64,000 nt of DNA from Skermanella rosea. Its GTDB lineage: Bacteria > Pseudomonadota > Alphaproteobacteria > Azospirillales > Azospirillaceae. A program made the position numbers and the translations under genes. Numbering within the stretch: position 1 is the stretch's first letter; each line of letters begins with the position of its first letter. Positions 1 to 64,000 of this stretch are shown here, piece by piece. The DNA lies in assembly GCF_016806835.2 (NCBI RefSeq), contig NZ_CP086111.1, forward strand, positions 5,077,471 to 5,141,470, read 5' to 3'. The notes under the pieces are model-generated. The model was not told where the DNA came from and made no database searches. It saw only the letters and a list, made by a program, of their open reading frames with translations.

Positions 1-797
1 TCTTTCCCGACCGGAAGACGCTGCCCTGCGCCACCTTCGAGGACGTCTTCGCCGCGGTGCATGGGGGAGAGGCGGAGCTGGGCATGATCCCGGTCGAGAA
101 CTCGGTCGCCGGCCGGGTCGCCGACAACCACCACCTTCTGCCCCAGGGCGGGCTGCACATCATCGGCGAGCACTACCAGCGGGTGAACCACCACCTGCTG
201 GCGCCGCCGGGTGCCACGCTCGACACCATCAAGGTGGTGCGCAGCCACATCCAGGCGCTGTCCCAGTGCCGCAAGGTGACCCGCGCGCTGGGCCTGCGCG
301 AGATCACCCATGCCGACACCGCCGGCGCCGCGGCCGAGATCGCCCAGCGCGGCGACGTCACGGAGTGCGCCATCGCGTCGGAACTGGCCGGCGAGATCTA
401 CGGGCTGAAGTCCCTGAAGCAGGGGATCGAGGACGCCGAGCACAACACCACGCGCTTCCTGATCATGGCGCGGGAGCCGGTCCATCCGGCGCCCCATTCC
501 GGCCCGGTGGTGACGACCTTCGTGTTCCGGGTCCGCAGCGTGCCGGCGGCGCTCTACAAGGCGATGGGCGGTTTCGCGACCAACGGCGTCAACATGACCA
601 AGCTGGAAAGCTACATGGTCGAGGGCCGCTTCACCGCCGCCCAGTTCTACGTGGACGTCGAGGGCCATCCGGAGGAGCGCCCCCTGCGCCTGGCGCTGGA
701 GGAGCTGGAGTTCTTCGCCCGGGAGGTGAAGATCCTGGGCGTCTATCCGGCCCATCCCTTCCGCCGCGAGCAGAGCCAGGCCCACGGCGACGATTGA
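1..797 (+). CDS. pheA: Prephenate dehydratase, 5' truncated by window edge
   Basis: The product converts prephenate to phenylpyruvate in phenylalanine synthesis in the cytoplasm. The frame is already open at base 3, so the start lies outside the window; about 264 residues are visible. The catalytic domain shows the substrate motifs IPVENS and NTTRFLI. A C-terminal ACT domain follows (from about TTFVFRV), with GVNMTKLESYM where the phenylalanine-binding ESRP motif usually lies, so feedback inhibition by Phe is likely but the motif is altered. There is no fused chorismate mutase in the visible part. It converges on nudC with a 15-base gap. Confidence 0.93.
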   Translation, partial: FPDRKTLPCATFEDVFAAVHGGEAELGMIPVENSVAGRVADNHHLLPQGGLHIIGEHYQRVNHHLLAPPGATLDTIKVVRSHIQALSQCRKVTRALGLREITHADTAGAAAEIAQRGDVTECAIASELAGEIYGLKSLKQGIEDAEHNTTRFLIMAREPVHPAPHSGPVVTTFVFRVRSVPAALYKAMGGFATNGVNMTKLESYMVEGRFTAAQFYVDVEGHPEERPLRLALEELEFFAREVKILGVYPAHPFRREQSQAHGDD

Positions 798-812
798 GGG
801 ACCCCGGCAGCC

Positions 813-1742
813 TCAGCCGTGCAGCCAGCCCTCGATCAGCCGGCGCGAGATCGAGTCGGGCCGCGGCAGGCGGTGGGTTCCGCCCTCGCCCCAGGTGGTC
901 AGGATCTCGTCGCGGGTGAACCAGCCGGCGTCCTCCAGCTCGTCCTGGTCGATGCTGATGTCCCGGCTCACCGCCTCGGCATGGAAGCCCAGCATCAGCG
1001 ACGAGGGGAACGGCCAGGGCTGGGACGAGTGGTAGGTCACCTCGCCCACCCGGATGCCGGTCTCCTCCAGCACCTCGCGGGCGACCGCCTCCTCCAGGCT
1101 CTCGCCCGGCTCGACGAACCCGGCCAGCGTCGAATACATCCCCGGCGGAAAGCGCGACTGGCGGCCCAGCAGGCAGCGGTCGCCGTCATGGACCAGCATG
1201 ATCACCGCGGGATCGGTCCGCGGGAAGTGCGGCGTGGCGCAGTCGGGATTGGTGCAGCGGCGGACATGGCCGGCATCGGCGCTGACCGTGGGATGGCCGC
1301 AGACTCCGCAGAAACGGTGCCGGGCGTGCCACCAGGTCAGGCCGCGGGCATAGGCCAGGATGTTGCCTTCCTCCGGCGCCATCAGCGGGCCGAAGCTTCG
1401 CAGGTCGGCGAAGCTGCCCCGGCCGGCAAGATTGGGATGGGCGGCCGGGTCCTCGATGTGGGACAGGTCGGCGGCGAAATAGGCCGTACCGTCGAGCAGT
1501 CCCAGCAGCATGGTCTCCGCCCCTTCGGGCAGGTCGGCCAGGGAAAGCAGCCCCGCCCGCGGCAGGTCGGCCCCCTCGGCCACGAAATTCTGGGCGCGCC
1601 AGATCGGCACGATCCTGGTCTCGGCCGCCGCGAACAGGGCGTCGATCCAGTCCTGGTCCTTGCGCTGCGCCGATACCCTGTCGAGCACGCCGCCGGCGTA
1701 GAAATTTGGCTTGTTTGGCATGGGCCTAGGCTTGTTTGGCAT
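813..1742 (-). CDS. nudC: NADH pyrophosphatase (NUDIX hydrolase, NudC type)
   Basis: Hydrolyses NAD(H) to NMN(H) and AMP; members of the family also remove NAD caps from RNA. The 309-residue protein has a zinc ribbon with C145, C148, C163 and C168, a Nudix box at about 208-232 (GFVEPGESLEEA, then REVLEETGI), and the NudC signature SQPWPFP just after it. The start is ambiguous: a 21-bp tandem duplication repeats the ATG, giving MPNKPRP-MPNKPNF. ATG 1742 and ATG 1721 are both possible and neither has a clear Shine-Dalgarno sequence. It is divergent from the SRP RNA gene. Confidence 0.93.
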   Translation of the reverse strand: MPNKPRPMPNKPNFYAGGVLDRVSAQRKDQDWIDALFAAAETRIVPIWRAQNFVAEGADLPRAGLLSLADLPEGAETMLLGLLDGTAYFAADLSHIEDPAAHPNLAGRGSFADLRSFGPLMAPEEGNILAYARGLTWWHARHRFCGVCGHPTVSADAGHVRRCTNPDCATPHFPRTDPAVIMLVHDGDRCLLGRQSRFPPGMYSTLAGFVEPGESLEEAVAREVLEETGIRVGEVTYHSSQPWPFPSSLMLGFHAEAVSRDISIDQDELEDAGWFTRDEILTTWGEGGTHRLPRPDSISRRLIEGWLHG

Positions 1743-1749
1743 GGGCCTA
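1708..1749. repeat. 21-bp perfect tandem duplication over the nudC start
   Basis: Two identical 21-base units (1708-1728 and 1729-1749) beginning GGCTTGTTTGGC lie head to tail. Read on the minus strand each carries ATGCCAAACAAGCC, so the start codon and the first codons of nudC are duplicated in frame. This adds seven residues and looks like replication slippage. Confidence 0.9.
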
Positions 1750-1828
1750 TAGGTGGCACACCGGACCCGTTTCGGGAAGGGAGTTCATCCCGGATCGGTG
1801 CCCTGCGCGCGCGGCGGCGCGTTTCCCC

Positions 1829-1857
1829 TTGCTCCGCGCGCCGCCGCGCGCCATATA
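1829..1857 (+). promoter_or_regulatory. Predicted ffs promoter inside a GC-rich palindrome
   Basis: A -35-like TTGCTC (1829-1834) and a -10-like CATATA (1852-1857) are separated by 17 bases and end 6 bases before the predicted 5' end of the SRP RNA. The spacer is almost entirely one arm of a perfect 15-bp palindrome (1807-1821 with 1837-1851), and the -35 lies in its loop. A near-identical core block occurs before ctaA. The promoter is inferred from spacing and position only. Confidence 0.5.
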
Positions 1858-1863
1858 GGCGTC

Positions 1864-1960
1864 GGGAGGTTGGCGGCGGACGAGTCCCTCGCCAACCCGG
1901 TCAGGTCCGGAAGGAAGCAGCCGTAACGAGTTTCGGCTCGGGTCGTTCGTCCAGCCTCCC
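1864..1960 (+). ncRNA. ffs: Signal recognition particle 4.5S RNA
   Basis: The RNA binds Ffh and targets nascent inner-membrane proteins to FtsY. The strongly conserved domain IV core is present as GGTCAGGTCCGGAAGGAAGC followed by AGCCG. The ends pair as expected for the small bacterial type: GGGAGG at 1864 with CCTCCC at 1955-1960. The length, about 97 nt, fits the family. The exact ends are set by the closing stem and could differ by a few bases. Confidence 0.95.
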
Positions 1961-2077
1961 ACCCCATTTATTTCCCCCGCATCATCCGACACTCCGCGCC
2001 GGTTCGTCTTTCCGCTTCGACAAGCCGCCGTCGGGGATTAGACTGGCCGCAACGCCGTTGCCCGACGCCAGAGTATC

Positions 2078-3970
2078 GTGTTGACCGACCAGATCCTCCC
2101 TCCCCTGACCTCCGCGCCGGCCGACGGCGCGTCCGAAGCCGGCGGCAAGGCCTATCGGGTCCTGGCGCGCAAATACCGTCCGCGCGACTTCTCCGAACTG
2201 GTGGGCCAGGAGGCGCTGGTCCGCACGCTGACCAACGCCATCCGCTCGGGCCGCCTGGCCCATGCCTTCATGCTGACCGGCGTGCGCGGGGTGGGCAAGA
2301 CCACGACCGCCCGGATCATCGCCCGCGCGCTGAACTGCACCGGCCCCGACGGGACCGGCGGGCCGACCATCACGCCCTGCGGCGTCTGCGACAACTGCCG
2401 CAGCATCACCGCCGACCGGCACGTGGACGTGATGGAGATGGACGCCGCCAGCCGGACCGGCGTGGACGACATCCGCGAGATCATCGACGGCGTTCGCTAC
2501 GGCCCGGTGTCGGCGCGCTACAAGGTCTACATCATCGACGAAGTCCACATGCTCACCAAGAACGCCTTCAACGCCCTGTTGAAGACGCTGGAGGAGCCGC
2601 CAGAGCATGTGAAGTTCATCTTCGCCACGACCGAGATCCGCAAGGTCCCGGTCACCGTGCTGTCGCGCTGCCAGCGCTTCGACCTGCGCCGGATCGACAG
2701 CCAGACGCTGGTGAAGCATTTCAACCGCGTCGCCGAGGCGGAAGGCGTGACGGTCGAGCCGGACGCCATGGCGCTGATCGCCCGGGCCGCCGACGGCTCG
2801 GCGCGCGACGGGCTGAGCCTGCTCGACCAGGCCATAGCGCTCGGCGGCGAGCGGCTGACCGCGGTCCAGGTCCGCGACATGCTGGGCTTGGCCGACCGCG
2901 CCCGCGTGGTCGACCTGTTCGAGTCGGCGATGACCGGGCAGCCGCGCGAGGCCCTGGACATCCTGTCCGACCTGCACCGCAGCGGCGCCGACCCGGTCGT
3001 GGTGCTCCAGGACCTGCTGGATTTCACCCATTTCCTGACCCGCTTCAAGGTGGTGCCGGAGACCGCGACGGACCCCGGCACGCCGGAGACGGAGCGGGTC
3101 CGGGGCGGCGAGCTGTCGGGCAAGCTGGGCATGCCCGCGCTGACCCGGGCCTGGCAGATCCTGCTGAAGGGCCTGGGCGAGGTGCAGAGCGCGCCGGTGC
3201 CCTTCGACGCGGCCGAGATGGTGCTCGTGCGCTTGGCCTATTCCGCCGACCTGCCCAACCCGGCCGACCTCATCCGCCAGCTCCAGGGCGGCGCCGCGTC
3301 GGGCGGGCCGGCGGGCGGCAACGGGGGTGCAGGGGCCAGTGGCGGGGGTGGCGGCGCCCGGGCGAACGGCCCGGCCCTGGCGGTTGCCCATTCCGCCCCG
3401 CCCCGGGTCCAGGCCGGCTCCGCCCAGCCGGCCGTCGAAACCGCCGCGACGGCCCACGCCGCCCCCGAGCAGGCCCCTTCGGAACAGGCCGGAGAGGCGG
3501 AGCCGCTGCCGGAGCCGAAGACCTTCCGCGAGGTGGTAGCCCTGTTCGGCGAGATGCGCGAGGGCTCGCTGTACGGCCAGCTCTACAGCAGCGTCCACTG
3601 CGTCCGGTGCGAGCCGGGCCGGCTGGAAATCCGCCCGAAGGACCGCGCCATGGCGGAGCTTTCCGGCCGGGTCGGCAAGCTGCTGACGGAATGGACCGGC
3701 CGGCGCTGGATGGTCACGATCTCCGGCGCGCCCGGCGAGCCGACGCTGAGCGAGCAGGACCGCAATGCCAAGACCCAGGCGCGGGAGGAGGCGGCCCGGC
3801 ATCCGGTGGTGCGCGCGGTGCTCGACATCTTCCCCGGTGCCGAGATATCCGAAGTGCGCGATCTGGCGGAACCTGAACCCACCTCCGACGAGGCGCTTGC
3901 GGAAGACGCCCTTGAGACCGATTTCTACGAGGAAGCCCCGTCCGACCTGGACGACATAGGAGAATTTTAA
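2078..3970 (+). CDS. dnaX: DNA polymerase III subunit tau (and gamma)
   Basis: Clamp-loader ATPase of the replicative polymerase. The 630-residue protein begins with an AAA+ module: Walker A GVRGVGKT at 68-75, zinc-binding C87, C101, C104 and C107, and Walker B YIIDEVH at 151-157. A Gly/Ala/Pro-rich linker (about 405-480) leads to the C-terminal polymerase- and DnaB-binding region, so this is full-length tau. I see no A-AAA-AAG slippery heptamer of the E. coli type, so gamma formation by frameshifting is not supported. GTG 2078 is used as start; TTG 2081 is an alternative. ybaB follows after 3 bases. Confidence 0.96.
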   Translation: MLTDQILPPLTSAPADGASEAGGKAYRVLARKYRPRDFSELVGQEALVRTLTNAIRSGRLAHAFMLTGVRGVGKTTTARIIARALNCTGPDGTGGPTITPCGVCDNCRSITADRHVDVMEMDAASRTGVDDIREIIDGVRYGPVSARYKVYIIDEVHMLTKNAFNALLKTLEEPPEHVKFIFATTEIRKVPVTVLSRCQRFDLRRIDSQTLVKHFNRVAEAEGVTVEPDAMALIARAADGSARDGLSLLDQAIALGGERLTAVQVRDMLGLADRARVVDLFESAMTGQPREALDILSDLHRSGADPVVVLQDLLDFTHFLTRFKVVPETATDPGTPETERVRGGELSGKLGMPALTRAWQILLKGLGEVQSAPVPFDAAEMVLVRLAYSADLPNPADLIRQLQGGAASGGPAGGNGGAGASGGGGGARANGPALAVAHSAPPRVQAGSAQPAVETAATAHAAPEQAPSEQAGEAEPLPEPKTFREVVALFGEMREGSLYGQLYSSVHCVRCEPGRLEIRPKDRAMAELSGRVGKLLTEWTGRRWMVTISGAPGEPTLSEQDRNAKTQAREEAARHPVVRAVLDIFPGAEISEVRDLAEPEPTSDEALAEDALETDFYEEAPSDLDDIGEF

Positions 3971-3973
3971 GCC

Positions 3974-4297
3974 ATGAAGAATCTCGGCCAAATGATGAAG
4001 CAGGCCCAGGAAATGCAGACCCGCATGCAGCAGATGCAGGAAGCGCTGGCCGAGGTCGAAGTCACCGGCCAGTCCGGCGCCGGGATGGTCAACGTCACGC
4101 TCAACGGCAAGGGCGAGATGAAGAAGCTGAAGCTGGACAAGTCCGTGGTCGATCCCGACGACATCGAGGTGATCGAGGACCTGATCGTCGCCGCCTTCAA
4201 CGACGCCAAGCTGAAGGTCGAGCAGCACGTCGCCGAGGAGACCCAGAAGCTGATGGGCGGCATGAAGCTTCCCCCGGGCATGAAGCTGCCGTTCTGA
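3974..4297 (+). CDS. ybaB: YbaB/EbfC family nucleoid-associated protein
   Basis: A 107-residue DNA-binding dimer of the YbaB/EbfC family, usually encoded between dnaX and recR as here. It starts with the typical MKNLGQMMKQAQEMQ helix and ends in the short PPGMKLPF tail. An AGGAG sequence inside the last codons of dnaX (3958-3962) precedes ATG 3974, which points to cotranslation with dnaX. The role is thought to be nucleoid organisation or support of recombination; the exact function is not settled for the family. Confidence 0.94.
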   Translation: MKNLGQMMKQAQEMQTRMQQMQEALAEVEVTGQSGAGMVNVTLNGKGEMKKLKLDKSVVDPDDIEVIEDLIVAAFNDAKLKVEQHVAEETQKLMGGMKLPPGMKLPF

Positions 4298-4371
4298 GCG
4301 GAAGGGCGGCCTCCCCGGTCGCGCCGGCCTTCCTCTTCATCGTGGCCGGACCACTGGCAACGACCTCCTTT

Positions 4372-4464
4372 TCGTCATGACCGGGCTTGACCCGGTCATC
4401 TCCGGGCGTTCAGACGAGCCCGTTCCCGCCGGGAGATAGCCGGGTCAAGCCCGGCTATGACGGG
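4372..4464. repeat. REP-like 93-bp imperfect palindrome, family A
   Basis: The left arm (CGTCATGACCGGGCTTGACC...) and the right arm (...GTCAAGCCCGGCTATGACG) are inverted copies, and each arm holds its own small palindrome CCGGGCTTGACCCGG. It sits between ybaB and recR. The same arms recur at 61409-61505 and 61583-61613, so this is a dispersed extragenic palindrome rather than a plain terminator. Confidence 0.85.
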
Positions 4465-4499
4465 AGAGCGCAATCCTCCTGCAAAGCCAGGGAGCGAAT

Positions 4500-5093
4500 T
4501 TGAGCAGTTCCGAGATCGACCGCCTGATCCAGCTCCTGGCCAAGCTGCCCGGGCTGGGGCCGCGATCCGCGCGGCGGGCGGCGCTGCACCTGATCAAGCG
4601 GCGCGAAAGCCTGCTGGGCCCGCTGGCCGATGCCATGCACGAGGCGGCCGACGCCATCAAGACATGCTCGGTGTGCGGCAACCTCGACACCCGCGACCCC
4701 TGCTCCGTCTGCGCCGATCCAAGGCGGGACGGCGCCCTGATCTGCGTGGTGGAGGAGGTCGGCGACCTGTGGGCGCTGGAGCGCACCGGCTCCTTCAAGG
4801 GCCTCTACCATGTGCTGGGCGGCACCCTGTCGGCGCTGGAAGGCATCGGCCCCGACGACCTCAACGTCACCAGCCTGATCAACCGCGCCCGCCGGCCGGA
4901 GGTGACCGAAGTGATCCTGGCGATGAACGCCACGGTCGAAGGCCAGACGACCGCCCACTACATAACCGACCGGCTGGCCGATTGCGACGTGACGGTATCG
5001 CGGCTGGCCCACGGCGTGCCTGTGGGCGGCGAGCTTGACTACCTGGACGACGGAACGCTGACCGCGGCACTCCGGTCCCGGCGCCCGTTCTGA
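4500..5093 (+). CDS. recR: Recombination mediator protein RecR
   Basis: RecR acts with RecO (and RecF) to load RecA on gapped single-stranded DNA. The 197-residue protein has a helix-hairpin-helix start ([16 protein letters not shown]), a zinc finger with C56, C59, C68 and C71, and a Toprim domain beginning [18 protein letters not shown] 4500 is chosen because it gives the canonical N-terminus and follows GGGAG at suitable distance. It is the third gene of the usual dnaX-ybaB-recR group but is separated from ybaB by a palindromic repeat. Confidence 0.95.
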
Positions 5094-5177
5094 CGGCCTC
5101 CGGCCGGACCGTTCTTCCCCTGTTCTCTTTCCCCGCCCGATCCGGTAGCATCCGGTTACCTGGTGGAAGGAGAACTG

Positions 5178-6581
5178 ATGCCGTTCGCGCTCGACGTGCT
5201 GTCGCTGATCCTGGGCTTCGTCTTCGGAGCCGGCATCGTCCTGCTGTTGCGCAGCGGCGGCATCGGCCAGGCGGAGGCCGGCCGGCTTGCGGCGGAGGCG
5301 GATTTCGCGCTGCGCCAGAACGACGACCTGCGGGCCGATCTGGCGGAGCGGGACCGGGCGCTCTCGGCGCTCCGCGGTGAACTCGGGCGCGCCCAGACCG
5401 GCCACGCCCAGCTCCAGACCCGGCTGGAGCAGGAACGGCTGGCCTCGGCCGAGAAGATAGCCCTGCTGGAGCGGGCCGAAGCGAAGCTGTCCGACGCCTT
5501 CAAGGCCTTGTCGGCGGAGGCGCTACGCAGCAACAACCAGAGCTTCCTCGACCTCGCCCGCACCACCCTGGAGCGCTTCCAGGAGAGTGCCCGCGGCGAC
5601 CTGGAGCAGCGGCAGGCGGCGATCTCCGACCTGGTAGCGCCGGTGCGCCAGTCGCTGGAGAAGATGGACGGCCAGATCCAGACGCTGGAGAAGGAGCGGA
5701 TCGGCGCCTATGAAGGACTGAAGCAGCAGGTTCTCTCGCTGCTGGACAGCCAGCGCGAACTGCGCGGTGAGACCGCCAACCTCGTCCGGGCGCTGCGCTC
5801 CCCCGTCGCGCGCGGCCGCTGGGGCGAGATCCAGCTGAAGCGGGTGGTCGAGATGGCCGGCATGGTCGACCATTGCGACTTCTTCGAGCAGCAGACGGTG
5901 ACCGGCGACCAGGGCAACAAGCTGCGCCCCGACATGGTCGTCAAGCTGCCGGGCAACAAGACCATCGTGGTGGACGCCAAGGCCCCGGTCGAAGCCTATC
6001 TCGACGCGACCGGCTCGTCCGAGGACGCCGGCCGGCGCGACGCCCTGGTCCGCCATGCCCGCCACGTGCGGGAGCACATGAAGCAGCTGGGCGGCAAGGC
6101 CTACTGGGACCAGTTCGCCGCCTCGCCGGAGTTCGTCGTGCTGTTCCTTCCCGGCGAGAACTTCTTCAGCGCCGCCCTGGAGCATGACCCCGGCCTGATC
6201 GAGGCAGGCATCGACAACGGCGTGATCCTGGCGACGCCGACCACGCTGATAGCGTTGCTGCGCGCCGTCGCCTACGGCTGGCGGCAGGAGCACCTGGCCC
6301 GCAACGCGCGGGAGATCAGCGACCTGGGCGCGGAGCTGTACAAGCGCCTGGGCGACCTGGGCGGCCACATGGACCGGCTGGGCAGCCAGCTCGGCAAGGC
6401 GGTGGACTGCTACAACGGCGCGGTCGGCACGCTGGAGACCCGCGTGCTGGTCAGCGCCCGGCGGTTCCGCGACCTCCACGTGGCGCCGAACAACGCGGAA
6501 CTGCCCGAGCTTCAGCCGCTCGACCAAGCGCCGCGCAGCCTCCAGGCCCAGGAATGGCGGCTGCCCGCCCGGCTGCCCTGA
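5178..6581 (+). CDS. rmuC: DNA recombination protein RmuC homologue
   Basis: A 467-residue protein with one N-terminal membrane segment (about residues 4-22, FALDVLSLILGFVFGAG), a long coiled coil (about 30-200) and a PD-(D/E)XK-like RmuC domain with LRPDMVVKLP and IVVDAKAPVEAY. RmuC limits recombination at inverted repeats in E. coli. ATG 5178 is preferred over an in-frame GTG at 5163, since a strong GGAAGGAG sequence stands 7 bases before the ATG. Confidence 0.92.
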   Translation: MPFALDVLSLILGFVFGAGIVLLLRSGGIGQAEAGRLAAEADFALRQNDDLRADLAERDRALSALRGELGRAQTGHAQLQTRLEQERLASAEKIALLERAEAKLSDAFKALSAEALRSNNQSFLDLARTTLERFQESARGDLEQRQAAISDLVAPVRQSLEKMDGQIQTLEKERIGAYEGLKQQVLSLLDSQRELRGETANLVRALRSPVARGRWGEIQLKRVVEMAGMVDHCDFFEQQTVTGDQGNKLRPDMVVKLPGNKTIVVDAKAPVEAYLDATGSSEDAGRRDALVRHARHVREHMKQLGGKAYWDQFAASPEFVVLFLPGENFFSAALEHDPGLIEAGIDNGVILATPTTLIALLRAVAYGWRQEHLARNAREISDLGAELYKRLGDLGGHMDRLGSQLGKAVDCYNGAVGTLETRVLVSARRFRDLHVAPNNAELPELQPLDQAPRSLQAQEWRLPARLP

Positions 6582-6669
6582 ACAGTCCAGCTTGCGGCTT
6601 GACGCACGGCCCCGGAAATCATATCTGCAACAGTCATCCCGCAATAGACCGAATTCGCTACAGGGCTCC

Positions 6670-7188
6670 ATGGCCATCCGCCCCATCATCATCGCGCCCG
6701 ATCCCGTCCTCAAGACCAAGGCGAAGCCGGTCGAGACTATCGACGGCTCCATCGCCACCCTGATGGACGACATGCTGGAGACCATGTACAAGGCGCCCGG
6801 CATCGGCCTGGCAGCCCCCCAGATCGGCGTCCTGAAGCGGGTCATCGTGGTGGACGTGGCGGAGAAGGAGGAGAAGCCCCAGCCCTTCGCCATGGCAAAC
6901 CCCGAGATCCTGTGGCAGTCGGACGAGAAGTCGGTCCATAACGAGGGCTGCCTCTCCCTGCCCGACCATTACGCCGACGTGACGCGCCCGAAGCAGGTGC
7001 GCCTGCGCTACCTGGACCGCGACGGCGAGGTGAGGGAGCTGGACGCCGACAACCTGCTGGCGACCTGCATCCAGCACGAGATCGACCACCTGAACGGCGT
7101 GCTGTTCATCGATCACCTGTCGCTGCTGAAGCGCAACATGATCCTGCGCAAGCTCCAGAAACAGAAGCGGTCGCAGGAAACCGTCTGA
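6670..7188 (+). CDS. def: Peptide deformylase
   Basis: Removes the formyl group from the N-terminal methionine of new proteins. All three metal-site motifs are present in the 172-residue product: GIGLAAPQ (44-51), EGCLSLP with C94, and QHEIDH with H136, E137 and H140. ATG 6670 gives the normal MAIRPI start; an upstream in-frame start at 6592 would add 26 residues not typical of the family. It is close to fmt, whose product adds the same formyl group, with one methyltransferase gene between. Confidence 0.96.
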   Translation: MAIRPIIIAPDPVLKTKAKPVETIDGSIATLMDDMLETMYKAPGIGLAAPQIGVLKRVIVVDVAEKEEKPQPFAMANPEILWQSDEKSVHNEGCLSLPDHYADVTRPKQVRLRYLDRDGEVRELDADNLLATCIQHEIDHLNGVLFIDHLSLLKRNMILRKLQKQKRSQETV

Positions 7189-7190
7189 CG

Positions 7191-8018
7191 TTGGCCGATA
7201 CTTCCGAAACGCCGCCCGGCCAGTCGCAGCACGGCCGCATCTACGGTGCCGCGCGCTACTACGACATCGCCTTCGCCTATCGCGACTTCGCGCAGGAATG
7301 CGACTTCCTGACCGCCGCCGCGGCCCGGCACCTGGGCCGCGCCCCGGAAAGCGTGCTCGAACTGGCGGCGGGGCCGGCGAACCACGCGATCGAGCTGGCG
7401 GAGCGCGGGCTCCGGGCGGTAGCGCTCGACCGCGAGCCGGCCATGGTCCGTTACGGCGCCGAAAAGGCCGAGGCAGCCGGGGTCGAGATCGCCTACCAGG
7501 AGGGCGACATGACCGGCTTCGCGCTGGACCGGCCGGTCGATATGGCGCTGCTCCTGCTGGGCTCGGCCGCCTGCCTGCTGACCAACAGCGCCGTCATTTC
7601 GTGCCTGCAACGGGTCTCCGAGGCGCTGGCCCCCGGCGGCGTGCTGATCGTCGAGTTGCCCCACCCGCGCGAGCTGTTCAACATCGACGACGCGACCGAG
7701 GACGGCTGGGAGGTCACCCGCGACGGCACGCGGGTTCGGGTGCGCTGGGGATCGCCGGGCGACAGCTTCGATCCCGTCAGCCAGGTCGCCCAGGTGACCA
7801 CGACGCTGACCATCTGGGAAGGCGGGCGCAAGCAGGTGATCCGGGACAAGGCTTTCCAGCGCCGTTTCACGGTGCAGGAACTGGACGCGCTGGCGCGGGC
7901 GAGCGGATGCCTGGAGGCGGTCGCCTGGTTCGGCGGACTGGACCTGGATGTCGCGATCGACGATCCGGAGGAAGCCTGGCGCATGGTCGCCGTGTTCCAG
8001 AAGCCGCCCCTTCGCTGA
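7191..8018 (+). CDS. Class I SAM-dependent methyltransferase
   Basis: A 275-residue soluble protein with a Rossmann methyltransferase fold: motif I VLELAAGPANHAIELA (about 58-73), an acidic loop VALDREP and GDMTGF as the later motif. The substrate cannot be read from the sequence. TTG 7191 is 2 bases after the def stop, so it is probably cotranslated with def; no better start with a Shine-Dalgarno sequence is seen. Its place between def and fmt is suggestive of an rRNA, tRNA or protein target, but that is only inference. Confidence 0.85.
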   Translation: MADTSETPPGQSQHGRIYGAARYYDIAFAYRDFAQECDFLTAAAARHLGRAPESVLELAAGPANHAIELAERGLRAVALDREPAMVRYGAEKAEAAGVEIAYQEGDMTGFALDRPVDMALLLLGSAACLLTNSAVISCLQRVSEALAPGGVLIVELPHPRELFNIDDATEDGWEVTRDGTRVRVRWGSPGDSFDPVSQVAQVTTTLTIWEGGRKQVIRDKAFQRRFTVQELDALARASGCLEAVAWFGGLDLDVAIDDPEEAWRMVAVFQKPPLR

Positions 8019-8039
8019 CCCGAGTTCGAGGACCCGGAC

Positions 8040-8975
8040 ATGACCCCTCTCCGCATCGCCTTCATGGGCACGCCCGAGTTCGCGGCGGTCGGCCTCCGCG
8101 CCCTGATCGACGCCGGCCACGAGATCGCCTGCGTCTACAGCCAGCCGCCCCGGCCCGCCGGTCGCGGCCACCAGATGCAGCGCTCGCCGGTCCATGTGCT
8201 GGCGGAGGAGCGCGGCATCCCGGTCCGGACGCCGAAGTCGCTCCGCAACGTCGAGGCCCAGGCCGACTTCGCCGCCCTCGACCTGGACTGCGCCGTGGTC
8301 GCCGCCTACGGGCTGATCCTGCCGCAGCCGATCCTGGACGCGCCGCGCCTCGGCTGCCTGAACATCCACGCCTCCCTGCTGCCGCGCTGGCGCGGCGCCG
8401 CCCCGATCCACCGCGCTCTCCTGGCGGGAGACTCCGAGACCGGCGTCACCATCATGCGGATGGATGCCGGCCTGGACACCGGGCCGATGCTGCTGAAGGG
8501 CACCGTTCCGATCACGGAACGGACGACCGCCGTCAAGCTGCACGACGCGCTGGCCGTCCTGGGCGCCGACCTGATCGTGAAGGCCCTGGACGGCGTGGCC
8601 GCCGGGAGCCTGACGCCGGTCCCGCAGCCGGAGGTAGGCGTCACCTATGCCGCCAAGCTGACCCGCGAGGACGGCAGGCTCGACTGGAGCCGTCCGGCCG
8701 CCGAGACGGAGCGCCAAGTCCGGGCACTCAATCCCTGGCCCGGCGTGTGGTTCGACCTGGGCAAGGAACGGATCAAGGTGCTGGGCGCCGAAGCGGCCGG
8801 CAATCCGTCCGGCGCCGCCCCGGGCACCCTGTTGGACGATCGCCTGACAGTGGCCTGCACGGAAGGCGCCGTCCGCCTGACCCGCGTGCAGCGACCCGGC
8901 AAGGCGGCGGTGGACGGCGACGCCTTCCTGCGCGGTTTCCAGCTGCCGGTCGGGACCGTGCTGACGGCGCCATGA
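8040..8975 (+). CDS. fmt: Methionyl-tRNA formyltransferase
   Basis: Transfers a formyl group from 10-formyltetrahydrofolate to initiator Met-tRNA. The 311-residue protein carries the catalytic N108, H110 and D146 at the same positions as the E. coli enzyme, in [15 protein letters not shown] and [10 protein letters not shown], and the C-terminal tRNA-binding domain is complete. The stop codon overlaps the start of truA (ATGA), so the two are translationally coupled. Confidence 0.97.
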
Positions 8976-9730
8976 GCCGCTGGAAGATCACCGTCGAGTA
9001 TGACGGCCGGGGACTCGTCGGCTGGCAGCGCCAGGACAACGGTCCCTCGATCCAGCAATCCCTGGAGGAAGCCGTCGAGAAGCTGTCGGGCGAAACCGTA
9101 CGCGTCCACGGCGCCGGCCGTACGGACGCGGGCGTACATGCGCTGGGACAGGTGGCCCATTTCGACCTGGCCAAGCCCCTGACCGAACGCGCGGTCCGCG
9201 ACGGGCTGAACTTCCACCTGCGCCCGGCCCCTATCGCGGTGCTCGACGCCGAACCGGTCCCGGACGATTTCCACGCCAGAATGTCCGCCGTCGAGCGCGG
9301 CTATGTCTACCGCATCGTCAACCGGCGGGCTCCGCTGGCCCTGGACGACGGCCGCGCCTGGCAGATCGGCCGCCCCCTGGACGCCGAGGCCATGGACGCG
9401 GCCGCCGGGATCCTGATCGGCCGCCACGACTTCACGACCTTCCGCGCCAGCCTGTGCCAGGCGAAATCCCCGGTGAAGACCCTCGACGTGCTGACCGTGA
9501 CCCGCACCGGCCCCGAGATCCGCATCACCGCCCGCGCCCGCTCCTTCCTGCACCACCAGATCCGCAACATCACCGGCACCCTGGTGCTGGTCGGCGAAGG
9601 CCGCTGGCCGGTCGAACGCGTCCGCACCGCGCTCGAAGCGCGCGACCGCTCGAAAGGCGGCCCCACGGCGCCGCCGGACGGGCTTTATTTCACCGATGTG
9701 GTGTACGATACCGATCGGCGAGTGGGATGA
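8972..9730 (+). CDS. truA: tRNA pseudouridine(38-40) synthase
   Basis: Isomerises uridine to pseudouridine at positions 38-40 of tRNA anticodon arms. The 252-residue product has the catalytic aspartate D52 in [18 protein letters not shown] and the conserved [12 protein letters not shown] region. The ATG overlaps the fmt stop by 4 bases. Confidence 0.96.
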
Positions 9731-9808
9731 TCGGCCATGTACGGCGTTCCGCTCGACCTGACGACTCCAGATCGGTAACGTCTTTCTTTATCTGAGCCGA
9801 GTTGCCGT

Positions 9809-10084
9809 ATGGAAACCAAGGTGCTGACCGCGCACGTGCCGCTGCCGCTCGCCGAGAAAGTGGAACAGTTGGCAGCGCGCCTCAATCGCCCGCACGATTG
9901 GATCGTCAGGCAGGCTCCGTCAGTTTGGGTCGAACAAGAGGAAGAGCGGAGGCGCCTCACCCTGGAGGCACTGGCCGACGTAGCCTCCGGCTGCGTCATC
10001 GACCATCAGTCTGTACAAGCCTGGGCCGACAGCCTCGGTACCAGGATATCGGCAGATGGCGCCATCCTTCCCCGTGATCAATAA
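9809..10084 (+). CDS. Ribbon-helix-helix (CopG/ParD-like) antitoxin, orphan
   Basis: The 91-residue protein starts METKVLTAHVPLPLAEKVEQLAARLNR, a ribbon-helix-helix DNA-binding pattern, followed by an acidic EEERRRLTLEALADV helix that in related antitoxins contacts the toxin. Such proteins repress their own operon and neutralise a ParE/RelE-type toxin. No toxin gene follows: the next 110 bases are a palindromic repeat and then an opposite-strand acetyltransferase. It is probably a solitary antitoxin or a decayed module. The Pro in RQAPSVWV, where related proteins often have Leu, may reflect decay. Confidence 0.75.
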   Translation: METKVLTAHVPLPLAEKVEQLAARLNRPHDWIVRQAPSVWVEQEEERRRLTLEALADVASGCVIDHQSVQAWADSLGTRISADGAILPRDQ

Positions 10085-10093
10085 ATAAGTGCG

Positions 10094-10189
10094 GTAGGTC
10101 GGCCTTCGCCCGTCAGGGCGAACGCCGACACCCTGCGTCAACGCTCCGGCCATGCTGTCGGCGTCGGCCTTCGGCCGAGGCCGACCTAC
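10094..10189. repeat. Palindromic repeat with GTAGGTCGGC ends
   Basis: The element begins GTAGGTCGGCCTTCGCC and ends GGCCGAGGCCGACCTAC, with an inner inverted pair GGCGAACGCCGAC / GTCGGCGTCGGCC. About 96 bp lie between the orphan antitoxin stop and the GNAT gene. It can fold into one long hairpin on either strand and may act as a bidirectional terminator, but there is no U-tract. Confidence 0.8.
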
Positions 10190-10194
10190 GATCC

Positions 10195-10818
10195 TCAGCC
10201 CCGCCACTCCTCCCGCAGGATCGCGTAGAGCACGTGGTCGCGCCAAGCGCCGTCGATCCTCAGGTAGCCCCTTGCATAGCCCTCGTACTGGAAGCCCACC
10301 TTTTCCAGCAGGCCCCGACTCGGCGCGTTGGTCGGAAGGCACGCCGCTTCGATCCGATGAAGTCCCAGCTGGCCGAAGGCGAAGTCCAGAGTCAGGCGGG
10401 TCGCCTCGCTCATGTAGCCGCGCCGGGCATAGGTCTCGCCGACCCAGTAGCCCAGCGTGCCCGTCTGCGCCACGCCGCGCCTTATGTTGCTCAGGCCGAT
10501 CCCGCCGACCACCCGGTCGGTGCGGCGCTCCACGGCCAGGAAGCTGTAGGCCTCGTCGTCACGCCACTCGATGAGCTGGCGGCGCAGCCGGCGCAGATAG
10601 GCGGTGCGGGCCAGCGCATCCGCCGGCCAGGTCGGTTCCCACGGCGTCAGGAAAGCGCGGCTGCGCTCGCGCAGGTCGGACCATTCCTGCCAGTCACGCG
10701 CCATCGGCGGCCGGATCGAGACCCTCTGGCCGTCGAGCCGTATCGCGGGCGGACTGATCAGACCATTCCTCAGCAATCCGATCACGGCCCTGCGCCATCC
10801 CCCGGATGAATCTTCCAT
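10195..10818 (-). CDS. GNAT N-acetyltransferase, RimJ-like
   Basis: A 207-residue GNAT protein of the ribosomal-protein-alanine acetyltransferase type. The fold is marked by VSIRPPMARDWQEW at the start, GTLGYWVGETYARRGYMSEA (acetyl-CoA binding loop) and NAPSRGLLEKVGFQYEG near the end. Whether it acts on a ribosomal protein or another amine is not readable. It runs in the same direction as the M16 protease and thrC, 15 bases downstream, so it may be the last gene of that operon. Confidence 0.88.
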   Translation of the reverse strand: MEDSSGGWRRAVIGLLRNGLISPPAIRLDGQRVSIRPPMARDWQEWSDLRERSRAFLTPWEPTWPADALARTAYLRRLRRQLIEWRDDEAYSFLAVERRTDRVVGGIGLSNIRRGVAQTGTLGYWVGETYARRGYMSEATRLTLDFAFGQLGLHRIEAACLPTNAPSRGLLEKVGFQYEGYARGYLRIDGAWRDHVLYAILREEWRG

Positions 10819-10833
10819 GGCGGGAACACGGCG

Positions 10834-12096
10834 TCAGGACAGGCGCGCGGCGATCCGCCCATAATCCTCAAGCCCGTCCAGGGGTCCCAGCGCGGTCACG
10901 GTCGGCGCCTTGGCGCGCAACCGGAGGGCGGCGCGGCGCACGGCGGCGGCATCGACCGCGTCGATCTTCTCCACCATCTCGGTGACCGGCACGGGACGGT
11001 CAAAAATTACCATTTGCTGGCCCAGCTGCTCGCAGCGCGACATGGTGCTTTCCAGCGCCATCAGCATGCCGGCCTTCAGCTGCGCGCGGGCGCGGCGGAC
11101 TTCCTCGTCGGTGACGTCGAGGGCCACCTTGCACAGCTCGTCGCACATCACCGGCACCAGTTCGCCGACCTTTTCCGGCCCGGTCCCGGCATAAACGCCG
11201 AACAGGCCGCCGTCCTCGTAGGCGCCGGAGAAGGTATGGACGCTGTAGGCGAGCCCCCGCTTCTCGCGCACTTCCTGGAACAGCCGGGACGACATGCCGC
11301 CGCCCAGCAGGGTCGACAGCACGGAATGGGCGTAATAGTCCGGGTCGTGGACGCCGACGCCCTCGAACCCCAGCACGATGTGCATCTGCTCCAGGTCGCG
11401 GTCCTCGCGGAAATCGCCGCCGGTATATCGCGCCGGGTCGAGCGCCGCCGGATCCACCGGGGCCGGCAGGTCGCGGAAGACCTCCGCCGCCTTCTCGACC
11501 AGCCAGCCGTGGTCGATCCGGCCGGAAGCCGCCAGCACCATGGTCCTGCCGGAATAATTGCCGCCGATATAGTCCACCAGCGCGTCGCGCGGCAGGGCGC
11601 CGATGATTTCCGGCTGTCCCAGCACTGGGCGGCCGAGCGCCTGGTCGGGGAAGGCGCAGGCCTGGAAATGGTCGAAGATGATGTCGTCGGGCGTGTCCTC
11701 GGCCTGCCCGATCTCCTGCAACACCACGTCGCGCTCGCGGACCAGCTCGTCCTCGTCCAGCAGGCTGTGCTGGAGCATGTCGCCGATCACGTCGAGGGCG
11801 AGGGCGGCATCCTCCTTCAGCACCTTGGCGTAATAGGCCGTGTGCTCGCGGGTGGTATAGGCGTTCATGTGGCCGCCGACCGCCTCGATCTGCTCGGAGA
11901 TGTCGAAGGCGGTCCGGGTCGGCGTGCCCTTGAACACCATGTGCTCGACCAGATGGGCGACGCCGTTGACCTCGGCCCGCTCGTTGCGGGTGCCGACGCC
12001 GACCCAGACGCCGAGCGACGTCGTCTCCACATGGGGCATGCTGTCGGTGGCGACCCGGAGGCCGTTGGGAAGAGTCGTTACCTTGATGGTACTCAT
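10834..12096 (-). CDS. M16 family zinc metallopeptidase (processing peptidase type)
   Basis: A 420-residue insulinase-type protease with the inverted zinc motif HLVEH (H48, E51, H52) and the distal E128 in VVLQEI. The FKGTPTRTAFDISEQIEAVGG and glycine-rich GGGMSSRLFQE stretches resemble the mitochondrial processing peptidase beta subunit, for which alphaproteobacterial homologues are known. No signal peptide is seen, so the action is likely cytoplasmic. A GAGGAG sequence precedes the ATG, which overlaps the thrC stop by 4 bases. Confidence 0.93.
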   Translation of the reverse strand: MSTIKVTTLPNGLRVATDSMPHVETTSLGVWVGVGTRNERAEVNGVAHLVEHMVFKGTPTRTAFDISEQIEAVGGHMNAYTTREHTAYYAKVLKEDAALALDVIGDMLQHSLLDEDELVRERDVVLQEIGQAEDTPDDIIFDHFQACAFPDQALGRPVLGQPEIIGALPRDALVDYIGGNYSGRTMVLAASGRIDHGWLVEKAAEVFRDLPAPVDPAALDPARYTGGDFREDRDLEQMHIVLGFEGVGVHDPDYYAHSVLSTLLGGGMSSRLFQEVREKRGLAYSVHTFSGAYEDGGLFGVYAGTGPEKVGELVPVMCDELCKVALDVTDEEVRRARAQLKAGMLMALESTMSRCEQLGQQMVIFDRPVPVTEMVEKIDAVDAAAVRRAALRLRAKAPTVTALGPLDGLEDYGRIAARLS

Positions 12097-13520
12097 GCGC
12101 TCCTCTGCCCTGCGGCGGTGCGGCGGGCTCGGGATCGGACGAAGGCCTGGACGGCCCTGAGGTCGTTGGGCAGCACGGTGACGCGCTCCTCGCGCTCGTA
12201 AAGGTCGGCCAGACGGGGCGGCAGCGGCGGACGCACGCCGGTCGCCCGTTCGACCGCATCGGGGAATTTGGCGGGGTGGGCACAGGCGAGCGCCACCAGG
12301 GGAACGGCCGGATCGATATGGGGCTGCTCGGCGCGCGCGGCGGCCAAGCCCACGGCGGTGTGCGGGTCGATCAACAGGCCGCCGGCCAGCCGGCGGGTCT
12401 CCGCCATGGTCGCGCGGGTCAGCTCCTCGTCCACCTTGTGGCCGTTGAACACCAGGCGGGCGCGCTCCAGCTGGGCCGGGGTCACGGCGAAGGAGCCGCC
12501 GGACCGGAACCGCCCCATGCACTGGTTCAGCGCCGGGCCGTCGCGGTCGTAGAGGTCGAACAGCAGCCGCTCGAAGTTGCTGGAGATCTGGATGTCCATG
12601 CTGGGGCTGATGGTCGGCATCACGGCCTGGGTCTGCATCGTGCCCGTGGCGAAGAAACGCGCCAGGATGTCGTTGGAGTTGGTCCCGACCACCAGCCGCT
12701 GGATCGGCAGGCCCATGGCCCGCGCGCCGTAGGCGGCGTAGACATTGCCGAAATTGCCGGTCGGCACGGCGAAGGAGACCTGCCGGTCCGGCGCCCCCAG
12801 CTCGATCGCCGCCGCGAAGTAATAGACGATCTGGGCCATGATGCGGGCCCAGTTGATCGAATTGACCGCCGACAGGTTCTGCTCGTCCCGGAAGGACGTG
12901 TCGTTGAACATCGCCTTGACCAGGTCCTGGCAATCGTCGAACGAGCCTTCCAGCGCGATGTTATGGACATTGTCCGATAGCACCGTCGTCATCTGGCGGC
13001 GCTGCACCTCCGACGTGCGGCCCTTGGGGTGCAGGATGAAGATATCGACCGCCTCGCGGTCCCGGCAGGCCTCGATCGCCGCCGACCCGGTGTCGCCGGA
13101 GGTGGCGCCGACGATCGTCACATGCTCGGCCTTCTTGGCCAGCACATGGTCGAAAAGCCGGCCGAGCAGCTGAAGCGCCACGTCCTTGAAGGCCAGCGTC
13201 GGCCCGTGGAACAACTCCATCACCCAGGTGCTCTGGTCGAGCTGCACCAGCGGCGTCACCGCGGCATGGTCGAAACCGGCATAGGCGTCGCGAACCAGGC
13301 CCGCGAACTCCGCCTCGGTCACCCGGCCGCCCAGGAAGGGCGCCATGACCCGGACCGCGAGCTCGGCATAGGGAAGCCCGCGCATCGCGCGGATCTCGTC
13401 GGGCGTGAAGGTCGGCCAGGTCTCAGGCACGTACAGACCGCCGTCGCGCGCAAGCCCGGCGAGCAGAACTTCGTCGAAGGCGAGTGTCGGGGCCGCGCCC
13501 CGCGTGCTGATGTAGCGCAA
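12093..13520 (-). CDS. thrC: Threonine synthase
   Basis: PLP enzyme that makes threonine from O-phosphohomoserine. It has about 475 residues, with PLP lysine K112 in HGPTLAFKDVALQLLG and the N-terminal YISTRG typical of the family. The start is set at TTG 13520, which gives RYISTRG and follows GGAG by 10 bases; upstream in-frame sequence does not look like a threonine synthase. The stop is coupled to the M16 protease start, an arrangement often seen in alphaproteobacteria. Confidence 0.94.
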   Translation of the reverse strand: MRYISTRGAAPTLAFDEVLLAGLARDGGLYVPETWPTFTPDEIRAMRGLPYAELAVRVMAPFLGGRVTEAEFAGLVRDAYAGFDHAAVTPLVQLDQSTWVMELFHGPTLAFKDVALQLLGRLFDHVLAKKAEHVTIVGATSGDTGSAAIEACRDREAVDIFILHPKGRTSEVQRRQMTTVLSDNVHNIALEGSFDDCQDLVKAMFNDTSFRDEQNLSAVNSINWARIMAQIVYYFAAAIELGAPDRQVSFAVPTGNFGNVYAAYGARAMGLPIQRLVVGTNSNDILARFFATGTMQTQAVMPTISPSMDIQISSNFERLLFDLYDRDGPALNQCMGRFRSGGSFAVTPAQLERARLVFNGHKVDEELTRATMAETRRLAGGLLIDPHTAVGLAAARAEQPHIDPAVPLVALACAHPAKFPDAVERATGVRPPLPPRLADLYEREERVTVLPNDLRAVQAFVRSRARRTAAGQRSA

Positions 13521-13695
13521 GCTGAATAGTCTCCACGTGCGTGCCCGGTCCGCCGGCCATCGTACACTAGCCAGTGAGCCAGTGCGGGCGCAAGGGCCGG
13601 GGACGTCTCCATCGAACAGGGCAGCGAAACAAAAGGCGCATGGATCGGGTTGTTGCGGGCGTACCCTGCCCAACCCAGAAACGGATCTTCCGGCG

Positions 13696-14295
13696 ATGCT
13701 CCAGCCCGCTTCCCAGCCTGCGACGACCCCCGACCTCAGCCTGGATGCCGCCCAGCGGGAAACCGAGGAGTTCCTGACGGTCCAGATGCCGTCCATCCTA
13801 TCGTCGGTCGAATACGACATGCCCCGGTTCGGCGAGGAGGCCCGGCCGACGACGCTGGCCCATGTGACCCGCGCCCGGGTCGAGACCCGGCATGTGACAG
13901 GCACCTCCGACGCCGCCTACCTGATCAACGCCTTCGGCGAAGACCTGCTGATGAAGATGCAGCTGAACGTCCGGCGCTTCGTCGTGGTCTACTCCATCCC
14001 GGTGGTCAAGCCGATCGGGTCCAGCACGGTCGCCCCCCATTTCGAGCGCTGGGCCACCGGGGCCGGCCATGCCGGCTGGATGATCGGCTGGCGCGACGCG
14101 GCCTCCCCCACCGAGCCGGACCAGACCTGGGTAGAGACCTACTGCTACGCCAACCTGGAACCGGACTTCCTGATCAACGACCTGCACAAGCTGTACTGGC
14201 GCACCGACACGCTCCAGATGACCCGCTATTTCATGCTGGAAGCGATCCGCGCCAGCGTGCCCCTGTCCCCGCTCCGCGCCGGCTACCGGATCTGA
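13696..14295 (+). CDS. Conserved hypothetical protein, 199 aa
   Basis: I do not recognise the family. The product is soluble, without signal peptide or membrane segment, rich in Trp, Tyr and His in its second half (GHAGWMIGWRDAASP, WVETYCYANLEPDFL), and ends in LSPLRAGYRI. ATG 13696 is chosen because the upstream in-frame part is low-quality sequence over the intergenic region. It is divergent from thrC (175 bases between) and convergent with pxpC. Codon use looks native. Confidence 0.72.
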   Translation: MLQPASQPATTPDLSLDAAQRETEEFLTVQMPSILSSVEYDMPRFGEEARPTTLAHVTRARVETRHVTGTSDAAYLINAFGEDLLMKMQLNVRRFVVVYSIPVVKPIGSSTVAPHFERWATGAGHAGWMIGWRDAASPTEPDQTWVETYCYANLEPDFLINDLHKLYWRTDTLQMTRYFMLEAIRASVPLSPLRAGYRI

Positions 14296-14310
14296 GACTC
14301 TCTTGCCGCG

Positions 14311-14366
14311 GATGACGGCGACAGGCAGGGACAATCCGGGAAGTATCTCTGCCCATCGCCGTCATC
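14311..14366. terminator. Inverted repeat between convergent genes, likely bidirectional terminator
   Basis: GATGACGGCGA (14311-14321) pairs with TCGCCGTCATC (14356-14366) across a 34-base loop. The stem can extend outwards (GCCGCG with GTGGC). It lies between the convergent ends of the hypothetical gene and pxpC. There is no clear U-tract, so the terminator role is inferred from position. Confidence 0.45.
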
Positions 14367-14399
14367 TGTGGCCGATCATCTCTCTTGCAGCCCGGCAAC

Positions 14400-15422
14400 T
14401 CAGGCGAGCCCATCCACCACGCCACCCACCAGGTTGATGCCGAGCAGGCGCTCGCTGTCCAGCTCCCGCCCCGCGCCCGCCGGGGCCAGCCATTCTCCCA
14501 TCCGGCCGAGCATCGCCTCCCAGTTCCGGCGGATCGCCACCGCCTCGGCCGGATCGACGGCCTGGAACCGGACCGCGTCGCCCGCACGCGCCTGGGCCAG
14601 CGACGGCAGGTCGGGCGTTATGACGGTCGCGATCTTGGGATAGCCCCCGGTCGGCTGGCGGTCGGCCAGCAGCACGATGGGCTGGCGGGTGCCGGGAACC
14701 TGGACGCTGCCGGCGGCAATCCCGTCGGAGATGATGTTGAACCCGCCGGCATGCTCGATCTCCGGCCCGTTCAGCCGATAGCCCATGCGGTCGGCATCGG
14801 CCGTCACGGCATAGGCACCGGTCAGGAAGGTCTCGATCCCGGCGGCCGTGAAATGATCGTCCTGCGGCCCCAGCACCACGCGCAGCACCTCCCGCCGGGG
14901 CGGCAGCCCCTGCGGGTCGAGGGCGAGCGGCGGACCCGCGGGCACCGCGCCGGCGGCCAGCGGCAGACGGTCCCCCGCCCGGAGCGCCCTGCCCTCCAGC
15001 CCGCCCAGGCCGGAGCGGACATGGGTGGACAGGCTGCCCAGTTGCGGCGCCAGGGCGAAGCCGCCGCCGACCGCCAGGTATCCGCGGAGCGCGTCGCGGG
15101 CGGCGCCGATCCTCAGGCGCTGCCCCGGCTCCAGGTCGAAGCCGGTCCAGGGCGGCACCGGCTCGCCGTCCACGGCGACCTGGAAATCCCCGCCCGCGAC
15201 GGCCAGGCGCAGCGTGGCCCCCTCTGCCTCGTACTCCCCGCCCGCCAGGGTGAACTCGACCGCGGCGGCCCCGGGTGGATTGCCGGCCAGCAGGTTGGCG
15301 GCGCGCAGCGACGGCGGGTCCATGGCTCCGGCCGCGGCGATCCCGAAGCGCTGCCAGCCGACGCGGCCGAGATCCTGGATCGTGGCCTGGGGACCGGGCT
15401 GAAGGACGATCAGATCGGCCAT
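14400..15422 (-). CDS. pxpC: 5-oxoprolinase subunit C (PxpC/KipA, biotin-dependent carboxyltransferase family)
   Basis: Third subunit of the prokaryotic ATP-dependent 5-oxoprolinase PxpABC, which opens pyroglutamate to glutamate. The 340-residue protein has the family start LIVLQPGPQATIQDLGRVGWQRFGI and the AMDPPSLRAANLLAGN region. ATG 15422 is used because the upstream in-frame part overlaps pxpB. It is the last gene of the TRAP-pxp operon, 4 bases after pxpB. KipA and allophanate hydrolase relatives share this fold, so the substrate is not certain. Confidence 0.88.
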   Translation of the reverse strand: MADLIVLQPGPQATIQDLGRVGWQRFGIAAAGAMDPPSLRAANLLAGNPPGAAAVEFTLAGGEYEAEGATLRLAVAGGDFQVAVDGEPVPPWTGFDLEPGQRLRIGAARDALRGYLAVGGGFALAPQLGSLSTHVRSGLGGLEGRALRAGDRLPLAAGAVPAGPPLALDPQGLPPRREVLRVVLGPQDDHFTAAGIETFLTGAYAVTADADRMGYRLNGPEIEHAGGFNIISDGIAAGSVQVPGTRQPIVLLADRQPTGGYPKIATVITPDLPSLAQARAGDAVRFQAVDPAEAVAIRRNWEAMLGRMGEWLAPAGAGRELDSERLLGINLVGGVVDGLA

Positions 15423-15426
15423 CGGC

Positions 15427-16200
15427 TCAATCCTCCCCTCCCGCGGACCCGCCGGCAGGTCCGTCCGGCTCCGGCAGGTAGCCGCCGGCCTCCGCCAGCG
15501 CATCCAGCCGGCCGAACTCTTCCGCGTCGATCCGGACGAAGCGGATCCGGTCCCCGGGCCGGAACAGGAAGGGGTCGGGCCGCCGCAGGTCGAATCCCCG
15601 GACCGGCGTCCGCCCCAGCAGGTGCCATCCCGATGGGATCGGGGTCGAGCAGACCGCGGCCTGCATGCCGCCGATGGAGATGGTCCCGGCCGGCACCCTC
15701 ATCCGGGGATCGCGCCGGCGCGGCGTGTGCAGCGCTTCCGACAATCCGCCCAGATAGGCGAAGCCGGGCGCGAACCCGATCATGTAGACCCGGTAGTCGC
15801 CGGACAGGTGGAGCCGGACGACCTCCTCCGCCGTGATGCCGTGGTGGCGGGCGACCTCCTCCAGGTCGATGCCGTGCTCGCCGCCATAGGCGACCGGGAT
15901 GGTCCAGCGCCGCGCCGCGGCCTTCCCGCCATCGGGGGCGGGTCCAAGGGCCGCCATCGCCGCCGCCAGCTCGGCATGGGTCAGCACGGCCGGATCGAAC
16001 TGGACGAGCAGCGAGCGGTAAGTGGGCACCGTCTCGACCACGCCGGGCAGGGCCGCCTCCGCCAGGACCGCGTCGAGCGCCAGCACGCGGCCGTTGATCT
16101 CCCCGTCGATCGCGGCGCCGAACTCGACCGTCAGCGCGGCGTCGCCCGCGGGCAGGAAACGCGGCTTGTCGCAAGCCGTGCCGGATGCGGTTCCGGCCAT
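15427..16200 (-). CDS. pxpB: 5-oxoprolinase subunit B (PxpB/KipI family)
   Basis: A 257-residue partner of PxpC. It begins with the typical RFLPAGDAALTVEFG and carries GFAPGFAYLGGL and RVPAGTISIGGMQAAVCSTP, the cyclophilin-like part of the KipI/allophanate hydrolase subunit 1 family. It is placed 3 bases after dctM and 4 bases before pxpC. The third component PxpA (LamB/YcsF family) is not in this window, so the complex would need a subunit encoded elsewhere. Confidence 0.88.
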   Translation of the reverse strand: MAGTASGTACDKPRFLPAGDAALTVEFGAAIDGEINGRVLALDAVLAEAALPGVVETVPTYRSLLVQFDPAVLTHAELAAAMAALGPAPDGGKAAARRWTIPVAYGGEHGIDLEEVARHHGITAEEVVRLHLSGDYRVYMIGFAPGFAYLGGLSEALHTPRRRDPRMRVPAGTISIGGMQAAVCSTPIPSGWHLLGRTPVRGFDLRRPDPFLFRPGDRIRFVRIDAEEFGRLDALAEAGGYLPEPDGPAGGSAGGED

Positions 16201-16203
16201 GTC

Positions 16204-17529
16204 TCAGCCGCCGATCATCTGGGCCGGCAGCCAGGTCACGATGCCGGGGAAGACTGTGACCAGAACGATGGCGACGACCAGGATCAGGAAGAACGGCAGG
16301 GCCGCCCGGGCGACATACAGGATGTCCCGCCCGGTCAGCCCTTGCAGCACGAACAGGTTGAACCCCACCGGCGGGGTGATCTGGGCCATCTCGACCACCA
16401 GCACGATATAGATCCCGAACCACAGCGGATCGATCCCGGCGGCCTGGACCATCGGCATGACGACCGACGTGGTCAGCACCACCATGGAAATCCCGTCGAG
16501 GAAGCAGCCCAGCAGCACGAAGAACACCGTCAACGCCGCCAGCAGCGCCAGGGGCGACAGGCCGAGATCGTTGATGAACTGGGCCAGCACGCGCGGGATT
16601 CCGGTGAAGCCCATGGCGACCGTCAGGAAGGCGGCCCCGGCCAGGATGAAGGCGATCATGCTGGAGGTGACCATGGCGCCCATCAGGCTTTCCCGGAAGC
16701 TGTTCCAGGTCAGCGTCCCCGACGCCGCGGACAGCACCAGGGCTCCGGCGACGCCCAGCGCCGCCGCCTCGGTCGCGGTGGCGATCCCGGAATAGATCGA
16801 GCCGATCACGGCGGCGATCAGCACCACCACCGGGATCAGCCGGCGCGAGGCCCGCAGCCGCTCGCCCAGGGTCATCGCCGGCCCGCCCGGCGGCGTGCGG
16901 TCCGGGTTCATAAGCGACCAGACCACGACATAGCCCATGAACAGGGCGATCAGCAGGATGCCGGGCAGCACCCCGGCGATGAACAGCCGGCCGATCGACA
17001 CGTCGGCCGCCACGCCATAGACGATCATGATGATCGACGGCGGGATCAGCAGCCCCAGGGTCCCGGAACCGGCCAGCGTGCCGATGCTCATCCGCTCGTC
17101 GTAGCCGCGCCGCTTCAGCTCGGGCAGCGACATCCGGCCGATCGTGGCGCAGGTCGCGGCGGAGGAGCCGGACACCGCGGCGAAGATCCCGCAGCCCACG
17201 ATGTTGACATGCATCAGCCGGCCGGGCAGCCGCGCCATCCAGGGCGCCAGCCCCTGGAACATGTCCTCCGACAGGCGGGTGCGGAACAGGATCTCGCCCA
17301 TCCAGATGAACAGCGGCAGGGCGGTGAGCGTCCAGCTGGCACTGGCCCCCCACACGGTGGTCGCCATGACCAGCCCCGACGGGGCGGAGGTGAAGAACAC
17401 CATGGCGATCAGCCCGACCGCCAGCAGCGACAGCGCCACCCAGATGCCGCTGGCGAGCAGGAGCAGCAGCAGGACGATCAGGACGGCGGAGAGGATCAGG
17501 GGGTCCAAGGGCGAGGCCTTTTCCTGCAA
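16204..17529 (-). CDS. dctM: TRAP transporter large permease (DctM)
   Basis: A 441-residue inner-membrane protein with about 12 hydrophobic segments, typical of the DctM/SiaM sodium-coupled subunit. Conserved stretches include GSSAATCATIGRMSLPELKRRGYD and GSGTLGLLIPPSIIMIVYG. It starts immediately after the dctQ stop. Together with DctP and DctQ it would import an organic acid; linkage to pxpBC hints at 5-oxoproline or a related acid, which is inference. Confidence 0.94.
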   Translation of the reverse strand: MQEKASPLDPLILSAVLIVLLLLLLASGIWVALSLLAVGLIAMVFFTSAPSGLVMATTVWGASASWTLTALPLFIWMGEILFRTRLSEDMFQGLAPWMARLPGRLMHVNIVGCGIFAAVSGSSAATCATIGRMSLPELKRRGYDERMSIGTLAGSGTLGLLIPPSIIMIVYGVAADVSIGRLFIAGVLPGILLIALFMGYVVVWSLMNPDRTPPGGPAMTLGERLRASRRLIPVVVLIAAVIGSIYSGIATATEAAALGVAGALVLSAASGTLTWNSFRESLMGAMVTSSMIAFILAGAAFLTVAMGFTGIPRVLAQFINDLGLSPLALLAALTVFFVLLGCFLDGISMVVLTTSVVMPMVQAAGIDPLWFGIYIVLVVEMAQITPPVGFNLFVLQGLTGRDILYVARAALPFFLILVVAIVLVTVFPGIVTWLPAQMIGG

Positions 17530-18075
17530 TCAGAGCTTCGCATCGGGGCCGGCCGCCAGCTTCTCGGACTCGAGCAGGTCGCCCTCGGCCCCCTCGTAGC
17601 TGGCGGGCCGTCCTTTCGCCACCGCGACGAGGTCGTCGACCAGCGCCACGCAGATCAGCGCCAGGCCCAGGGTCATGGTGCTCTGGGGGATCCACAGCGG
17701 GATCGGCAGCAGCCCCGGCGAGACGTCCCCGAAGGTGAAGAATTCCCACGTCATGGCGCCGCTGTACCAGGCGAAGTAGCCGGTCAGCAGGCTTCCCGCG
17801 GCCAGGCACCACAGCTCCGCCCAGCGGCGCGGGCCGCCGGACAGGCGCTGCAGGACAAGGCTGACCCGGATGTGGCCGCCGGCCCGCAGCGCGTAGGCCA
17901 GTCCCAGGAAGGACGAGGCCGCCATGGCGAATCCGGCCAGGTCGTCGCTGGACGGGATCAGGACCCCGACCAGCCGTCCGCCGACCTGGAGCAGGATCAG
18001 CACGGCGATCGCGACCAGGAAGAAGGCCGCGAGCCAGCCGCACAGCCGGTACAGCCCGTCGAGAAGCCTGCGCAT
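17530..18075 (-). CDS. dctQ: TRAP transporter small permease (DctQ)
   Basis: A 181-residue protein with four hydrophobic segments (about 8-30, 40-62, 82-104 and 125-150), the normal layout for DctQ. It links the binding protein to the DctM channel. It is sandwiched between dctP (6-base gap) and dctM (no gap), so the three are cotranscribed. Confidence 0.92.
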   Translation of the reverse strand: MRRLLDGLYRLCGWLAAFFLVAIAVLILLQVGGRLVGVLIPSSDDLAGFAMAASSFLGLAYALRAGGHIRVSLVLQRLSGGPRRWAELWCLAAGSLLTGYFAWYSGAMTWEFFTFGDVSPGLLPIPLWIPQSTMTLGLALICVALVDDLVAVAKGRPASYEGAEGDLLESEKLAAGPDAKL

Positions 18076-18081
18076 CGGCCG

Positions 18082-19074
18082 TTACTTCAGCGCGTCGGCG
18101 ATCTTCTGCCCGTCCGCCCCGGCCTTCTTGACCCACTCGTCGACCATGGTGCGGCCGACCGCGCGGACGTCGCCCATCAGGGCCTCCGACGGCGTGACGA
18201 TGGTCAGCCCGTTCTGGCCCATGGTCTTCTTGGTTTCCTCGGCGATCCGCTCGCTCTCGGCCCAGCCGCGCGCCTCCGCCTTGGCGGCGATTTCCAGCAC
18301 GCTGGTCCGCACCTCCTCGGGCAGGCGGCGCCAGGCGCGCTCGCCGACCATCACGATGTTGCGCGGGTGCATGGCCGAGGTGTCATAGTAGAACTTGGAG
18401 AACTCCCACGCCTTGGTGTCCACGCCGGTGGCGCCCGACGTGATCATCGCGTCGACCACGCCGGTCGCGAAGGCCTGCGGCACCTCGGCCTGCTGCACGG
18501 TGGTCGGCGCGGCGCCCAGCAGCTCGGCCAGCCGGGCGGTGGCGGCGTTGTAGGCGCGGAACTTGATGCCGCGAAAATCGCCGACCTTGGCGATCTCCCG
18601 CTTGGTGTAGATGCCCTGCCCCGGCCAGGCGACCGAGTAGAGCAGCCGGATGCCCTGGTCGGCCAGGCGCTTCTCCAGCAGCGGCTTCTGCACCTCGTAC
18701 AGCTTGCGCGCCGCCGGATAGCCCGCCGCCAGGAACGGGATGGCGTCGGCCTCGAACAGCGGGTCCTCGTTGCCGTAGGCGGACAGCAGGATCTCGCCGG
18801 CCGGCACCTGGCCCGTCTGGACCGCCCGCTTGATTTCCGGCATCTTGAACAGCGAGGCGTTGCTATGCAGCGTGATGTCGAGTTGCCCGTCGGTGGCGCG
18901 ACGGACCTCGTCGGCGAACCAGCGCAGCGTCTGCGTGTGGAAGTTGCTGTCGGGATAGGCCGTGGGCAGGTCCCACTTGGTCTGGGCCCAGGCCGCCGTG
19001 GACATCGCCCCGGATACCATGAAGCTCGCCGCCAAGCTTGCTGCAGCCACGGCAGCGGTCATCAAACGTCGCAT
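18082..19074 (-). CDS. dctP: TRAP transporter substrate-binding protein (DctP)
   Basis: Periplasmic binding protein, 330 residues, with a signal peptide ending near AAWAQ and the DctP pattern KWDLPTAYPDSNFHTQTLRWFADEV. The middle IKFRAYNAATARLAELLGAAP holds the Arg that usually binds the carboxylate of the ligand. ATG 19074 is chosen over GTG 19080 because AGGGGA lies 8 bases before it. First gene of the five-gene TRAP-pxp operon. Confidence 0.94.
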   Translation of the reverse strand: MRRLMTAAVAAASLAASFMVSGAMSTAAWAQTKWDLPTAYPDSNFHTQTLRWFADEVRRATDGQLDITLHSNASLFKMPEIKRAVQTGQVPAGEILLSAYGNEDPLFEADAIPFLAAGYPAARKLYEVQKPLLEKRLADQGIRLLYSVAWPGQGIYTKREIAKVGDFRGIKFRAYNAATARLAELLGAAPTTVQQAEVPQAFATGVVDAMITSGATGVDTKAWEFSKFYYDTSAMHPRNIVMVGERAWRRLPEEVRTSVLEIAAKAEARGWAESERIAEETKKTMGQNGLTIVTPSEALMGDVRAVGRTMVDEWVKKAGADGQKIADALK

Positions 19075-19445
19075 CGACACGTCCCCTGTCTGTAACCGTG
19101 AAGCCTCGGGCCTTTAGCCCCAGGTCCGCCATTTTTGTCGCGCCAGGCGGTGTGGAACGATGCTCGCCTGTCGGGGAGGGACGGTCAAGCGTCCAGACAG
19201 GGCCGTCGGCACGAACGGCGGTACCGGGAATTGCCCGAAATGAATCGCATATACCGGGTTTTGCCAAGGGCACCGGCGCGTGGTAGTTCCTCCGCGCGGC
19301 CCGTGGACGGCTTTCGAGGTGCCGGAGCAAAAATCCGGATGCCCGGCGCGACAAACCACACCGTATATCGTTGAGACTAATTGCAGCACCCAAGATATAG
19401 GGATACCCATAAGCCTTGGGTCGGTCGCCCCTGTGGAGGCAAGAT
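19075..19445. other. 371-base divergent intergenic region between dctP and a response regulator
   Basis: No coding sequence is supported. It must hold the promoters of both the TRAP-pxp operon and the receiver gene. The only structure I see is a hairpin just before the receiver gene: ACCCAAG (19388-19394) with CTTGGGT (19415-19421), and an inner GGGATACCC. No operator could be assigned. Confidence 0.5.
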
Positions 19446-19820
19446 ATGGACCATAAAACCCGCCTGATCGTTGCGGAAAATGATCCCCTGATCGCCTGGG
19501 CCGTGCGATTCGGACTGATGGATCTCGGTTACGAAGTCTGCGCCTGGGCCGATACCGCCCCGGACGCCGTACGGCTGGCCGAGCTGCACCGCCCGGACGT
19601 GGCCGTCGTGGACGGCGGCCTCTCCGACCGGAACGAGGGCATCGACGCCGCCCGCGAAATCTCGGGCCGGCTCGGGATTCCCGTGGTGATCTGCCGCGGC
19701 AACGCGATCGACGAGGTGATCGGATCCTCCCGCGGCGAGTCGCCTGCGGCGGGGTGGGTCTCCAAGCCTTACCGAATCAGCGACCTGGACCGCCTCATCG
19801 CGGCCGCCGCCCGGCATTAA
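19446..19820 (+). CDS. Receiver-only response regulator with altered switch residue
   Basis: The 124-residue product is a single CheY-like receiver domain with no output domain. The acidic pocket (E11, D13) and the phosphoacceptor D56 in DVAVVDGG are present, as is K107 in SKPYR. The switch Thr/Ser, expected about 28 residues after the Asp, is replaced by R84 (IPVVICRGN). It may still be phosphorylated but is unlikely to switch in the classical way. ATG 19446 follows GGAGG. It overlaps the mobA 3' end by 4 bases on the other strand. Confidence 0.88.
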   Translation: MDHKTRLIVAENDPLIAWAVRFGLMDLGYEVCAWADTAPDAVRLAELHRPDVAVVDGGLSDRNEGIDAAREISGRLGIPVVICRGNAIDEVIGSSRGESPAAGWVSKPYRISDLDRLIAAAARH

Positions 19821-20452
19821 TCGACGAGACCACCCTCCACCAGCCGCTCCGCTTCCGCAAGATCGTCGGGGCGGTTGGTGTTGAAGAAGGGATCGACCCG
19901 GTCGGCGTCGAAATCGGCGATCGCCAGCCGGTACCGCGCCGTCCAGACATCGACCTTGCGGATCTGCTCCTCGATCATGGCCCGGCGCAGGTCGTGGCGC
20001 AGATGGACCGGCCACAGGCCGAACACGGGGTGCTCGCGCCCGCCGGACCGGGCGCAGGCCATGTCGGCGCCCTCCCGCTCCGCGGCGGCGCGCAGACGCT
20101 CCACCAGGTCGGCCGGCTGGAACGGCGCGTCGGTCGCGAAGCTCGCGACCCAGCGGGCGCCGGGGACGTTCTCCGCCGCCCAGTCCAGCCCGCTCAGCAC
20201 GCCGGCCAGCGGCCCGGCATAGTCCGGCACCACGTCGGGGACGACCTCCAGCCCGGTCATGGCGAATCGCGTCGGGTCGCCGTTGGCGTTGAGCACGAGC
20301 CGGCCCACCTGGGGCCGGACGCGATCGATGATCCGGTCCAGGATCGACCGGCCGGCCAGCAGCCGCAGCGTCTTGTCGCCGCCGCCCATGCGGCGCGACA
20401 GCCCTCCGGCCAGCAGCACGCCGACGACCTCCTCCGCTTTACTCCCCGTCAT
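19817..20452 (-). CDS. mobA: Molybdenum cofactor guanylyltransferase
   Basis: Joins GMP from GTP to molybdopterin to form the MGD cofactor used by formate dehydrogenases and other DMSO-reductase-family enzymes. The 211-residue protein has the nucleotide-binding start GVLLAGGLSRRMGGGDKTL and the metal motif FATDAPF. It overlaps fdhD by 14 bases, so the two are coupled, which fits joint service to a formate dehydrogenase not present in this window. Confidence 0.94.
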   Translation of the reverse strand: MTGSKAEEVVGVLLAGGLSRRMGGGDKTLRLLAGRSILDRIIDRVRPQVGRLVLNANGDPTRFAMTGLEVVPDVVPDYAGPLAGVLSGLDWAAENVPGARWVASFATDAPFQPADLVERLRAAAEREGADMACARSGGREHPVFGLWPVHLRHDLRRAMIEEQIRKVDVWTARYRLAIADFDADRVDPFFNTNRPDDLAEAERLVEGGLVD

Positions 20453-21335
20453 CGCCCCGGCTCCCCTTCCTGCGGTGCGCGGCGGGCTCGTCGTCGCCCT
20501 CGCCCGAGGCGAGATCGAACTCGATCCGCTCCTCCCCCGCCAGCGCCACGAAGCGGCGCCCCCGGGCGCGGCCGATCAGCGTCAGCCCGGCCTCGCGCGC
20601 CAGTTCCACGCCCCAGGCGGTGAAGCCGCTGCGCGACACCAGGATGGGAATGCCCATCTGCACCGTCTTGATCACCATTTCCGAGGTCAGGCGGCCCGTC
20701 GTGTAGAAGATCTTGTCCTCCGGCCCCAGGCCGTGCCGCCACATGTATCCCGCCACCTTGTCCACGGCGTTGTGGCGGCCGACATCCTCCATATAGACAA
20801 GCGGCCTGTCCTCCTGGCACAGGACGCAGCCATGGATCGCGCCGGCCTCCAGGTAGAGGCTGGGCGCGGTGTTGATCTTGCGGGTCAGCGCCGCCAGCCA
20901 GGAGGTCTTCAGCCGCGCGGTGGAGGACAGGCGGATGTCGCCGAACTTCTCCATCAGGTCGCCGAACACCGTGCCCTGGGCGCAGCCGGAGGTCAGCGTC
21001 TTCTTCTTCAGCTTCTGTTCGAAGTCGGTCGGGCGCTCGGTCCGCACCACCACCGTCTCGATCTCGTCGTCATAGACGATGTCTGTGACGCGGTCGTCGG
21101 TGCGCAGCATGTTCTGGTTCAGCAGGTATCCCAGCGCCAGGTACTCGGGATAATCGCAGATCGTCATCATGGTGACGATCTCCTGACCGTTGAGGAACAG
21201 GGTCAGGGGGCGCTCGACGGTGACCGAGGTTTCGATCGGGGCGCCGGTCTGGTCGATGCCGGCGACCCGCTTCGTCAGGCGCGGGTCCGCGGGATCCGGG
21301 CGGACGACGAATTCTTCCTTGGGGGACTCTTCCAT
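20439..21335 (-). CDS. fdhD: Formate dehydrogenase accessory sulfurtransferase FdhD
   Basis: FdhD passes sulfur from IscS to the molybdenum cofactor of formate dehydrogenase. The 298-residue protein matches along its length (YLALGYLLNQNML, YMEDVGRHNAVDKVAGY, FYTTGRLTSEMV). At the position of the E. coli CGVC sulfur-carrying motif it has only one cysteine, C118 in SGCAQG. The single Cys may be enough for sulfur transfer. Start ATG 21335 is clear. Confidence 0.93.
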   Translation of the reverse strand: MEESPKEEFVVRPDPADPRLTKRVAGIDQTGAPIETSVTVERPLTLFLNGQEIVTMMTICDYPEYLALGYLLNQNMLRTDDRVTDIVYDDEIETVVVRTERPTDFEQKLKKKTLTSGCAQGTVFGDLMEKFGDIRLSSTARLKTSWLAALTRKINTAPSLYLEAGAIHGCVLCQEDRPLVYMEDVGRHNAVDKVAGYMWRHGLGPEDKIFYTTGRLTSEMVIKTVQMGIPILVSRSGFTAWGVELAREAGLTLIGRARGRRFVALAGEERIEFDLASGEGDDEPAAHRRKGSRGDDGE

Positions 21336-21410
21336 GGGGCGAGCGTAATTCGGCCGCCCCGGTCAAGCAAGCACGGCGCGCGGCACCGCGCCCAAAGCCG
21401 GATCCGCCGA

Positions 21411-21530
21411 TCAGATCACGTCGAGCAGGAGATGGGTCGCCACGCCGATCAGCGAGGCCGCGACGACGCCGATCGCGGTATAGCGCTCGGCCACCGACCA
21501 CCGTGCCCAGTCCTTGACGAAACTGTCCAT
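21411..21530 (-). CDS. Small membrane protein, 39 aa
   Basis: This short frame begins MDSFVKDWARWSVAER and continues as one hydrophobic helix (TAIGVVAASLIGVATHLLLDV). ATG 21530 has an excellent Shine-Dalgarno sequence (GGAGG, 7 bases upstream). It lies 75 bases before fdhD on the same strand, so it could belong to the formate dehydrogenase maturation operon. I do not recognise a family; the function is unknown. Confidence 0.65.
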   Translation of the reverse strand: MDSFVKDWARWSVAERYTAIGVVAASLIGVATHLLLDVI

Positions 21531-21892
21531 CCTGGAGCCTCCGTTACTCCGATGCCTGTGCTCTGCCATGACCATGCCCAAGAAAAAAGCCGCCTGTCAT
21601 GAGATACATCAAATTCATGGCAAGGTAGCCTCAATCAAAAGGCGGGTTTTACACTTTGTCGCAAGCTGATGCCGCGTTGCAACATAGACCGTTCGGCCGA
21701 GCCGCTGCGGATCGGAGGATCGGCCATCCACCGGGCGTTCTCAGTGACCTTCATCACGGATTTATACGAAAAAGGCACGAAATCCTCCTAAAGTGAGAGT
21801 TCCCGGGACGTCGCCGCCTCGCCGGCTGCCGCTTGTGCCCGGAACTCAACACCTCTATTGAGAGCGTTACGGGTGCAACAGCGGGTCGGCGC
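21531..21892. other. 362-base divergent intergenic region
   Basis: No coding sequence is supported. It separates the small membrane protein/fdhD unit from the lytic transglycosylase gene and is AT-richer than its surroundings. An inverted pair TGCCATGA / TCATGGCA lies near 21565 and 21615. No promoter could be assigned with confidence. Confidence 0.45.
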
Positions 21893-23191
21893 ATGGGACT
21901 GAAGACTTCACACATCATCTTTCTGGCCGCCGCGGTCGTGGCGTCGGCGGGCTGTTCCTCGGCGGGGGGCGAACCCCTGCCCGTTCCGGGCATCAAGCCG
22001 CCGCCGGGCGTCGCCGACCAGGCGGCACCCCTGACGGCGGACCCCGCGGCGCAGGAAGCCGACTTCCAGACATGGCTGGCCGGATTCCGGGCCGATGCGC
22101 GCGCCGCCGGGGTCGGCCCGGCGACGGTGGACCGCAGCCTGTCCGGATTGCGCGTGCTGCCCGAAGTGCTGGCCTCGGACAGCAGCCAGCCGGAATTCGT
22201 CCGTCCGGTCTGGAGCTATCTCGACGGCGCCGTCAGCGAGACCCGGATCACCCGCGGCCGCGAACAGCTCTCCGTGCAGCGCGGCCTGCTCTCGGGCGTC
22301 GAGCGCGACTACGGGGTGCCGCCCGAGATCGTCGTCGCGATCTGGGCGATGGAGAGCAATTTCGGCGGCAACATGGGCAGCTACAACGTGGTCGAGGCGC
22401 TTGCCACGCTCGCCTGGCACGGCCGCCGGGCCGATTTCTGGCGCGAGCAGCTTCTGGAGGCGCTCCGCATCATCGACCGGGGCGACGCGCCGCAGGGGCG
22501 GCTGGTCGGCTCCTGGGCCGGCGCCATGGGCCATACCCAGTTCATCCCGACGACCTATGCCGGCCACGCGGTGGACCGCGACGGCGACGGCCGGCGCGAC
22601 CTGTGGAACAGCCTGCCCGACGTGTTCGGCTCGACCGCGGGATACCTGCGGGACGTCGGCTGGCGCGCGGGCGAACCCTGGGGCGCCGAAGCCGTGCTGC
22701 CCGCCGGATTCGACTACGAGCTGGCCGACATGTCCGTGCGCAAGCCCGTCGCGGAATGGCGCCGCCTCGGCGTCCGGCAGGCAACCGGCACGCGCGCTCT
22801 GCCCGACCAGGCCGAGGCGGCGATCCTGCTGCCCGCCGGCCACAGGGGTGCTGCGTTCCTGGTGATGAACAATTTCCGCTCGATCCTGCGCTACAACAAC
22901 TCCAGCAGCTACGCGCTGGCGGTCTCCTACCTGAGTGACCGCATGGCCGGCCGGCCGGGGGTCCAGGGCAGCTGGCCGCGCGACGAGCGCCCGCTCAGCC
23001 GCGACGAGCGGTTCGAGCTTCAGCGCCTGCTGGGCGCGCGCGGCCTGCCGGTCGGCAATCCCGACGGCATCATCGGCGCCAATACCCGGGGGGCGATCCG
23101 GGCCTTCCAGAAGTCGCAGAACCTTCCCGCCGATGGCTTCGCGTCAAGCACGCTGCTGGACCGGCTGAGGACGACGGCTTCGGCGTCCTGA
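21893..23191 (+). CDS. MltB-like lytic murein transglycosylase with peptidoglycan-binding domain
   Basis: Cleaves peptidoglycan glycan strands with formation of 1,6-anhydro ends. The 432-residue product has a signal peptide with C21 (VASAGC) as a probable, though weak, lipidation site. An MltB-type catalytic domain carries E154 in AIWAMESNFGG and later GSWAGAMGHTQFIPTTY. A C-terminal peptidoglycan-binding domain (LQRLLGARGLPVG...GAIRAFQ) follows at about 370-425. ATG 21893 is chosen since it starts the signal peptide. Confidence 0.92.
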   Translation: MGLKTSHIIFLAAAVVASAGCSSAGGEPLPVPGIKPPPGVADQAAPLTADPAAQEADFQTWLAGFRADARAAGVGPATVDRSLSGLRVLPEVLASDSSQPEFVRPVWSYLDGAVSETRITRGREQLSVQRGLLSGVERDYGVPPEIVVAIWAMESNFGGNMGSYNVVEALATLAWHGRRADFWREQLLEALRIIDRGDAPQGRLVGSWAGAMGHTQFIPTTYAGHAVDRDGDGRRDLWNSLPDVFGSTAGYLRDVGWRAGEPWGAEAVLPAGFDYELADMSVRKPVAEWRRLGVRQATGTRALPDQAEAAILLPAGHRGAAFLVMNNFRSILRYNNSSSYALAVSYLSDRMAGRPGVQGSWPRDERPLSRDERFELQRLLGARGLPVGNPDGIIGANTRGAIRAFQKSQNLPADGFASSTLLDRLRTTASAS

Positions 23192-23213
23192 GGGAGCGGG
23201 ACGGGGCCGGTGC

Positions 23214-24461
23214 CTAGCGCACCAACTCCGCCTGCTGGGATGCGGCCTGTGAGGGGGCTGCGAACATCGCGGCCCCGCGCACGATGTCGAGCGCCCGGGT
23301 CAGCTGGTAATCCTCGGGTTTGGCCCCGGCCTGGATGCCCGCCCCGGACCGGGCGCCCACCGGCATCACCTTTGCCGCCTCCACGACGACATCCGGCGTG
23401 ATCCCCAGCGCCTGGATCGAGCGGCCCGACGGCGTGTAGTAGCGCGCCGTGGTCATCCGCGTCGCCCCCCGGTTGGACAGCGGCGTGATGGTCTGGACCG
23501 ACCCCTTGCCGAAGGTCTGGCTGCCCAGGACGACGGCCCGGCGCTGGTCCTGCAGGGCGCCCGCGACGATCTCCGAGGCGGAGGCGCTGCGGCCGTTGAC
23601 CAGCAGGACGATGGGCTTGCCGCGGGCGAGGTCGCCGGGCGTCGCCCAATAGCGCCGCTCCGACAGCGCGCCGCGGCCGCGCGTCGAGACGATCTCCCCC
23701 TGGTCGAGGAAACTGTCGCAGACCGAGATCGCCTGCTTGACCAGCCCGCCCGGATTGTCGCGCAGATCGACCACATAGCCGGTCAGCCGGTCGCCTAGCT
23801 GTGCGTCCAGCGCCGCCAGGGCCTTCTCCAGGCCCGGCTGGGTCTGCTGGGTGAAACCGCTGATCTTGATGTATCCGACGGTGCCTTCCACCCGCCAGCG
23901 CACCGCCGGGCTCTTGACCATCTCGCGCACCAGGGTCAGCTCGAAGGTCTTGCCGTCCGGACCGCGCTGGATCGTCACCGTCAGGGGCGTGCCGACGCTG
24001 CCACGCATGCGGTCCATCGCCTCGCTCAGGGTGACGCCGCGGACCGGCTGGCCGTTGATGTGGGTGAACAGGTCGCCGGCCAGTACGCCGGCGCGGAAAG
24101 CCGGCGAGTCCTCGATCGGGGCCAACACCTTTACCAGCCCGTTCTCGACCGCCATCTCGACGCCGACGCCGCCGAATTCGCCGCTGTTCTGCGCCTTGTT
24201 CTCCGCATAGCGGTCTGGATTGAGGTATTTGGAATGGGGATCGAGCGACGCCAGCAGCCCTCCGATGGCCGCCTCCACCAGCGAATCGGCGTCGACCTGA
24301 TCCACATACCCGGCCCGCAGATCGGCGAAGGCGGCGTTGAACAGGTTCAGCGCCTGCGACCGGGACATCTCCTCCGCCGATGCCGCCTCCGTTTGCCCCC
24401 AGGCCTGGAGCGGGGCGAACAGAAGCAGGGAAGCGACGAGGGCGACGCGGGTCCGGCTCAT
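23214..24461 (-). CDS. ctpA: S41 family C-terminal processing peptidase (CtpA)
   Basis: Periplasmic serine protease, 415 residues. It has a signal peptide (SLLLFAPLQAWGQ), a PDZ domain (about 95-180) and the S41 domain with the Ser-Lys dyad S294 (SASASEIV) and K319 (FGKGSVQ), 25 residues apart as in E. coli Prc. Family members trim C-termini of periplasmic proteins, often cell-wall hydrolases, which fits the convergent lytic transglycosylase neighbour. ATG 24461 is the start that places the signal peptide correctly. Confidence 0.94.
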   Translation of the reverse strand: MSRTRVALVASLLLFAPLQAWGQTEAASAEEMSRSQALNLFNAAFADLRAGYVDQVDADSLVEAAIGGLLASLDPHSKYLNPDRYAENKAQNSGEFGGVGVEMAVENGLVKVLAPIEDSPAFRAGVLAGDLFTHINGQPVRGVTLSEAMDRMRGSVGTPLTVTIQRGPDGKTFELTLVREMVKSPAVRWRVEGTVGYIKISGFTQQTQPGLEKALAALDAQLGDRLTGYVVDLRDNPGGLVKQAISVCDSFLDQGEIVSTRGRGALSERRYWATPGDLARGKPIVLLVNGRSASASEIVAGALQDQRRAVVLGSQTFGKGSVQTITPLSNRGATRMTTARYYTPSGRSIQALGITPDVVVEAAKVMPVGARSGAGIQAGAKPEDYQLTRALDIVRGAAMFAAPSQAASQQAELVR

Positions 24462-24565
24462 AGGCGCATTCCTTTTCCACGAGAACGCAAGGGAATGAGC
24501 CAAGCCTACAGAGCTTAAGGTTAAAATTTGGTGTGAAATTATGTCCCGGTCGGAGCCGCGGAGAG

Positions 24566-25420
24566 TCAGTGGCGCGGCGGGGCCAGGATGGCGTCGAGAT
24601 CGGCCGCGGTGAGGTCGGAGGCGTCGATGACGGCGTCCAGCCAACGATCGAGGTCGGCAACATTCCCCGCGCGGATGCGGCGCCCGGTTTCCTCCGACAC
24701 GGCGACATGGCGGCGCTCGATCAGCCGGAGGAGCGCTTCCGCCCGGCCTTTCGCCTCGCCCTCGGCCTTGCCCTCCTCCAAACCTTGGGCGAAGATCTCG
24801 CTGAGGTAAGGGTGTTCCTTGATGTTGAACTGGATCGCCATAGTCTCCAACTCCTCCTTGACGACCGGGGTCGCCCTGCGCAACTGGGACAGGATCAGCA
24901 GCTTGGCCGCGGCGTCCGAGCGCTCGCGCCGGGGCAGCGGGGCGAGGCGGGCCAGGATGCGGCGGACGCGCTCCCTAATATCGTCGCATCGGCACAGGAT
25001 TGCCAGCACCGCGTCCTCCGGCGCCGGGCTGTCGAGCAGCGGCCCGGCGTCCAGGTCGGCGATGTAGCGCACCTCGTAGCGGAAGGTCAGGTTGGGGTGG
25101 CGGATGCCGGGCGGGCCGTCCTCGCCGCGCTCGCCGAGATGGAGCACCAGCTGGGTCACCGGGGCGCCGCCGTGGTGCCGGGAGATCAGGGCGTAGTATT
25201 CCAGCATGCGCCAGGCCATGTCCTCGCGGCCGACCTGGAACTCCACGTGGAACAGGCCGCCGCCATCCAGCTCGGCGACCATGTCCGGGCGGCGCTGGCG
25301 CACGGAGGAGAACTCGGCCGACAGGAAGCTGGCGACCCGGTCGCCGGCCAGCATCCTCAGCAGGGCCGGGGCGCCGGCCCAGACCAGTTCCTTGACCGTC
25401 GCGTCGTAGCCGTTCGCCAT
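24566..25420 (-). CDS. Rpn-like PD-(D/E)XK nuclease family protein
   Basis: A 284-residue protein of the recombination-promoting nuclease/putative transposase type. The nuclease core is recognisable as D46 (RRPDMVAEL), E60 and Q62 (FHVEFQV). A charged helix EEGKAEGEAKGRAEALL and a C-terminal part seen in Rpn/DUF4351-like proteins follow. Rpn proteins of E. coli cut DNA and act in recombination or phage defence. ATG 25420 gives a typical start; upstream in-frame sequence runs into a palindromic repeat. Confidence 0.8.
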   Translation of the reverse strand: MANGYDATVKELVWAGAPALLRMLAGDRVASFLSAEFSSVRQRRPDMVAELDGGGLFHVEFQVGREDMAWRMLEYYALISRHHGGAPVTQLVLHLGERGEDGPPGIRHPNLTFRYEVRYIADLDAGPLLDSPAPEDAVLAILCRCDDIRERVRRILARLAPLPRRERSDAAAKLLILSQLRRATPVVKEELETMAIQFNIKEHPYLSEIFAQGLEEGKAEGEAKGRAEALLRLIERRHVAVSEETGRRIRAGNVADLDRWLDAVIDASDLTAADLDAILAPPRH

Positions 25421-25527
25421 GTCCCGCCCCTTGCCGCATGCCGGGGCATGCCCGGCGGGCAATCCATCGCGGTTCCGCACGCGCCGGTCCATGCGGTGCG
25501 GTGACGCGGGGAGGGCTTTCCATTTTC

Positions 25528-25642
25528 GGCCGCAGATGCACGCAGATGAACTCAGATAAGAATCCTGGATCAGCGCCGGCGGACCGCGTACTCCCCGGAG
25601 GCAGAAACCCATCTGCGTCCATCGGCGTGCATCTGCGGCCCT
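25528..25642. repeat. REP-like palindrome, family B (CCGCAGATG type)
   Basis: The left arm GGCCGCAGATGCACGCAGATG (first bases from 25528) is mirrored by CATCGGCGTGCATCTGCGGC at the right end (to 25639). The right arm runs up to the stop codon of the GntR gene. A second copy with the same arms is at 45581-45689. This type of element with CAGATGNACNCAGAT repeats is dispersed in many proteobacteria. Confidence 0.85.
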
Positions 25643-26315
25643 AATCCGTGAACGCCGCCTTCACGACCTCGCATTTGTTGCTCAGGTGCCGCCGCAGCGC
25701 CGCTCCCAGGCCGACGCCATCGCGGCGCTCCAGGAGCGCCAGGATCTCCTCGTGCTCGTCCACCGCCTGCTTCCACCTTGCGTCCGACATGTTCGCCATG
25801 TAGCGGGCGCGGCGGATGCGGGTGGCGAGGCCGTCGTACAGGGTGCGCAGCGTGGCGTTCCCGGACGCATCCATGATGCTTTCGTGGATGCGCTGGTTCA
25901 GCCGGAAATAGTCCGGCAGCTCGCCCCGCCGGTAATGCTCGACCATGCGCTCGTGGAGGGCGCGGATCGCGGATATCCCGGCGTCGCCGATCCGGGCGCA
26001 GGCCAGTTCGCCCGACAGCGCCTCCAGCGCGCCCATCACCTCGAACATCTCGTCCACGTCGCGGGCGGTCAGCTTGGTCACCACGGCGCCGCGGTTGGGC
26101 AGCAGCTCCAGCAGTCCTTCCGAGGCCAGCACCTTCAGCGCCTCGCGCAGCGGCGTGCGCGAGATGCCGAACTGCTCGCACAGCTGCTTCTCCGGCACCC
26201 GGCTGCCCGGCGCCAGCTCGCCCTCCAGCACCAGCCCCCGCACCCGCTCGACCACCTCGTCGTGGAGCGAGCGCCGCGCGATCCGGCCGGCCGGTTCCAC
26301 CAGCGCGTCGGTCAT
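25641..26315 (-). CDS. GntR family transcriptional regulator, FCD (FadR-like) type
   Basis: A 224-residue repressor/activator with an N-terminal winged helix (LCEQFGISRTPLREALKVLASEGLLELLPNRGA in outline) and a C-terminal FCD ligand-binding domain, which usually senses a small carboxylic acid with metal-bound His and Asp residues. The ATG overlaps the stop of the FAD/Fe-S dehydrogenase by 4 bases, so it is coupled to it and probably controls it in response to its substrate. A palindrome at 29280-29294 is a candidate operator. Confidence 0.92.
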   Translation of the reverse strand: MTDALVEPAGRIARRSLHDEVVERVRGLVLEGELAPGSRVPEKQLCEQFGISRTPLREALKVLASEGLLELLPNRGAVVTKLTARDVDEMFEVMGALEALSGELACARIGDAGISAIRALHERMVEHYRRGELPDYFRLNQRIHESIMDASGNATLRTLYDGLATRIRRARYMANMSDARWKQAVDEHEEILALLERRDGVGLGAALRRHLSNKCEVVKAAFTD

Positions 26316-29272
26316 GCCCGTGCCTCCTGCCCAAGCGCCTGTTCGAGCACCCGCGCGACGTGGATCGCGGAGCGCCGGGCGCCGTCGTGGATCTGGTGAC
26401 GGCAACTGGTGCCGTCGGCGACGATCAGGGTCTCCGCGTCGGCCGCCCGGACCGCCGGCAGGAGGGAAAGCTCGGCCATCTTCATGGACACATCATAATG
26501 CTTCGCGTCGAAGCCGAAAGCCCCCGCCATGCCGCAACAGCCGCTGTCGATCACCTCGACCTCCAGCCCCGGCACCAGCCGCAGGGCCTTCTCGACAGAG
26601 CCCATGGCCCCGAAAGCCTTCTGGTGGCAGTGGCCGTGGACCAGGGCGCGCTTCGCCGCCAGGGGCTTCAGGGGCAGCTTCAGCCGGCCCGCCGCGTCCT
26701 CCCGCGCCAGGAACTCCTCCAGCAGCAGCGCCTGTCCGGCCAGCGCGTCGGTATCCTCCCCCGGCAGCAGCGCCTTGAATTCGTCGCGGAGCGTCAGCAG
26801 ACAGCTCGGCTCCAGCCCGATCACCGGCACGCCGCGCGCCACGAAGGGGGCCAGCGCCGCGACCGTGCGTCGGGCCTCGGCCCGCGCCTCCTCCACCAGG
26901 CCGGAGGCCAGGAAGGTCCGCCCGCAGCACAGCGGCCGCTTTTCCCCGCCGGCACGCGCGGTCCTCACCCGGTAGCCGCCGGCCTCCAGCACAGCCCGCG
27001 CCGCCCGCAGGTTCTCCGGCTCGAAATAGGTGTCGAAGGTGTCGGCCAGCAGCACGACCTCCGGCCCGCCGGGATTGCGCTCGGTCTCGTCGGCCCGGAA
27101 CCAGTCGCGCCGCCACGCCGGCAGGCTGCGCCGGGCGCTGAAGCCCAGCATCCGCTCGCTCAGCCGGGCCAGCGCCGGCACCCGGTCGCGCAGGCCGGCG
27201 ACGCCGCCCAGCCGGGCCGCCTTGGCGGCGTAGCGCGGCAGGAACGCGACCAGCCTGTCCATCGGCCGCAGGCCGTGGCGCTTGCGGTAATGGTGCAGGA
27301 ACTCGATCTTCATCCGCGCCATGTCCACGCCGGTCGGGCATTCGCGCTTGCAGCCCTTGCAGCCCACGCAAAGGTCCATGGTCTCGTACATCTCGTCCGA
27401 GACCAGCGCGTCCGGCCCGAGCTGGCCGGTCAGCGCCAGCCGCAGCGCGTTGGCCCGCCCGCGGGTCACGTGTTTCTCGTCCTGGGTCGCCCTGAACGAC
27501 GGGCACATCACCCCGGGGTTGGACTTCCGGCAGGTGCCGTTGTTGTTGCACATCTCGACCGCGCGCGACCAGCCGCCCCAGTCGGACCAGTCCAGCGCCG
27601 GCTCCAGGGGTTGGGGGGCGTAATCCGGGCCGTAGCGGAACAGCGTCCGGTCGTCCATGCGCGGCGCCCGGACGATCTTGCCCGGGTTCATCATTCCCTT
27701 CGGGTCGAAGGTGTCCTTGATCTCCTCGAAGGCCCGGACCAGCCGCGTCCCGAACATGCTCTCGTGGAACTCCGAGCGGGAGATCCCGTCGCCGTGCTCG
27801 CCCGAATGGGAGCCCTTGTAGGCCCGCACCAGGGCGAAGGCCTCCTCCGCAATGGCCCGCATCCTGCGCGCGCCGTCGGCCTCCTTCAGGTTCAGGATCG
27901 GGCGGACATGCAGGCACCCGACGGAGGCATGGGCGTACCAGGTGCCGGTCGTGCCGTGCCGGGCGAAGACCTCGTTCAGCCCGTCGGTATAGTCGGCAAT
28001 ATGCTCCAGCGGCACCGCGCAGTCCTCGATGAAGGAGACCGGCTTGCCGTCCCCCTTCATGGACATCATGATGTTCAGCCCGGCCTCGCGCACCTCCCAG
28101 ATCGAGCGCTGCTGAACCGGGTCGACCACCTCCACCACAGCGTCGGGGAAACCCAGGTCGGCCATGGCCTGGTCCAGCCGCTTCAGCTCCCGCACCAGCG
28201 CGTCCCGGTCGGCGCCGGCGAACTCGACCAGCAGCAGCGAATCGGGCTCGCCGCGCACGAACCGGCCGAGCGTCGCGTTGAACTGCGGGATCGCGCGGCC
28301 CAGCTCGATGATGTTGCGGTCCACCAGCTCGACCGCGACCGGCCCCAGCTCCACCAGATGCCGGGTCGCGACCATCGCCGAGCGGAAGGTCGGGAAATGG
28401 CAGACGCCCAGCACGCGGTGCGTCGGCACCGGCTGGACCTCCAGTTCGACCCGCGTCGTGAAGGCCAGCGTGCCTTCGGAGCCCACCAGCAGGTGGGCCA
28501 TGTTGTTGCCGCCGAGGCCGTCTCCCGGCACCACGCTGTCCAGGTTGTAGCCGCCGACCCGGCGCTGGACCTTGGGGAAGCGGGCCTCGACCTCCGCCGC
28601 CTCCCGCCCCGCCACGGCGCGGACCCGCCGGACCAGGTCCAGGAAAGCGGGCGAGCCGGCGGCGGCGTCGGGGTTGCCCGGCACCGGGCCGAAGCGCATG
28701 GCCTCCCCGTCGGACAGGATCGCGTCGATCGACAGCACGTTGTCGACCATCTTGCCGTAGCGGAGCGAGCGCGCCCCGCAGGAATTGTTGCCCGCCATGC
28801 CGCCGATCGTGCAGCGGCTGGCGGTGGACGGCTCCACCGGGAAGAACAACCCATGCTTGCGCAGGAAAGTATTGAGCTTGTCCAGCACGATGCCCGGCTC
28901 CACCGCGACCCGGCGCGACTCCGCGTCGAACTCCGCGATGGCGTTCAGGTGCCGGCTGACGTCCACCACCAGCGCCTCGCCGACGGTCTGGCCGTTCTGG
29001 GAGGTGCCGCCGCCGCGCGGCAGGACCGGCACCCCCTGTTCCCGGGCGATCTCCAGGGTTGCCGCGACGTCCGCGACCGTGCGCGGGACCACCACGCCGA
29101 TCGGCTGGACTTGGTAGATCGACGCGTCGGTGGCATAGCGCCCGCGGTCGAAATCCCCAAATAGAACCTCGCCCTCGATCGCGCCCTGCAGCCTCCTGGC
29201 AAGTCCCGTGTCGCGCACCAGCTTTTCTCCCTCGCCTCGGCGGGCTGAAACCCGTTTTGATTTTGCATTCAT
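26312..29272 (-). CDS. FAD-linked and Fe-S oxidoreductase (GlcD-GlcF-like fusion, D-2-hydroxyacid dehydrogenase)
   Basis: A 986-residue fusion. The N-terminal half is a VAO-type FAD domain (PRGGGTSQNGQ, GGMAGNNSCGARSLRYGKM) with an FAD-oxidase C domain. The second half has a [4Fe-4S] ferredoxin region (CVGCKGCKRECPTG) and CCG modules (HCHQKAFG, DSGCCGMAG). Such proteins oxidise D-lactate, D-2-hydroxyglutarate or glycolate and pass electrons to the respiratory chain. The aminotransferase next to it suggests glycolate/glyoxylate or D-glycerate metabolism, but the substrate is inferred. ATG 29272 is preferred; 29293 would add 7 residues. Confidence 0.91.
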   Translation of the reverse strand: MNAKSKRVSARRGEGEKLVRDTGLARRLQGAIEGEVLFGDFDRGRYATDASIYQVQPIGVVVPRTVADVAATLEIAREQGVPVLPRGGGTSQNGQTVGEALVVDVSRHLNAIAEFDAESRRVAVEPGIVLDKLNTFLRKHGLFFPVEPSTASRCTIGGMAGNNSCGARSLRYGKMVDNVLSIDAILSDGEAMRFGPVPGNPDAAAGSPAFLDLVRRVRAVAGREAAEVEARFPKVQRRVGGYNLDSVVPGDGLGGNNMAHLLVGSEGTLAFTTRVELEVQPVPTHRVLGVCHFPTFRSAMVATRHLVELGPVAVELVDRNIIELGRAIPQFNATLGRFVRGEPDSLLLVEFAGADRDALVRELKRLDQAMADLGFPDAVVEVVDPVQQRSIWEVREAGLNIMMSMKGDGKPVSFIEDCAVPLEHIADYTDGLNEVFARHGTTGTWYAHASVGCLHVRPILNLKEADGARRMRAIAEEAFALVRAYKGSHSGEHGDGISRSEFHESMFGTRLVRAFEEIKDTFDPKGMMNPGKIVRAPRMDDRTLFRYGPDYAPQPLEPALDWSDWGGWSRAVEMCNNNGTCRKSNPGVMCPSFRATQDEKHVTRGRANALRLALTGQLGPDALVSDEMYETMDLCVGCKGCKRECPTGVDMARMKIEFLHHYRKRHGLRPMDRLVAFLPRYAAKAARLGGVAGLRDRVPALARLSERMLGFSARRSLPAWRRDWFRADETERNPGGPEVVLLADTFDTYFEPENLRAARAVLEAGGYRVRTARAGGEKRPLCCGRTFLASGLVEEARAEARRTVAALAPFVARGVPVIGLEPSCLLTLRDEFKALLPGEDTDALAGQALLLEEFLAREDAAGRLKLPLKPLAAKRALVHGHCHQKAFGAMGSVEKALRLVPGLEVEVIDSGCCGMAGAFGFDAKHYDVSMKMAELSLLPAVRAADAETLIVADGTSCRHQIHDGARRSAIHVARVLEQALGQEARA

Positions 29273-29279
29273 AATTATC

Positions 29280-29294
29280 AATGTATAATGCATT
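29280..29294. promoter_or_regulatory. Candidate GntR operator palindrome
   Basis: AATGTATAATGCATT is an imperfect palindrome in the only 63-base gap between the divergent FAD/Fe-S dehydrogenase and aminotransferase genes. Palindromes with an ATGTAT/ATGCAT-like arm are common for FadR-type regulators, and such a gene is coupled to the dehydrogenase. Assignment is inference. Confidence 0.4.
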
Positions 29295-29335
29295 CACAGG
29301 CGAGGAAACCACCATTTCATAAAAGAGGAGCCGCC

Positions 29336-30505
29336 ATGCCGGCGCACAGCGGACGTCATTTCCTTCAGATCCCCGGCCCGACCAACGTCCCGGACCGCAT
29401 CCTCCGGGCGATCGACCATCCGACCATCGACCACCGCGGACCCGACTTCGGGCGCCTCGGCGCGAAGGTGCTCGACGGCATCAAGGGGATCTTCCGCACG
29501 GCGTCGCCGGTGGTCATTTATCCAGCGTCCGGAACCGGCGCCTGGGAAGCGGCGCTGGTCAACACCCTCTCCCCCGGCGACCGCGTCCTGATGGCGGAGA
29601 CGGGGCATTTCGCCAGCCTGTGGCGCGAACTGGCGGCCCGCCTGGGACTGGAGCCGGAATTCCTGCCCGGCGACTGGCGCCACGGCGCCGACCCGGCCGC
29701 GATCGAGGCCCGGTTGGCCGAGGACCGCGGGCACGCCATCAAGGCGGTCTGCGTCGTCCACAACGAGACCTCGACCGGCGTCGCCAGCCGCATCCCGGAG
29801 ATCCGGGCCGCGATCGACCGCACCGGCCATCCGGCGCTGTTCCTGGTCGACACCATCTCCTCCCTGGGCTCGATCGACTACCGCCACGACGAGTGGGGCG
29901 TCGACGTCACGGTCGGCGGCTCCCAGAAGGGGCTGATGCTGCCGCCCGGCCTCAGCTTCAACGCCGTCAGCGACAAGGCCCGCGCCGCCGCCCGGTCCGC
30001 CCGCCTGCCCCGCTCCTACTGGGACTGGGAATCGATGATCTCCGTCAACGGGACCGGCTACTTCCCCTATACCCCGGCGACCAACCTGCTGTTCGGCCTG
30101 GACGCCGCCATCGACATGCTGATGGAGGAGGGGCTGGACAACGTCTTCGCCCGCCACGACCGCCATGCCGAGGCGACCCGCCGGGCCGTCCGCGCCTGGG
30201 GGCTGGAGGTCCTGGCGGCCGACGCGCGGGAATATTCCAGCTCGCTGACCGCCGTCATGGTGCCCGACGGGGTCGATGCCGACGCGCTGCGCCAAACCAT
30301 CCTGGAGCGGTTCGACATGTCGCTGGGCAACGGGCTGGGCCGGCTGAAGGGCAAGGTCTTCCGCATCGGCCACCTGGGCTCCTTCAACGACCTGATGCTG
30401 TGCGCCACCCTGTCCGGCGTCGAGATGGGCCTGGTGACCCACGGCGTGCCGGTCGAGCGGGGCGGCGTCCAGGCGGCGATGGAGTACCTGACCGGCAACG
30501 CCTGA
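29336..30505 (+). CDS. Serine/alanine-glyoxylate aminotransferase
   Basis: PLP-dependent class V aminotransferase of 389 residues that converts glyoxylate to glycine with serine or alanine as donor. Marks are the start HFLQIPGPTNVPDRILRAI, the cofactor Asp in FLVDTISSLGSI and the PLP lysine K198 in GGSQKGLMLPPG. ATG 29336 follows GAGGAG. It is divergent from the FAD/Fe-S dehydrogenase and its GntR regulator, forming a probable glyoxylate-handling locus. Confidence 0.93.
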   Translation: MPAHSGRHFLQIPGPTNVPDRILRAIDHPTIDHRGPDFGRLGAKVLDGIKGIFRTASPVVIYPASGTGAWEAALVNTLSPGDRVLMAETGHFASLWRELAARLGLEPEFLPGDWRHGADPAAIEARLAEDRGHAIKAVCVVHNETSTGVASRIPEIRAAIDRTGHPALFLVDTISSLGSIDYRHDEWGVDVTVGGSQKGLMLPPGLSFNAVSDKARAAARSARLPRSYWDWESMISVNGTGYFPYTPATNLLFGLDAAIDMLMEEGLDNVFARHDRHAEATRRAVRAWGLEVLAADAREYSSSLTAVMVPDGVDADALRQTILERFDMSLGNGLGRLKGKVFRIGHLGSFNDLMLCATLSGVEMGLVTHGVPVERGGVQAAMEYLTGNA

Positions 30506-30550
30506 CGCCGGCGCGGGGAACCCGGCCGCCCGCCGGGCGGTTGGATTTCC

Positions 30551-31234
30551 ATGCATGACGTTTCCAATCAAGGCAAGGAACCGATCGACATCGACGCGAT
30601 GTTCGAGCGGCTGCGCCGGGCGGTGTCCGGCCTGCCCAAGGCCGCCATGTTCGACCTGCGGGACCGGGGCTACGGCACGCCGTTCGAGCAGCTCGTCGGC
30701 AGCCTGATCTCCGCCCGCACCCGCGACGAGACGACGGTCGAGGTCTGCCTGCGCCTGTTCGCGGAGGCGCGCACCCCGGAGGACTTCGTGCGCCTGCCCG
30801 AGGACCGGCTGGCAACCCTGCTCGATGGTGCGACATTCCCCGAGCCCAAGGCCCGCGACCTGAAGGAGATCGCCCGGCGGATCCTCGGCGAGCACGGCGG
30901 CCGGGTCCCCGACAGCCCGGAGGCGCTGACCGCCTTCCGCGGCGTCGGCCCCAAGATCGCGGCCCTGACCCTCGCGGTGGGGTTCGGCCGCCCGGCGGTG
31001 GCGGTCGACGTCCATGTCCACCGCATCGCCAACCGCTGGGGCTACGTCGCGACCACGGCCCCGGAGCGGACCATGGGGGAGTTGGAAAGGAAGCTGCCCG
31101 AGCGCTACTGGATCGAGATCAACGAGCGCCTGGTGCCGTTCGGCAAGTTCGTCTGCACGGCAGCCCGCCCGAAATGCTCGACCTGCCTTCTGCTGTCCAT
31201 GTGCCGCCAGGTCGGCGTGGTCAATCCGCGCTGA
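30551..31234 (+). CDS. nth: Endonuclease III-like DNA glycosylase/AP lyase
   Basis: Base-excision repair enzyme of 227 residues. The helix-hairpin-helix FRGVGPKIAALTL carries the catalytic K135, and D153 is in VDVHVHRI. A [4Fe-4S] cluster site has C202, C209, C212 and C218 in the usual C-x6-C-x2-C-x5-C spacing. The sequence departs from the common LPGVGRKTA and VDTHV motifs, so it is a divergent member; a second, more standard nth may exist elsewhere. The 3' end overlaps the hybrid kinase by 14 bases on the opposite strand. Confidence 0.88.
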   Translation: MHDVSNQGKEPIDIDAMFERLRRAVSGLPKAAMFDLRDRGYGTPFEQLVGSLISARTRDETTVEVCLRLFAEARTPEDFVRLPEDRLATLLDGATFPEPKARDLKEIARRILGEHGGRVPDSPEALTAFRGVGPKIAALTLAVGFGRPAVAVDVHVHRIANRWGYVATTAPERTMGELERKLPERYWIEINERLVPFGKFVCTAARPKCSTCLLLSMCRQVGVVNPR

Positions 31235-33332
31235 CCGGTCCCCGCGACCCGGGTTCCAGCGATCCGGCGATGGCCCGCTTGAGGTCCGATCCCGCGAGCG
31301 GCTTGTGGAGCAAGCGGATGCCGTCCCGGTCGGCCTGCCGGAGCACCTCCGGCGCGGTGTCGCCGGTCACCAGGATCGCCGGGATCGGCCACATCTCGCG
31401 GACCGCCGCGATCGCCTCGAAGCCGCTGCCGTCCCCGAGCCGGTAATCCGACACGATCAGGTCGAAGGGTGAATCGCGCCCGGCGAGGCAGGCCCGGAGT
31501 TCCCCCACGCCGGAGACCCGGGTGACCTCCAGTCCCCAGTCCCGCATCTCCATCATCAGGGCGGCGGCGATGATGGGATCGTCCTCGGCCATCAGTACGG
31601 AGCGCCGCCCGAGGTCACCCGTCCCGGCCGGAGGCGCCGCCGCGGGCCGGGGTGACACCGCGTCCGCCCGCGGCACCCAGACCGAGAAGGTCGATCCGAC
31701 CGAGAGCCTGGAGGTCACGCCGACGCGAAGCCCGAGCACGTCGGCGATCCGGCGGACCGTGGCCAAACCGATGCCGAAGCCCCCCGGGGGAGCCACCGTA
31801 TCGCCGCCCTGATAGTAATCGTCGAAGATCCGGGCGAGCTGATCCTCCGGAATGCCCTTTCCGGTATCGCGGACATCGATCCTGACGGTGCCGTCCTCCT
31901 CGGCGGCCTGCACCAGGACGCCGCCCTGGACCGTGTATTTCAGCGCGTTGCCGATCAGGTTGCGCAGGATCAGCTCAAGCATCACCTGGTCGGTCAGCAC
32001 GGCGAGCGGGGTCGCGGGCACCGCGAGCCGCAGTCCGGTCGCCCGAGCCTGTCCGGCGAACTCGCCGGCGAGCCGCTGGAGCAGGGCATCCAGCGGGAAG
32101 GCCGCCTTGTCCGGCCGGACGACGCCGGCTTCCAGGCGGGCGAGTTCCAGCAGGCCGTTGAGCAGCCCGCGCAGGCCGTGCAACGACAGCTCCACCATGT
32201 CGGCAAGCGCCCTGGCATCCGGGTCGGTCAGCCGCCGGTTCAGGAGGTCCATGTAGAGGCACGCCGCCGTCACCGGCTGGCGGAGGTCGTGGCTGGCGGT
32301 CGCCAGGAAGTGCGACTTGGCCCGGTTGGCCCTTTCGGCCTCGTCGCGCGCCTGCCGCATGGTGGCCTCGATCTCCTTGAGGGCGCTGACATCGGTGCTG
32401 GTGCCGCACCAATGCACGACGGTCCCCTCGGTGCCGCGGACCGGCAGGGCGCGGGTCTGGAACCAGCGGTACGAGCCATCGGCCCGGCGGAGCCGGTGAT
32501 GGACATCCAGGTGGCCGTGCCGCGGCGCGGCGCTCCAGGCGACGCGGGTCGCCGCCCGGTCGTCGGGATGGACCGGCGCCAGCCATCCCCAATGGAGCGC
32601 CTCGGCGCCGTCCTGCCCGGTGAAGGCGATCCACTGGCGGCTCGCCCAGGTCCAGTCGCCCTCGCCGACCGCCGTCCAGACAAGCTGGGGAATCGCCTCG
32701 CTCAGGATGCGGAAACGCGCCTCGCTGGTGCGCAGCGCCGCGTCCGCCTTCTCCAGCTCGGCCAGCTTCGAGAGCACCTGCGCATGGGAGCGTTCCGCCT
32801 GGTCCTTCGCGGCGCCGAGCGACCGGAGCAGCCCGACCGCGCGCAGAGCGGTCGCCGCGGCGCGGGCCAGGGTCTCCAGCGCCGCGACCTCCTCCGCGTC
32901 CGGCGTCCGGACCTCGGACCAGTACACCCCGATCGCCGAGTCGGGCGCGTCGTTCCCGATCGGCACGGTGATCAGGCTCCTGACGAAAGTCGGCCGGTAG
33001 GGGTCGGCGGCAAAACGGTCGTCCCGGTAGACGTCGGGGACCACGGCGGTCCGCCCGTTCAGCATGGCCCACCCGGAGATGCAGGACTCCAGCGGAAAGC
33101 GCTGTCCGCGCCAGAGCGGGCCGATCGCGCGTTCGGCGACGTAGAGGCACTCGTCGCCCTCGCGCAGGACGACCGTCACCCCGTCGGCCCCGCACAGCCG
33201 CCCGGCCGCGTCGCCGACCGCCTCCATGACCTTCTCCCGCGATCCGGCCGACTGGATCCGCTCCATCGCCTCCGAAAGGCAGCGCAGGCGTGTGATGCTT
33301 TTCTCCAGGCGCTGCTCCGCCGCCCCGGCCAT
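31221..33332 (-). CDS. Hybrid sensor histidine kinase: GAF-PAS-HisKA-HATPase-receiver
   Basis: A 703-residue cytoplasmic kinase without membrane segments. Domains in order: GAF (about 30-165), PAS (about 205-325, FRILSEAIPQLVWTA), HisKA with H348 in ATASHDLRQP, HATPase with NLIGNALKY and DTGKGIPEDQLARIF, and a C-terminal receiver (LMAEDDPIIAAAL, phosphoacceptor in SDYRLGDG, KPL near the end). The signal is unknown. No response regulator lies beside it, so phosphotransfer partners must be elsewhere or internal. Confidence 0.93.
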   Translation of the reverse strand: MAGAAEQRLEKSITRLRCLSEAMERIQSAGSREKVMEAVGDAAGRLCGADGVTVVLREGDECLYVAERAIGPLWRGQRFPLESCISGWAMLNGRTAVVPDVYRDDRFAADPYRPTFVRSLITVPIGNDAPDSAIGVYWSEVRTPDAEEVAALETLARAAATALRAVGLLRSLGAAKDQAERSHAQVLSKLAELEKADAALRTSEARFRILSEAIPQLVWTAVGEGDWTWASRQWIAFTGQDGAEALHWGWLAPVHPDDRAATRVAWSAAPRHGHLDVHHRLRRADGSYRWFQTRALPVRGTEGTVVHWCGTSTDVSALKEIEATMRQARDEAERANRAKSHFLATASHDLRQPVTAACLYMDLLNRRLTDPDARALADMVELSLHGLRGLLNGLLELARLEAGVVRPDKAAFPLDALLQRLAGEFAGQARATGLRLAVPATPLAVLTDQVMLELILRNLIGNALKYTVQGGVLVQAAEEDGTVRIDVRDTGKGIPEDQLARIFDDYYQGGDTVAPPGGFGIGLATVRRIADVLGLRVGVTSRLSVGSTFSVWVPRADAVSPRPAAAPPAGTGDLGRRSVLMAEDDPIIAAALMMEMRDWGLEVTRVSGVGELRACLAGRDSPFDLIVSDYRLGDGSGFEAIAAVREMWPIPAILVTGDTAPEVLRQADRDGIRLLHKPLAGSDLKRAIAGSLEPGSRGPVSAD

Positions 33333-33433
33333 GATTATCCCCGTTTCTCATCCCAGTTCGAACAGCAAACAGGCGACGGCGCCAAAGGATCGGAAAAGAT
33401 CAGCCGTCATCGTTGGAAATTGTCAAAAGGTCT

Positions 33434-34411
33434 TCAGTCGGCTCCGGCCAGTTTCTTTGGACGGGCCAGGGGATGGTGGTCGTTGACGACTCGGCGGAGG
33501 CGGTCGCCGACCACATGGGTGTAGATCTGGGTGGTCGCGATGTCCGCATGGCCCAGCATCTTCTGGACGCTGCGCAGGTCGGCGCCGTGGTCCAGAAGAT
33601 GGGTCGCGAAGGCGTGGCGCAGCACGTGGGGGCTGACCTTGCGCGGCTCGATCCCGGCGTCGATCGCCAGTTCCTTCAGCAGCTGGGCGAAGCGTTGGCG
33701 GGTCAGGTGCCCGTCCTCCGACGTGCGCGACGGGAACAGGAAGGCCGCCTGGCGCTGCTCCCGCCCCGGCACCATGAAGGCCTTGCGCAGCGGCATGTAG
33801 GCGGACAGCGCCTCGCGCGCGGGCTCGGACAGGGGCACCATGCGCTCCTTGCCGCCCTTGCCCTTGACGATCAGGCAGCGGGCATCCCGCGCGATGCCGG
33901 TCAGCGGCAGCCCGACCAGTTCGGACACGCGCAGCCCGGTGGCGTAGAGCACCTCGAGCAGCGCCACCAGCCGGATGCCGTCCGGGCCGCCGCGGCGCTG
34001 GGCGGCCGTCAGCAGCGTCTCGACCTCGACCTCGGTCAGGATCTTGGGCAGCGGGCGGCCCTGCTTCGGGCTGTCGATGGTCGCCGCCGGATCGTCGGTG
34101 CGCAGCCCCTCCGAGCACAGGAACCGGTAGAACTGGCGCAGCGCCGACAGCCGCCGGGCGATCGTGCGGACCGCAGTCCCGCCGTCCAGCCCGCTCAGAT
34201 GGTCGAGATATCCCCTCAGGTCGTCGGTGCCGGCCCCGTCGAGCCCGGTGCCGCGCGTGGACAGCCACGATGCCGCGTCGATCAGGTCCCGCTCATAGGC
34301 TTGGCGCGTGTTGTGCGCGGCGCCGCGCTCGGCCACCAGCATGTCGAGGAAGGCCTCGACGCGCGGCGACGCCAGCATCTTGGGTTTTCGGGGGCGTCCG
34401 GGACGTGCCAT
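33434..34411 (-). CDS. xerD: Site-specific tyrosine recombinase, XerD type
   Basis: Resolves chromosome dimers at dif with XerC. The protein has 325 residues from ATG 34411 (ATG 34417 adds two). Catalytic residues numbered from 34417 are R163 (ATGLRVSEL), a lysine in VKGKGGKERMVP, H264 and R267 (HVLRHAFATH), H290 (LGHADIATT) and the nucleophile Y299. The SAM-like N-terminal core-binding domain is intact. Neighbouring genes are housekeeping and no phage genes are present, so it is chromosomal Xer rather than a phage integrase. Whether XerC or XerD is less certain. Confidence 0.9.
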   Translation of the reverse strand: MARPGRPRKPKMLASPRVEAFLDMLVAERGAAHNTRQAYERDLIDAASWLSTRGTGLDGAGTDDLRGYLDHLSGLDGGTAVRTIARRLSALRQFYRFLCSEGLRTDDPAATIDSPKQGRPLPKILTEVEVETLLTAAQRRGGPDGIRLVALLEVLYATGLRVSELVGLPLTGIARDARCLIVKGKGGKERMVPLSEPAREALSAYMPLRKAFMVPGREQRQAAFLFPSRTSEDGHLTRQRFAQLLKELAIDAGIEPRKVSPHVLRHAFATHLLDHGADLRSVQKMLGHADIATTQIYTHVVGDRLRRVVNDHHPLARPKKLAGAD

Positions 34412-34516
34412 GGGCATGCTTTCCGCTACGGTGAACAGGGGCGCGGCAAATCAGCGCATGGGTCGGCGACACGCCGCCGTCCCCGCCGGGACGGCGGAAG
34501 GCGGCGGTTCGGCCGC

Positions 34517-34657
34517 TCAGCGGGGGAATCGGTCATCGGGAATGACGCGTTCCACCGTCCTGGACGGCGCCGGAATGTCCCAGGTCGCCAGGAACACCGA
34601 TCCGCCGGCGGCGACTATCAGGACGAGAACGATCAGGACGCTGAGCAAGCGGGACAT
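34517..34657 (-). CDS. Small single-pass membrane protein, 46 aa
   Basis: The product starts MSRLLSVLIVLVLIVAAGGSV as one membrane helix and ends with a charged tail VERVIPDDRFPR. It lies 99 bases upstream of the xerD start on the same strand and is divergent from aroK. I believe similar small proteins sit next to aroK/xerD in related alphaproteobacteria, from memory only. The function is unknown; ATG 34657 is set by the hydrophobic start. Confidence 0.65.
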   Translation of the reverse strand: MSRLLSVLIVLVLIVAAGGSVFLATWDIPAPSRTVERVIPDDRFPR

Positions 34658-34947
34658 GATACCAGTCGAGGATGAGCCCGAATACGGGCGGTTGCGAGAG
34701 CGAGCCACGGCACCGTCATTGATCTGGAGAAGACGAAATGCCTTGTGTTAAGGAACACCATGGCCTTTTTTAGGCACGGTCCCGACCTGCGGGCGGTCCG
34801 GTCGGGATCCGAAGCCGTCCCCCTGCGGGTCGGCCGGCGGATCCTCACCCTGCCCAAAGGTTGAAGACGCTATACTGTACCGATGGCATCGTCGCAGCGC
34901 AATATAACCAACTGTCAATCCTGTTCGCAGAAGGCCGCGTCCGTTCC

Positions 34948-35541
34948 ATGAACGCCCAACAGTCTGTCGCCTCGCCGCGCTCGGCGGTCCCTCGCCTCGC
35001 GGTGCCCCGGACCGTGGTGCTGGTCGGCCTGATGGGAGCCGGGAAGACGAGCATCGGGCGACGGCTTGCGGCGCGGCTGCACCTGCCCTTCCGCGATGCC
35101 GACAACGAGATCGAGACCGCTGCCGGCCGCACCATCGAGGAGATCTTCGAGCAGTTCGGCGAGGCCGAATTCCGCGCCGGGGAGCGCCGGGTGATCGGCC
35201 GGCTGCTCCAGGACAACCCGCCGCATATCCTGGCGACCGGCGGCGGCGCCTACATGGACCCCGAGACCCGCGCCCTGATCCGCAGCCACGGCATCTCGGT
35301 CTGGCTGCGCGCCGAGCTGGACGTGCTGCTGGCCCGGACCTCCCGGCGCAGCAACCGGCCGCTGCTGAAGCAGGGCAACCCGCGCGAGATCCTGGGCCGC
35401 CTGATCGACGTGAGATACCCCGTCTACGCGGAGGCGGACATCACCGTGGACAGCATCGACGCCCCGCCCGAGGAGACCGTCGAGCGCGTGCTGAAGGCGC
35501 TCGGCGCCTATCCAGGCGTCACCCTGGCGGACGGCGGCTGA
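34948..35541 (+). CDS. aroK: Shikimate kinase
   Basis: Phosphorylates shikimate in the chorismate pathway. The 197-residue protein has Walker [10 protein letters not shown], the shikimate-binding FRDADNEIE and the GGGAY motif (ATGGGAYMD). ATG 34948 is chosen; an upstream in-frame start at 34861 would add residues unlike the family. aroB follows after 30 bases, the usual arrangement. Confidence 0.95.
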
Positions 35542-35571
35542 ACCGGCTATCTGGATCTCTGGGCTGGATTA

Positions 35572-36699
35572 ATGGGAAAGACTGACACCATGCAGGACAT
35601 CGTCCGGGTCGATCTGGCCGAGCGGGGCTACGACATCGTGATCGGCCCGGGCGTGATCGCCCAGGCCGGCGCGCGGATCTCCGCCCTGGCCGGCCGGCGG
35701 CCGGTCGTCGTGGTGACCGACGACACCGTGGCCCCGCTCCACCTGCCGGCCCTGGAGGCCTCGCTCGACGGGGCGGGCGTCCGGCGCAACGGCCCGGCGA
35801 TCGTCCTTCCCGCAGGCGAGAAGACCAAGGGCTTCGCCCATCTGGAAGCCCTGCTCGACGACCTGCTCGGCCGCGGCATCGAGCGGTCCACCCTGCTGTT
35901 GGCGCTCGGCGGCGGCGTGATCGGCGATCTCGCCGGCTTCGCGGCGGCCGTGGCGCTGCGCGGGCTCGACTTCGTCCAGGTCCCGACGACCCTGCTGGCC
36001 CAGGTGGACAGCTCGGTCGGCGGCAAGACCGGGATCAACACGCGCCAGGGCAAGAACCTGGTCGGCTCCTTCCACCAGCCCCGCCTGGTGCTGGCCGACA
36101 CCGGCGTGCTCGCCACCCTGTCCCGCCGCCACATGCTGGCGGGATATGCCGAGGTGGTGAAGTACGGGCTGATCGACGACCCCGGTTTCTTCGCCTGGCT
36201 GGAGGAGAACGGAGCCGCCGTCTGCGCCGGCGAGCCGGAGGCGCTGGTCCGGGCGGTGACGGTGAGCTGCGCCGCCAAGGCCGCTATCGTCGGCCAGGAC
36301 GAGCGCGAATCGGGCCGCCGCGCCCTGCTCAACCTCGGGCACACCTTCGGCCACGCCTTGGAAGCGGCGGTCGGCTACGACGACCGGCTGCTCCACGGCG
36401 AAGGCGTGGCGCTGGGCATGGGGCTGGCGTTCGACCTTTCCGCCCGGCTCGGCCTGTGCGACGCCGAGATTCCCGGCCGGGTGCGGCGCCATCTCGACGC
36501 GATCGGCCTGCCGACCCGGCTCGGCCAGGTCGCGGGCGTGACATGGGACACGCAGGAACTGTTGGGGCACATGGCGAAGGACAAGAAGGTCCAGGACGGC
36601 CGGATCACCTTCGTGCTGGCGCGCGGCATCGGCCAGGCCTTCACCGCCCGCGACATCGACGGGCGGGAGGTCGCGGCGGTGCTGGACCAGGCCCGCTGA
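35572..36699 (+). CDS. aroB: 3-dehydroquinate synthase
   Basis: NAD- and metal-dependent cyclisation of DAHP to dehydroquinate, the second step of the shikimate pathway. The 375-residue product shows LALGGGVIGDLAGF, the TTLLAQVDSSVGGKTGIN active-site stretch and NLGHTFGHALE with a metal His. The start is ATG 35572 or ATG 35590; the first is used. It forms a unit with aroK. Confidence 0.96.
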   Translation: MGKTDTMQDIVRVDLAERGYDIVIGPGVIAQAGARISALAGRRPVVVVTDDTVAPLHLPALEASLDGAGVRRNGPAIVLPAGEKTKGFAHLEALLDDLLGRGIERSTLLLALGGGVIGDLAGFAAAVALRGLDFVQVPTTLLAQVDSSVGGKTGINTRQGKNLVGSFHQPRLVLADTGVLATLSRRHMLAGYAEVVKYGLIDDPGFFAWLEENGAAVCAGEPEALVRAVTVSCAAKAAIVGQDERESGRRALLNLGHTFGHALEAAVGYDDRLLHGEGVALGMGLAFDLSARLGLCDAEIPGRVRRHLDAIGLPTRLGQVAGVTWDTQELLGHMAKDKKVQDGRITFVLARGIGQAFTARDIDGREVAAVLDQAR

Positions 36700-36757
36700 C
36701 CGCCGGCCCCCGGCCCGCAGCAGCCCCTCCCCTATCCGTTACCGAGGCCCCGCAATC

Positions 36758-38095
36758 ATGGACCTGACGCTCTGGATAACCATCGGAGCGATCCTCGCCC
36801 TGCTGGTGATGTCGGCCTTCTTCTCCGGGTCCGAGACGGCGCTGACCGCTGCGTCCAAGGCGCGGATGCACCAACTCGAACACGAGGGCGACCGCCGCGC
36901 CACCGTCGTCAACCGGCTGCGCGACGACAAGGAGAAGCTGATCGGCGGGCTGCTGCTCGGCAACAACACGGTCAACATCCTGGCCTCGTCGCTGGCGACC
37001 AGCGTCCTGATCCAGCTCGTCGGCGACGCCGGCGTGGCCTATGCCACGCTCGGCATGACGCTGATGGTGCTGATCTTCTCCGAGGTGCTGCCCAAGACCT
37101 ACGCGCTGCGCCACGCCGAGCGGACGGCGCTGTTCGTCGGCCGGCCGGTGCGGTTCCTGGTGATGGTGTTCTCGCCGATCACCGCGGCGGTCAACGTGCT
37201 GGTCAGCGCGGTGCTGCGGGCGTTCGGCTCGGGCATCGAGAATGTCGGCGTACAGTCCAACATCGACGAGTTGCGGGGCGCCATCGAGCTGCACCGGGGC
37301 GAGGATCCCGGTGACGAGGAGGAGGTCCGGCACGAGCGCGCCATGCTGCGCTCGATCCTGGATCTCGCCGATGTCGAGGTGATGGAGATCATGACCCACC
37401 GGCGCAACCTGGTGACGATCGACGCCGGCCAGCCGCCGGCGCGGATCGTCCAGGAGGTGCTGGAGAGCCCCTTCACCCGCCTGCCGCTGTGGCGCGACGA
37501 GCCGGACAACATCGTCGGGGTCCTGCACGCCAAGGCGTTGCTGCGCGAGGTGCAGGCGAACGGCGGCGACCTGGAGAAGCTGGACATCGGCGCCATCGCC
37601 GCCGATCCCTGGTTCATCCCCGACACCACAACCCTGTTCGACCAACTCCAGGAGTTCCGCCGCCGGCGCGAGCATTTCGCGCTCGTCGTGGACGAGTACG
37701 GCTCCCTGATGGGCATCGTGACCCTGGAGGACATCCTGGAGGAGATCGTCGGCGACATCTCCGACGAGCACGACATCGCGGTGGCCGGCGTGCGGCCCCA
37801 GCCGAACGGGACCTACATCGTGGACGGCTGGGTGACCATCCGCGACCTGAACCGCGAGTTCGAGTGGCGGCTGCCCGACGAGGAGGCCTCGACCATCGCC
37901 GGGCTGGTCCTGTACGAGGCGCGGCGCATCCCGGACGTCGGCCAGACCTTCAGCTTCTACGGCTTCCGCTTCGAGGTGCTGCGCCGCCAGCGCAACCAGA
38001 TCACGGCGCTGCGCATCACCCCGCCCGCCGACTCCGAAGACGCCGACGACGCGAGGCGCGACCGCGGAGACGCCGCCGCTTCCGCTTCGGCTTGA
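36758..38095 (+). CDS. CNNM/HlyC-CorC family membrane protein with CBS pair
   Basis: A 445-residue protein with an N-terminal DUF21 (CNNM) membrane domain of about 4 helices (residues 5-190; FFSGSETALTAASKARM, EVLPKTYALRHAE), two CBS domains (about 205-335) and a C-terminal CorC/HlyC domain (GWVTIRDLNREFEWRLP). The family is linked to magnesium or cobalt homeostasis and export. It is followed by a separate CBS protein on the same strand. Confidence 0.92.
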   Translation: MDLTLWITIGAILALLVMSAFFSGSETALTAASKARMHQLEHEGDRRATVVNRLRDDKEKLIGGLLLGNNTVNILASSLATSVLIQLVGDAGVAYATLGMTLMVLIFSEVLPKTYALRHAERTALFVGRPVRFLVMVFSPITAAVNVLVSAVLRAFGSGIENVGVQSNIDELRGAIELHRGEDPGDEEEVRHERAMLRSILDLADVEVMEIMTHRRNLVTIDAGQPPARIVQEVLESPFTRLPLWRDEPDNIVGVLHAKALLREVQANGGDLEKLDIGAIAADPWFIPDTTTLFDQLQEFRRRREHFALVVDEYGSLMGIVTLEDILEEIVGDISDEHDIAVAGVRPQPNGTYIVDGWVTIRDLNREFEWRLPDEEASTIAGLVLYEARRIPDVGQTFSFYGFRFEVLRRQRNQITALRITPPADSEDADDARRDRGDAAASASA

Positions 38096-38244
38096 CCACC
38101 CACGCACGATCCTGCCAAAATCGCAATTACGCGAAAAATCTTATACAAGATTGCGTATGATCGATTGCAACTTTCCGTCCGGGGTTCTGGCAGAGAGCCC
38201 CGGGCCTGGACAGTTCCGTCCGCAGGTGGAGAGGGATAGGGATA

Positions 38245-38697
38245 ATGCCGAAGCGTAAATTGGTCCCGGATGTGGTCCGGGAACAGGAAGTCATTTCGTT
38301 CAAGCCTGATGACATGGTCGGCGCGGCGGTCAAGGCGATGGCCGATCGCCGGGTGGGTGCGGTGCTGGTGATGGAGGGGAACGGCCTGAAGGGGATCTTC
38401 ACCGAACGCGACCTGGTCACCCGCGTCGTGGCCGAGGATCTCGACCCCAAGACCACCCCCCTGGGCCAGGTGATGACCGCCGGCCCGGACACCTTGCCGC
38501 CCGACGCCATGGCGATCGAGGCGCTCGACCTGATGCGCAAGCACAACTACCGCCACCTGCCCGTCCTCCGCGACGGGGTCGTGGTCGGCATCGTCTCCAT
38601 CCGCGACCTGTACGCGGCCGTCCATTCCCAGCTCGAACAGGAGATCAAGGAGCGCGATTCGTTCATCTTCGGGCAGGAATACTCGATCGGCGCCTGA
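38245..38697 (+). CDS. CBS domain-containing protein
   Basis: A 150-residue soluble protein made of one CBS pair (VVREQEVISFKPDDMVGAAVKAMADRRVGAVLV in the first; MAIEALDLMRKHNYRHLPVLRDG in the second). Such stand-alone proteins bind adenine nucleotides and regulate partner proteins. A purine-rich GGAGAGGGAT sequence precedes ATG 38245. The gene ends just before a strong 15-bp hairpin. Confidence 0.9.
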   Translation: MPKRKLVPDVVREQEVISFKPDDMVGAAVKAMADRRVGAVLVMEGNGLKGIFTERDLVTRVVAEDLDPKTTPLGQVMTAGPDTLPPDAMAIEALDLMRKHNYRHLPVLRDGVVVGIVSIRDLYAAVHSQLEQEIKERDSFIFGQEYSIGA

Positions 38698-38711
38698 TCA
38701 CCGGGTGCTGC

Positions 38712-38750
38712 GGGATGCCGCATGCGACTTCCGGCCGCATGCGGCATCCC
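38712..38750 (+). terminator. Strong hairpin after CBS gene, probable terminator
   Basis: GGGATGCCGCATGCG pairs perfectly with CGCATGCGGCATCCC across a 9-base loop, 14 bases after the CBS gene stop and before the ctaA promoter. A 15-bp perfect stem is very stable, but the U-tract is missing, so intrinsic termination would be atypical. Confidence 0.6.
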
Positions 38751-38759
38751 CTCGGATGT

Positions 38760-38788
38760 TTGACGCGGCGCCGCCGCGCGCCACATAG
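38760..38788 (+). promoter_or_regulatory. Predicted ctaA promoter sharing a core block with the ffs promoter
   Basis: A -35-like TTGACG (38760-38765) and a -10-like ACATAG (38783-38788) are spaced 17 bases apart. The spacer plus -10 reads GCGCCGCCGCGCGCC then ACATAG. The ffs promoter has the same 15 bases followed by ATATAG. The start site would be about 40 bases before TTG 38835. Confidence 0.5.
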
Positions 38789-38834
38789 AGCGGTGGTGCG
38801 GAACATCCTGAAATAATCAGATTGGGTTGGAGCC

Positions 38835-39938
38835 TTGTCCCTAACATATCCGGCGCCCCGGCATGCGGCGCCCGCCGCGGCATCGTCCGCGGATGCCCGG
38901 CAAGCCCGGGCCATCGCGGTATGGCTGCTTTTCTGCTGCGGCATGGTGTTCGCCATGGCGGTGATCGGCGCCATCACCCGGCTGACCGAGTCGGGCCTGT
39001 CCATGGTCGAGTGGAAACCGCTGATCGGCATGCTGCCGCCGCTGTCGGAGGGCGAGTGGAACCGGGTGTTCGACCTGTACCGGGCGACGCCGGAATACCG
39101 CTACGTCAATGCCGGCATGTCGCTGGACGAGTTCAAGCTGATCTTCTTCTGGGAATGGTTCCACCGCCTGTGGGGCCAGTTGATCGGCTTCGCCTTCCTG
39201 CTGCCTTTCCTGTGGTTCTGGGCGACGAAGCGCATCCCCAAGGGCCTGATGCCCAAGCTGGTCGGGCTTTTCGTGCTGGGCGGACTGCAGGGCGGGATCG
39301 GCTGGTTCATGGTGGTCAGCGGTCTGGTCGACCGGCCTTCGGTCAGCCATTACCGCCTGGCGCTCCATCTCGGCATCGCCTTCCTGATCTTCGCGCTGAT
39401 GCTGTGGGTGGCCCTGGGGCTGCTCGACCCGAAGCCGCTGTCGGGCCGCAGCGCCGCGGCGCCGTCCCTGAGGCGCCACGCCGGGCTGGCGCTCGGTTTC
39501 GTCGCGGTGACGGTCGCCTGGGGCGCCTTCGTCGCCGGGCTTGACGCCGGCATGATCTACAACACCTTCCCGCTGATGGGCGGGCAGCTCGTGCCGTCCG
39601 ACATGTGGTTCCTCGACCCGGCCCCGCTGAACCTGGTGGAGAACCACGCGGCGGTCCAGTTCACCCACCGCTGGCTCGCCATCGCCACCGGCATCGTGGT
39701 GCTGGCCCTGACGTGGCGCGCCGCCCGGACCGACCTGAGCCCGCGCGGCCACAGGCTGGCCTATGCCGCCGGCGCGATGATGCTGCTCCAGATCGTCCTG
39801 GGCATCGCGACCCTGCTGACCGTCGTCGCCATCCCGGTCGCCGCCGCCCACCAAGCCGGCGCCCTGACACTGATCGGCCTGCTGGTCTGGTTCCGCTACG
39901 AGGTCAGGGCGGCGGGGGCTCCGGAAAGAGCAGCCTGA
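38835..39938 (+). CDS. ctaA: Heme A synthase (COX15/CtaA)
   Basis: Oxidises the C8 methyl of heme O to make heme A for cytochrome aa3 oxidase in the inner membrane. The 367-residue product has eight predicted helices and the conserved heme-ligand histidines in EWFHRLWGQ, ALHLGIAF, QFTHRWLA and AAHQAGAL, as well as the AITRLTESGLSMVEWKP signature of the alphaproteobacterial type. TTG 38835 is the start; GGGTTGGAG lies before it. The 3' end overlaps the next histidine kinase gene by 35 bases on opposite strands. Confidence 0.95.
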   Translation: MSLTYPAPRHAAPAAASSADARQARAIAVWLLFCCGMVFAMAVIGAITRLTESGLSMVEWKPLIGMLPPLSEGEWNRVFDLYRATPEYRYVNAGMSLDEFKLIFFWEWFHRLWGQLIGFAFLLPFLWFWATKRIPKGLMPKLVGLFVLGGLQGGIGWFMVVSGLVDRPSVSHYRLALHLGIAFLIFALMLWVALGLLDPKPLSGRSAAAPSLRRHAGLALGFVAVTVAWGAFVAGLDAGMIYNTFPLMGGQLVPSDMWFLDPAPLNLVENHAAVQFTHRWLAIATGIVVLALTWRAARTDLSPRGHRLAYAAGAMMLLQIVLGIATLLTVVAIPVAAAHQAGALTLIGLLVWFRYEVRAAGAPERAA

Positions 39939-41292
39939 CGCAGCTTCCGCCGCCGGCCCGCCCGGCGACCGTGACGCCGCCGGCATGGATCTCCATCGCC
40001 TTGGCCACGATCGCCAGACCCAGGCCGGCGGCGCCGCGGGTCCGCCTGTCGCCTTGCGTGAAGCGGTCGAAAAGACCGTCGCGCAGAGCCGGCTCGATGC
40101 CCGGTCCCCGGTCGCGGACCTCGATCACCGCCCCCGGGCCGGCGACCACGGTGACGGCGGTTCCGCGCGGCGTCGCCCGGAGGGCATTCTCCACCAGGTT
40201 CCGCAGGGCGCCCGCGATGGCGTCGCGATGCCCCGCGACGGCGGCGGCGCCGTCGTCCTGGAACTCCAGTTCCCTGCCCTGGTCGACCGCCAGCGGGGCC
40301 AAGCGCCGGACCGTCTCGCGCCCGACCTCGGCCAGATCGACCCGGGCGGGCGGTTCGGCGGCCAGTCCTTCCAGCTGGGCCACCCGCAGGAGTTGGTCGA
40401 CCAGCCGGGACATCGCCTGCACGTCCCGCTTGGCCGCCGCCGCGGCCGGCCCTCCGATCCCGTCCAGTTCCAGGAGAAGGACGGCCAGCGGCGTGCGCAG
40501 CTCGTGGGCCACGTTGGCGGTGAAGTCGCGCTGGAAGCGAAGGACCTCGTCGGCCCTTCCCAACGCCGCGTTGACCGCGCTCACCAGCGCATGGACCTCC
40601 CTCGGCAGATCCTCACCCGCATCCAAGCGCAGGCCGCCGCGCCGCACGTCGAGCTTCCTGGCCTGCCCGGCGGCCCGCCCCAGCGGCAGCAGGGTGCGCC
40701 GGACCGCGAACACGTTGACGGCCAGGAGCAGCAGGGCCAGCGGCACCATGGGGATCGCCACATGGTCCATCACCTCGTGCGCCAGCACGCCCCAAGCGGT
40801 ATGGTCCGGATCGGCGGCGATCGCGACGCAGATCAGGAAACCGGGCTTGATCGCGTCGAAGCGCTGCGCCAGGATGCGGACCTGCCCCGTGCCGTCGGGG
40901 ATGGTGCGCCAGAACAGGTCGGGTGCGGTGGCGGGTTCCGGCAGCGGAACCGTGAACAAGCCGTCATTCATCCCGGCGACGACGTTTCCCCGGCCGTCGA
41001 CGATGCGGAAGCCGTAGGCATCGGGATGGCGCCGGTAGCGTGCGGCATGCTCTTCCGGCAGATCGAGCACCGGACGGCCGTCGGCGCCCGCCGCGACATG
41101 GTCGGCCAGCCGCTCCGCCTCGCTCGCGGCGACCCGCAGGCCGAGCCGGCTGCCGTCCAGCCCATAGTGGAAGGCGACCAGGACGACCTGGGCCGCCATC
41201 ACGAGGATCGCCACCACGACCAGGCGTACGGTGATCAGCTGCGCCACCGACCGCCGCTGCCGCGGCACCCCGATGCCGAGCCGGCCGGTCAC
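39904..41292 (-). CDS. Sensor histidine kinase (QseC/EnvZ-like)
   Basis: A 462-residue membrane kinase: one helix near 19-41, a periplasmic sensor part (about 45-150), a second helix (about 155-178), a HAMP-like linker, HisKA with H263 in NVAHELRTPLAV, and HATPase with NLVENALRATP and RDRGPGI. It is the last gene of the PepSY-cytochrome b-regulator-kinase operon; its ATG overlaps the regulator stop by 4 bases. The signal is likely read in the periplasm, possibly via the neighbouring redox proteins (inference). Confidence 0.93.
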   Translation of the reverse strand: MTGRLGIGVPRQRRSVAQLITVRLVVVAILVMAAQVVLVAFHYGLDGSRLGLRVAASEAERLADHVAAGADGRPVLDLPEEHAARYRRHPDAYGFRIVDGRGNVVAGMNDGLFTVPLPEPATAPDLFWRTIPDGTGQVRILAQRFDAIKPGFLICVAIAADPDHTAWGVLAHEVMDHVAIPMVPLALLLLAVNVFAVRRTLLPLGRAAGQARKLDVRRGGLRLDAGEDLPREVHALVSAVNAALGRADEVLRFQRDFTANVAHELRTPLAVLLLELDGIGGPAAAAAKRDVQAMSRLVDQLLRVAQLEGLAAEPPARVDLAEVGRETVRRLAPLAVDQGRELEFQDDGAAAVAGHRDAIAGALRNLVENALRATPRGTAVTVVAGPGAVIEVRDRGPGIEPALRDGLFDRFTQGDRRTRGAAGLGLAIVAKAMEIHAGGVTVAGRAGGGSCVRLLFPEPPPP

Positions 41293-41969
41293 GCGGCCCC
41301 CTCGGCCCGCAGCAGGTAGCCGACTCCCCGCACGGTGTGGATCGCCGCGTCCGCCCCGGCCTCGGCAAGCCGGCGCCGCAGCCGCGAGACGTGGGCTTCC
41401 AGCGCGTTCGGCGTCACCTCGTCGTTGAACCCGTAGAGGCTTTCCTCCAGGACCGGGCGCGTCACCACCTGCCCGGCGCGGCGCAGCAGGATCTCCATCA
41501 GGTCGAGTTCCCGGCGCGGCGCGTCGATCGCCCGCCCGCCGACGCTGATCCTGCGCGAGACGGTATCGAAGGCCACGTTGCCCGCCGTCAGGACCGTGGC
41601 GAGGCAGGAGCCGGGGCGGCGCAGCAGCGCCCGGCAGCGGGCCAGCAGCTCGTCCATCTCGAACGGCTTGACAAGATAGTCGTCCGCCCCGGTGTCCAAC
41701 CCCGACACCCGGTCGCCCAGGCCGCCCCGCGCCGTCGCGACCAGCACCGGGATGCCCTGGCTGCGGCCCCGGAAAGCCTTGAGCCAGGCCAGCCCGTCCC
41801 CGTCGGGCAGGCCCAGGTCGAGCAGGATCAGGTCGTAGTCCGCAGCGGCGACGGCGGCATCCGCCTCCTCCAGGGACCCGAAGGCGTCCACCGCGAACCC
41901 GGCGCGGGCGAGCCCGCCGGCCATCAGGCCGGCGAGCCTTTCGTTGTCCTCGACGAGCAGGAGCCTCAT
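41289..41969 (-). CDS. OmpR/PhoB family response regulator
   Basis: A 226-residue DNA-binding regulator. The receiver domain has the phosphoacceptor D51 (LILLDLGLPDGDG), T79 and K101 (DYLVKPF); the C-terminal winged helix includes ELDLMEILLRRAGQVVTR and ALEAHVSRLRRRL. It pairs with the overlapping histidine kinase. The cytochrome b561 gene is 8 bases upstream on the same strand, so the whole operon is likely autoregulated. Confidence 0.94.
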   Translation of the reverse strand: MRLLLVEDNERLAGLMAGGLARAGFAVDAFGSLEEADAAVAAADYDLILLDLGLPDGDGLAWLKAFRGRSQGIPVLVATARGGLGDRVSGLDTGADDYLVKPFEMDELLARCRALLRRPGSCLATVLTAGNVAFDTVSRRISVGGRAIDAPRRELDLMEILLRRAGQVVTRPVLEESLYGFNDEVTPNALEAHVSRLRRRLAEAGADAAIHTVRGVGYLLRAEGAA

Positions 41970-41977
41970 GCCGATCC

Positions 41978-42538
41978 TCAGATCCGTTTCCGGCCGGTGA
42001 TCATCGCCCGGACCAGGTTCTCGCGATGCCGCACGCTTTCATAGATCGCCGCGGCGGCATGGATCAGGGCCAGCCAGAGTATCGCGTCGGCCGTGCCCTC
42101 GTGAAGCTCCTCGACCCACTCGACGCCCCAGAACGCGTCGAGCGTCGCCATCCAGCCGGTGATGCTGACGGCCGCGAGCAGCGCCATCAGCGTGACCATC
42201 ATGACCGCGGCGGCCGGGTTGTGGCCGAGTTGCCGGGGTTCGCGCCCCCGCAGCAGGAGCGAGACGTACCGGACCAACCGGGCCGGCGTCGGCACGAAGT
42301 CGGAGAAGCGGGCATGGCGCGTCCCGACGAAGCCCCACGCGATCCGGACGGCCAGGACCGCCGCGACCGCGTAGCCGATGACCTCGTGGGCCAGCCCGCC
42401 GTCCTCGACGATGAAGAGGTTGGCGGCGCATCCCGCCACGACCACCCAGTGGAAGAGGCGGACGACCGGATCCCAGACCATGACCGACCCGTGCCGGATG
42501 CCGCCGGCCACGCCGCCGCCGATGCCCGTTCCCGTCAT
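41978..42538 (-). CDS. Cytochrome b561 family protein
   Basis: A 186-residue inner-membrane cytochrome with four helices and the expected heme-ligand histidines in RLFHWVVVAG, GLAHEVIGYA, EELHEGTAD and ALIHAAAAI. Proteins of this type (like YceJ or NapC partners) move electrons between quinol and periplasmic acceptors. ATG 42538 overlaps the PepSY stop codon by one base, so it is translated with it. Confidence 0.92.
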   Translation of the reverse strand: MTGTGIGGGVAGGIRHGSVMVWDPVVRLFHWVVVAGCAANLFIVEDGGLAHEVIGYAVAAVLAVRIAWGFVGTRHARFSDFVPTPARLVRYVSLLLRGREPRQLGHNPAAAVMMVTLMALLAAVSITGWMATLDAFWGVEWVEELHEGTADAILWLALIHAAAAIYESVRHRENLVRAMITGRKRI

Positions 42539-42822
42539 CAGTCGTCGACCTCCGCCTTGACGATCCTGGCATCGATCGGATCGAAATAGACTTCCGCCTT
42601 GCGGCCGTCCTTGTCGTAGCCATAGATCTCGTAGCAGTTGCCGCTGGTGGTCTTGAAGGTCCGGATGTCCCGGTACCCCATCTCGGCGATCCTCTGCTTC
42701 ATGTCCGCTTCGGAAAGCCACTTGTCCCTGGGTTCCTTGGTGCAGTTCGGACCGGCCGATGCCGGGCCGGCCAGCAGGGCAAGGGCGAGCGTGGCGGTGC
42801 CAAGCAGGACGGGCTTCTTCAT
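42538..42822 (-). CDS. Secreted PepSY-domain protein, 94 aa
   Basis: Small periplasmic protein with a signal peptide (KKPVLLGTATLALALLAGPASA) and a PepSY-type fold (WLSEADMKQRIAEMGYRDIRTFK ... EVYFDPIDARIVKAEVDD). Two cysteines (PNCTKE, SGNCYEI) could form a disulfide or bind metal. ATG 42822 follows GGAAGGAG. It is the first gene of the operon with cytochrome b561 and the two-component system, so it may be a sensor subunit or a regulated output. Confidence 0.88.
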   Translation of the reverse strand: MKKPVLLGTATLALALLAGPASAGPNCTKEPRDKWLSEADMKQRIAEMGYRDIRTFKTTSGNCYEIYGYDKDGRKAEVYFDPIDARIVKAEVDD

Positions 42823-42928
42823 GACGCGTTCTCCTTCCGATGTCGGCGGACCGGGATGGTCCGCGCCGTTGATCGATGAAGGAGACCCTAGGCGCCCCGC
42901 CTGACGGCAGCCTGACGAAACCGGGCCT

Positions 42929-43321
42929 TCAGGCGGAAAGGACCGCCGCGGCACCCGGCCGGAAGAACAGGCCCAGCTGCAGGCTCTCCGCGATGCGCCT
43001 CGCCCGCTCCAGGAAGCGGTCGGCCTGCGGCGGCTCGAACAGCTCGGCGACGGTCTCCTCGAACAGGGACAGCCACCGGGCGAACAACTCCGCCTTGATC
43101 CCGGGAATGCGCATGTGGGCCTGCATCGGGCTGCCATGGTAGGTCCCGGTCTTCAGCATGACCGAGGACCAGAACCGATACATCGTCCCGAGATGCCGGT
43201 CCCATTGGCCGTCCACGACCCGCTCGAACACCGGGCCGAGTTCCGCGTCGTCGCGGATGCGCGCGTAGAAGCGGTCCACCAGGGTGACGATGGCCTCTTC
43301 GGTGATGCTGTCGAACCTCAT
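42929..43321 (-). CDS. Group III truncated haemoglobin
   Basis: A 130-residue globin with the group III pattern: FYARIRDDAELGPVF, YRFWSSVMLKTGTYHG, a proximal heme histidine H69 in GSPMQAHMRI and a conserved Trp in ARWLSLFEE. Roles in NO or oxygen chemistry are proposed for the class. ATG 43321 follows GGAGGAAG; the in-frame sequence upstream is not globin-like. Transcribed divergently from kynU. Confidence 0.92.
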   Translation of the reverse strand: MRFDSITEEAIVTLVDRFYARIRDDAELGPVFERVVDGQWDRHLGTMYRFWSSVMLKTGTYHGSPMQAHMRIPGIKAELFARWLSLFEETVAELFEPPQADRFLERARRIAESLQLGLFFRPGAAAVLSA

Positions 43322-43479
43322 GGCTTCCTCCGGTCTCGGGTCGGCTCCCACCGTAGCCCGCGGGAGATAACATGCACATGGAAAGCATCTTTGTGCGTCG
43401 CTAGGTCGCCCCCTGGTTTCCGCTCCCGATATCGTGCAGTGTGCCGTCAACGCCTGGAAACAACCGAAGGGGCCGGCCG

Positions 43480-44721
43480 ATGCCGGAGATCGATCTCGCC
43501 GCCTGCGAGGCGCTTGACGCCGCCGACCCGCTGGCCCGGTTCCGCGACCGCTTCGCCCTGCCCGACGGCGTCATCTACCTGGACGGCAACTCTCTGGGCG
43601 CCCTGCCCCGGGCGACGGCGGCGCGGGTCGCCTCCGTGGTCGAGGCCGAGTGGGGCCGCGACCTGATCGGAAGCTGGACCGCCCACCACTGGATCGACCT
43701 GCCGCGGCGCGTCGGCGACAAGATCGCGCGGCTGGTCGGCGCCGGCCCCGGCGAGGTCAGGGTCGCCGATTCGACCTCGGTCAACCTGTTCAAGCTGATG
43801 GCGGCGGCCCTGCGGCTCCGTCCCGGCCGCCGGGTCATCCTGTCCGAACCGGACAATTTCCCGACCGACCTCTACATCGCGCAAGGTCTGGTCGATCTTC
43901 TCGGCCAGGGTCACGAGCTGCGGCTGGCCGGGCCGGACGAGCTGGTGGACACGATCGACGGTGACGTGGCGCTGGTTTCCCTGACCCACGTGAATTATCG
44001 CAGCGGCCGGATCCACGACATGGCCGACGTGACCCGCCGGGCGCAGGCCGCCGGCGCGCTGACATTGTGGGACCTCGCCCACAGCGCCGGCGCCGTGCCG
44101 GTCGACCTCAACGGCTGCGACGCCGATTTCGCGGTCGGCTGCGGCTACAAGTACCTGAACGGCGGCCCCGGCGCGCCGGCCTTCCTGTTCGCCGCCGCCC
44201 GCCACCACGACACCCTGGCCCCGCCGCTGTCGGGCTGGATGGGCCACGCCGCCCCCTTCGCCTTCGACGGGCACTATCGCCCCGCCGATGGCCTGGACCG
44301 GATGCTGGTCGGCACGCCGCCGGTGATCAGCCTGGCCGCGCTGGAGGTCGGGGTGGACCTGATGCTGGAGGCGGACATGGCGACGCTCCGCCCCAAGTCC
44401 ATGGCGCTCGGCACCCTGTTCGCCGACCTGGTCTCCGCCCGCTGCGGCACCCACGGCTTCCGCCTCGCCTCTCCGGCCGACCCTTCGGAACGCGGCAGCC
44501 AGGTCTGCTTCGCCCACGGGCAGGGCTACGCCATCGTGCAGGCGCTGATCCGGCGCGGCGTGATCGGCGATTTCCGGGCGCCCGACATCCTGCGTTTCGG
44601 CTTCGCGCCGCTCTATGTCGGCTATGCCGACGTCTGGCGGGCGGTCGAGCATCTGCGCGCCGTGATGGAGAGCGGCGAATGGGACCGCCCGGAATTCCAC
44701 CGCCGCGCCGCGGTCACTTGA
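43480..44721 (+). CDS. kynU: Kynureninase
   Basis: PLP enzyme cleaving L-kynurenine to anthranilate and alanine in tryptophan degradation. The 413-residue protein has [12 protein letters not shown] at the N-terminus, the PLP-phosphate loop DSTSVNLFK, the Asp-containing [12 protein letters not shown] and PLP lysine K224 in [13 protein letters not shown] 43480 gives the standard start. kynA follows after 23 bases; the formamidase KynB needed between the two steps is not in the window. Confidence 0.95.
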
Positions 44722-44744
44722 ATCGAAGGCAAGGAGAAACCCTC

Positions 44745-45581
44745 ATGGAAGATTCCGACCACGGGGAATCGGGCGCCCACACCGATTTCAGCGGCGCCAT
44801 GAGCTACGGCGACTATCTCAGGCTCGATCCCCTGCTGGCCTGCCAGCAGCCGGTGTCCGACCAGCATGACGAGATGCTGTTCATCGTCATCCATCAGGCG
44901 ACCGAGCTGTGGCTGAAGCTGGCGATCCACGAGCTTCAGGCCACCATCGCCGGGCTGGAGCGCGACGATCTCCAGCCGGCCTTCAAGAACCTCGCGCGGG
45001 TCTCGCGGATCCAGAGCCAGCTGATCCAGTCCTGGGACATCCTGTCCACCCTGACCCCGGCCGACTACCTGAAGTTCCGCGACCGGCTCGGCCAGTCCTC
45101 GGGTTTCCAGTCGCACCAGTACCGCATGATGGAATTCCTGCTCGGCAACAAGCGCGCCTCGATGCTGGCGCCCCACCGCCACCGCGAGGACCTGCATGCC
45201 GGCCTCAAGGCGGCGCTCGAAGGCCCCAGCCTGTACGACGCCACGGTCCGGCTGCTGGCCCGGCGCGGTTTCGCCATATCCCGGGAGGTCCTGGACCGGG
45301 ACCTCTCGACCCCCCACCGCAGCGATCCCACCGTGCTGTCGGCCTGGCTGGAGGTCTATCGCAACACCCGGCAGCACTGGGACCTCTACCAGCTTGGCGA
45401 GGAGCTGGTCGACCTGGAGGACTGGTTCCAGCAATGGCGGTTCCGCCACATGACCACGGTGAAGCGGATCATCGGCTTCAAGCGCGGCACCGGCGGCACC
45501 GCCGGCGTCGGCTATCTCCGCCGCGCACTCGACATGACGTTCTTCCCGGAACTGTGGGAGGTGCGGACCGAATTGAATTAG
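44745..45581 (+). CDS. kynA: Tryptophan 2,3-dioxygenase
   Basis: Heme enzyme that opens the indole ring of L-tryptophan to N-formylkynurenine. The 278-residue product has the distal H50 in [14 protein letters not shown], the [13 protein letters not shown] substrate stretch and the axial heme ligand H235 in [15 protein letters not shown] precedes ATG 44745. The gene ends exactly where a family B palindrome begins. Confidence 0.96.
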
Positions 45582-45689
45582 CCGCAGATGAACACAGATA
45601 AACGCAGATCCATCTGTTGATCAAGCTCTCGCCGGCCGCAAAGAGTTCATGAACCGGAACCCGTCTGCGTGCATCTGTGGCCCAATCCG
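45581..45689. repeat. REP-like palindrome, family B, second copy
   Basis: The left arm GCCGCAGATGAACACAGAT starts at the kynA stop codon, and the right arm CGTCTGCGTGCATCTGTGG ends just before the DUF1207 gene stop. Arms match the copy at 25528-25642. Its place between convergent genes suggests it can stop transcription from both sides. Confidence 0.85.
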
Positions 45690-45693
45690 AACG

Positions 45694-46851
45694 TCAGTCG
45701 AGCTGAACGTTGATGCCGAACCCGATATACTCCAGCTTGCGGGAGTAGAACTGCCCGTTGGGGTTCGAGCCGTTGTAGTATTCCGCCAGCAGCCGGATGT
45801 TCCGGGGTGCCAGCAAGGAGCTTTCGAGCTGGAAACCCGCCTGGAGCGAGAAGTCCATGTCCCAGTCCGCCTCCTCGCGGAACTTCATGTCCACCGCGGC
45901 CACCGGGCGCAGCAGGCCGCCGGCATAGGTGTCCCGGCTCTCGTACTCCACGCCGGCCTGGGTGCCCCAGGGCTCCAGGTCCGACGGCTCCTGGTCGAAC
46001 AGGTAGCTGACCCCGCCATAGACCCGGAACTCGTCGTTGATGTCGTAGGAGGCCAACCCCTCGACAGCCTCGTAGCTCAGGTTGATGCGCCGGGACCGGT
46101 CGATTTCCTCGCGCAGCAGATATTCGTCGCCCAGGTGGGAGCTCTGGTGGAAGATCCGCCCGAGGACCGAGAAATCGCCCCGCCGCCACGACACCGGGAC
46201 GCCGACCCAGTAGTCCGCGTTCACCAGGTCCATGCTGTCGCTGTTCAGGTCGAAGATCGAGAAGACGGCGGCCTGGAAACCGATCTCCCAGCGCCCGCCG
46301 AACAGGCTGTTGCGGTACAGGGGAAAGGTCTCGCCGAAGCTGACCGCGCCGGCATGCTCCACGTCCGGATCGTCCAGGTAGTACCGGTAGCTGGCCGAGA
46401 AACGCGGCCAGCGGGGATCGGCGATCAGCGGTTCGAACAGGTTGTTGCGCGGCAGGATCTCCGCGCCCTGCGCCACGACCGCGGTGGCCGGGGCGCCGGG
46501 AGCGTCGGCCGGCGGCTGTGCCAGCACGGGTCCCGGCGCGGGCACGGGCGGCACGGCCGCCTCGCGCACCCTCACGTCGGAGACGCCGGGAATCTCCGAC
46601 AGGGCGGTGCGCAGGCGCGGACCGGCGGAGGAGGCGAGGGCTTCGGCATCGACCTGGACCACGCCGCCCGACACCGTGACCTTGGACGCGGCCAGACCGA
46701 ATTCGCGCTGGACGATCGCGGCGGCATAGCCGGCGATGAAGGCGTCGTCGGGCGCCTGGGCGGATGCCGGATTCCCGCCGGCGACTCCGGACAAGGCGGC
46801 AAGGCAGAGGACGGACGCCAGGCCATGGCGTCGGATTTGGGACGGAATCAC
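45694..46851 (-). CDS. DUF1207 outer-membrane protein with N-terminal BON-like segment
   Basis: A 385-residue exported protein. After the signal peptide (cleavage near ASAQA) comes a short alpha/beta segment (about 35-95; VTVSGGVVQVDAEAL ... IPGVSDVRVREA) that resembles a BON domain, then a Pro/Ala linker. The C-terminal part (130-385) is DUF1207-like, starting NLFEPLIADPRWPRFSASY and rich in beta strands with an aromatic pattern of an outer-membrane barrel (GRIFHQSSHLGDEYLL). Function is unknown. Confidence 0.85.
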   Translation of the reverse strand: MIPSQIRRHGLASVLCLAALSGVAGGNPASAQAPDDAFIAGYAAAIVQREFGLAASKVTVSGGVVQVDAEALASSAGPRLRTALSEIPGVSDVRVREAAVPPVPAPGPVLAQPPADAPGAPATAVVAQGAEILPRNNLFEPLIADPRWPRFSASYRYYLDDPDVEHAGAVSFGETFPLYRNSLFGGRWEIGFQAAVFSIFDLNSDSMDLVNADYWVGVPVSWRRGDFSVLGRIFHQSSHLGDEYLLREEIDRSRRINLSYEAVEGLASYDINDEFRVYGGVSYLFDQEPSDLEPWGTQAGVEYESRDTYAGGLLRPVAAVDMKFREEADWDMDFSLQAGFQLESSLLAPRNIRLLAEYYNGSNPNGQFYSRKLEYIGFGINVQLD

Positions 46852-46985
46852 GGGCTTTTCTTCTCCGGCTTCGACGAGCCGCCTTTCACCACGGCGGAAA
46901 GGAGGCTGCGGCGTGGAAACGCGCGAGACCGCTCCTTGGCTCCCTCGTGTCCGGAAAAGTTACCACCGGGGCCGGGAAGAAACGA

Positions 46986-47017
46986 AAAACGCCGCGATCC
47001 GAAGGATGCGGCGTTTT
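46986..47017 (-). terminator. Rho-independent terminator of the DJ-1/PfpI gene
   Basis: AAAACGCCGC pairs with GCGGCGTTTT around ATCCGAAGGAT, leaving one bulged base. The stem is flanked by A and T runs, so it works on both strands; it lies 32 bases after the DJ-1/PfpI stop on the minus strand. Confidence 0.8.
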
Positions 47018-47048
47018 CGAACGAACGTCGGAAAGGTTGGGAAGGCCG

Positions 47049-47612
47049 TCAGGCGGCCTTCTTGACCTGGGCGGCGTCCGTGAACGACTTGACGAGCTGG
47101 TCGACGAAGGCCGGCAGGCTGTCGAGGCCGTCGGCGGTGACCAGGGCCTTGTCGAGGGTGATCGGCTCCTCGCTCCACACGGCGCCGGCGGCTTCCAGGG
47201 ACTCGCGGACCGTCTCCGAGGCGGTGACGGTGCGGCCCTTGACCTTTTGGGCCACGGCCAGGAGGCTGACGCCGTCGTCGATCGCCGCGACCGGCTTGCC
47301 GCCGTCCATGAAGCTGCCGATGATCCGGCGGACATGCGGATTTCCGGCCAGCTTCGCGACGCTGCGCTCGCCGCCGGGCAGGATCAGCATGTCGAAATCG
47401 GCTGCCAGAACCTCGGCGATCTGCTGATCGACCGGGAAATAATGCCCCCAGGCCTTGCCATGCCAACCGTTCACCAGACCCTGCTCAGGCGAAATCACCT
47501 TAAGGCTGGCACCGGTCTTGAGCAGGGCGCGCTGGGGCTCGGTCATTTCGGTTTCTTCGAAACCGTTAGCCACCAGGATGGCGATGGTCTTACCCGCGAG
47601 CGGCTGATCCAT
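47049..47612 (-). CDS. DJ-1/PfpI family protein lacking the nucleophilic cysteine
   Basis: A 187-residue class I glutamine-amidotransferase-like protein with IAILVANGFEETEM and DMLILPGGERSVAKL. At the nucleophile elbow, where DJ-1/PfpI enzymes have an AICHG-like sequence, it has AIDDG (D112, D113). Cys and His are both replaced by Asp, while the family's acidic residue in GFEE is kept. It is therefore unlikely to work as a Cys protease, deglycase or peroxide sensor by the usual mechanism. ATG 47612 with GGAGG upstream is clear. Confidence 0.88.
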   Translation of the reverse strand: MDQPLAGKTIAILVANGFEETEMTEPQRALLKTGASLKVISPEQGLVNGWHGKAWGHYFPVDQQIAEVLAADFDMLILPGGERSVAKLAGNPHVRRIIGSFMDGGKPVAAIDDGVSLLAVAQKVKGRTVTASETVRESLEAAGAVWSEEPITLDKALVTADGLDSLPAFVDQLVKSFTDAAQVKKAA

Positions 47613-48193
47613 CAAAGCAATCCTCCATTGGTTGTGTCGTGTGACGTCGGACGCTTCGGCCCGCCGCGGCTGCGACAACCCGGCGAACCACGTCGGCAAC
47701 TGTAGAAATCGCAGCGAGGTCCGCCGTGAAGCGGCTCGATCCACCGACCCCTCACCTGAACGGATCTGAAGCGGGCTCGGCCAACGCGCGAGATGCAGAT
47801 GCCTGTGAGACGGTCTGTCCCGGAAGGGGCGCGACCGTAGCCGGGGCGCAAAGGCACCGTCAAGCTTTTCGAAGCATGAGGGTTAAGTGGCGGCTTTCCT
47901 GCGCCAAGTCAATGTTTAATTCCGCAGCGCAACCGATGGGTACCGGCCGCCGCCCGGCCGGTAGTGGCCCAATGCCGCCATGACCAACTCATCCGCTCCG
48001 GACCCTGTGATTGGCGGGTCGGGCGACATGATTTCGCACATACGAGGTACGCGCCTTGCGCAAGCCTGGAAGACGGCGGCTGGAGAGCCGCGGGGCGCGC
48101 AGAGACGAGGCCGGACGGAAAAAAGCGGCGGTGAGGGATCTCACCGCCGCCAGTCTGCTCCAACACTGGGATGGGAACGGTGCTGCCGCGCCG
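47613..48193. other. 581-base non-coding stretch between DJ-1/PfpI and DUF4170 genes
   Basis: No coding region is convincing on either strand. It holds the terminator of the DUF4170 gene at its right end, a hairpin TACCGGCC/GGCCGGTA at 47941-47963 and a weak minus-strand promoter-like pair (TTGACT at 47912-47907 and ACTTAA at 47888-47883, 18-base spacer) facing the DJ-1/PfpI gene. The length leaves room for a small RNA, but none is recognisable. Confidence 0.5.
48119..48150 (-). terminator. Rho-independent terminator of the DUF4170 gene
   Basis: On the minus strand GCGGCGGTGAG pairs with CTCACCGCCGC around a 4-base loop and is followed directly by six Ts. It lies about 44 bases after the DUF4170 stop and may also end isocitrate lyase transcripts. 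Confidence 0.9.
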
Positions 48194-48388
48194 TCAGCCT
48201 TCCTGCGCGATGGTGAAGCGCATGTGGCAGTTGCTGCGGGTCGCCTCCGCCTGGGCCTGCCACTTGGACCGGGCCTTCTCATAGCTGTCGAACGGTCCGA
48301 ACATCTTCTGGGTGCCGTCCTTCATCTCGGAGAAACGGGTGTCCTTGTACTCGCCGCCGACGACCCAGAAACGATTGTTGCTTCCCAT
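48194..48388 (-). CDS. DUF4170 family small protein, 64 aa
   Basis: Small soluble protein with FWVVGGEYKDTRF, FGPFDSYEKARSKWQAQ and a C-terminal RSNCHMRFTI, which is how I recognise DUF4170. Function is unknown. ATG 48388 follows GGAGAG; ATG 48400 would add four residues. It lies downstream of aceA on the same strand (74 bases) and is followed by a strong terminator, so it is probably cotranscribed with aceA. Confidence 0.82.
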   Translation of the reverse strand: MGSNNRFWVVGGEYKDTRFSEMKDGTQKMFGPFDSYEKARSKWQAQAEATRSNCHMRFTIAQEG

Positions 48389-48462
48389 GACACTCTCCAT
48401 CGCTCTCGTAGGGTTGAAGTCTCTCAGGGTGAAATCCGGTGATGCGCTCCGGGCGGAGCGGA

Positions 48463-49752
48463 TCAGTGGAACTGGTCGCTCTCGGTGCTGTCCTTCATCG
48501 CGGTGGTCGAGGACTTGCCGCCCGACACCGCGACGCTGACCGCGTCGAAATAGCCGGTGCCGACCTCGCGCTGGTGCTTGACCGCGGTGAAGCCCTCCTT
48601 CTCGGCCGCGAACTCCTTCTGCTGGAGCTCGGAATAGGCCGCCATGCCGCGCTCCTTGTAGCCGCGCGCCAAGTCGAAGGTGGCGTAGTTCAGGCTGTGG
48701 AAGCCCGCCAACGTGACGAACTGGTACTTGTAGCCCATGGCGCCGATCTCCTGCTGGAAGCGGGCGATCGTGGCGTCGTCCAGGTTGGCCTTCCAGTTGA
48801 AGCTGGGCGAGCAGTTGTAGGCCAGCATCTTGCCCGGGAACTCCTTGTGGATCGCCTCGGCGAACCGGCGGGCGTCCTCCAGGTTGGGCTTGCTGGTCTC
48901 CCACCACAGCAGGTCCGCATAGGGCGCGTAGGCCAGGCCTCGGGCGATGCAGTAATCGACGCCGACGCCCTTCTTGATGCGGTAGAAGCCTTCCGGCGTG
49001 CGGTCCTCGCGGTCGATGAAGGGGTGGTCGCGCTCGTCGATGTCGGACGTGATCAGCTGCGCGCTCTCCGCGTCGGTGCGGGCCATCAGCAGGGTCGAGG
49101 TGCCGCAGACGTCGGCGCCCATGCGGGCGGCATTCAGCGTCCGGACGAACTGCTGGATCGGCAGCAGCACCTTGCCGCCGAGATGGCCGCACTTCTTCTC
49201 AGACGCGAGCTGGTCCTCGAAATGGACGCCCGCGGCGCCCGCCTCGATCATGGCCTTCATCAGCTCGAAGGCGTTCAGCGGCCCGCCGAAGCCGGCCTCG
49301 GCGTCGGCGATGATCGGCGCGAACCAGTAGGTGCCGGACTTACCTTCCATGTGGTGGATCTGGTCGGCGCGCTGGAGCGCGTTGTTGATACGCTTGACCA
49401 CCGACGGGACGGAGTTGGCCGGATAGAGGCTCTGGTCCGGGTACATGGATCCGGCCAGGTTGGCGTCGGCCGCGACCTGCCAGCCGGAGAGGTAGATCGC
49501 CTCCAGCCCGGCCTTGACCATCTGCATGGCCTGGTTACCGGTGAAGGCGCCCAGCGAATGGACGTAGGGGCGGGTGTGCAGCAGCTCCCACAGGCGCCGC
49601 GCGCCCAGTTCGGCCAGCGTGTACTCGATCCGGACCGAGCCGCTCAGCCGGGCCACGTCCTCCAGGGTGTAATCGCGCTTGATGCCGTTCCAGCGTTTGG
49701 CGTGGATTTCTTCGACGGCGTTGAAGCCGGTGCTGTGGTCGAGCGGTGCCAT
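48463..49752 (-). CDS. aceA: Isocitrate lyase
   Basis: First enzyme of the glyoxylate bypass: isocitrate to succinate and glyoxylate, needed for growth on acetate and fatty acids. The 429-residue product has the catalytic C188 in [31 protein letters not shown] and [12 protein letters not shown] 49752 follows AGAAGGAG. It is divergent from an ScfR/RamB-type regulator; malate synthase is not in this window. Confidence 0.96.
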
Positions 49753-49879
49753 GGTCGCGATCTCCTTCTTATACCCTTCTCCGGGGCCGGTGCCCCTGCC
49801 TGCATCGCTTCGGAAGGTGCGGTGCAGCGATGAACAACAGGTATCGCTATAATGCACGGCGAGCAATAAGTGCCTGATT

Positions 49880-49947
49880 GTAAAAGGGTAATCCTGTAAA
49901 GGTCAGTTACTCGCTTGCCGTAAATTCGTAAAGCTTGTAAATTTTGC
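49880..49947. promoter_or_regulatory. Cluster of GTAAA motifs, candidate ScfR/RamB operator region
   Basis: Five GTAAA sequences start at 49880, 49896, 49920, 49928 and 49937 within 62 bases of the aceA-regulator gap. The last forms an inverted repeat GTAAATTTTGC (49937-49947), close to the TTTGCAAA-type sites described for RamB/PccR relatives. A TATAAT at 49848-49853 is a possible -10 element. Binding is inferred. Confidence 0.5.
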
Positions 49948-49976
49948 GGCACTGCGGCGAAGACGGGGGACGGCCG

Positions 49977-51434
49977 GTGGGAGCGGACAAGAAGGCGATG
50001 CTGGGGCACAAGGTCCGCCGGCTGCGGCGCGACCACAACCTGACCCAGGCGCAGATGGCGGAGCAGCTCGGCATCTCGGCCAGCTACCTCAACCTGATCG
50101 AGCACAACCAGCGCCCGGTGACGGTCCAGCTCCTGCTGAAGCTGGGGCAGGCCTTCGAGATCGACCTCCAGGCCTTCGCCGAGGACGAGGAGAGCCGGCT
50201 GATCGCGGGGCTGCGCGAGGTGTTCGCCGACCCGCTGTTCGCCGGCAGCGACGTCAAGAACTCCGATTTCCGCGAGCTGGCCGCCGTCGCCCCGACCCTG
50301 GGCCAGGCGGTCGTCACGCTCTACCAGGCCTACCGCGAATCGCGCGAGGACATCGAGGCGCTGGCCGGGCGGGTGGCTGACCGCGACAAGCTCCAGGTCG
50401 TCCAGGCCGCGGCCTTCCCGGTGGAGGAGGTCCGCGATTTCTTCCACGCCCAGGGCAACCATTTCCCCGAGCTGGAAAGTGCCGCGGAGGAGTTGTGGAG
50501 CGACCTGAAGGTGGAGAGCGGCGACCTTTACCGCGGCCTGACCGACTTTCTCAGCCGCGCCCACGGCGTGCGCGTCAAGCTGATGCCGATGGACGTGATG
50601 GGCACCGGCCTGCGCCGGTTCGACCGGCACAGCCGACGCATCCTGCTGTCGGAGATGCTGCCGCCGAGCGGCCGCAATTTCCAGCTCGCCTGCCAGATCG
50701 CCCTGCTTCACCACCGCGACCTGTTGGACCGCCTCGCCGCCGGAACGTCCCTCTCGGGCGACGAGGCGCGGCGGCTGACCCGCATCGGGCTGTCCAACTA
50801 TTTCGCCGGCGCCGTCCTGATGCCCTACGACCGCTTCATCGAGGCGGCCCGGTCGGTCCGGTACGACATCGAGATCCTGGGCCACCGGTTCGACGCCAGC
50901 TTCGAGCAGGTCTGCCACCGGCTGACCACGCTCCAGCGGCCGGGCGCCAAGGGCGTGCCGTTTTTCTTGATCCGGGTGGACAACGCGGGCAACGTCAGCA
51001 AGCGGTTCAGCGCCGGCAGCCTGAACTTCGCGCGGTTCGGCGGCGCCTGTCCGCGCTGGAACGTCCATGACGCCTTCCGGTCGCCGGGGCAGATCATGAC
51101 CCAGCTGGCCCGGATGCCGGACGGCACGACCTATTTCAGCATCGCCCGCACGGTGGACAAGAGCGGCGGCGGCTGGCGCAGCCCGCCCCAGCAGTTCGCC
51201 ATCGGGCTGGGCTGCGACGTCGCCCATGCCGGGCAGCTGGTCTATGCCGAAGGCGTCGACCTGGACAATGTCGGCGCCGCGACGCCGATCGGCGTCAACT
51301 GCCGCCTATGCCCGCGCCTGGACTGCAGCCAGCGGGCCTTCCCGCCGCTGAACCACCGCCTGATCATCGACGAGAACCAGCGCGGCCTGTCCACTTACTT
51401 CTTCATACCGGGCCAGCAACAGACGGAACTTTGA
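49977..51434 (+). CDS. ScfR/RamB-type short-chain fatty acyl regulator (XRE family)
   Basis: A 485-residue regulator with an N-terminal XRE helix-turn-helix (about 10-65: NLTQAQMAEQLGISASYLNLIE), a middle domain like IrrE/ImmA peptidases but without HExxH (QIALLHHRDLLD), and a C-terminal domain with CRLCPRLDCSQRAFPP. RamB, PccR and ScfR relatives sense acyl-CoAs and control glyoxylate-bypass or propionate genes, which fits the divergent aceA. GTG 49977 is chosen for its GGGGGA Shine-Dalgarno; ATG 49998 is an alternative. Confidence 0.9.
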   Translation: MGADKKAMLGHKVRRLRRDHNLTQAQMAEQLGISASYLNLIEHNQRPVTVQLLLKLGQAFEIDLQAFAEDEESRLIAGLREVFADPLFAGSDVKNSDFRELAAVAPTLGQAVVTLYQAYRESREDIEALAGRVADRDKLQVVQAAAFPVEEVRDFFHAQGNHFPELESAAEELWSDLKVESGDLYRGLTDFLSRAHGVRVKLMPMDVMGTGLRRFDRHSRRILLSEMLPPSGRNFQLACQIALLHHRDLLDRLAAGTSLSGDEARRLTRIGLSNYFAGAVLMPYDRFIEAARSVRYDIEILGHRFDASFEQVCHRLTTLQRPGAKGVPFFLIRVDNAGNVSKRFSAGSLNFARFGGACPRWNVHDAFRSPGQIMTQLARMPDGTTYFSIARTVDKSGGGWRSPPQQFAIGLGCDVAHAGQLVYAEGVDLDNVGAATPIGVNCRLCPRLDCSQRAFPPLNHRLIIDENQRGLSTYFFIPGQQQTEL

Positions 51435-51698
51435 CGCACCTTGGCAGGTTGAAAGAGCGAACCAGTCTTTTAAAGTGCAGTCTTCAGTTTCAGACTTTGA
51501 CCAAAATTGTCGCACATGGTAATTTTTTGCCTGAAAAACTGCTTATATTCCTCGAAATTCAGTCTTTTGTTTGACGTGTCAATAACCACTTTGCACCTTC
51601 TCTTGGGGCACGACATATAAATCCTGGTATCGAAGCAGCCAATATGGTCTTCAACCGTTCATGATGCCTGATGAAACTATTGCAGGAACTTGGCTCCG
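51435..51698. other. AT-rich intergenic stretch with repeated AGTCTT
   Basis: This 264-base stretch is clearly AT-richer than the rest of the window. It contains CAGTCTT-like words near 51462, 51478 and 51560 and an inverted AGACT near 51492. No gene is seen. It precedes the group of surface-related genes. Confidence 0.45.
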
Positions 51699-52514
51699 AT
51701 GACGGTCAACGACAGCGATACCGCTCGGCCCCTCGGTGCCGAACGCTTCAATAAGCCATTCTATCGCCTGCTGATGGCCCTCGGCCTGTTCGAGCCGTCC
51801 CGCAGGGTGAACCGCTGGTTGTACCGGGTCCGCACCCAGCGGCGGGCGCTGGCCGGCCAGGGCCTCGTGCCCGAGCAGAAGCTCACCGCCAGCTTCGTCG
51901 ACGCCATCGAGCGCCTGCGCGGCCTGAACGGCGGCAAGCCGATCGGCGACTACATGGAATTCGGCGTCTGCTACGGCTCGTCCATGGCCTGCATGCACGA
52001 CGCGCTGGCCCGGACCGGCACGTCCGGCGTCCGCCAGTTCGGCTTCGACAGCTTCGAGGGGCTGCCGCCGGAGACCGACCATCAGGACAACCAGCTCTGG
52101 AGCAGCGGCCAGCTCGCCTCGTCGATCGAGTTCGCCCGCAAGCTGCTGACCCGCCGCGGCGTGGACTGGAGCAAGACCTTCCTGATCAAGGGCTGGTTCA
52201 AGGACACGCTGACTCCCGACCTGGTCGAGCGGCACGGCATCCGCCATGTCGGCATCGCCATGATCGACTGCGACATCTACACCTCGGCCCGCGATTCGCT
52301 GGCCTTCGTCGAACCCCTGGTCGGCGACCACGCGGTCTTCCTGTTCGACGACTGGCACGCCGGCGGCCTGGCGGAGCAGAACCTGGGCGAGAAGCGCGCC
52401 TTCGACGAGTTCCTGCGCCGCAACCCGGACATCACGACGACCCAGCTGCCGGCCTATGACGAGAATTCGGCCGTGTTCCTGCTGACCCGGACCAAGGCCC
52501 GGCCGAACGCCTGA
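51699..52514 (+). CDS. TylF/MycF-like methyltransferase
   Basis: A 271-residue protein with the SAM-binding pattern GDYMEFGVCYGSSMACMHD, FGFDSFEGLP and the metal-binding AMIDCDIYTSARDSL and FLFDDWHA of the macrocin O-methyltransferase (TylF) family. In non-antibiotic contexts these proteins are usually found with surface glycan genes. ATG 51699 is chosen, with AGGA 11 bases upstream. The substrate is unknown. Confidence 0.85.
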   Translation: MTVNDSDTARPLGAERFNKPFYRLLMALGLFEPSRRVNRWLYRVRTQRRALAGQGLVPEQKLTASFVDAIERLRGLNGGKPIGDYMEFGVCYGSSMACMHDALARTGTSGVRQFGFDSFEGLPPETDHQDNQLWSSGQLASSIEFARKLLTRRGVDWSKTFLIKGWFKDTLTPDLVERHGIRHVGIAMIDCDIYTSARDSLAFVEPLVGDHAVFLFDDWHAGGLAEQNLGEKRAFDEFLRRNPDITTTQLPAYDENSAVFLLTRTKARPNA

Positions 52515-52603
52515 CGGCAGGCCGGAGCCCCCGCCGGGACCGGTGCCGGGCGGGGCCGTTTTTCAATGCCGGGTGGCGGCGATTTCGTGTAGATATCGCC
52601 GCC

Positions 52604-54280
52604 ATGCGTGTCCCCGTCCTACTGGCCGTGCTGGCCGTCGCCGTCCTGGGCAACTTCGCCCTGTGGGCGCTCCCCAATCGTCCCCAACCGCTCGAGCCGC
52701 CTCCCGGCGGCAAGCTGCAAAGCGTGTCCTTCGCGCCGTTCCGCGACGGGCAGAGCCCGCTGACCATGGTCTACCCGACGCCGGCCCAGATCGAGGAGGA
52801 TCTCCGCCTGCTGAAGGACGAGGTCACGGCGGTCCGGACCTACACCAGCCGCGAAGGGCTGGAGAACGTCCCGCCGCTCGCCCGCAAGTACGGGCTCAAG
52901 GTGATGCAGGGCTCCTGGATCGGGCCCAAGACCGACCTGAACGAGGAGGAGATCGCCGCCCAGATCCGCCTCGCCAACGAGTATCCCGACGTGATCGACC
53001 GCGTGATCGTCGGCAACGAGGTGCTTCTGCGCGGCGACCGCACCGTCGAGCAGCTCGTCGACTATATCCGCCGGGTCAAGGCCCAGGTGGAGCAGCCCGT
53101 GACCTATGCCGACGTCTGGGAATGGTGGCTGAAATACCCGCAGATGGCGGACGAGGTGGACTTCATCACCATCCACCTGCTGCCCTACTGGGAGGACGTC
53201 CCGGCCGGCGTCGAGGGCGCCGAGGAACGCATCCTCGAAGCCTACCGCGAGATCCACGAGCGTTTCCCCGGCAAGCCGATCCTGGTCGGCGAGGTCGGCT
53301 GGCCGACCGCCGGGCGGACCCGCGGCCCGGCCGAGACCGGGCTGGTCAACAAGGCCCGGTTCGTCAACCTGTTCGTCCGCATGGCCGAGCGGGAGGGCTT
53401 CCAGTACAACATCGTCGAAGCCTTCGACCAGGGCTGGAAATCGGCCAACGAGGGCACCGTCGGCGCCAACTGGGGCCTGTTCTCCACCGACCGCGACCGC
53501 AAGTTCTCGCTCGCCGGGCCGGTCGTCGAGAATCCGGACTGGATGCGCCACTTCGCGCTGTCGAGCGGCCTCGCGGTGGTGGCCGTACTGGCCGCCGCGG
53601 CGGCGGTGCCGGGGCTCGCCGGCTCCCTGCGGCCCGGCCGCGCGCTGGTCCTGGCGATCCTGGCCCAGGGCATGGCGAGCGCCCTGGTCCTGGCCGGGCA
53701 CGTCGCCTGGACCCAGACCTATTACCCGTTCGAAACCGTCCGCGCCGCCCTGCTGTTCGCGCTGGAGGTCGTCCTGGCCGCGGCGATACTCGAATCGGCG
53801 GCCCGCCTCCTGGCGGACCCACGGGACGGGAAGGCCGGGATGCTGGCCGGCGCCGGCGCCGCGGCGGCCTGGATCATGGCGGCGGTGGCGGTCGTCGCGA
53901 CCGCGCTGCTGATCTTCGACGGGCGCTACCGGGACTTCCCCGTTCCCGACTACCTGGTCCCGGGCTTGGCCCTGCCGGCGCTGGGGCTGGTCCGCCTCGC
54001 CCTCCAGGGCGGCGGGCTGCACTCGCTGACGGTACGAGGCGCCCTGGGCGGCGCTTCGGCGGCCTTGTCGTCGGTCCCGGCCGGACGGGCGGCGCTCGCC
54101 CTGGCCGTGCTCCTGCCGCTCGGCGCCGCGGGCATCGTGATTCGGGAAGGCACCGTCAACACGGAGGCGATGGCCTGGGCGGGGCTCCTGGTGCTCACCG
54201 CCATACCCTACGCGGCTGCAATCGCGGCGGCCCGCAGCAAGGTTTCGTCAACCAAAAGCATTTTATCAGCATCTCGTTAA
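52604..54280 (+). CDS. Membrane-bound GH17 beta-1,3-glucanase/transglycosylase (NdvC-like)
   Basis: A 558-residue inner-membrane protein: N-terminal helix, periplasmic GH17 domain (about 35-310) and some seven C-terminal helices (320-545). The two catalytic glutamates are visible: acid/base E139 in IVGNEVLLR and nucleophile E230 in LVGEVGWPTAG. GH17 domains of this type take part in making or remodelling cyclic beta-1,3/1,6-glucans in rhizobia. No glucan synthase lies beside it. Confidence 0.88.
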   Translation: MRVPVLLAVLAVAVLGNFALWALPNRPQPLEPPPGGKLQSVSFAPFRDGQSPLTMVYPTPAQIEEDLRLLKDEVTAVRTYTSREGLENVPPLARKYGLKVMQGSWIGPKTDLNEEEIAAQIRLANEYPDVIDRVIVGNEVLLRGDRTVEQLVDYIRRVKAQVEQPVTYADVWEWWLKYPQMADEVDFITIHLLPYWEDVPAGVEGAEERILEAYREIHERFPGKPILVGEVGWPTAGRTRGPAETGLVNKARFVNLFVRMAEREGFQYNIVEAFDQGWKSANEGTVGANWGLFSTDRDRKFSLAGPVVENPDWMRHFALSSGLAVVAVLAAAAAVPGLAGSLRPGRALVLAILAQGMASALVLAGHVAWTQTYYPFETVRAALLFALEVVLAAAILESAARLLADPRDGKAGMLAGAGAAAAWIMAAVAVVATALLIFDGRYRDFPVPDYLVPGLALPALGLVRLALQGGGLHSLTVRGALGGASAALSSVPAGRAALALAVLLPLGAAGIVIREGTVNTEAMAWAGLLVLTAIPYAAAIAAARSKVSSTKSILSASR

Positions 54281-54343
54281 CCATATGAAAACCCGGCCCG
54301 CCCACCCTGTGCTCCGAACTTTGGGAGTAAGGAGGGGGCCGGG

Positions 54344-55312
54344 ATGCCTCATCGGGTTAATACGAAATCGCCGGCGCGGCTGCTGGCCGGCGTCGTCGCC
54401 ATCGCCCTGGGTTGTTCGGCATCGTCCCGGGCCGACCCCGCCATCGATCCGGCCGACCTGAACAACGCGGTGATCGCGGCCGGACAGCAGACCCGCGCCG
54501 TGATCAACCGGCTCAACGATCTCCACGCATCCCATGCCGGCGGCGCGCCCAACGGCGGCAACCGCGCCGAACGGCTCAGGCTGGAACTGGACGAGAAGCA
54601 GGTGCCGCTACGTGCCTTCTCGCGCTTCATGCCGCCGGCCCTCAAGGATTCCCGCACCGGCCCGGTCGGCACCTTCTTCAGCGGCAGCGCGCGCCTCGCG
54701 AAGAAGGCCGGCCGGCACGAGCGCGGCGGCACCATGCTGGAGACGCCCGGCCTGACGGCGGGGGCCGACATGCAGGTCGGCGACCACAGCTCGATCGGCG
54801 TCGCCGGCGGCTATGTCGCGACGGCGGAGAAGCTGTCGGGCCGCAGCATCGCCGTCTACGGCGCCCACATGGTGAAGCCCGGCCTGACGCTCGACGCGGT
54901 CGCCGGGACCGGCGACCTGTCCTTCGCGACCGGAGGGGCCGACCTGATGTTCGGCGGCCTGGGCCTCCGCAACGAACTTCGGCTGGACGGCGGCCTGATC
55001 CTCGCCGCCACCACCCGCTTCAACTATGCCGCGGCCGAGGGCGGCGACTCCGACGCCGACAGCGAGCTCGCGACCGGGACCGTCGGGGTGCAGGCCAGCT
55101 ACCGCATCGATTACCTGTGGGGCACGCTGATGCCGCGGGCCGGCATCGAGCATATCCACGAACTGGCCGACGCGGCGGTGCAGCCGACCGAGACCAGCAT
55201 CCGCTTCGGCCTCACCGCCCACCACCGCGACGGCGGCATCCTGACGATCGACCACTCCACCACCCAGGCCCGGATCCATACCCTGCGGGCGGCGCTGAAG
55301 GTCAAGTTCTGA
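54344..55312 (+). CDS. Autotransporter-type outer-membrane beta-barrel protein without passenger
   Basis: A 322-residue exported protein. A signal peptide (LLAGVVAIALGCSASSRA) is followed by a helical segment (about 38-95) and a barrel domain (about 105-322) with alternating strands such as SIGVAGGYVATAEKLS and a C-terminal Phe (AALKVKF) for BAM assembly. No passenger repeat region exists, so it is a stand-alone barrel or a porin-like protein. GGAGG precedes ATG 54344. Confidence 0.8.
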   Translation: MPHRVNTKSPARLLAGVVAIALGCSASSRADPAIDPADLNNAVIAAGQQTRAVINRLNDLHASHAGGAPNGGNRAERLRLELDEKQVPLRAFSRFMPPALKDSRTGPVGTFFSGSARLAKKAGRHERGGTMLETPGLTAGADMQVGDHSSIGVAGGYVATAEKLSGRSIAVYGAHMVKPGLTLDAVAGTGDLSFATGGADLMFGGLGLRNELRLDGGLILAATTRFNYAAAEGGDSDADSELATGTVGVQASYRIDYLWGTLMPRAGIEHIHELADAAVQPTETSIRFGLTAHHRDGGILTIDHSTTQARIHTLRAALKVKF

Positions 55313-55336
55313 CGGAACTGCCGCAGCCTCCGCCCG

Positions 55337-56515
55337 TCAGGGCGAGGGAGACAGGCGTCCCGGGGGCCGCCCCAGCTTTTCGCGCAGCAGTTCGGCGGCC
55401 CCGGCCATGCCGACCAGGGCGACGATCCGCGGCATCAGGGTGCGCAACTCGGAGAACCGCCGCTTCCGGAAGGCCGCCATCGCCTCGTAGATCAGCCCTT
55501 TGGCCAGCGAAACCCGGATCTGCCGGCCTATCCGCCCCCTGCACGCCCGCGCGAGCCGGCGGCAATGGTCGGTGTCGATCTCGCGCAGCGCGGTGAAATG
55601 GGTCAGCGCGCCGATCAGGATGCGGCGCTCGGCGGCGGTCAGCTCCTTCCCGTTCCTGACGATCCAGGCCAGGTCCTGCCCGGCCTTGTCCGGGACGACG
55701 TGCCGCGTCGCGATCGCGAAGCGCTGGATCCGGGCGGTCTGCTCGCTGTAGGCCCTGGATGTCGGGACATAGCGGTCCAGGGGCAGCCCGTCCAGCAGCT
55801 CCGAGATGAAGATCCTGTTGTAGCGGCTCCACGCGACGGAAGGGTCCGCGCCGCTGAGCGACTGGGCCAGGGTGCCGCGGGTCCCCGGGTGCCGGCGCTG
55901 GATGAAGGTGGGCTCCTCGATCCGCGCCGGCGGGTAGTGGCGCGCGAGCTTCAGCATGATGTCGTAGTCTTGGCACCGGACCAGCCGTTCGTCGAACAGT
56001 CCGACCCGCACCAGGCACTCGGTCCTGGCGACGACGGCCGGCTGGCCGTAGACGAAGCAGTGCTCCATCATCCGGATCAGGAACTCGTCCGCCTTCGCCG
56101 GCCAAAGCCTCGCCTCGTACTCGACGGCGATCCGGCCGTCGGGTCCGGAACGTCCCACCTGGACCGCGCTGTAGGTGAACCCGGCCTCGGGGTTCCGCTC
56201 CAGGGCGGTCAAGTGGCGGTCCAGCGCGTCGGGCAGCGCCACGTCGTCGTCGTCGAAGACCCAGATGCAGTCGCCCCTAGCCAGCGGCACCGCCCTGTTG
56301 ATGGCCGTCGACTTGCCGCCGTTCGGCTTGGAGACGACTTCGATCCGGCCCGAATAGGCCTCCAGCACCGCCAGGGTATCGTCGGTCGAGCCGTCGTCGA
56401 CCACGATGACTTGGTCCGGCGCCCTGGTCTGGCCCAGTATGCTGTCGATCGCATCCGCGATGTAGCCCGCCCGGTTGAAGGTGGGAATGATCACGGTGCA
56501 GGTCAGGCGCTTCAT
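55337..56515 (-). CDS. Family 2 glycosyltransferase
   Basis: A GT-A fold transferase of 392 residues starting MKRLTCTVIIPTFNRAGYIADAIDSIL, with VVDDGSTDDT and the metal-binding WVFDDDDVALPD. A long C-terminal part (about 230-390) is rich in Arg and not recognised. ATG 56515 is chosen because the fold begins at once; ATG 56587 would add 24 disordered residues. Likely makes a surface glycan, given the GH17 and methyltransferase neighbours; the sugar is unknown. Confidence 0.87.
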   Translation of the reverse strand: MKRLTCTVIIPTFNRAGYIADAIDSILGQTRAPDQVIVVDDGSTDDTLAVLEAYSGRIEVVSKPNGGKSTAINRAVPLARGDCIWVFDDDDVALPDALDRHLTALERNPEAGFTYSAVQVGRSGPDGRIAVEYEARLWPAKADEFLIRMMEHCFVYGQPAVVARTECLVRVGLFDERLVRCQDYDIMLKLARHYPPARIEEPTFIQRRHPGTRGTLAQSLSGADPSVAWSRYNRIFISELLDGLPLDRYVPTSRAYSEQTARIQRFAIATRHVVPDKAGQDLAWIVRNGKELTAAERRILIGALTHFTALREIDTDHCRRLARACRGRIGRQIRVSLAKGLIYEAMAAFRKRRFSELRTLMPRIVALVGMAGAAELLREKLGRPPGRLSPSP

Positions 56516-56653
56516 CTCCCGGTTCCCGTTCGGCCGATCCGTTCGGGTGGGGCTCCGGTCGGCCGCCGCCGGGATATCCTCACCCATGGGAGTCACTGTA
56601 CATGGTCATCGGTGGTCCGGCACGGTGGGATCGACCGATTCGTCCCGGGTCCC

Positions 56654-57079
56654 TCAAGCCAGCCTGGCGTCCAGGGTGATCTCCGTCGCCGCCAGCGCCT
56701 TGGAGACGGGGCAGCCGGCCTTGGCTTCCTCGGCCTGCTTCCGGAATCCCGCCTCGTCGATGCCGGGGACCTCGGCCTCGCAGACCAGGTCGATCCGGCT
56801 GATCCTGAACCCGCCGTCCGCCTTCTCCAGGTGGACCTTGGCGGTGGTCGAGACCCGCTCCGCCGGATGGCCGGCGCCCGCGAGCCCATGGGCCAGCGCC
56901 ATGGAGAAGCAGCCGGCGTGGGCCGCCGCGATCAGCTCCTCGGGGTTGGTGCCGCTGCCCGATTCGAAACGCGACGGGAAGGAATAGGCGCTGTCCACGA
57001 CGCCGCTGCCGGTCCTGATCCGGCCGGTCCCGTCCTTGAGCGCGCCGCGCCATTCGGCTTCCGCCGTCCGCACTGCCAT
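56654..57079 (-). CDS. OsmC family peroxiredoxin-like protein
   Basis: A 141-residue OsmC/Ohr protein that reduces organic hydroperoxides with two cysteines, C57 in AAHAGCFSMAL and C123 in KAGCPVSKAL. The pattern GGGTNPEEL-like (SGSGTNPEELIAAA) is that of OsmC rather than Ohr. ATG 57079 follows GGAGGA. It stands alone between the glycosyltransferase and a divergent sensor kinase. Confidence 0.93.
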   Translation of the reverse strand: MAVRTAEAEWRGALKDGTGRIRTGSGVVDSAYSFPSRFESGSGTNPEELIAAAHAGCFSMALAHGLAGAGHPAERVSTTAKVHLEKADGGFRISRIDLVCEAEVPGIDEAGFRKQAEEAKAGCPVSKALAATEITLDARLA

Positions 57080-57247
57080 GATCGTCCTCCGTCGATAGGG
57101 GTCCGTGCCTGCAGAACACGCCGGCGGGCGTTAAGGTCCCGCCTCTTCCGGGCCGGCCCGTTTCACGATGTCACGCCCTTACATCCTGCTTGGCGGCGCG
57201 GGCGCGCCTGGATCATCGTCGGGCGGTGATCGTCCGTCCGGAGCATC

Positions 57248-60412
<3,165 letters not shown>

Positions 60413-60427
60413 CCGACCGGGACGGCA

Positions 60428-61192
60428 TCAATAGATGTTGAACGGGAAATAGCGCGAGTTGATTCTCAGGAAGGTCCCGTTGCGCAGCAGCCTGTCGATC
60501 GCCGCGTCCACCCGCTCCACCAGGTCCGTATCGCCGAGGCGCATGGCGACGCCGATCCCCTCGTCCACGTAGAAAGGATTCCCGATCCAGGCGAAACCGG
60601 CGCCCTGCGGCGTGTTGAGGAAGTGCCAGAGCCCCAGCCCGTCGGCGAGCACGAGGTCCAGCCGTCCCGCGACGAGCGCTTCCAGCATCTCCCCCTGGGT
60701 CTCGAACAGGGTCGGCTTGACCGCGGGGCCGTAGGTTCGGAGGAGATGATCGACATGGGCCGTGCCGGTGACCACGCCGATCCGCCGGCCGGCAAGGCTG
60801 TCCGCCGTGACCGGCGCCGTTTCGGCGCGGTCCGCCAGGAACCGGATCGGGGTGGAGTAGTATTTGGCCGAGAAAGCCACGAGCCGCCGCCGATCCTCCG
60901 TGATCGCGAGGCTGGCCATGACGGCGTCGACGCGGCCGTCGCGAAGCGCCTGGACAAGCTGTTCGAACGGGATATCGACCCACTGGCAGACGGCGCCGAG
61001 GCTGTCGCAGATCTGGTTTCCCAGGTCGACCTCGAACCCGGTCAACCGGCCTTCGGCGGTGAAATAGGCGAAGGGCGGGTATCGCGCGTCGGTCCCGATG
61101 CGGAGCGTTTCGCCCCGCACCGGTGCCGACAGTCCCGCCACCCCCGGAAAGGCCAGCCCCAGGAGGACCAGCACCAGCAACGCCTTGATCAC
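60428..61192 (-). CDS. Periplasmic amino-acid-type solute-binding protein (SBP_bac_3), orphan
   Basis: A 254-residue protein with signal peptide (ALLVLVLLGLAFPGVAGLSA) and the family 3 pattern LRIGTDARYPPFAYFTAEGRLTGFEVDLGNQIC and VDAVMASLAITEDRR. It resembles HisJ/ArgT-type binding proteins of ABC importers, but no permease or ATPase gene is next to it. It could serve a distant transporter or deliver a ligand to the convergent DISM kinase (speculative). Confidence 0.92.
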   Translation of the reverse strand: MIKALLVLVLLGLAFPGVAGLSAPVRGETLRIGTDARYPPFAYFTAEGRLTGFEVDLGNQICDSLGAVCQWVDIPFEQLVQALRDGRVDAVMASLAITEDRRRLVAFSAKYYSTPIRFLADRAETAPVTADSLAGRRIGVVTGTAHVDHLLRTYGPAVKPTLFETQGEMLEALVAGRLDLVLADGLGLWHFLNTPQGAGFAWIGNPFYVDEGIGVAMRLGDTDLVERVDAAIDRLLRNGTFLRINSRYFPFNIY

Positions 61193-61408
61193 GGCACCGC
61201 GCCCCCGTTCGGATCACTCCCGGAACACTAGGGGTCGAAAGGGGTAGCGTCAACGGCGGGTGCCATCGCCGCTGCAATCCAAAGCTGGGGGGCAGCGAAC
61301 AAGAGCAGCGACATCCGCTGCGTCGTCATGACCGAGATTGATCCACGGTTGTCCGACATGTTGATCGCGCGTTTCCAACAAAGATTGATTAGGGGTAGGA
61401 ACGCTCCC

Positions 61409-61505
61409 TTTTCGTCATACCCGGACTTGATCCGGGTATCTCCCTGCATGCCGGCGCTGGTGGAGTCTGCAGGCGATGACCGGGGCAAGCCCGGTCATGA
61501 CGAAA
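61409..61505. repeat. REP-like palindrome, family A, second copy
   Basis: The arms CCCTTTTCGTCATACCCGG (left) and CCGGTCATGACGAAAGGGG (right end) are inverted copies. Inner palindromes CCCGGACTTGATCCGGG and CCGGGGCAAGCCCGG match the element at 4372-4464. The middle (CTGCATGCCGG...CTGCAGG) is unrelated to the first copy. Confidence 0.85.
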
Positions 61506-61582
61506 GGGGTTTGTTTTGCCTGCACAATGCCTTTGCGCATGCGACGATCACCGCCCATTCCCTCGCGGCGCCACCATGCCTT

Positions 61583-61613
61583 GAGATCCGCGGGTCAAGC
61601 CCGCGGATGACGA
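61583..61613. repeat. REP-like half element, family A
   Basis: GATCCGCGGGTCAAGCCCGC followed by GGATGACGA is a single arm of the family A repeat, with the shared GGTCAAGCC core and the GATGACGA end. It lies 70 bases from the full element and 45 bases downstream of the 24-residue protein gene, where it could act as a 3' hairpin. Confidence 0.7.
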
Positions 61614-61657
61614 AGACCGGCGTGGATCACGACTGCATTGCAGGCGGCCGGTTTCCG

Positions 61658-61732
61658 TCAGCGCAGGCCGAGGAACGACAGGATCGCGATGATGACGACG
61701 ACCACGCCGATGATGACGAAGATGTTGGGCAT
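61658..61732 (-). CDS. Tiny membrane protein, 24 aa
   Basis: The frame encodes MPNIFVIIGVVVVIIAILSF then LGLR, one membrane helix with a positive end. ATG 61732 has GGAG 7 bases upstream, which supports translation. I think near-identical peptides occur in other alphaproteobacteria (from memory, not checked). Function unknown; such peptides often modulate membrane complexes or stress responses. It is divergent from rlpA. Confidence 0.65.
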   Translation of the reverse strand: MPNIFVIIGVVVVIIAILSFLGLR

Positions 61733-61790
61733 TCATAAACTCCGGAATCTGGACAAGACGAGCAGAAAACGTTCAAATCGTGGCAAAGTT

Positions 61791-61832
61791 CCGCAATTTC
61801 CATAACTGGAACAAATTGCGGAGTGGACTGTT
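61791..61832 (+). promoter_or_regulatory. Palindrome and possible EcfG-type promoter before rlpA
   Basis: CCGCAATTT (61791-61799) and AAATTGCGG (61813-61821) form a perfect inverted repeat. GGAAC (61808-61812) followed by 17 bases and GTT (61830-61832) resembles the alphaproteobacterial general-stress sigma EcfG consensus GGAAC-N16/17-CGTT, though the base before GTT is T. Either could control rlpA; both are inferences. Confidence 0.4.
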
Positions 61833-61866
61833 TATGACTCAGCGTGAACTACGGCCGGAACGACTG

Positions 61867-62292
61867 ATGACCTTGAAGAAAACCCTGACTGCCACCGCAT
61901 TGGCGATTGCGATCTGCCTGCCATTCTCTTTCGATACCGCCCACTCGACTGGAAAGCCCGGCGCCGATTTCAGGCAGGTCGGGACCGCGTCCTGGTACGG
62001 CCCCGGCCTGCACGGCAAGAAGACCGCGAGCGGCGCGCGGTTCGACCAGAACAAGCTGACGGCGGCGCACCGCTCGCTGCCCCTGAACACCGTGGTCAAG
62101 GTGACCAACCTGGAGAACGGCAAGGCCGTCAAGGTCAAGGTCAACGACCGCGGTCCCTATGCCAAGAAGCGGGTCATCGACCTGTCGCGGGCCGCCGCCC
62201 GCAAGCTCGACATGACCGACGACGGCACCGCCCGCGTCCGGATCGAAGTCGCCGAATATCCCGGATCCGACCAGACCGCCTCGTCCAACTGA
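61867..62292 (+). CDS. rlpA: RlpA-like septal ring/cell-wall protein with double-psi beta-barrel
   Basis: A 141-residue exported protein: signal peptide (TATALAIAICLPFSFDTAHS) and a double-psi beta-barrel with VGTASWYGPGLHGKKTASG, LPLNTVVKVTN and VNDRGPYAKKRVIDLS. RlpA proteins cut or bind peptidoglycan strands lacking stem peptides. There is no SPOR domain, so it is the short form. ATG 61867 places the signal peptide best; ATG 61834 is possible. Confidence 0.9.
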   Translation: MTLKKTLTATALAIAICLPFSFDTAHSTGKPGADFRQVGTASWYGPGLHGKKTASGARFDQNKLTAAHRSLPLNTVVKVTNLENGKAVKVKVNDRGPYAKKRVIDLSRAAARKLDMTDDGTARVRIEVAEYPGSDQTASSN

Positions 62293-62306
62293 GGCCTCGG
62301 GAACAG

Positions 62307-62356
62307 GATCCCCGGACGGCGCCGGCCCCGGAGGCCGACGCCGGATCACGGGGATC
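62307..62356. terminator. Inverted repeat between convergent rlpA and hpf
   Basis: GATCCCCG (62307-62314) pairs with CGGGGATC (62349-62356), with further GC-rich pairing (GGCGCCGGCC region) inside. It lies between the two stops and touches the hpf stop codon. A terminator role for both genes is likely by position. Confidence 0.45.
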
Positions 62357-62948
62357 AGGCCTGCCCTTCGTCCTGGTGCTGGTGCTCGCTGCTGACGCGC
62401 CAGACCTTGCTGGCCTGCGGCCCGGTCTCCCCGACGACCTCCACGTAATGGACCGGATCGCCCTCGGAGAAGCTCTCCAGTTCCTCGTTCATCACCGAGT
62501 TGCGGTGGAACCAGAGCTGGGTTCCCTCGGCGGTGCGCAGGAAGCCGAAATCATTGTTGGGATTGATCCGCATGATGTGGCCGTGCATGGGCGCATCGTG
62601 CGGCTTGGTGACCTCGCTCGACAGCTTGCCCTTGTAGCCCTTCAGCATGCGCTCGGCAGTGTCGAAGGCGTCCTTCAGCACGGTATAGACATCCGGGTCC
62701 GCGAATCGCTCGGTCGCCCGGTTGGGCTCCTTGCTGACCACGAGGTCGTCGCCCGGCACCGACATCTCGATCCGGACACGGTAGATGTTGCCTTTCTGAT
62801 GCTGCCGGTGCGGCGCTTCGACCACCACTCGGCAGGCCACCAGACGCGGAAACAGTTTCTCCAGTTTGGCAACACGTTCGCGCACGCGGGTTTCCACAGT
62901 TGCGGAGGGCTCGAGATTGTGGAAGGCGATTTCCAGCGGAACGTCCAT
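62355..62948 (-). CDS. HPF/RaiA-like ribosome hibernation factor fused to a cold-shock domain
   Basis: A 197-residue protein. The N-terminal part (1-115; PLEIAFHNLEPSATVETRVRERVAKLEKLFPRL) is HPF/RaiA-like and would bind the 30S decoding centre. The C-terminal part (about 122-190; GHIMRINPNNDFGFLRTAEG, LWFHRNSV) is a cold-shock RNA-binding domain in place of the usual long-HPF dimerisation domain. ATG 62948 starts the HPF fold. It is not next to rpoN, unlike many hpf genes. Confidence 0.9.
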   Translation of the reverse strand: MDVPLEIAFHNLEPSATVETRVRERVAKLEKLFPRLVACRVVVEAPHRQHQKGNIYRVRIEMSVPGDDLVVSKEPNRATERFADPDVYTVLKDAFDTAERMLKGYKGKLSSEVTKPHDAPMHGHIMRINPNNDFGFLRTAEGTQLWFHRNSVMNEELESFSEGDPVHYVEVVGETGPQASKVWRVSSEHQHQDEGQA

Positions 62949-63286
62949 GGTATTCGATCCTCGATGCTTCGTGTTCAATGCCCCTCCCAACAGATGAAGG
63001 CCGGCATCGGCACGCAGGTCGTGGAGTCCCGACCCGTGATCGGGCGGCCCCGCCGCGGCCGGGGATTCACGCCCCATCTTTCTGCGAAAATGAAACGATA
63101 TTCCTGCGAGTTTAAAATATATCTTTCCTGCCTCCGGGTTCATCCAAAATATCGCTTGCTCATATCCCAGTATTTACTTCACATCTATAACCTGGAGTTA
63201 AGACTGCGGTAATAGACTTTTGCCGATAATCTGTCCGGAACGAGGATTATGGCCGTCGCATGGAGCGACGTCGGGGAGACAGCAGA
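62949..63286. other. 338-base divergent intergenic region
   Basis: No coding sequence is supported. The region between 63090 and 63240 is AT-rich and should hold promoters for hpf (leftward) and for the GAF-like gene (rightward). No operator, riboswitch or repeat is recognisable. Confidence 0.45.
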
Positions 63287-64000
63287 GTGCCGAACGAGAT
63301 GGACGTCCAGGATCAACATGGGTCGATCTTCAGTCGCGACGCGGTCGTTCGGCTTGGGCGATCCCATGTCGCGTCCCCGGCCCCCTCCCGCGAAGCCTCC
63401 TCCCCCGACACCTTCCTGACGCGGACGCTGAACCGGATCCTGACCGCCGCCAACGGCCTCGACGAGGTCCCGACGCCGGAACCGGCGCTCGGAAGGATCG
63501 CCGCCCTGCTGGAGACCATACCGGGCATCTCGGGCGTCGAGTTCCAGCTCGGCAACACCGGGGACCAGCAGGCCCAGCATATGGAAACACCGGCGGCGGA
63601 CTCTCCCGCCTGCGGGAGCCTGCGCCTGGTCTCCCGCCGCGGATCTGCCGAGGACCGGACCTACCTGATTCCCCTGCGGGCCGGCCGCTCCCACCATGGC
63701 TGGCTGCGCCTGCGGCACGACCCGGATGTCCCGCTGTCCCGCCTGTCGAGCGAACTCGGGACGATCTGCCGGCTGGTCGCCCTCCACCTGGAGAAGCGCC
63801 GCTCGGCGGACCTGCTGGAGCAGGCGAACCACGACGTGGCGGAGCTGCGCGCGACGCTGGAACGCGCCGCGGACCGGAAGGACGCCGGCCGCCGTGATCC
63901 CGGGCCTGACGATGCGGGCTTCGACGACAGGGAAAGGGCGCTCCTCCTCGCCGTCGTGCGCGCCCAGGGCGCGGTCCTGCGCGGCGAGCCGGCGGAGGAT
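63287..64000 (+). CDS. GAF-like sensor/signalling protein, 3' truncated by window edge
   Basis: The frame from GTG 63287 stays open to the last base (238 codons visible), so the C-terminus lies outside the window. GGAG stands 8 bases before GTG; ATG 63299 is an alternative. The visible part has a GAF-like region (about 45-175: LNRILTAANGLDEV, IAALLETIPGISGVEFQLGN, YLIPLRAGRSHHGWLRLRH, ICRLVALHLEKRR) followed by a coiled coil (LLEQANHDVAELRATLERAA). It probably continues into an output or kinase domain. Confidence 0.75.
   Translation, partial: MPNEMDVQDQHGSIFSRDAVVRLGRSHVASPAPSREASSPDTFLTRTLNRILTAANGLDEVPTPEPALGRIAALLETIPGISGVEFQLGNTGDQQAQHMETPAADSPACGSLRLVSRRGSAEDRTYLIPLRAGRSHHGWLRLRHDPDVPLSRLSSELGTICRLVALHLEKRRSADLLEQANHDVAELRATLERAADRKDAGRRDPGPDDAGFDDRERALLLAVVRAQGAVLRGEPAED

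Follow-up and report, generated by a model that had tools for sequence, protein, structure and literature searches.

The closest described counterpart of the locus analyzed here is the regulator RamB (Pden_1365) of Paracoccus denitrificans, which activates a glyoxylate-cycle promoter through two 14-bp boxes that are separated by an 18-bp spacer and are both needed (PMC10370305). This RamB protein is a tetramer that is converted to dimers by free CoA and some CoA esters; β-methylmalyl-CoA exerts the strongest effect, and acetyl-, propionyl- and butyryl-CoA are not among the esters described in the accessible part of that report (PMC10370305). A [4Fe4S] cluster has been reported for the protein by spectroscopy, and it has been suggested to act both as an activator and as a repressor (PMC10370305). 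The oligonucleotide printed in the same report, when read on the strand whose end is the presumed ramB start, shows AGTCAGTATTGTCA and TGTAAGGTTTGTCA at a distance of 32 bp. For Mycobacterium tuberculosis PrpR, the proposed operator consists of TTTGCAAA and TTTGCgAA one base apart (PMC6765138). The class 1 RamB of Corynebacterium glutamicum recognizes the operator AA/GAACTTTGCAAA and represses aceA and aceB (PMC4448153).

The window studied here, a stretch of 64,000 nucleotides from Skermanella rosea, carries an isocitrate lyase gene, aceA, which is the sole gene of this genome matching the ICL family, and divergent from it a ramB-like gene for an ScfR regulator. The features of the locus, with offsets given relative to an anchor at 49928, are as follows.

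48463..49752, minus strand: aceA, isocitrate lyase; open reading frame with ATG at 49752, Pfam ICL match at 1e-103.
49753..49976, no strand assigned: divergent control region between the aceA ATG and the GTG of the regulator.
49864..49869, plus strand: CAATAA block (TTATTG on the aceA strand), a putative alternative core-promoter element of aceA that recurs in most family gaps.
49877..49906, minus strand: weak sigma-70-like promoter candidate for aceA, CTGACC - 18 - TACAAT.
49880..49884, plus strand: GTAAA at -48, found mainly in the family of the window and overlapping the candidate aceA -10.
49888..49909, plus strand: box 1 group with GTAAT 49888 (-40), GTAAA 49896 (-32) and GTTA 49906 (-22); 49895-49908 is the counterpart of the published box 1.
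49920..49941, plus strand: box 2 triplet with GTAAA at 49920 (-8), 49928 (0) and 49937 (+9); 49927-49940 is the counterpart of the published box 2.
49942..49949, plus strand: TTTTGCGG, which adds another 9-bp step and looks like the known ScfR word TTTGC; comparable sequence is present in 4 other gaps out of 28.
49977..51434, plus strand: ramB-like ScfR regulator of 485 amino acids with HTH_3, an M78/IrrE-like domain without HExxH, and a ScfRs C-terminal domain with CX2CX4C.

The GTG at 49977, rather than the TTG at 49944, is most likely the start codon of the regulator, since most of its orthologues start at or near the matching place; with this start, the array of GTAAA words lies wholly within the gap. 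HTH_3, Peptidase_M78 (IrrE-like; 1.6e-24) and ScfRs (4.4e-72) each scored above their Pfam cut-offs, in agreement with an initial annotation of this DNA that had seen in the protein a probable acyl-CoA-responsive regulator whose IrrE-like domain lacks HExxH. The HExxH zinc motif of IrrE/ImmA-type metallopeptidases is indeed absent from all 485 amino acids, and a metalloprotease function was consequently rejected. Comparison with the structures of Mycobacterium PrpR (6CZ6 and others) gave matches as strong as about 1e-102; out of 399 aligned residues, 167 (42%) are identical. The cysteines named for the [4Fe4S] cluster of PrpR, CX2CX4C plus a fourth, are found in the regulator as C351, C435, C438 and C443 (numbered from ATG 49998), and each of the 31 loci compared (31/31), that of the window and two paralogue loci among them, has all four. 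Among the basic residues with which PrpR contacts CoA (K217, R338, K347, K410), the regulator keeps two, R326 and K335, and has the other two replaced (K217 by L205, K410 by Q398). As far as the accessible part of the PrpR report allows the comparison, the two proteins thus share their sequence family, the cluster ligands, the lack of HExxH and a 9-bp step between operator words, which in the window carries TTTGTAAA-like words; they differ in that PrpR governs the methylcitrate cycle, that GC replaces GT in its word, and that two of the four basic CoA contacts are different here (PMC6765138). The RamB protein of C. glutamicum shares with the present regulator its name and target pathway, but in the portion of its description considered here it is a class 1 repressor of aceA and aceB with the word TTTGCAAA (PMC4448153). 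A small DUF4170 gene (48197-48388, minus strand) follows directly after aceA and is possibly co-transcribed with it.

Five GTAAA words are present in the gap, at 49880, 49896, 49920, 49928 and 49937, all of them on the plus strand, which is that of the regulator; they span 62 bases (49880-49941), just as the initial annotation had counted them. A scan of 49841-49990 for GTNA added the degenerate words GTAAT 49888, GTCA 49902 and GTTA 49906, which had been overlooked at that stage; the first and the last agree with the pattern conserved in relatives, and GTCA 49902 does not. Both strands of the 64-kb window together hold 12 GTAAA words, a number near the average of 9.38 (sd 3.26) obtained by shuffling, so that the clustering alone is unusual and not their number. 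The array is AT-rich (GC 0.39), as a chance accumulation of such words in AT-rich intergenic DNA would have it; yet when a 102-base segment holding the array was put through 20,000 mononucleotide shuffles, 62 bases never contained more than three GTAAA (four in 0/20,000), and the pattern is conserved, so that chance clustering is refuted for all practical purposes. The pattern GTAAA-N3-GTAAA-N4-GTAAA has a single exact match in the 7.76-Mb genome, the present array; with 2 mismatches it recurs at 2 further places, and a reversed control pattern at 3. A genome pattern with one N too many, GTNANNNNTTGTNA, gave 22 matches versus 22 in controls and was uninformative. The last GTAAA was previously noted to form GTAAATTTTGC; this word does exist (49937-49947), but only 5 gaps out of 28 (L001, L003, L004, L011, L030) have a TTTGC or TTTAC after the last GTAAA, and we dropped it as a special element.

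We compared related loci, chiefly from the Azospirillaceae, which we take to be the family of the window and its close relatives. A search for the regulator in 59 genomes, our own included, gave a match in 40. We examined 31 loci. In 28 of them, the regulator has a divergent ICL-like gene as its neighbor: the window, 26 relatives (aceA 79-99% identical) and L030, whose ICL-like gene is a 31% match. The other three are the PccR-type paralogues L002 and L031, and L029, which had no ICL match in its fetched flanks. GTAA-N5-GTAA is present in all 28 gaps with a divergent ICL-like gene. The initial annotation had considered that the motif might be missing from relatives with the same gene pair; we found the core box in 26 of 26 relatives with a divergent aceA/regulator pair. 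When 23 of these gaps were aligned (A2, which omits the near copies L010, L024, L025 and L027, and L030 with its other gene pair), the majority of the invariant columns coincided with the GTAAA words; a further alignment (A3), from which L023 was additionally omitted, used 22 of the 28. All five GTAAA words are intact, with the steps found in the window, in five other gaps (L006, L007, L009, L010, L011). In L018, L021 and L026, the aceA-ramB gap measures 648-1016 bases and apparently contains inserted reading frames (judged by eye), with the array on the aceA side.

For the architecture of the array, we analyzed 44 regulator representatives that are less than 70% mutually identical and were drawn from the best 80 of at least 589 confirmed relatives; a second set had 31. 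Boxes were scored with a matrix built from 29 loci and a threshold of 10 bits, in which the box 2 triplet (25.0 bits) is the top site of the window. On the regulator strand, 39 of the 44 representatives pass 10 bits, as opposed to 7 of 44 on the other strand (drawn from the best 80 of at least 589). Relative to the best box, which served as the anchor so that words at 0 and +9 are present by construction, extra GTNA words occur at -8 in 20/39, at -40 in 10/39, at -32 in 8/39 and at -22 in 6/39; the GTNA background is 0.0165 per position and the best unassigned offset, -66, reaches 5/39. By these counts, the offsets -8, -40 and -32 appear solid and -22 weak, being hardly above -66. The words at (-40, -32, -22) and (-8, 0, +9) resemble two copies of a single triplet with a 32-bp period. 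The former proposal of a multi-site switch is supported insofar as the array is a multi-site control element of isocitrate lyase, but it does not consist of five equal sites; the words instead fit two spaced groups like the two-box operator of class-2 RamB, and 49880 may belong to the aceA promoter.

The published Paracoccus operator, whose sequence was not part of the training, allowed an independent comparison. The matrix scored its box 2 at 10.6 bits, a value equaled in 4 of 2000 shuffles; its box 1 fell below the matrix's 3-bit reporting limit, and hence one of the two tested boxes was recovered. In both organisms, an ScfR regulator is divergent from glyoxylate-cycle genes, box 2 is close to the ramB start, and two boxes with a 32-bp period lie in the same orientation on the regulator strand; half-sites are about 9 bp apart, with GTAAGGTTTGTCA and GTCAGTATTGTCA there and GTAAAGCTTGTAA here; and the cluster cysteines are present here where the Paracoccus cluster itself has been seen by spectroscopy (PMC10370305). 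Set against what the accessible part of that report describes, the present locus differs in having aceA alone in the divergent position with no gene between, in its GTAAA half-sites, in a third half-site 8 bp upstream in each box, in the extra word at 49880, and in a box 1 step of 10 bp versus 9 (PMC10370305). With respect to membership in class 2, the regulator is divergent from aceA in the window and in 26 family loci, and the two boxes with their 32-bp period and half-site step of about 9 bp are found on the regulator strand, box 1 of the window being degenerate (GTAAA-N5-GTTA, 10-bp step). Taken by its sequence, the array is very probably the operator of the adjacent class-2-type RamB.

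The words might alternatively form the operator of some other direct-repeat regulator, for instance a PhoB/OmpR-like one, with ramB being a mere neighbor. CTGTNAC-like direct repeats in some relatives resemble direct-repeat operators generally and Pho boxes in particular; Pho boxes have a step of 11 bp, against the 8-10 bp between the half-sites here. The distribution of the array points away from such a regulator as well. We built a search model of 50 positions, trained on family loci, and scored up to 150 first-look candidates per genome. The window genome gave one match, at aceA/ramB (E 5.4e-6; up to 150 candidates scored), and 18 of 39 genomes, our own included, gave one match each at E <= 0.01, all 18 of which adjoin the regulator by their coordinates. 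Full-length aceA is present in 18 of the 23 family genomes (own included), and the array match was found in the identical 18, beside ramB, so that the array tracks RamB and aceA across these 23 genomes; the other five (G003, G004, G008, G009, G019), some of them fragmented drafts, are without array, RamB orthologue and full-length aceA. Since the model was trained on family loci, it was bound to find the family sites again; this does not apply to the co-absence or to the single match per genome (among up to 150 candidates). Considering further that equivalent boxes have been tested for RamB in Paracoccus (PMC10370305), we regard an unrelated regulator as very unlikely and retain RamB as the protein that would read the array. 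G003 and G004 belong to the genus of the window and lack full-length aceA, a RamB orthologue and the array; both possess the PccR-type paralogue only, and the whole module looks to have been lost there.

Outside the family, the model gave no match in G043, G044, G046 and G048, which contain full-length aceA. G043 nevertheless has a 27.3-bit box. In G046, aceA is divergent from a 42%-identical regulator, and the sites are weak, with 3.9 bits on the strand of the regulator and 9.7 bits on the opposite one. The aceA genes of G044 and G048 are without RamB; a match of 11.3 bits was found within 0.9 kb in the former and none in the latter. At G043:C1:681200-684100 (L152), a malate-synthase-like frame (assigned by eye) seemingly lies between aceA and ramB, an order like that of Paracoccus.

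The box itself reaches further. Among the best 80 of at least 589 confirmed relatives, a set of named genomes ranging from Azospirillum and Niveispirillum to records labelled Acidobacteria, Myxococcales, Sorangium and Geothrix, a strict GTAA-N5-GTAA within 400 bases upstream occurs on the regulator strand in 42/80 and on the opposite strand in 1/80. By the matrix at 10 bits or more, the corresponding values in these best 80 of at least 589 are 67/80 versus 8/80, made up of 58/69 outside and 9/11 within the family of the window. Thirteen of the 80 regulators were without a box at 10 bits, possibly through misplaced starts or diverged sites. Two of them, L049 and L068, are family members; the 11 others, which include both Sorangium rows and the named Geothrix row, are not.

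Another reading takes the words, in part or as a whole, for core-promoter or UP-element sequence of aceA and ramB that is kept for RNA polymerase and not for RamB. Counted from the start of the regulator, the boxes of at least 10 bits range from about -25 to -159 bases, which is not where its core promoter would be expected, and their inner steps are fixed, with a spacing equal to that of the tested RamB operator. The word at 49880 does overlap TACAAT, the sole promoter-like match in 49700-50050 (shuffle mean 0.0, sd 0.2). No conserved -35 was found in relatives for either candidate aceA -10 (TACAAT 49882-49877; TTATTG 49869-49864), and the sigma-70-like candidate is weak for this reason. As an explanation of the array, a polymerase element is highly improbable, and it may hold for the 49880 word alone, since this word is mainly restricted to the family and overlaps TACAAT.

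With the array taken as the RamB operator, the direction of control remains to be considered. RamB could bind the array and repress aceA until a CoA ester releases it, as the Corynebacterium protein, a repressor of aceA and aceB (PMC4448153), and the suggested dual action of Paracoccus RamB (PMC10370305) might lead one to expect. The class-2 RamB protein of Paracoccus, with an equal operator layout, activates its glyoxylate-cycle promoter (PMC10370305), and ccr is encoded in the window genome above its cut-off, which makes a Paracoccus-type logic possible. By this analogy, RamB probably activates aceA, and we consider repression unlikely.

Carrying DNA binding, activation and ligand sensing over from Paracoccus RamB and Mycobacterium PrpR to a locus whose gene pair, array, conservation, strand, spacing, co-absence and cluster cysteines can be read directly from the DNA, we propose the following course of events. 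A RamB oligomer would read direct (T)TTGTAAA half-sites that follow one another at 8-10 bp and form two groups with a 32-bp period. When bound to both groups, with box 1 over the predicted -35 region of aceA and box 2 upstream, it would probably activate the divergent aceA gene; from box 2, it would probably also tune its own gene, as proposed because this box is just ahead of the ramB start. Both the autoregulation and this promoter geometry are deduced from the arrangement of the sites. CoA esters in a [4Fe4S]-dependent cavity would set the oligomeric state and hence the switch. The array is best read as the docking site of RamB, described in Paracoccus as an acyl-CoA-sensing switch of the glyoxylate bypass.

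The window genome holds one other ScfR, 49% identical to the regulator (G000:C1:3071912-3073321, L126), which adjoins pccB/pccA-like frames (assigned by eye) and provides a natural in-genome comparison for RamB. Both belong to the ScfR family and have a 9-bp step between their upstream words. The words of this PccR-like paralogue, however, are GCRAA, as in TGCGAAG-TTTGCGAA, and no GTAAA is present in the 330 bases upstream of it; moreover, it has Gln at HTH residue 33 where RamB has Leu. Gln at this position is restricted to two PccR-like rows. Leu33 was found in 84 of the 89 regulators whose box reached at least 12 bits, but also in 18 of the 22 that stayed below 12 bits, so that HTH residues as a specificity code are no more than a lead.

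The initial annotation had suggested a search for the motif near malate synthase and propionate genes. The 6.5 kb surrounding the only malate synthase gave no good box (2.4 bits at best), nor did the surroundings of the paralogue and the pcc-like genes (2.7 bits at best) or those of ccr (3.9 bits at best), and a regulon extending over malate synthase, pcc and ccr was rejected.

The array is real and conserved, and is largely explained by the published circuit. Three points are new as far as we have seen: the GTAAA box recurs in the family and also across phyla, each box has an additional half-site 8 bp upstream, and the locus is split from the GCAAA-type paralogue; among the papers listed in our literature search, we judged no other to describe the present operator in the family of the window. 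The Paracoccus circuit would thereby be extended to this family and, judging from the conserved sites, to regulators in records labelled Acidobacteria and Myxococcales, and the array offers a precise, mutable operator. More speculatively, class-2 RamB may read two sets of three direct GTAAA half-sites, or an even longer series, exceeding the four DNA-binding domains of one tetramer; an ester-driven change from tetramer to dimer would then alter the number of words filled and give a graded or cooperative switch, and a single base (GTAAA for RamB, GCRAA for PccR) would separate the glyoxylate and propionate regulators. We hold this reading to be doubtful, and somewhat more so than at the outset because the word at -22 is only slightly above the unassigned offset. 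If the triplets hold true, they raise the question of how a CoA-ester-sensing tetramer or dimer reads six or more direct half-sites.

Beyond the array, the leader of aceA contains a GTGCGGCGCAC inverted repeat, located in the window at 49817-49827 and at equivalent positions 107-118 bases before the box 2 anchor in other gaps. It is absent at that distance from the remaining gaps, perfect in L013, L014 and L016, and present with 1-2 mismatches in L001 (the window), L004, L005, L012, L015, L017 and L018; of 1400 shuffles, 1 yielded perfect matches. This repeat is possibly the site of a second regulator or a leader structure.
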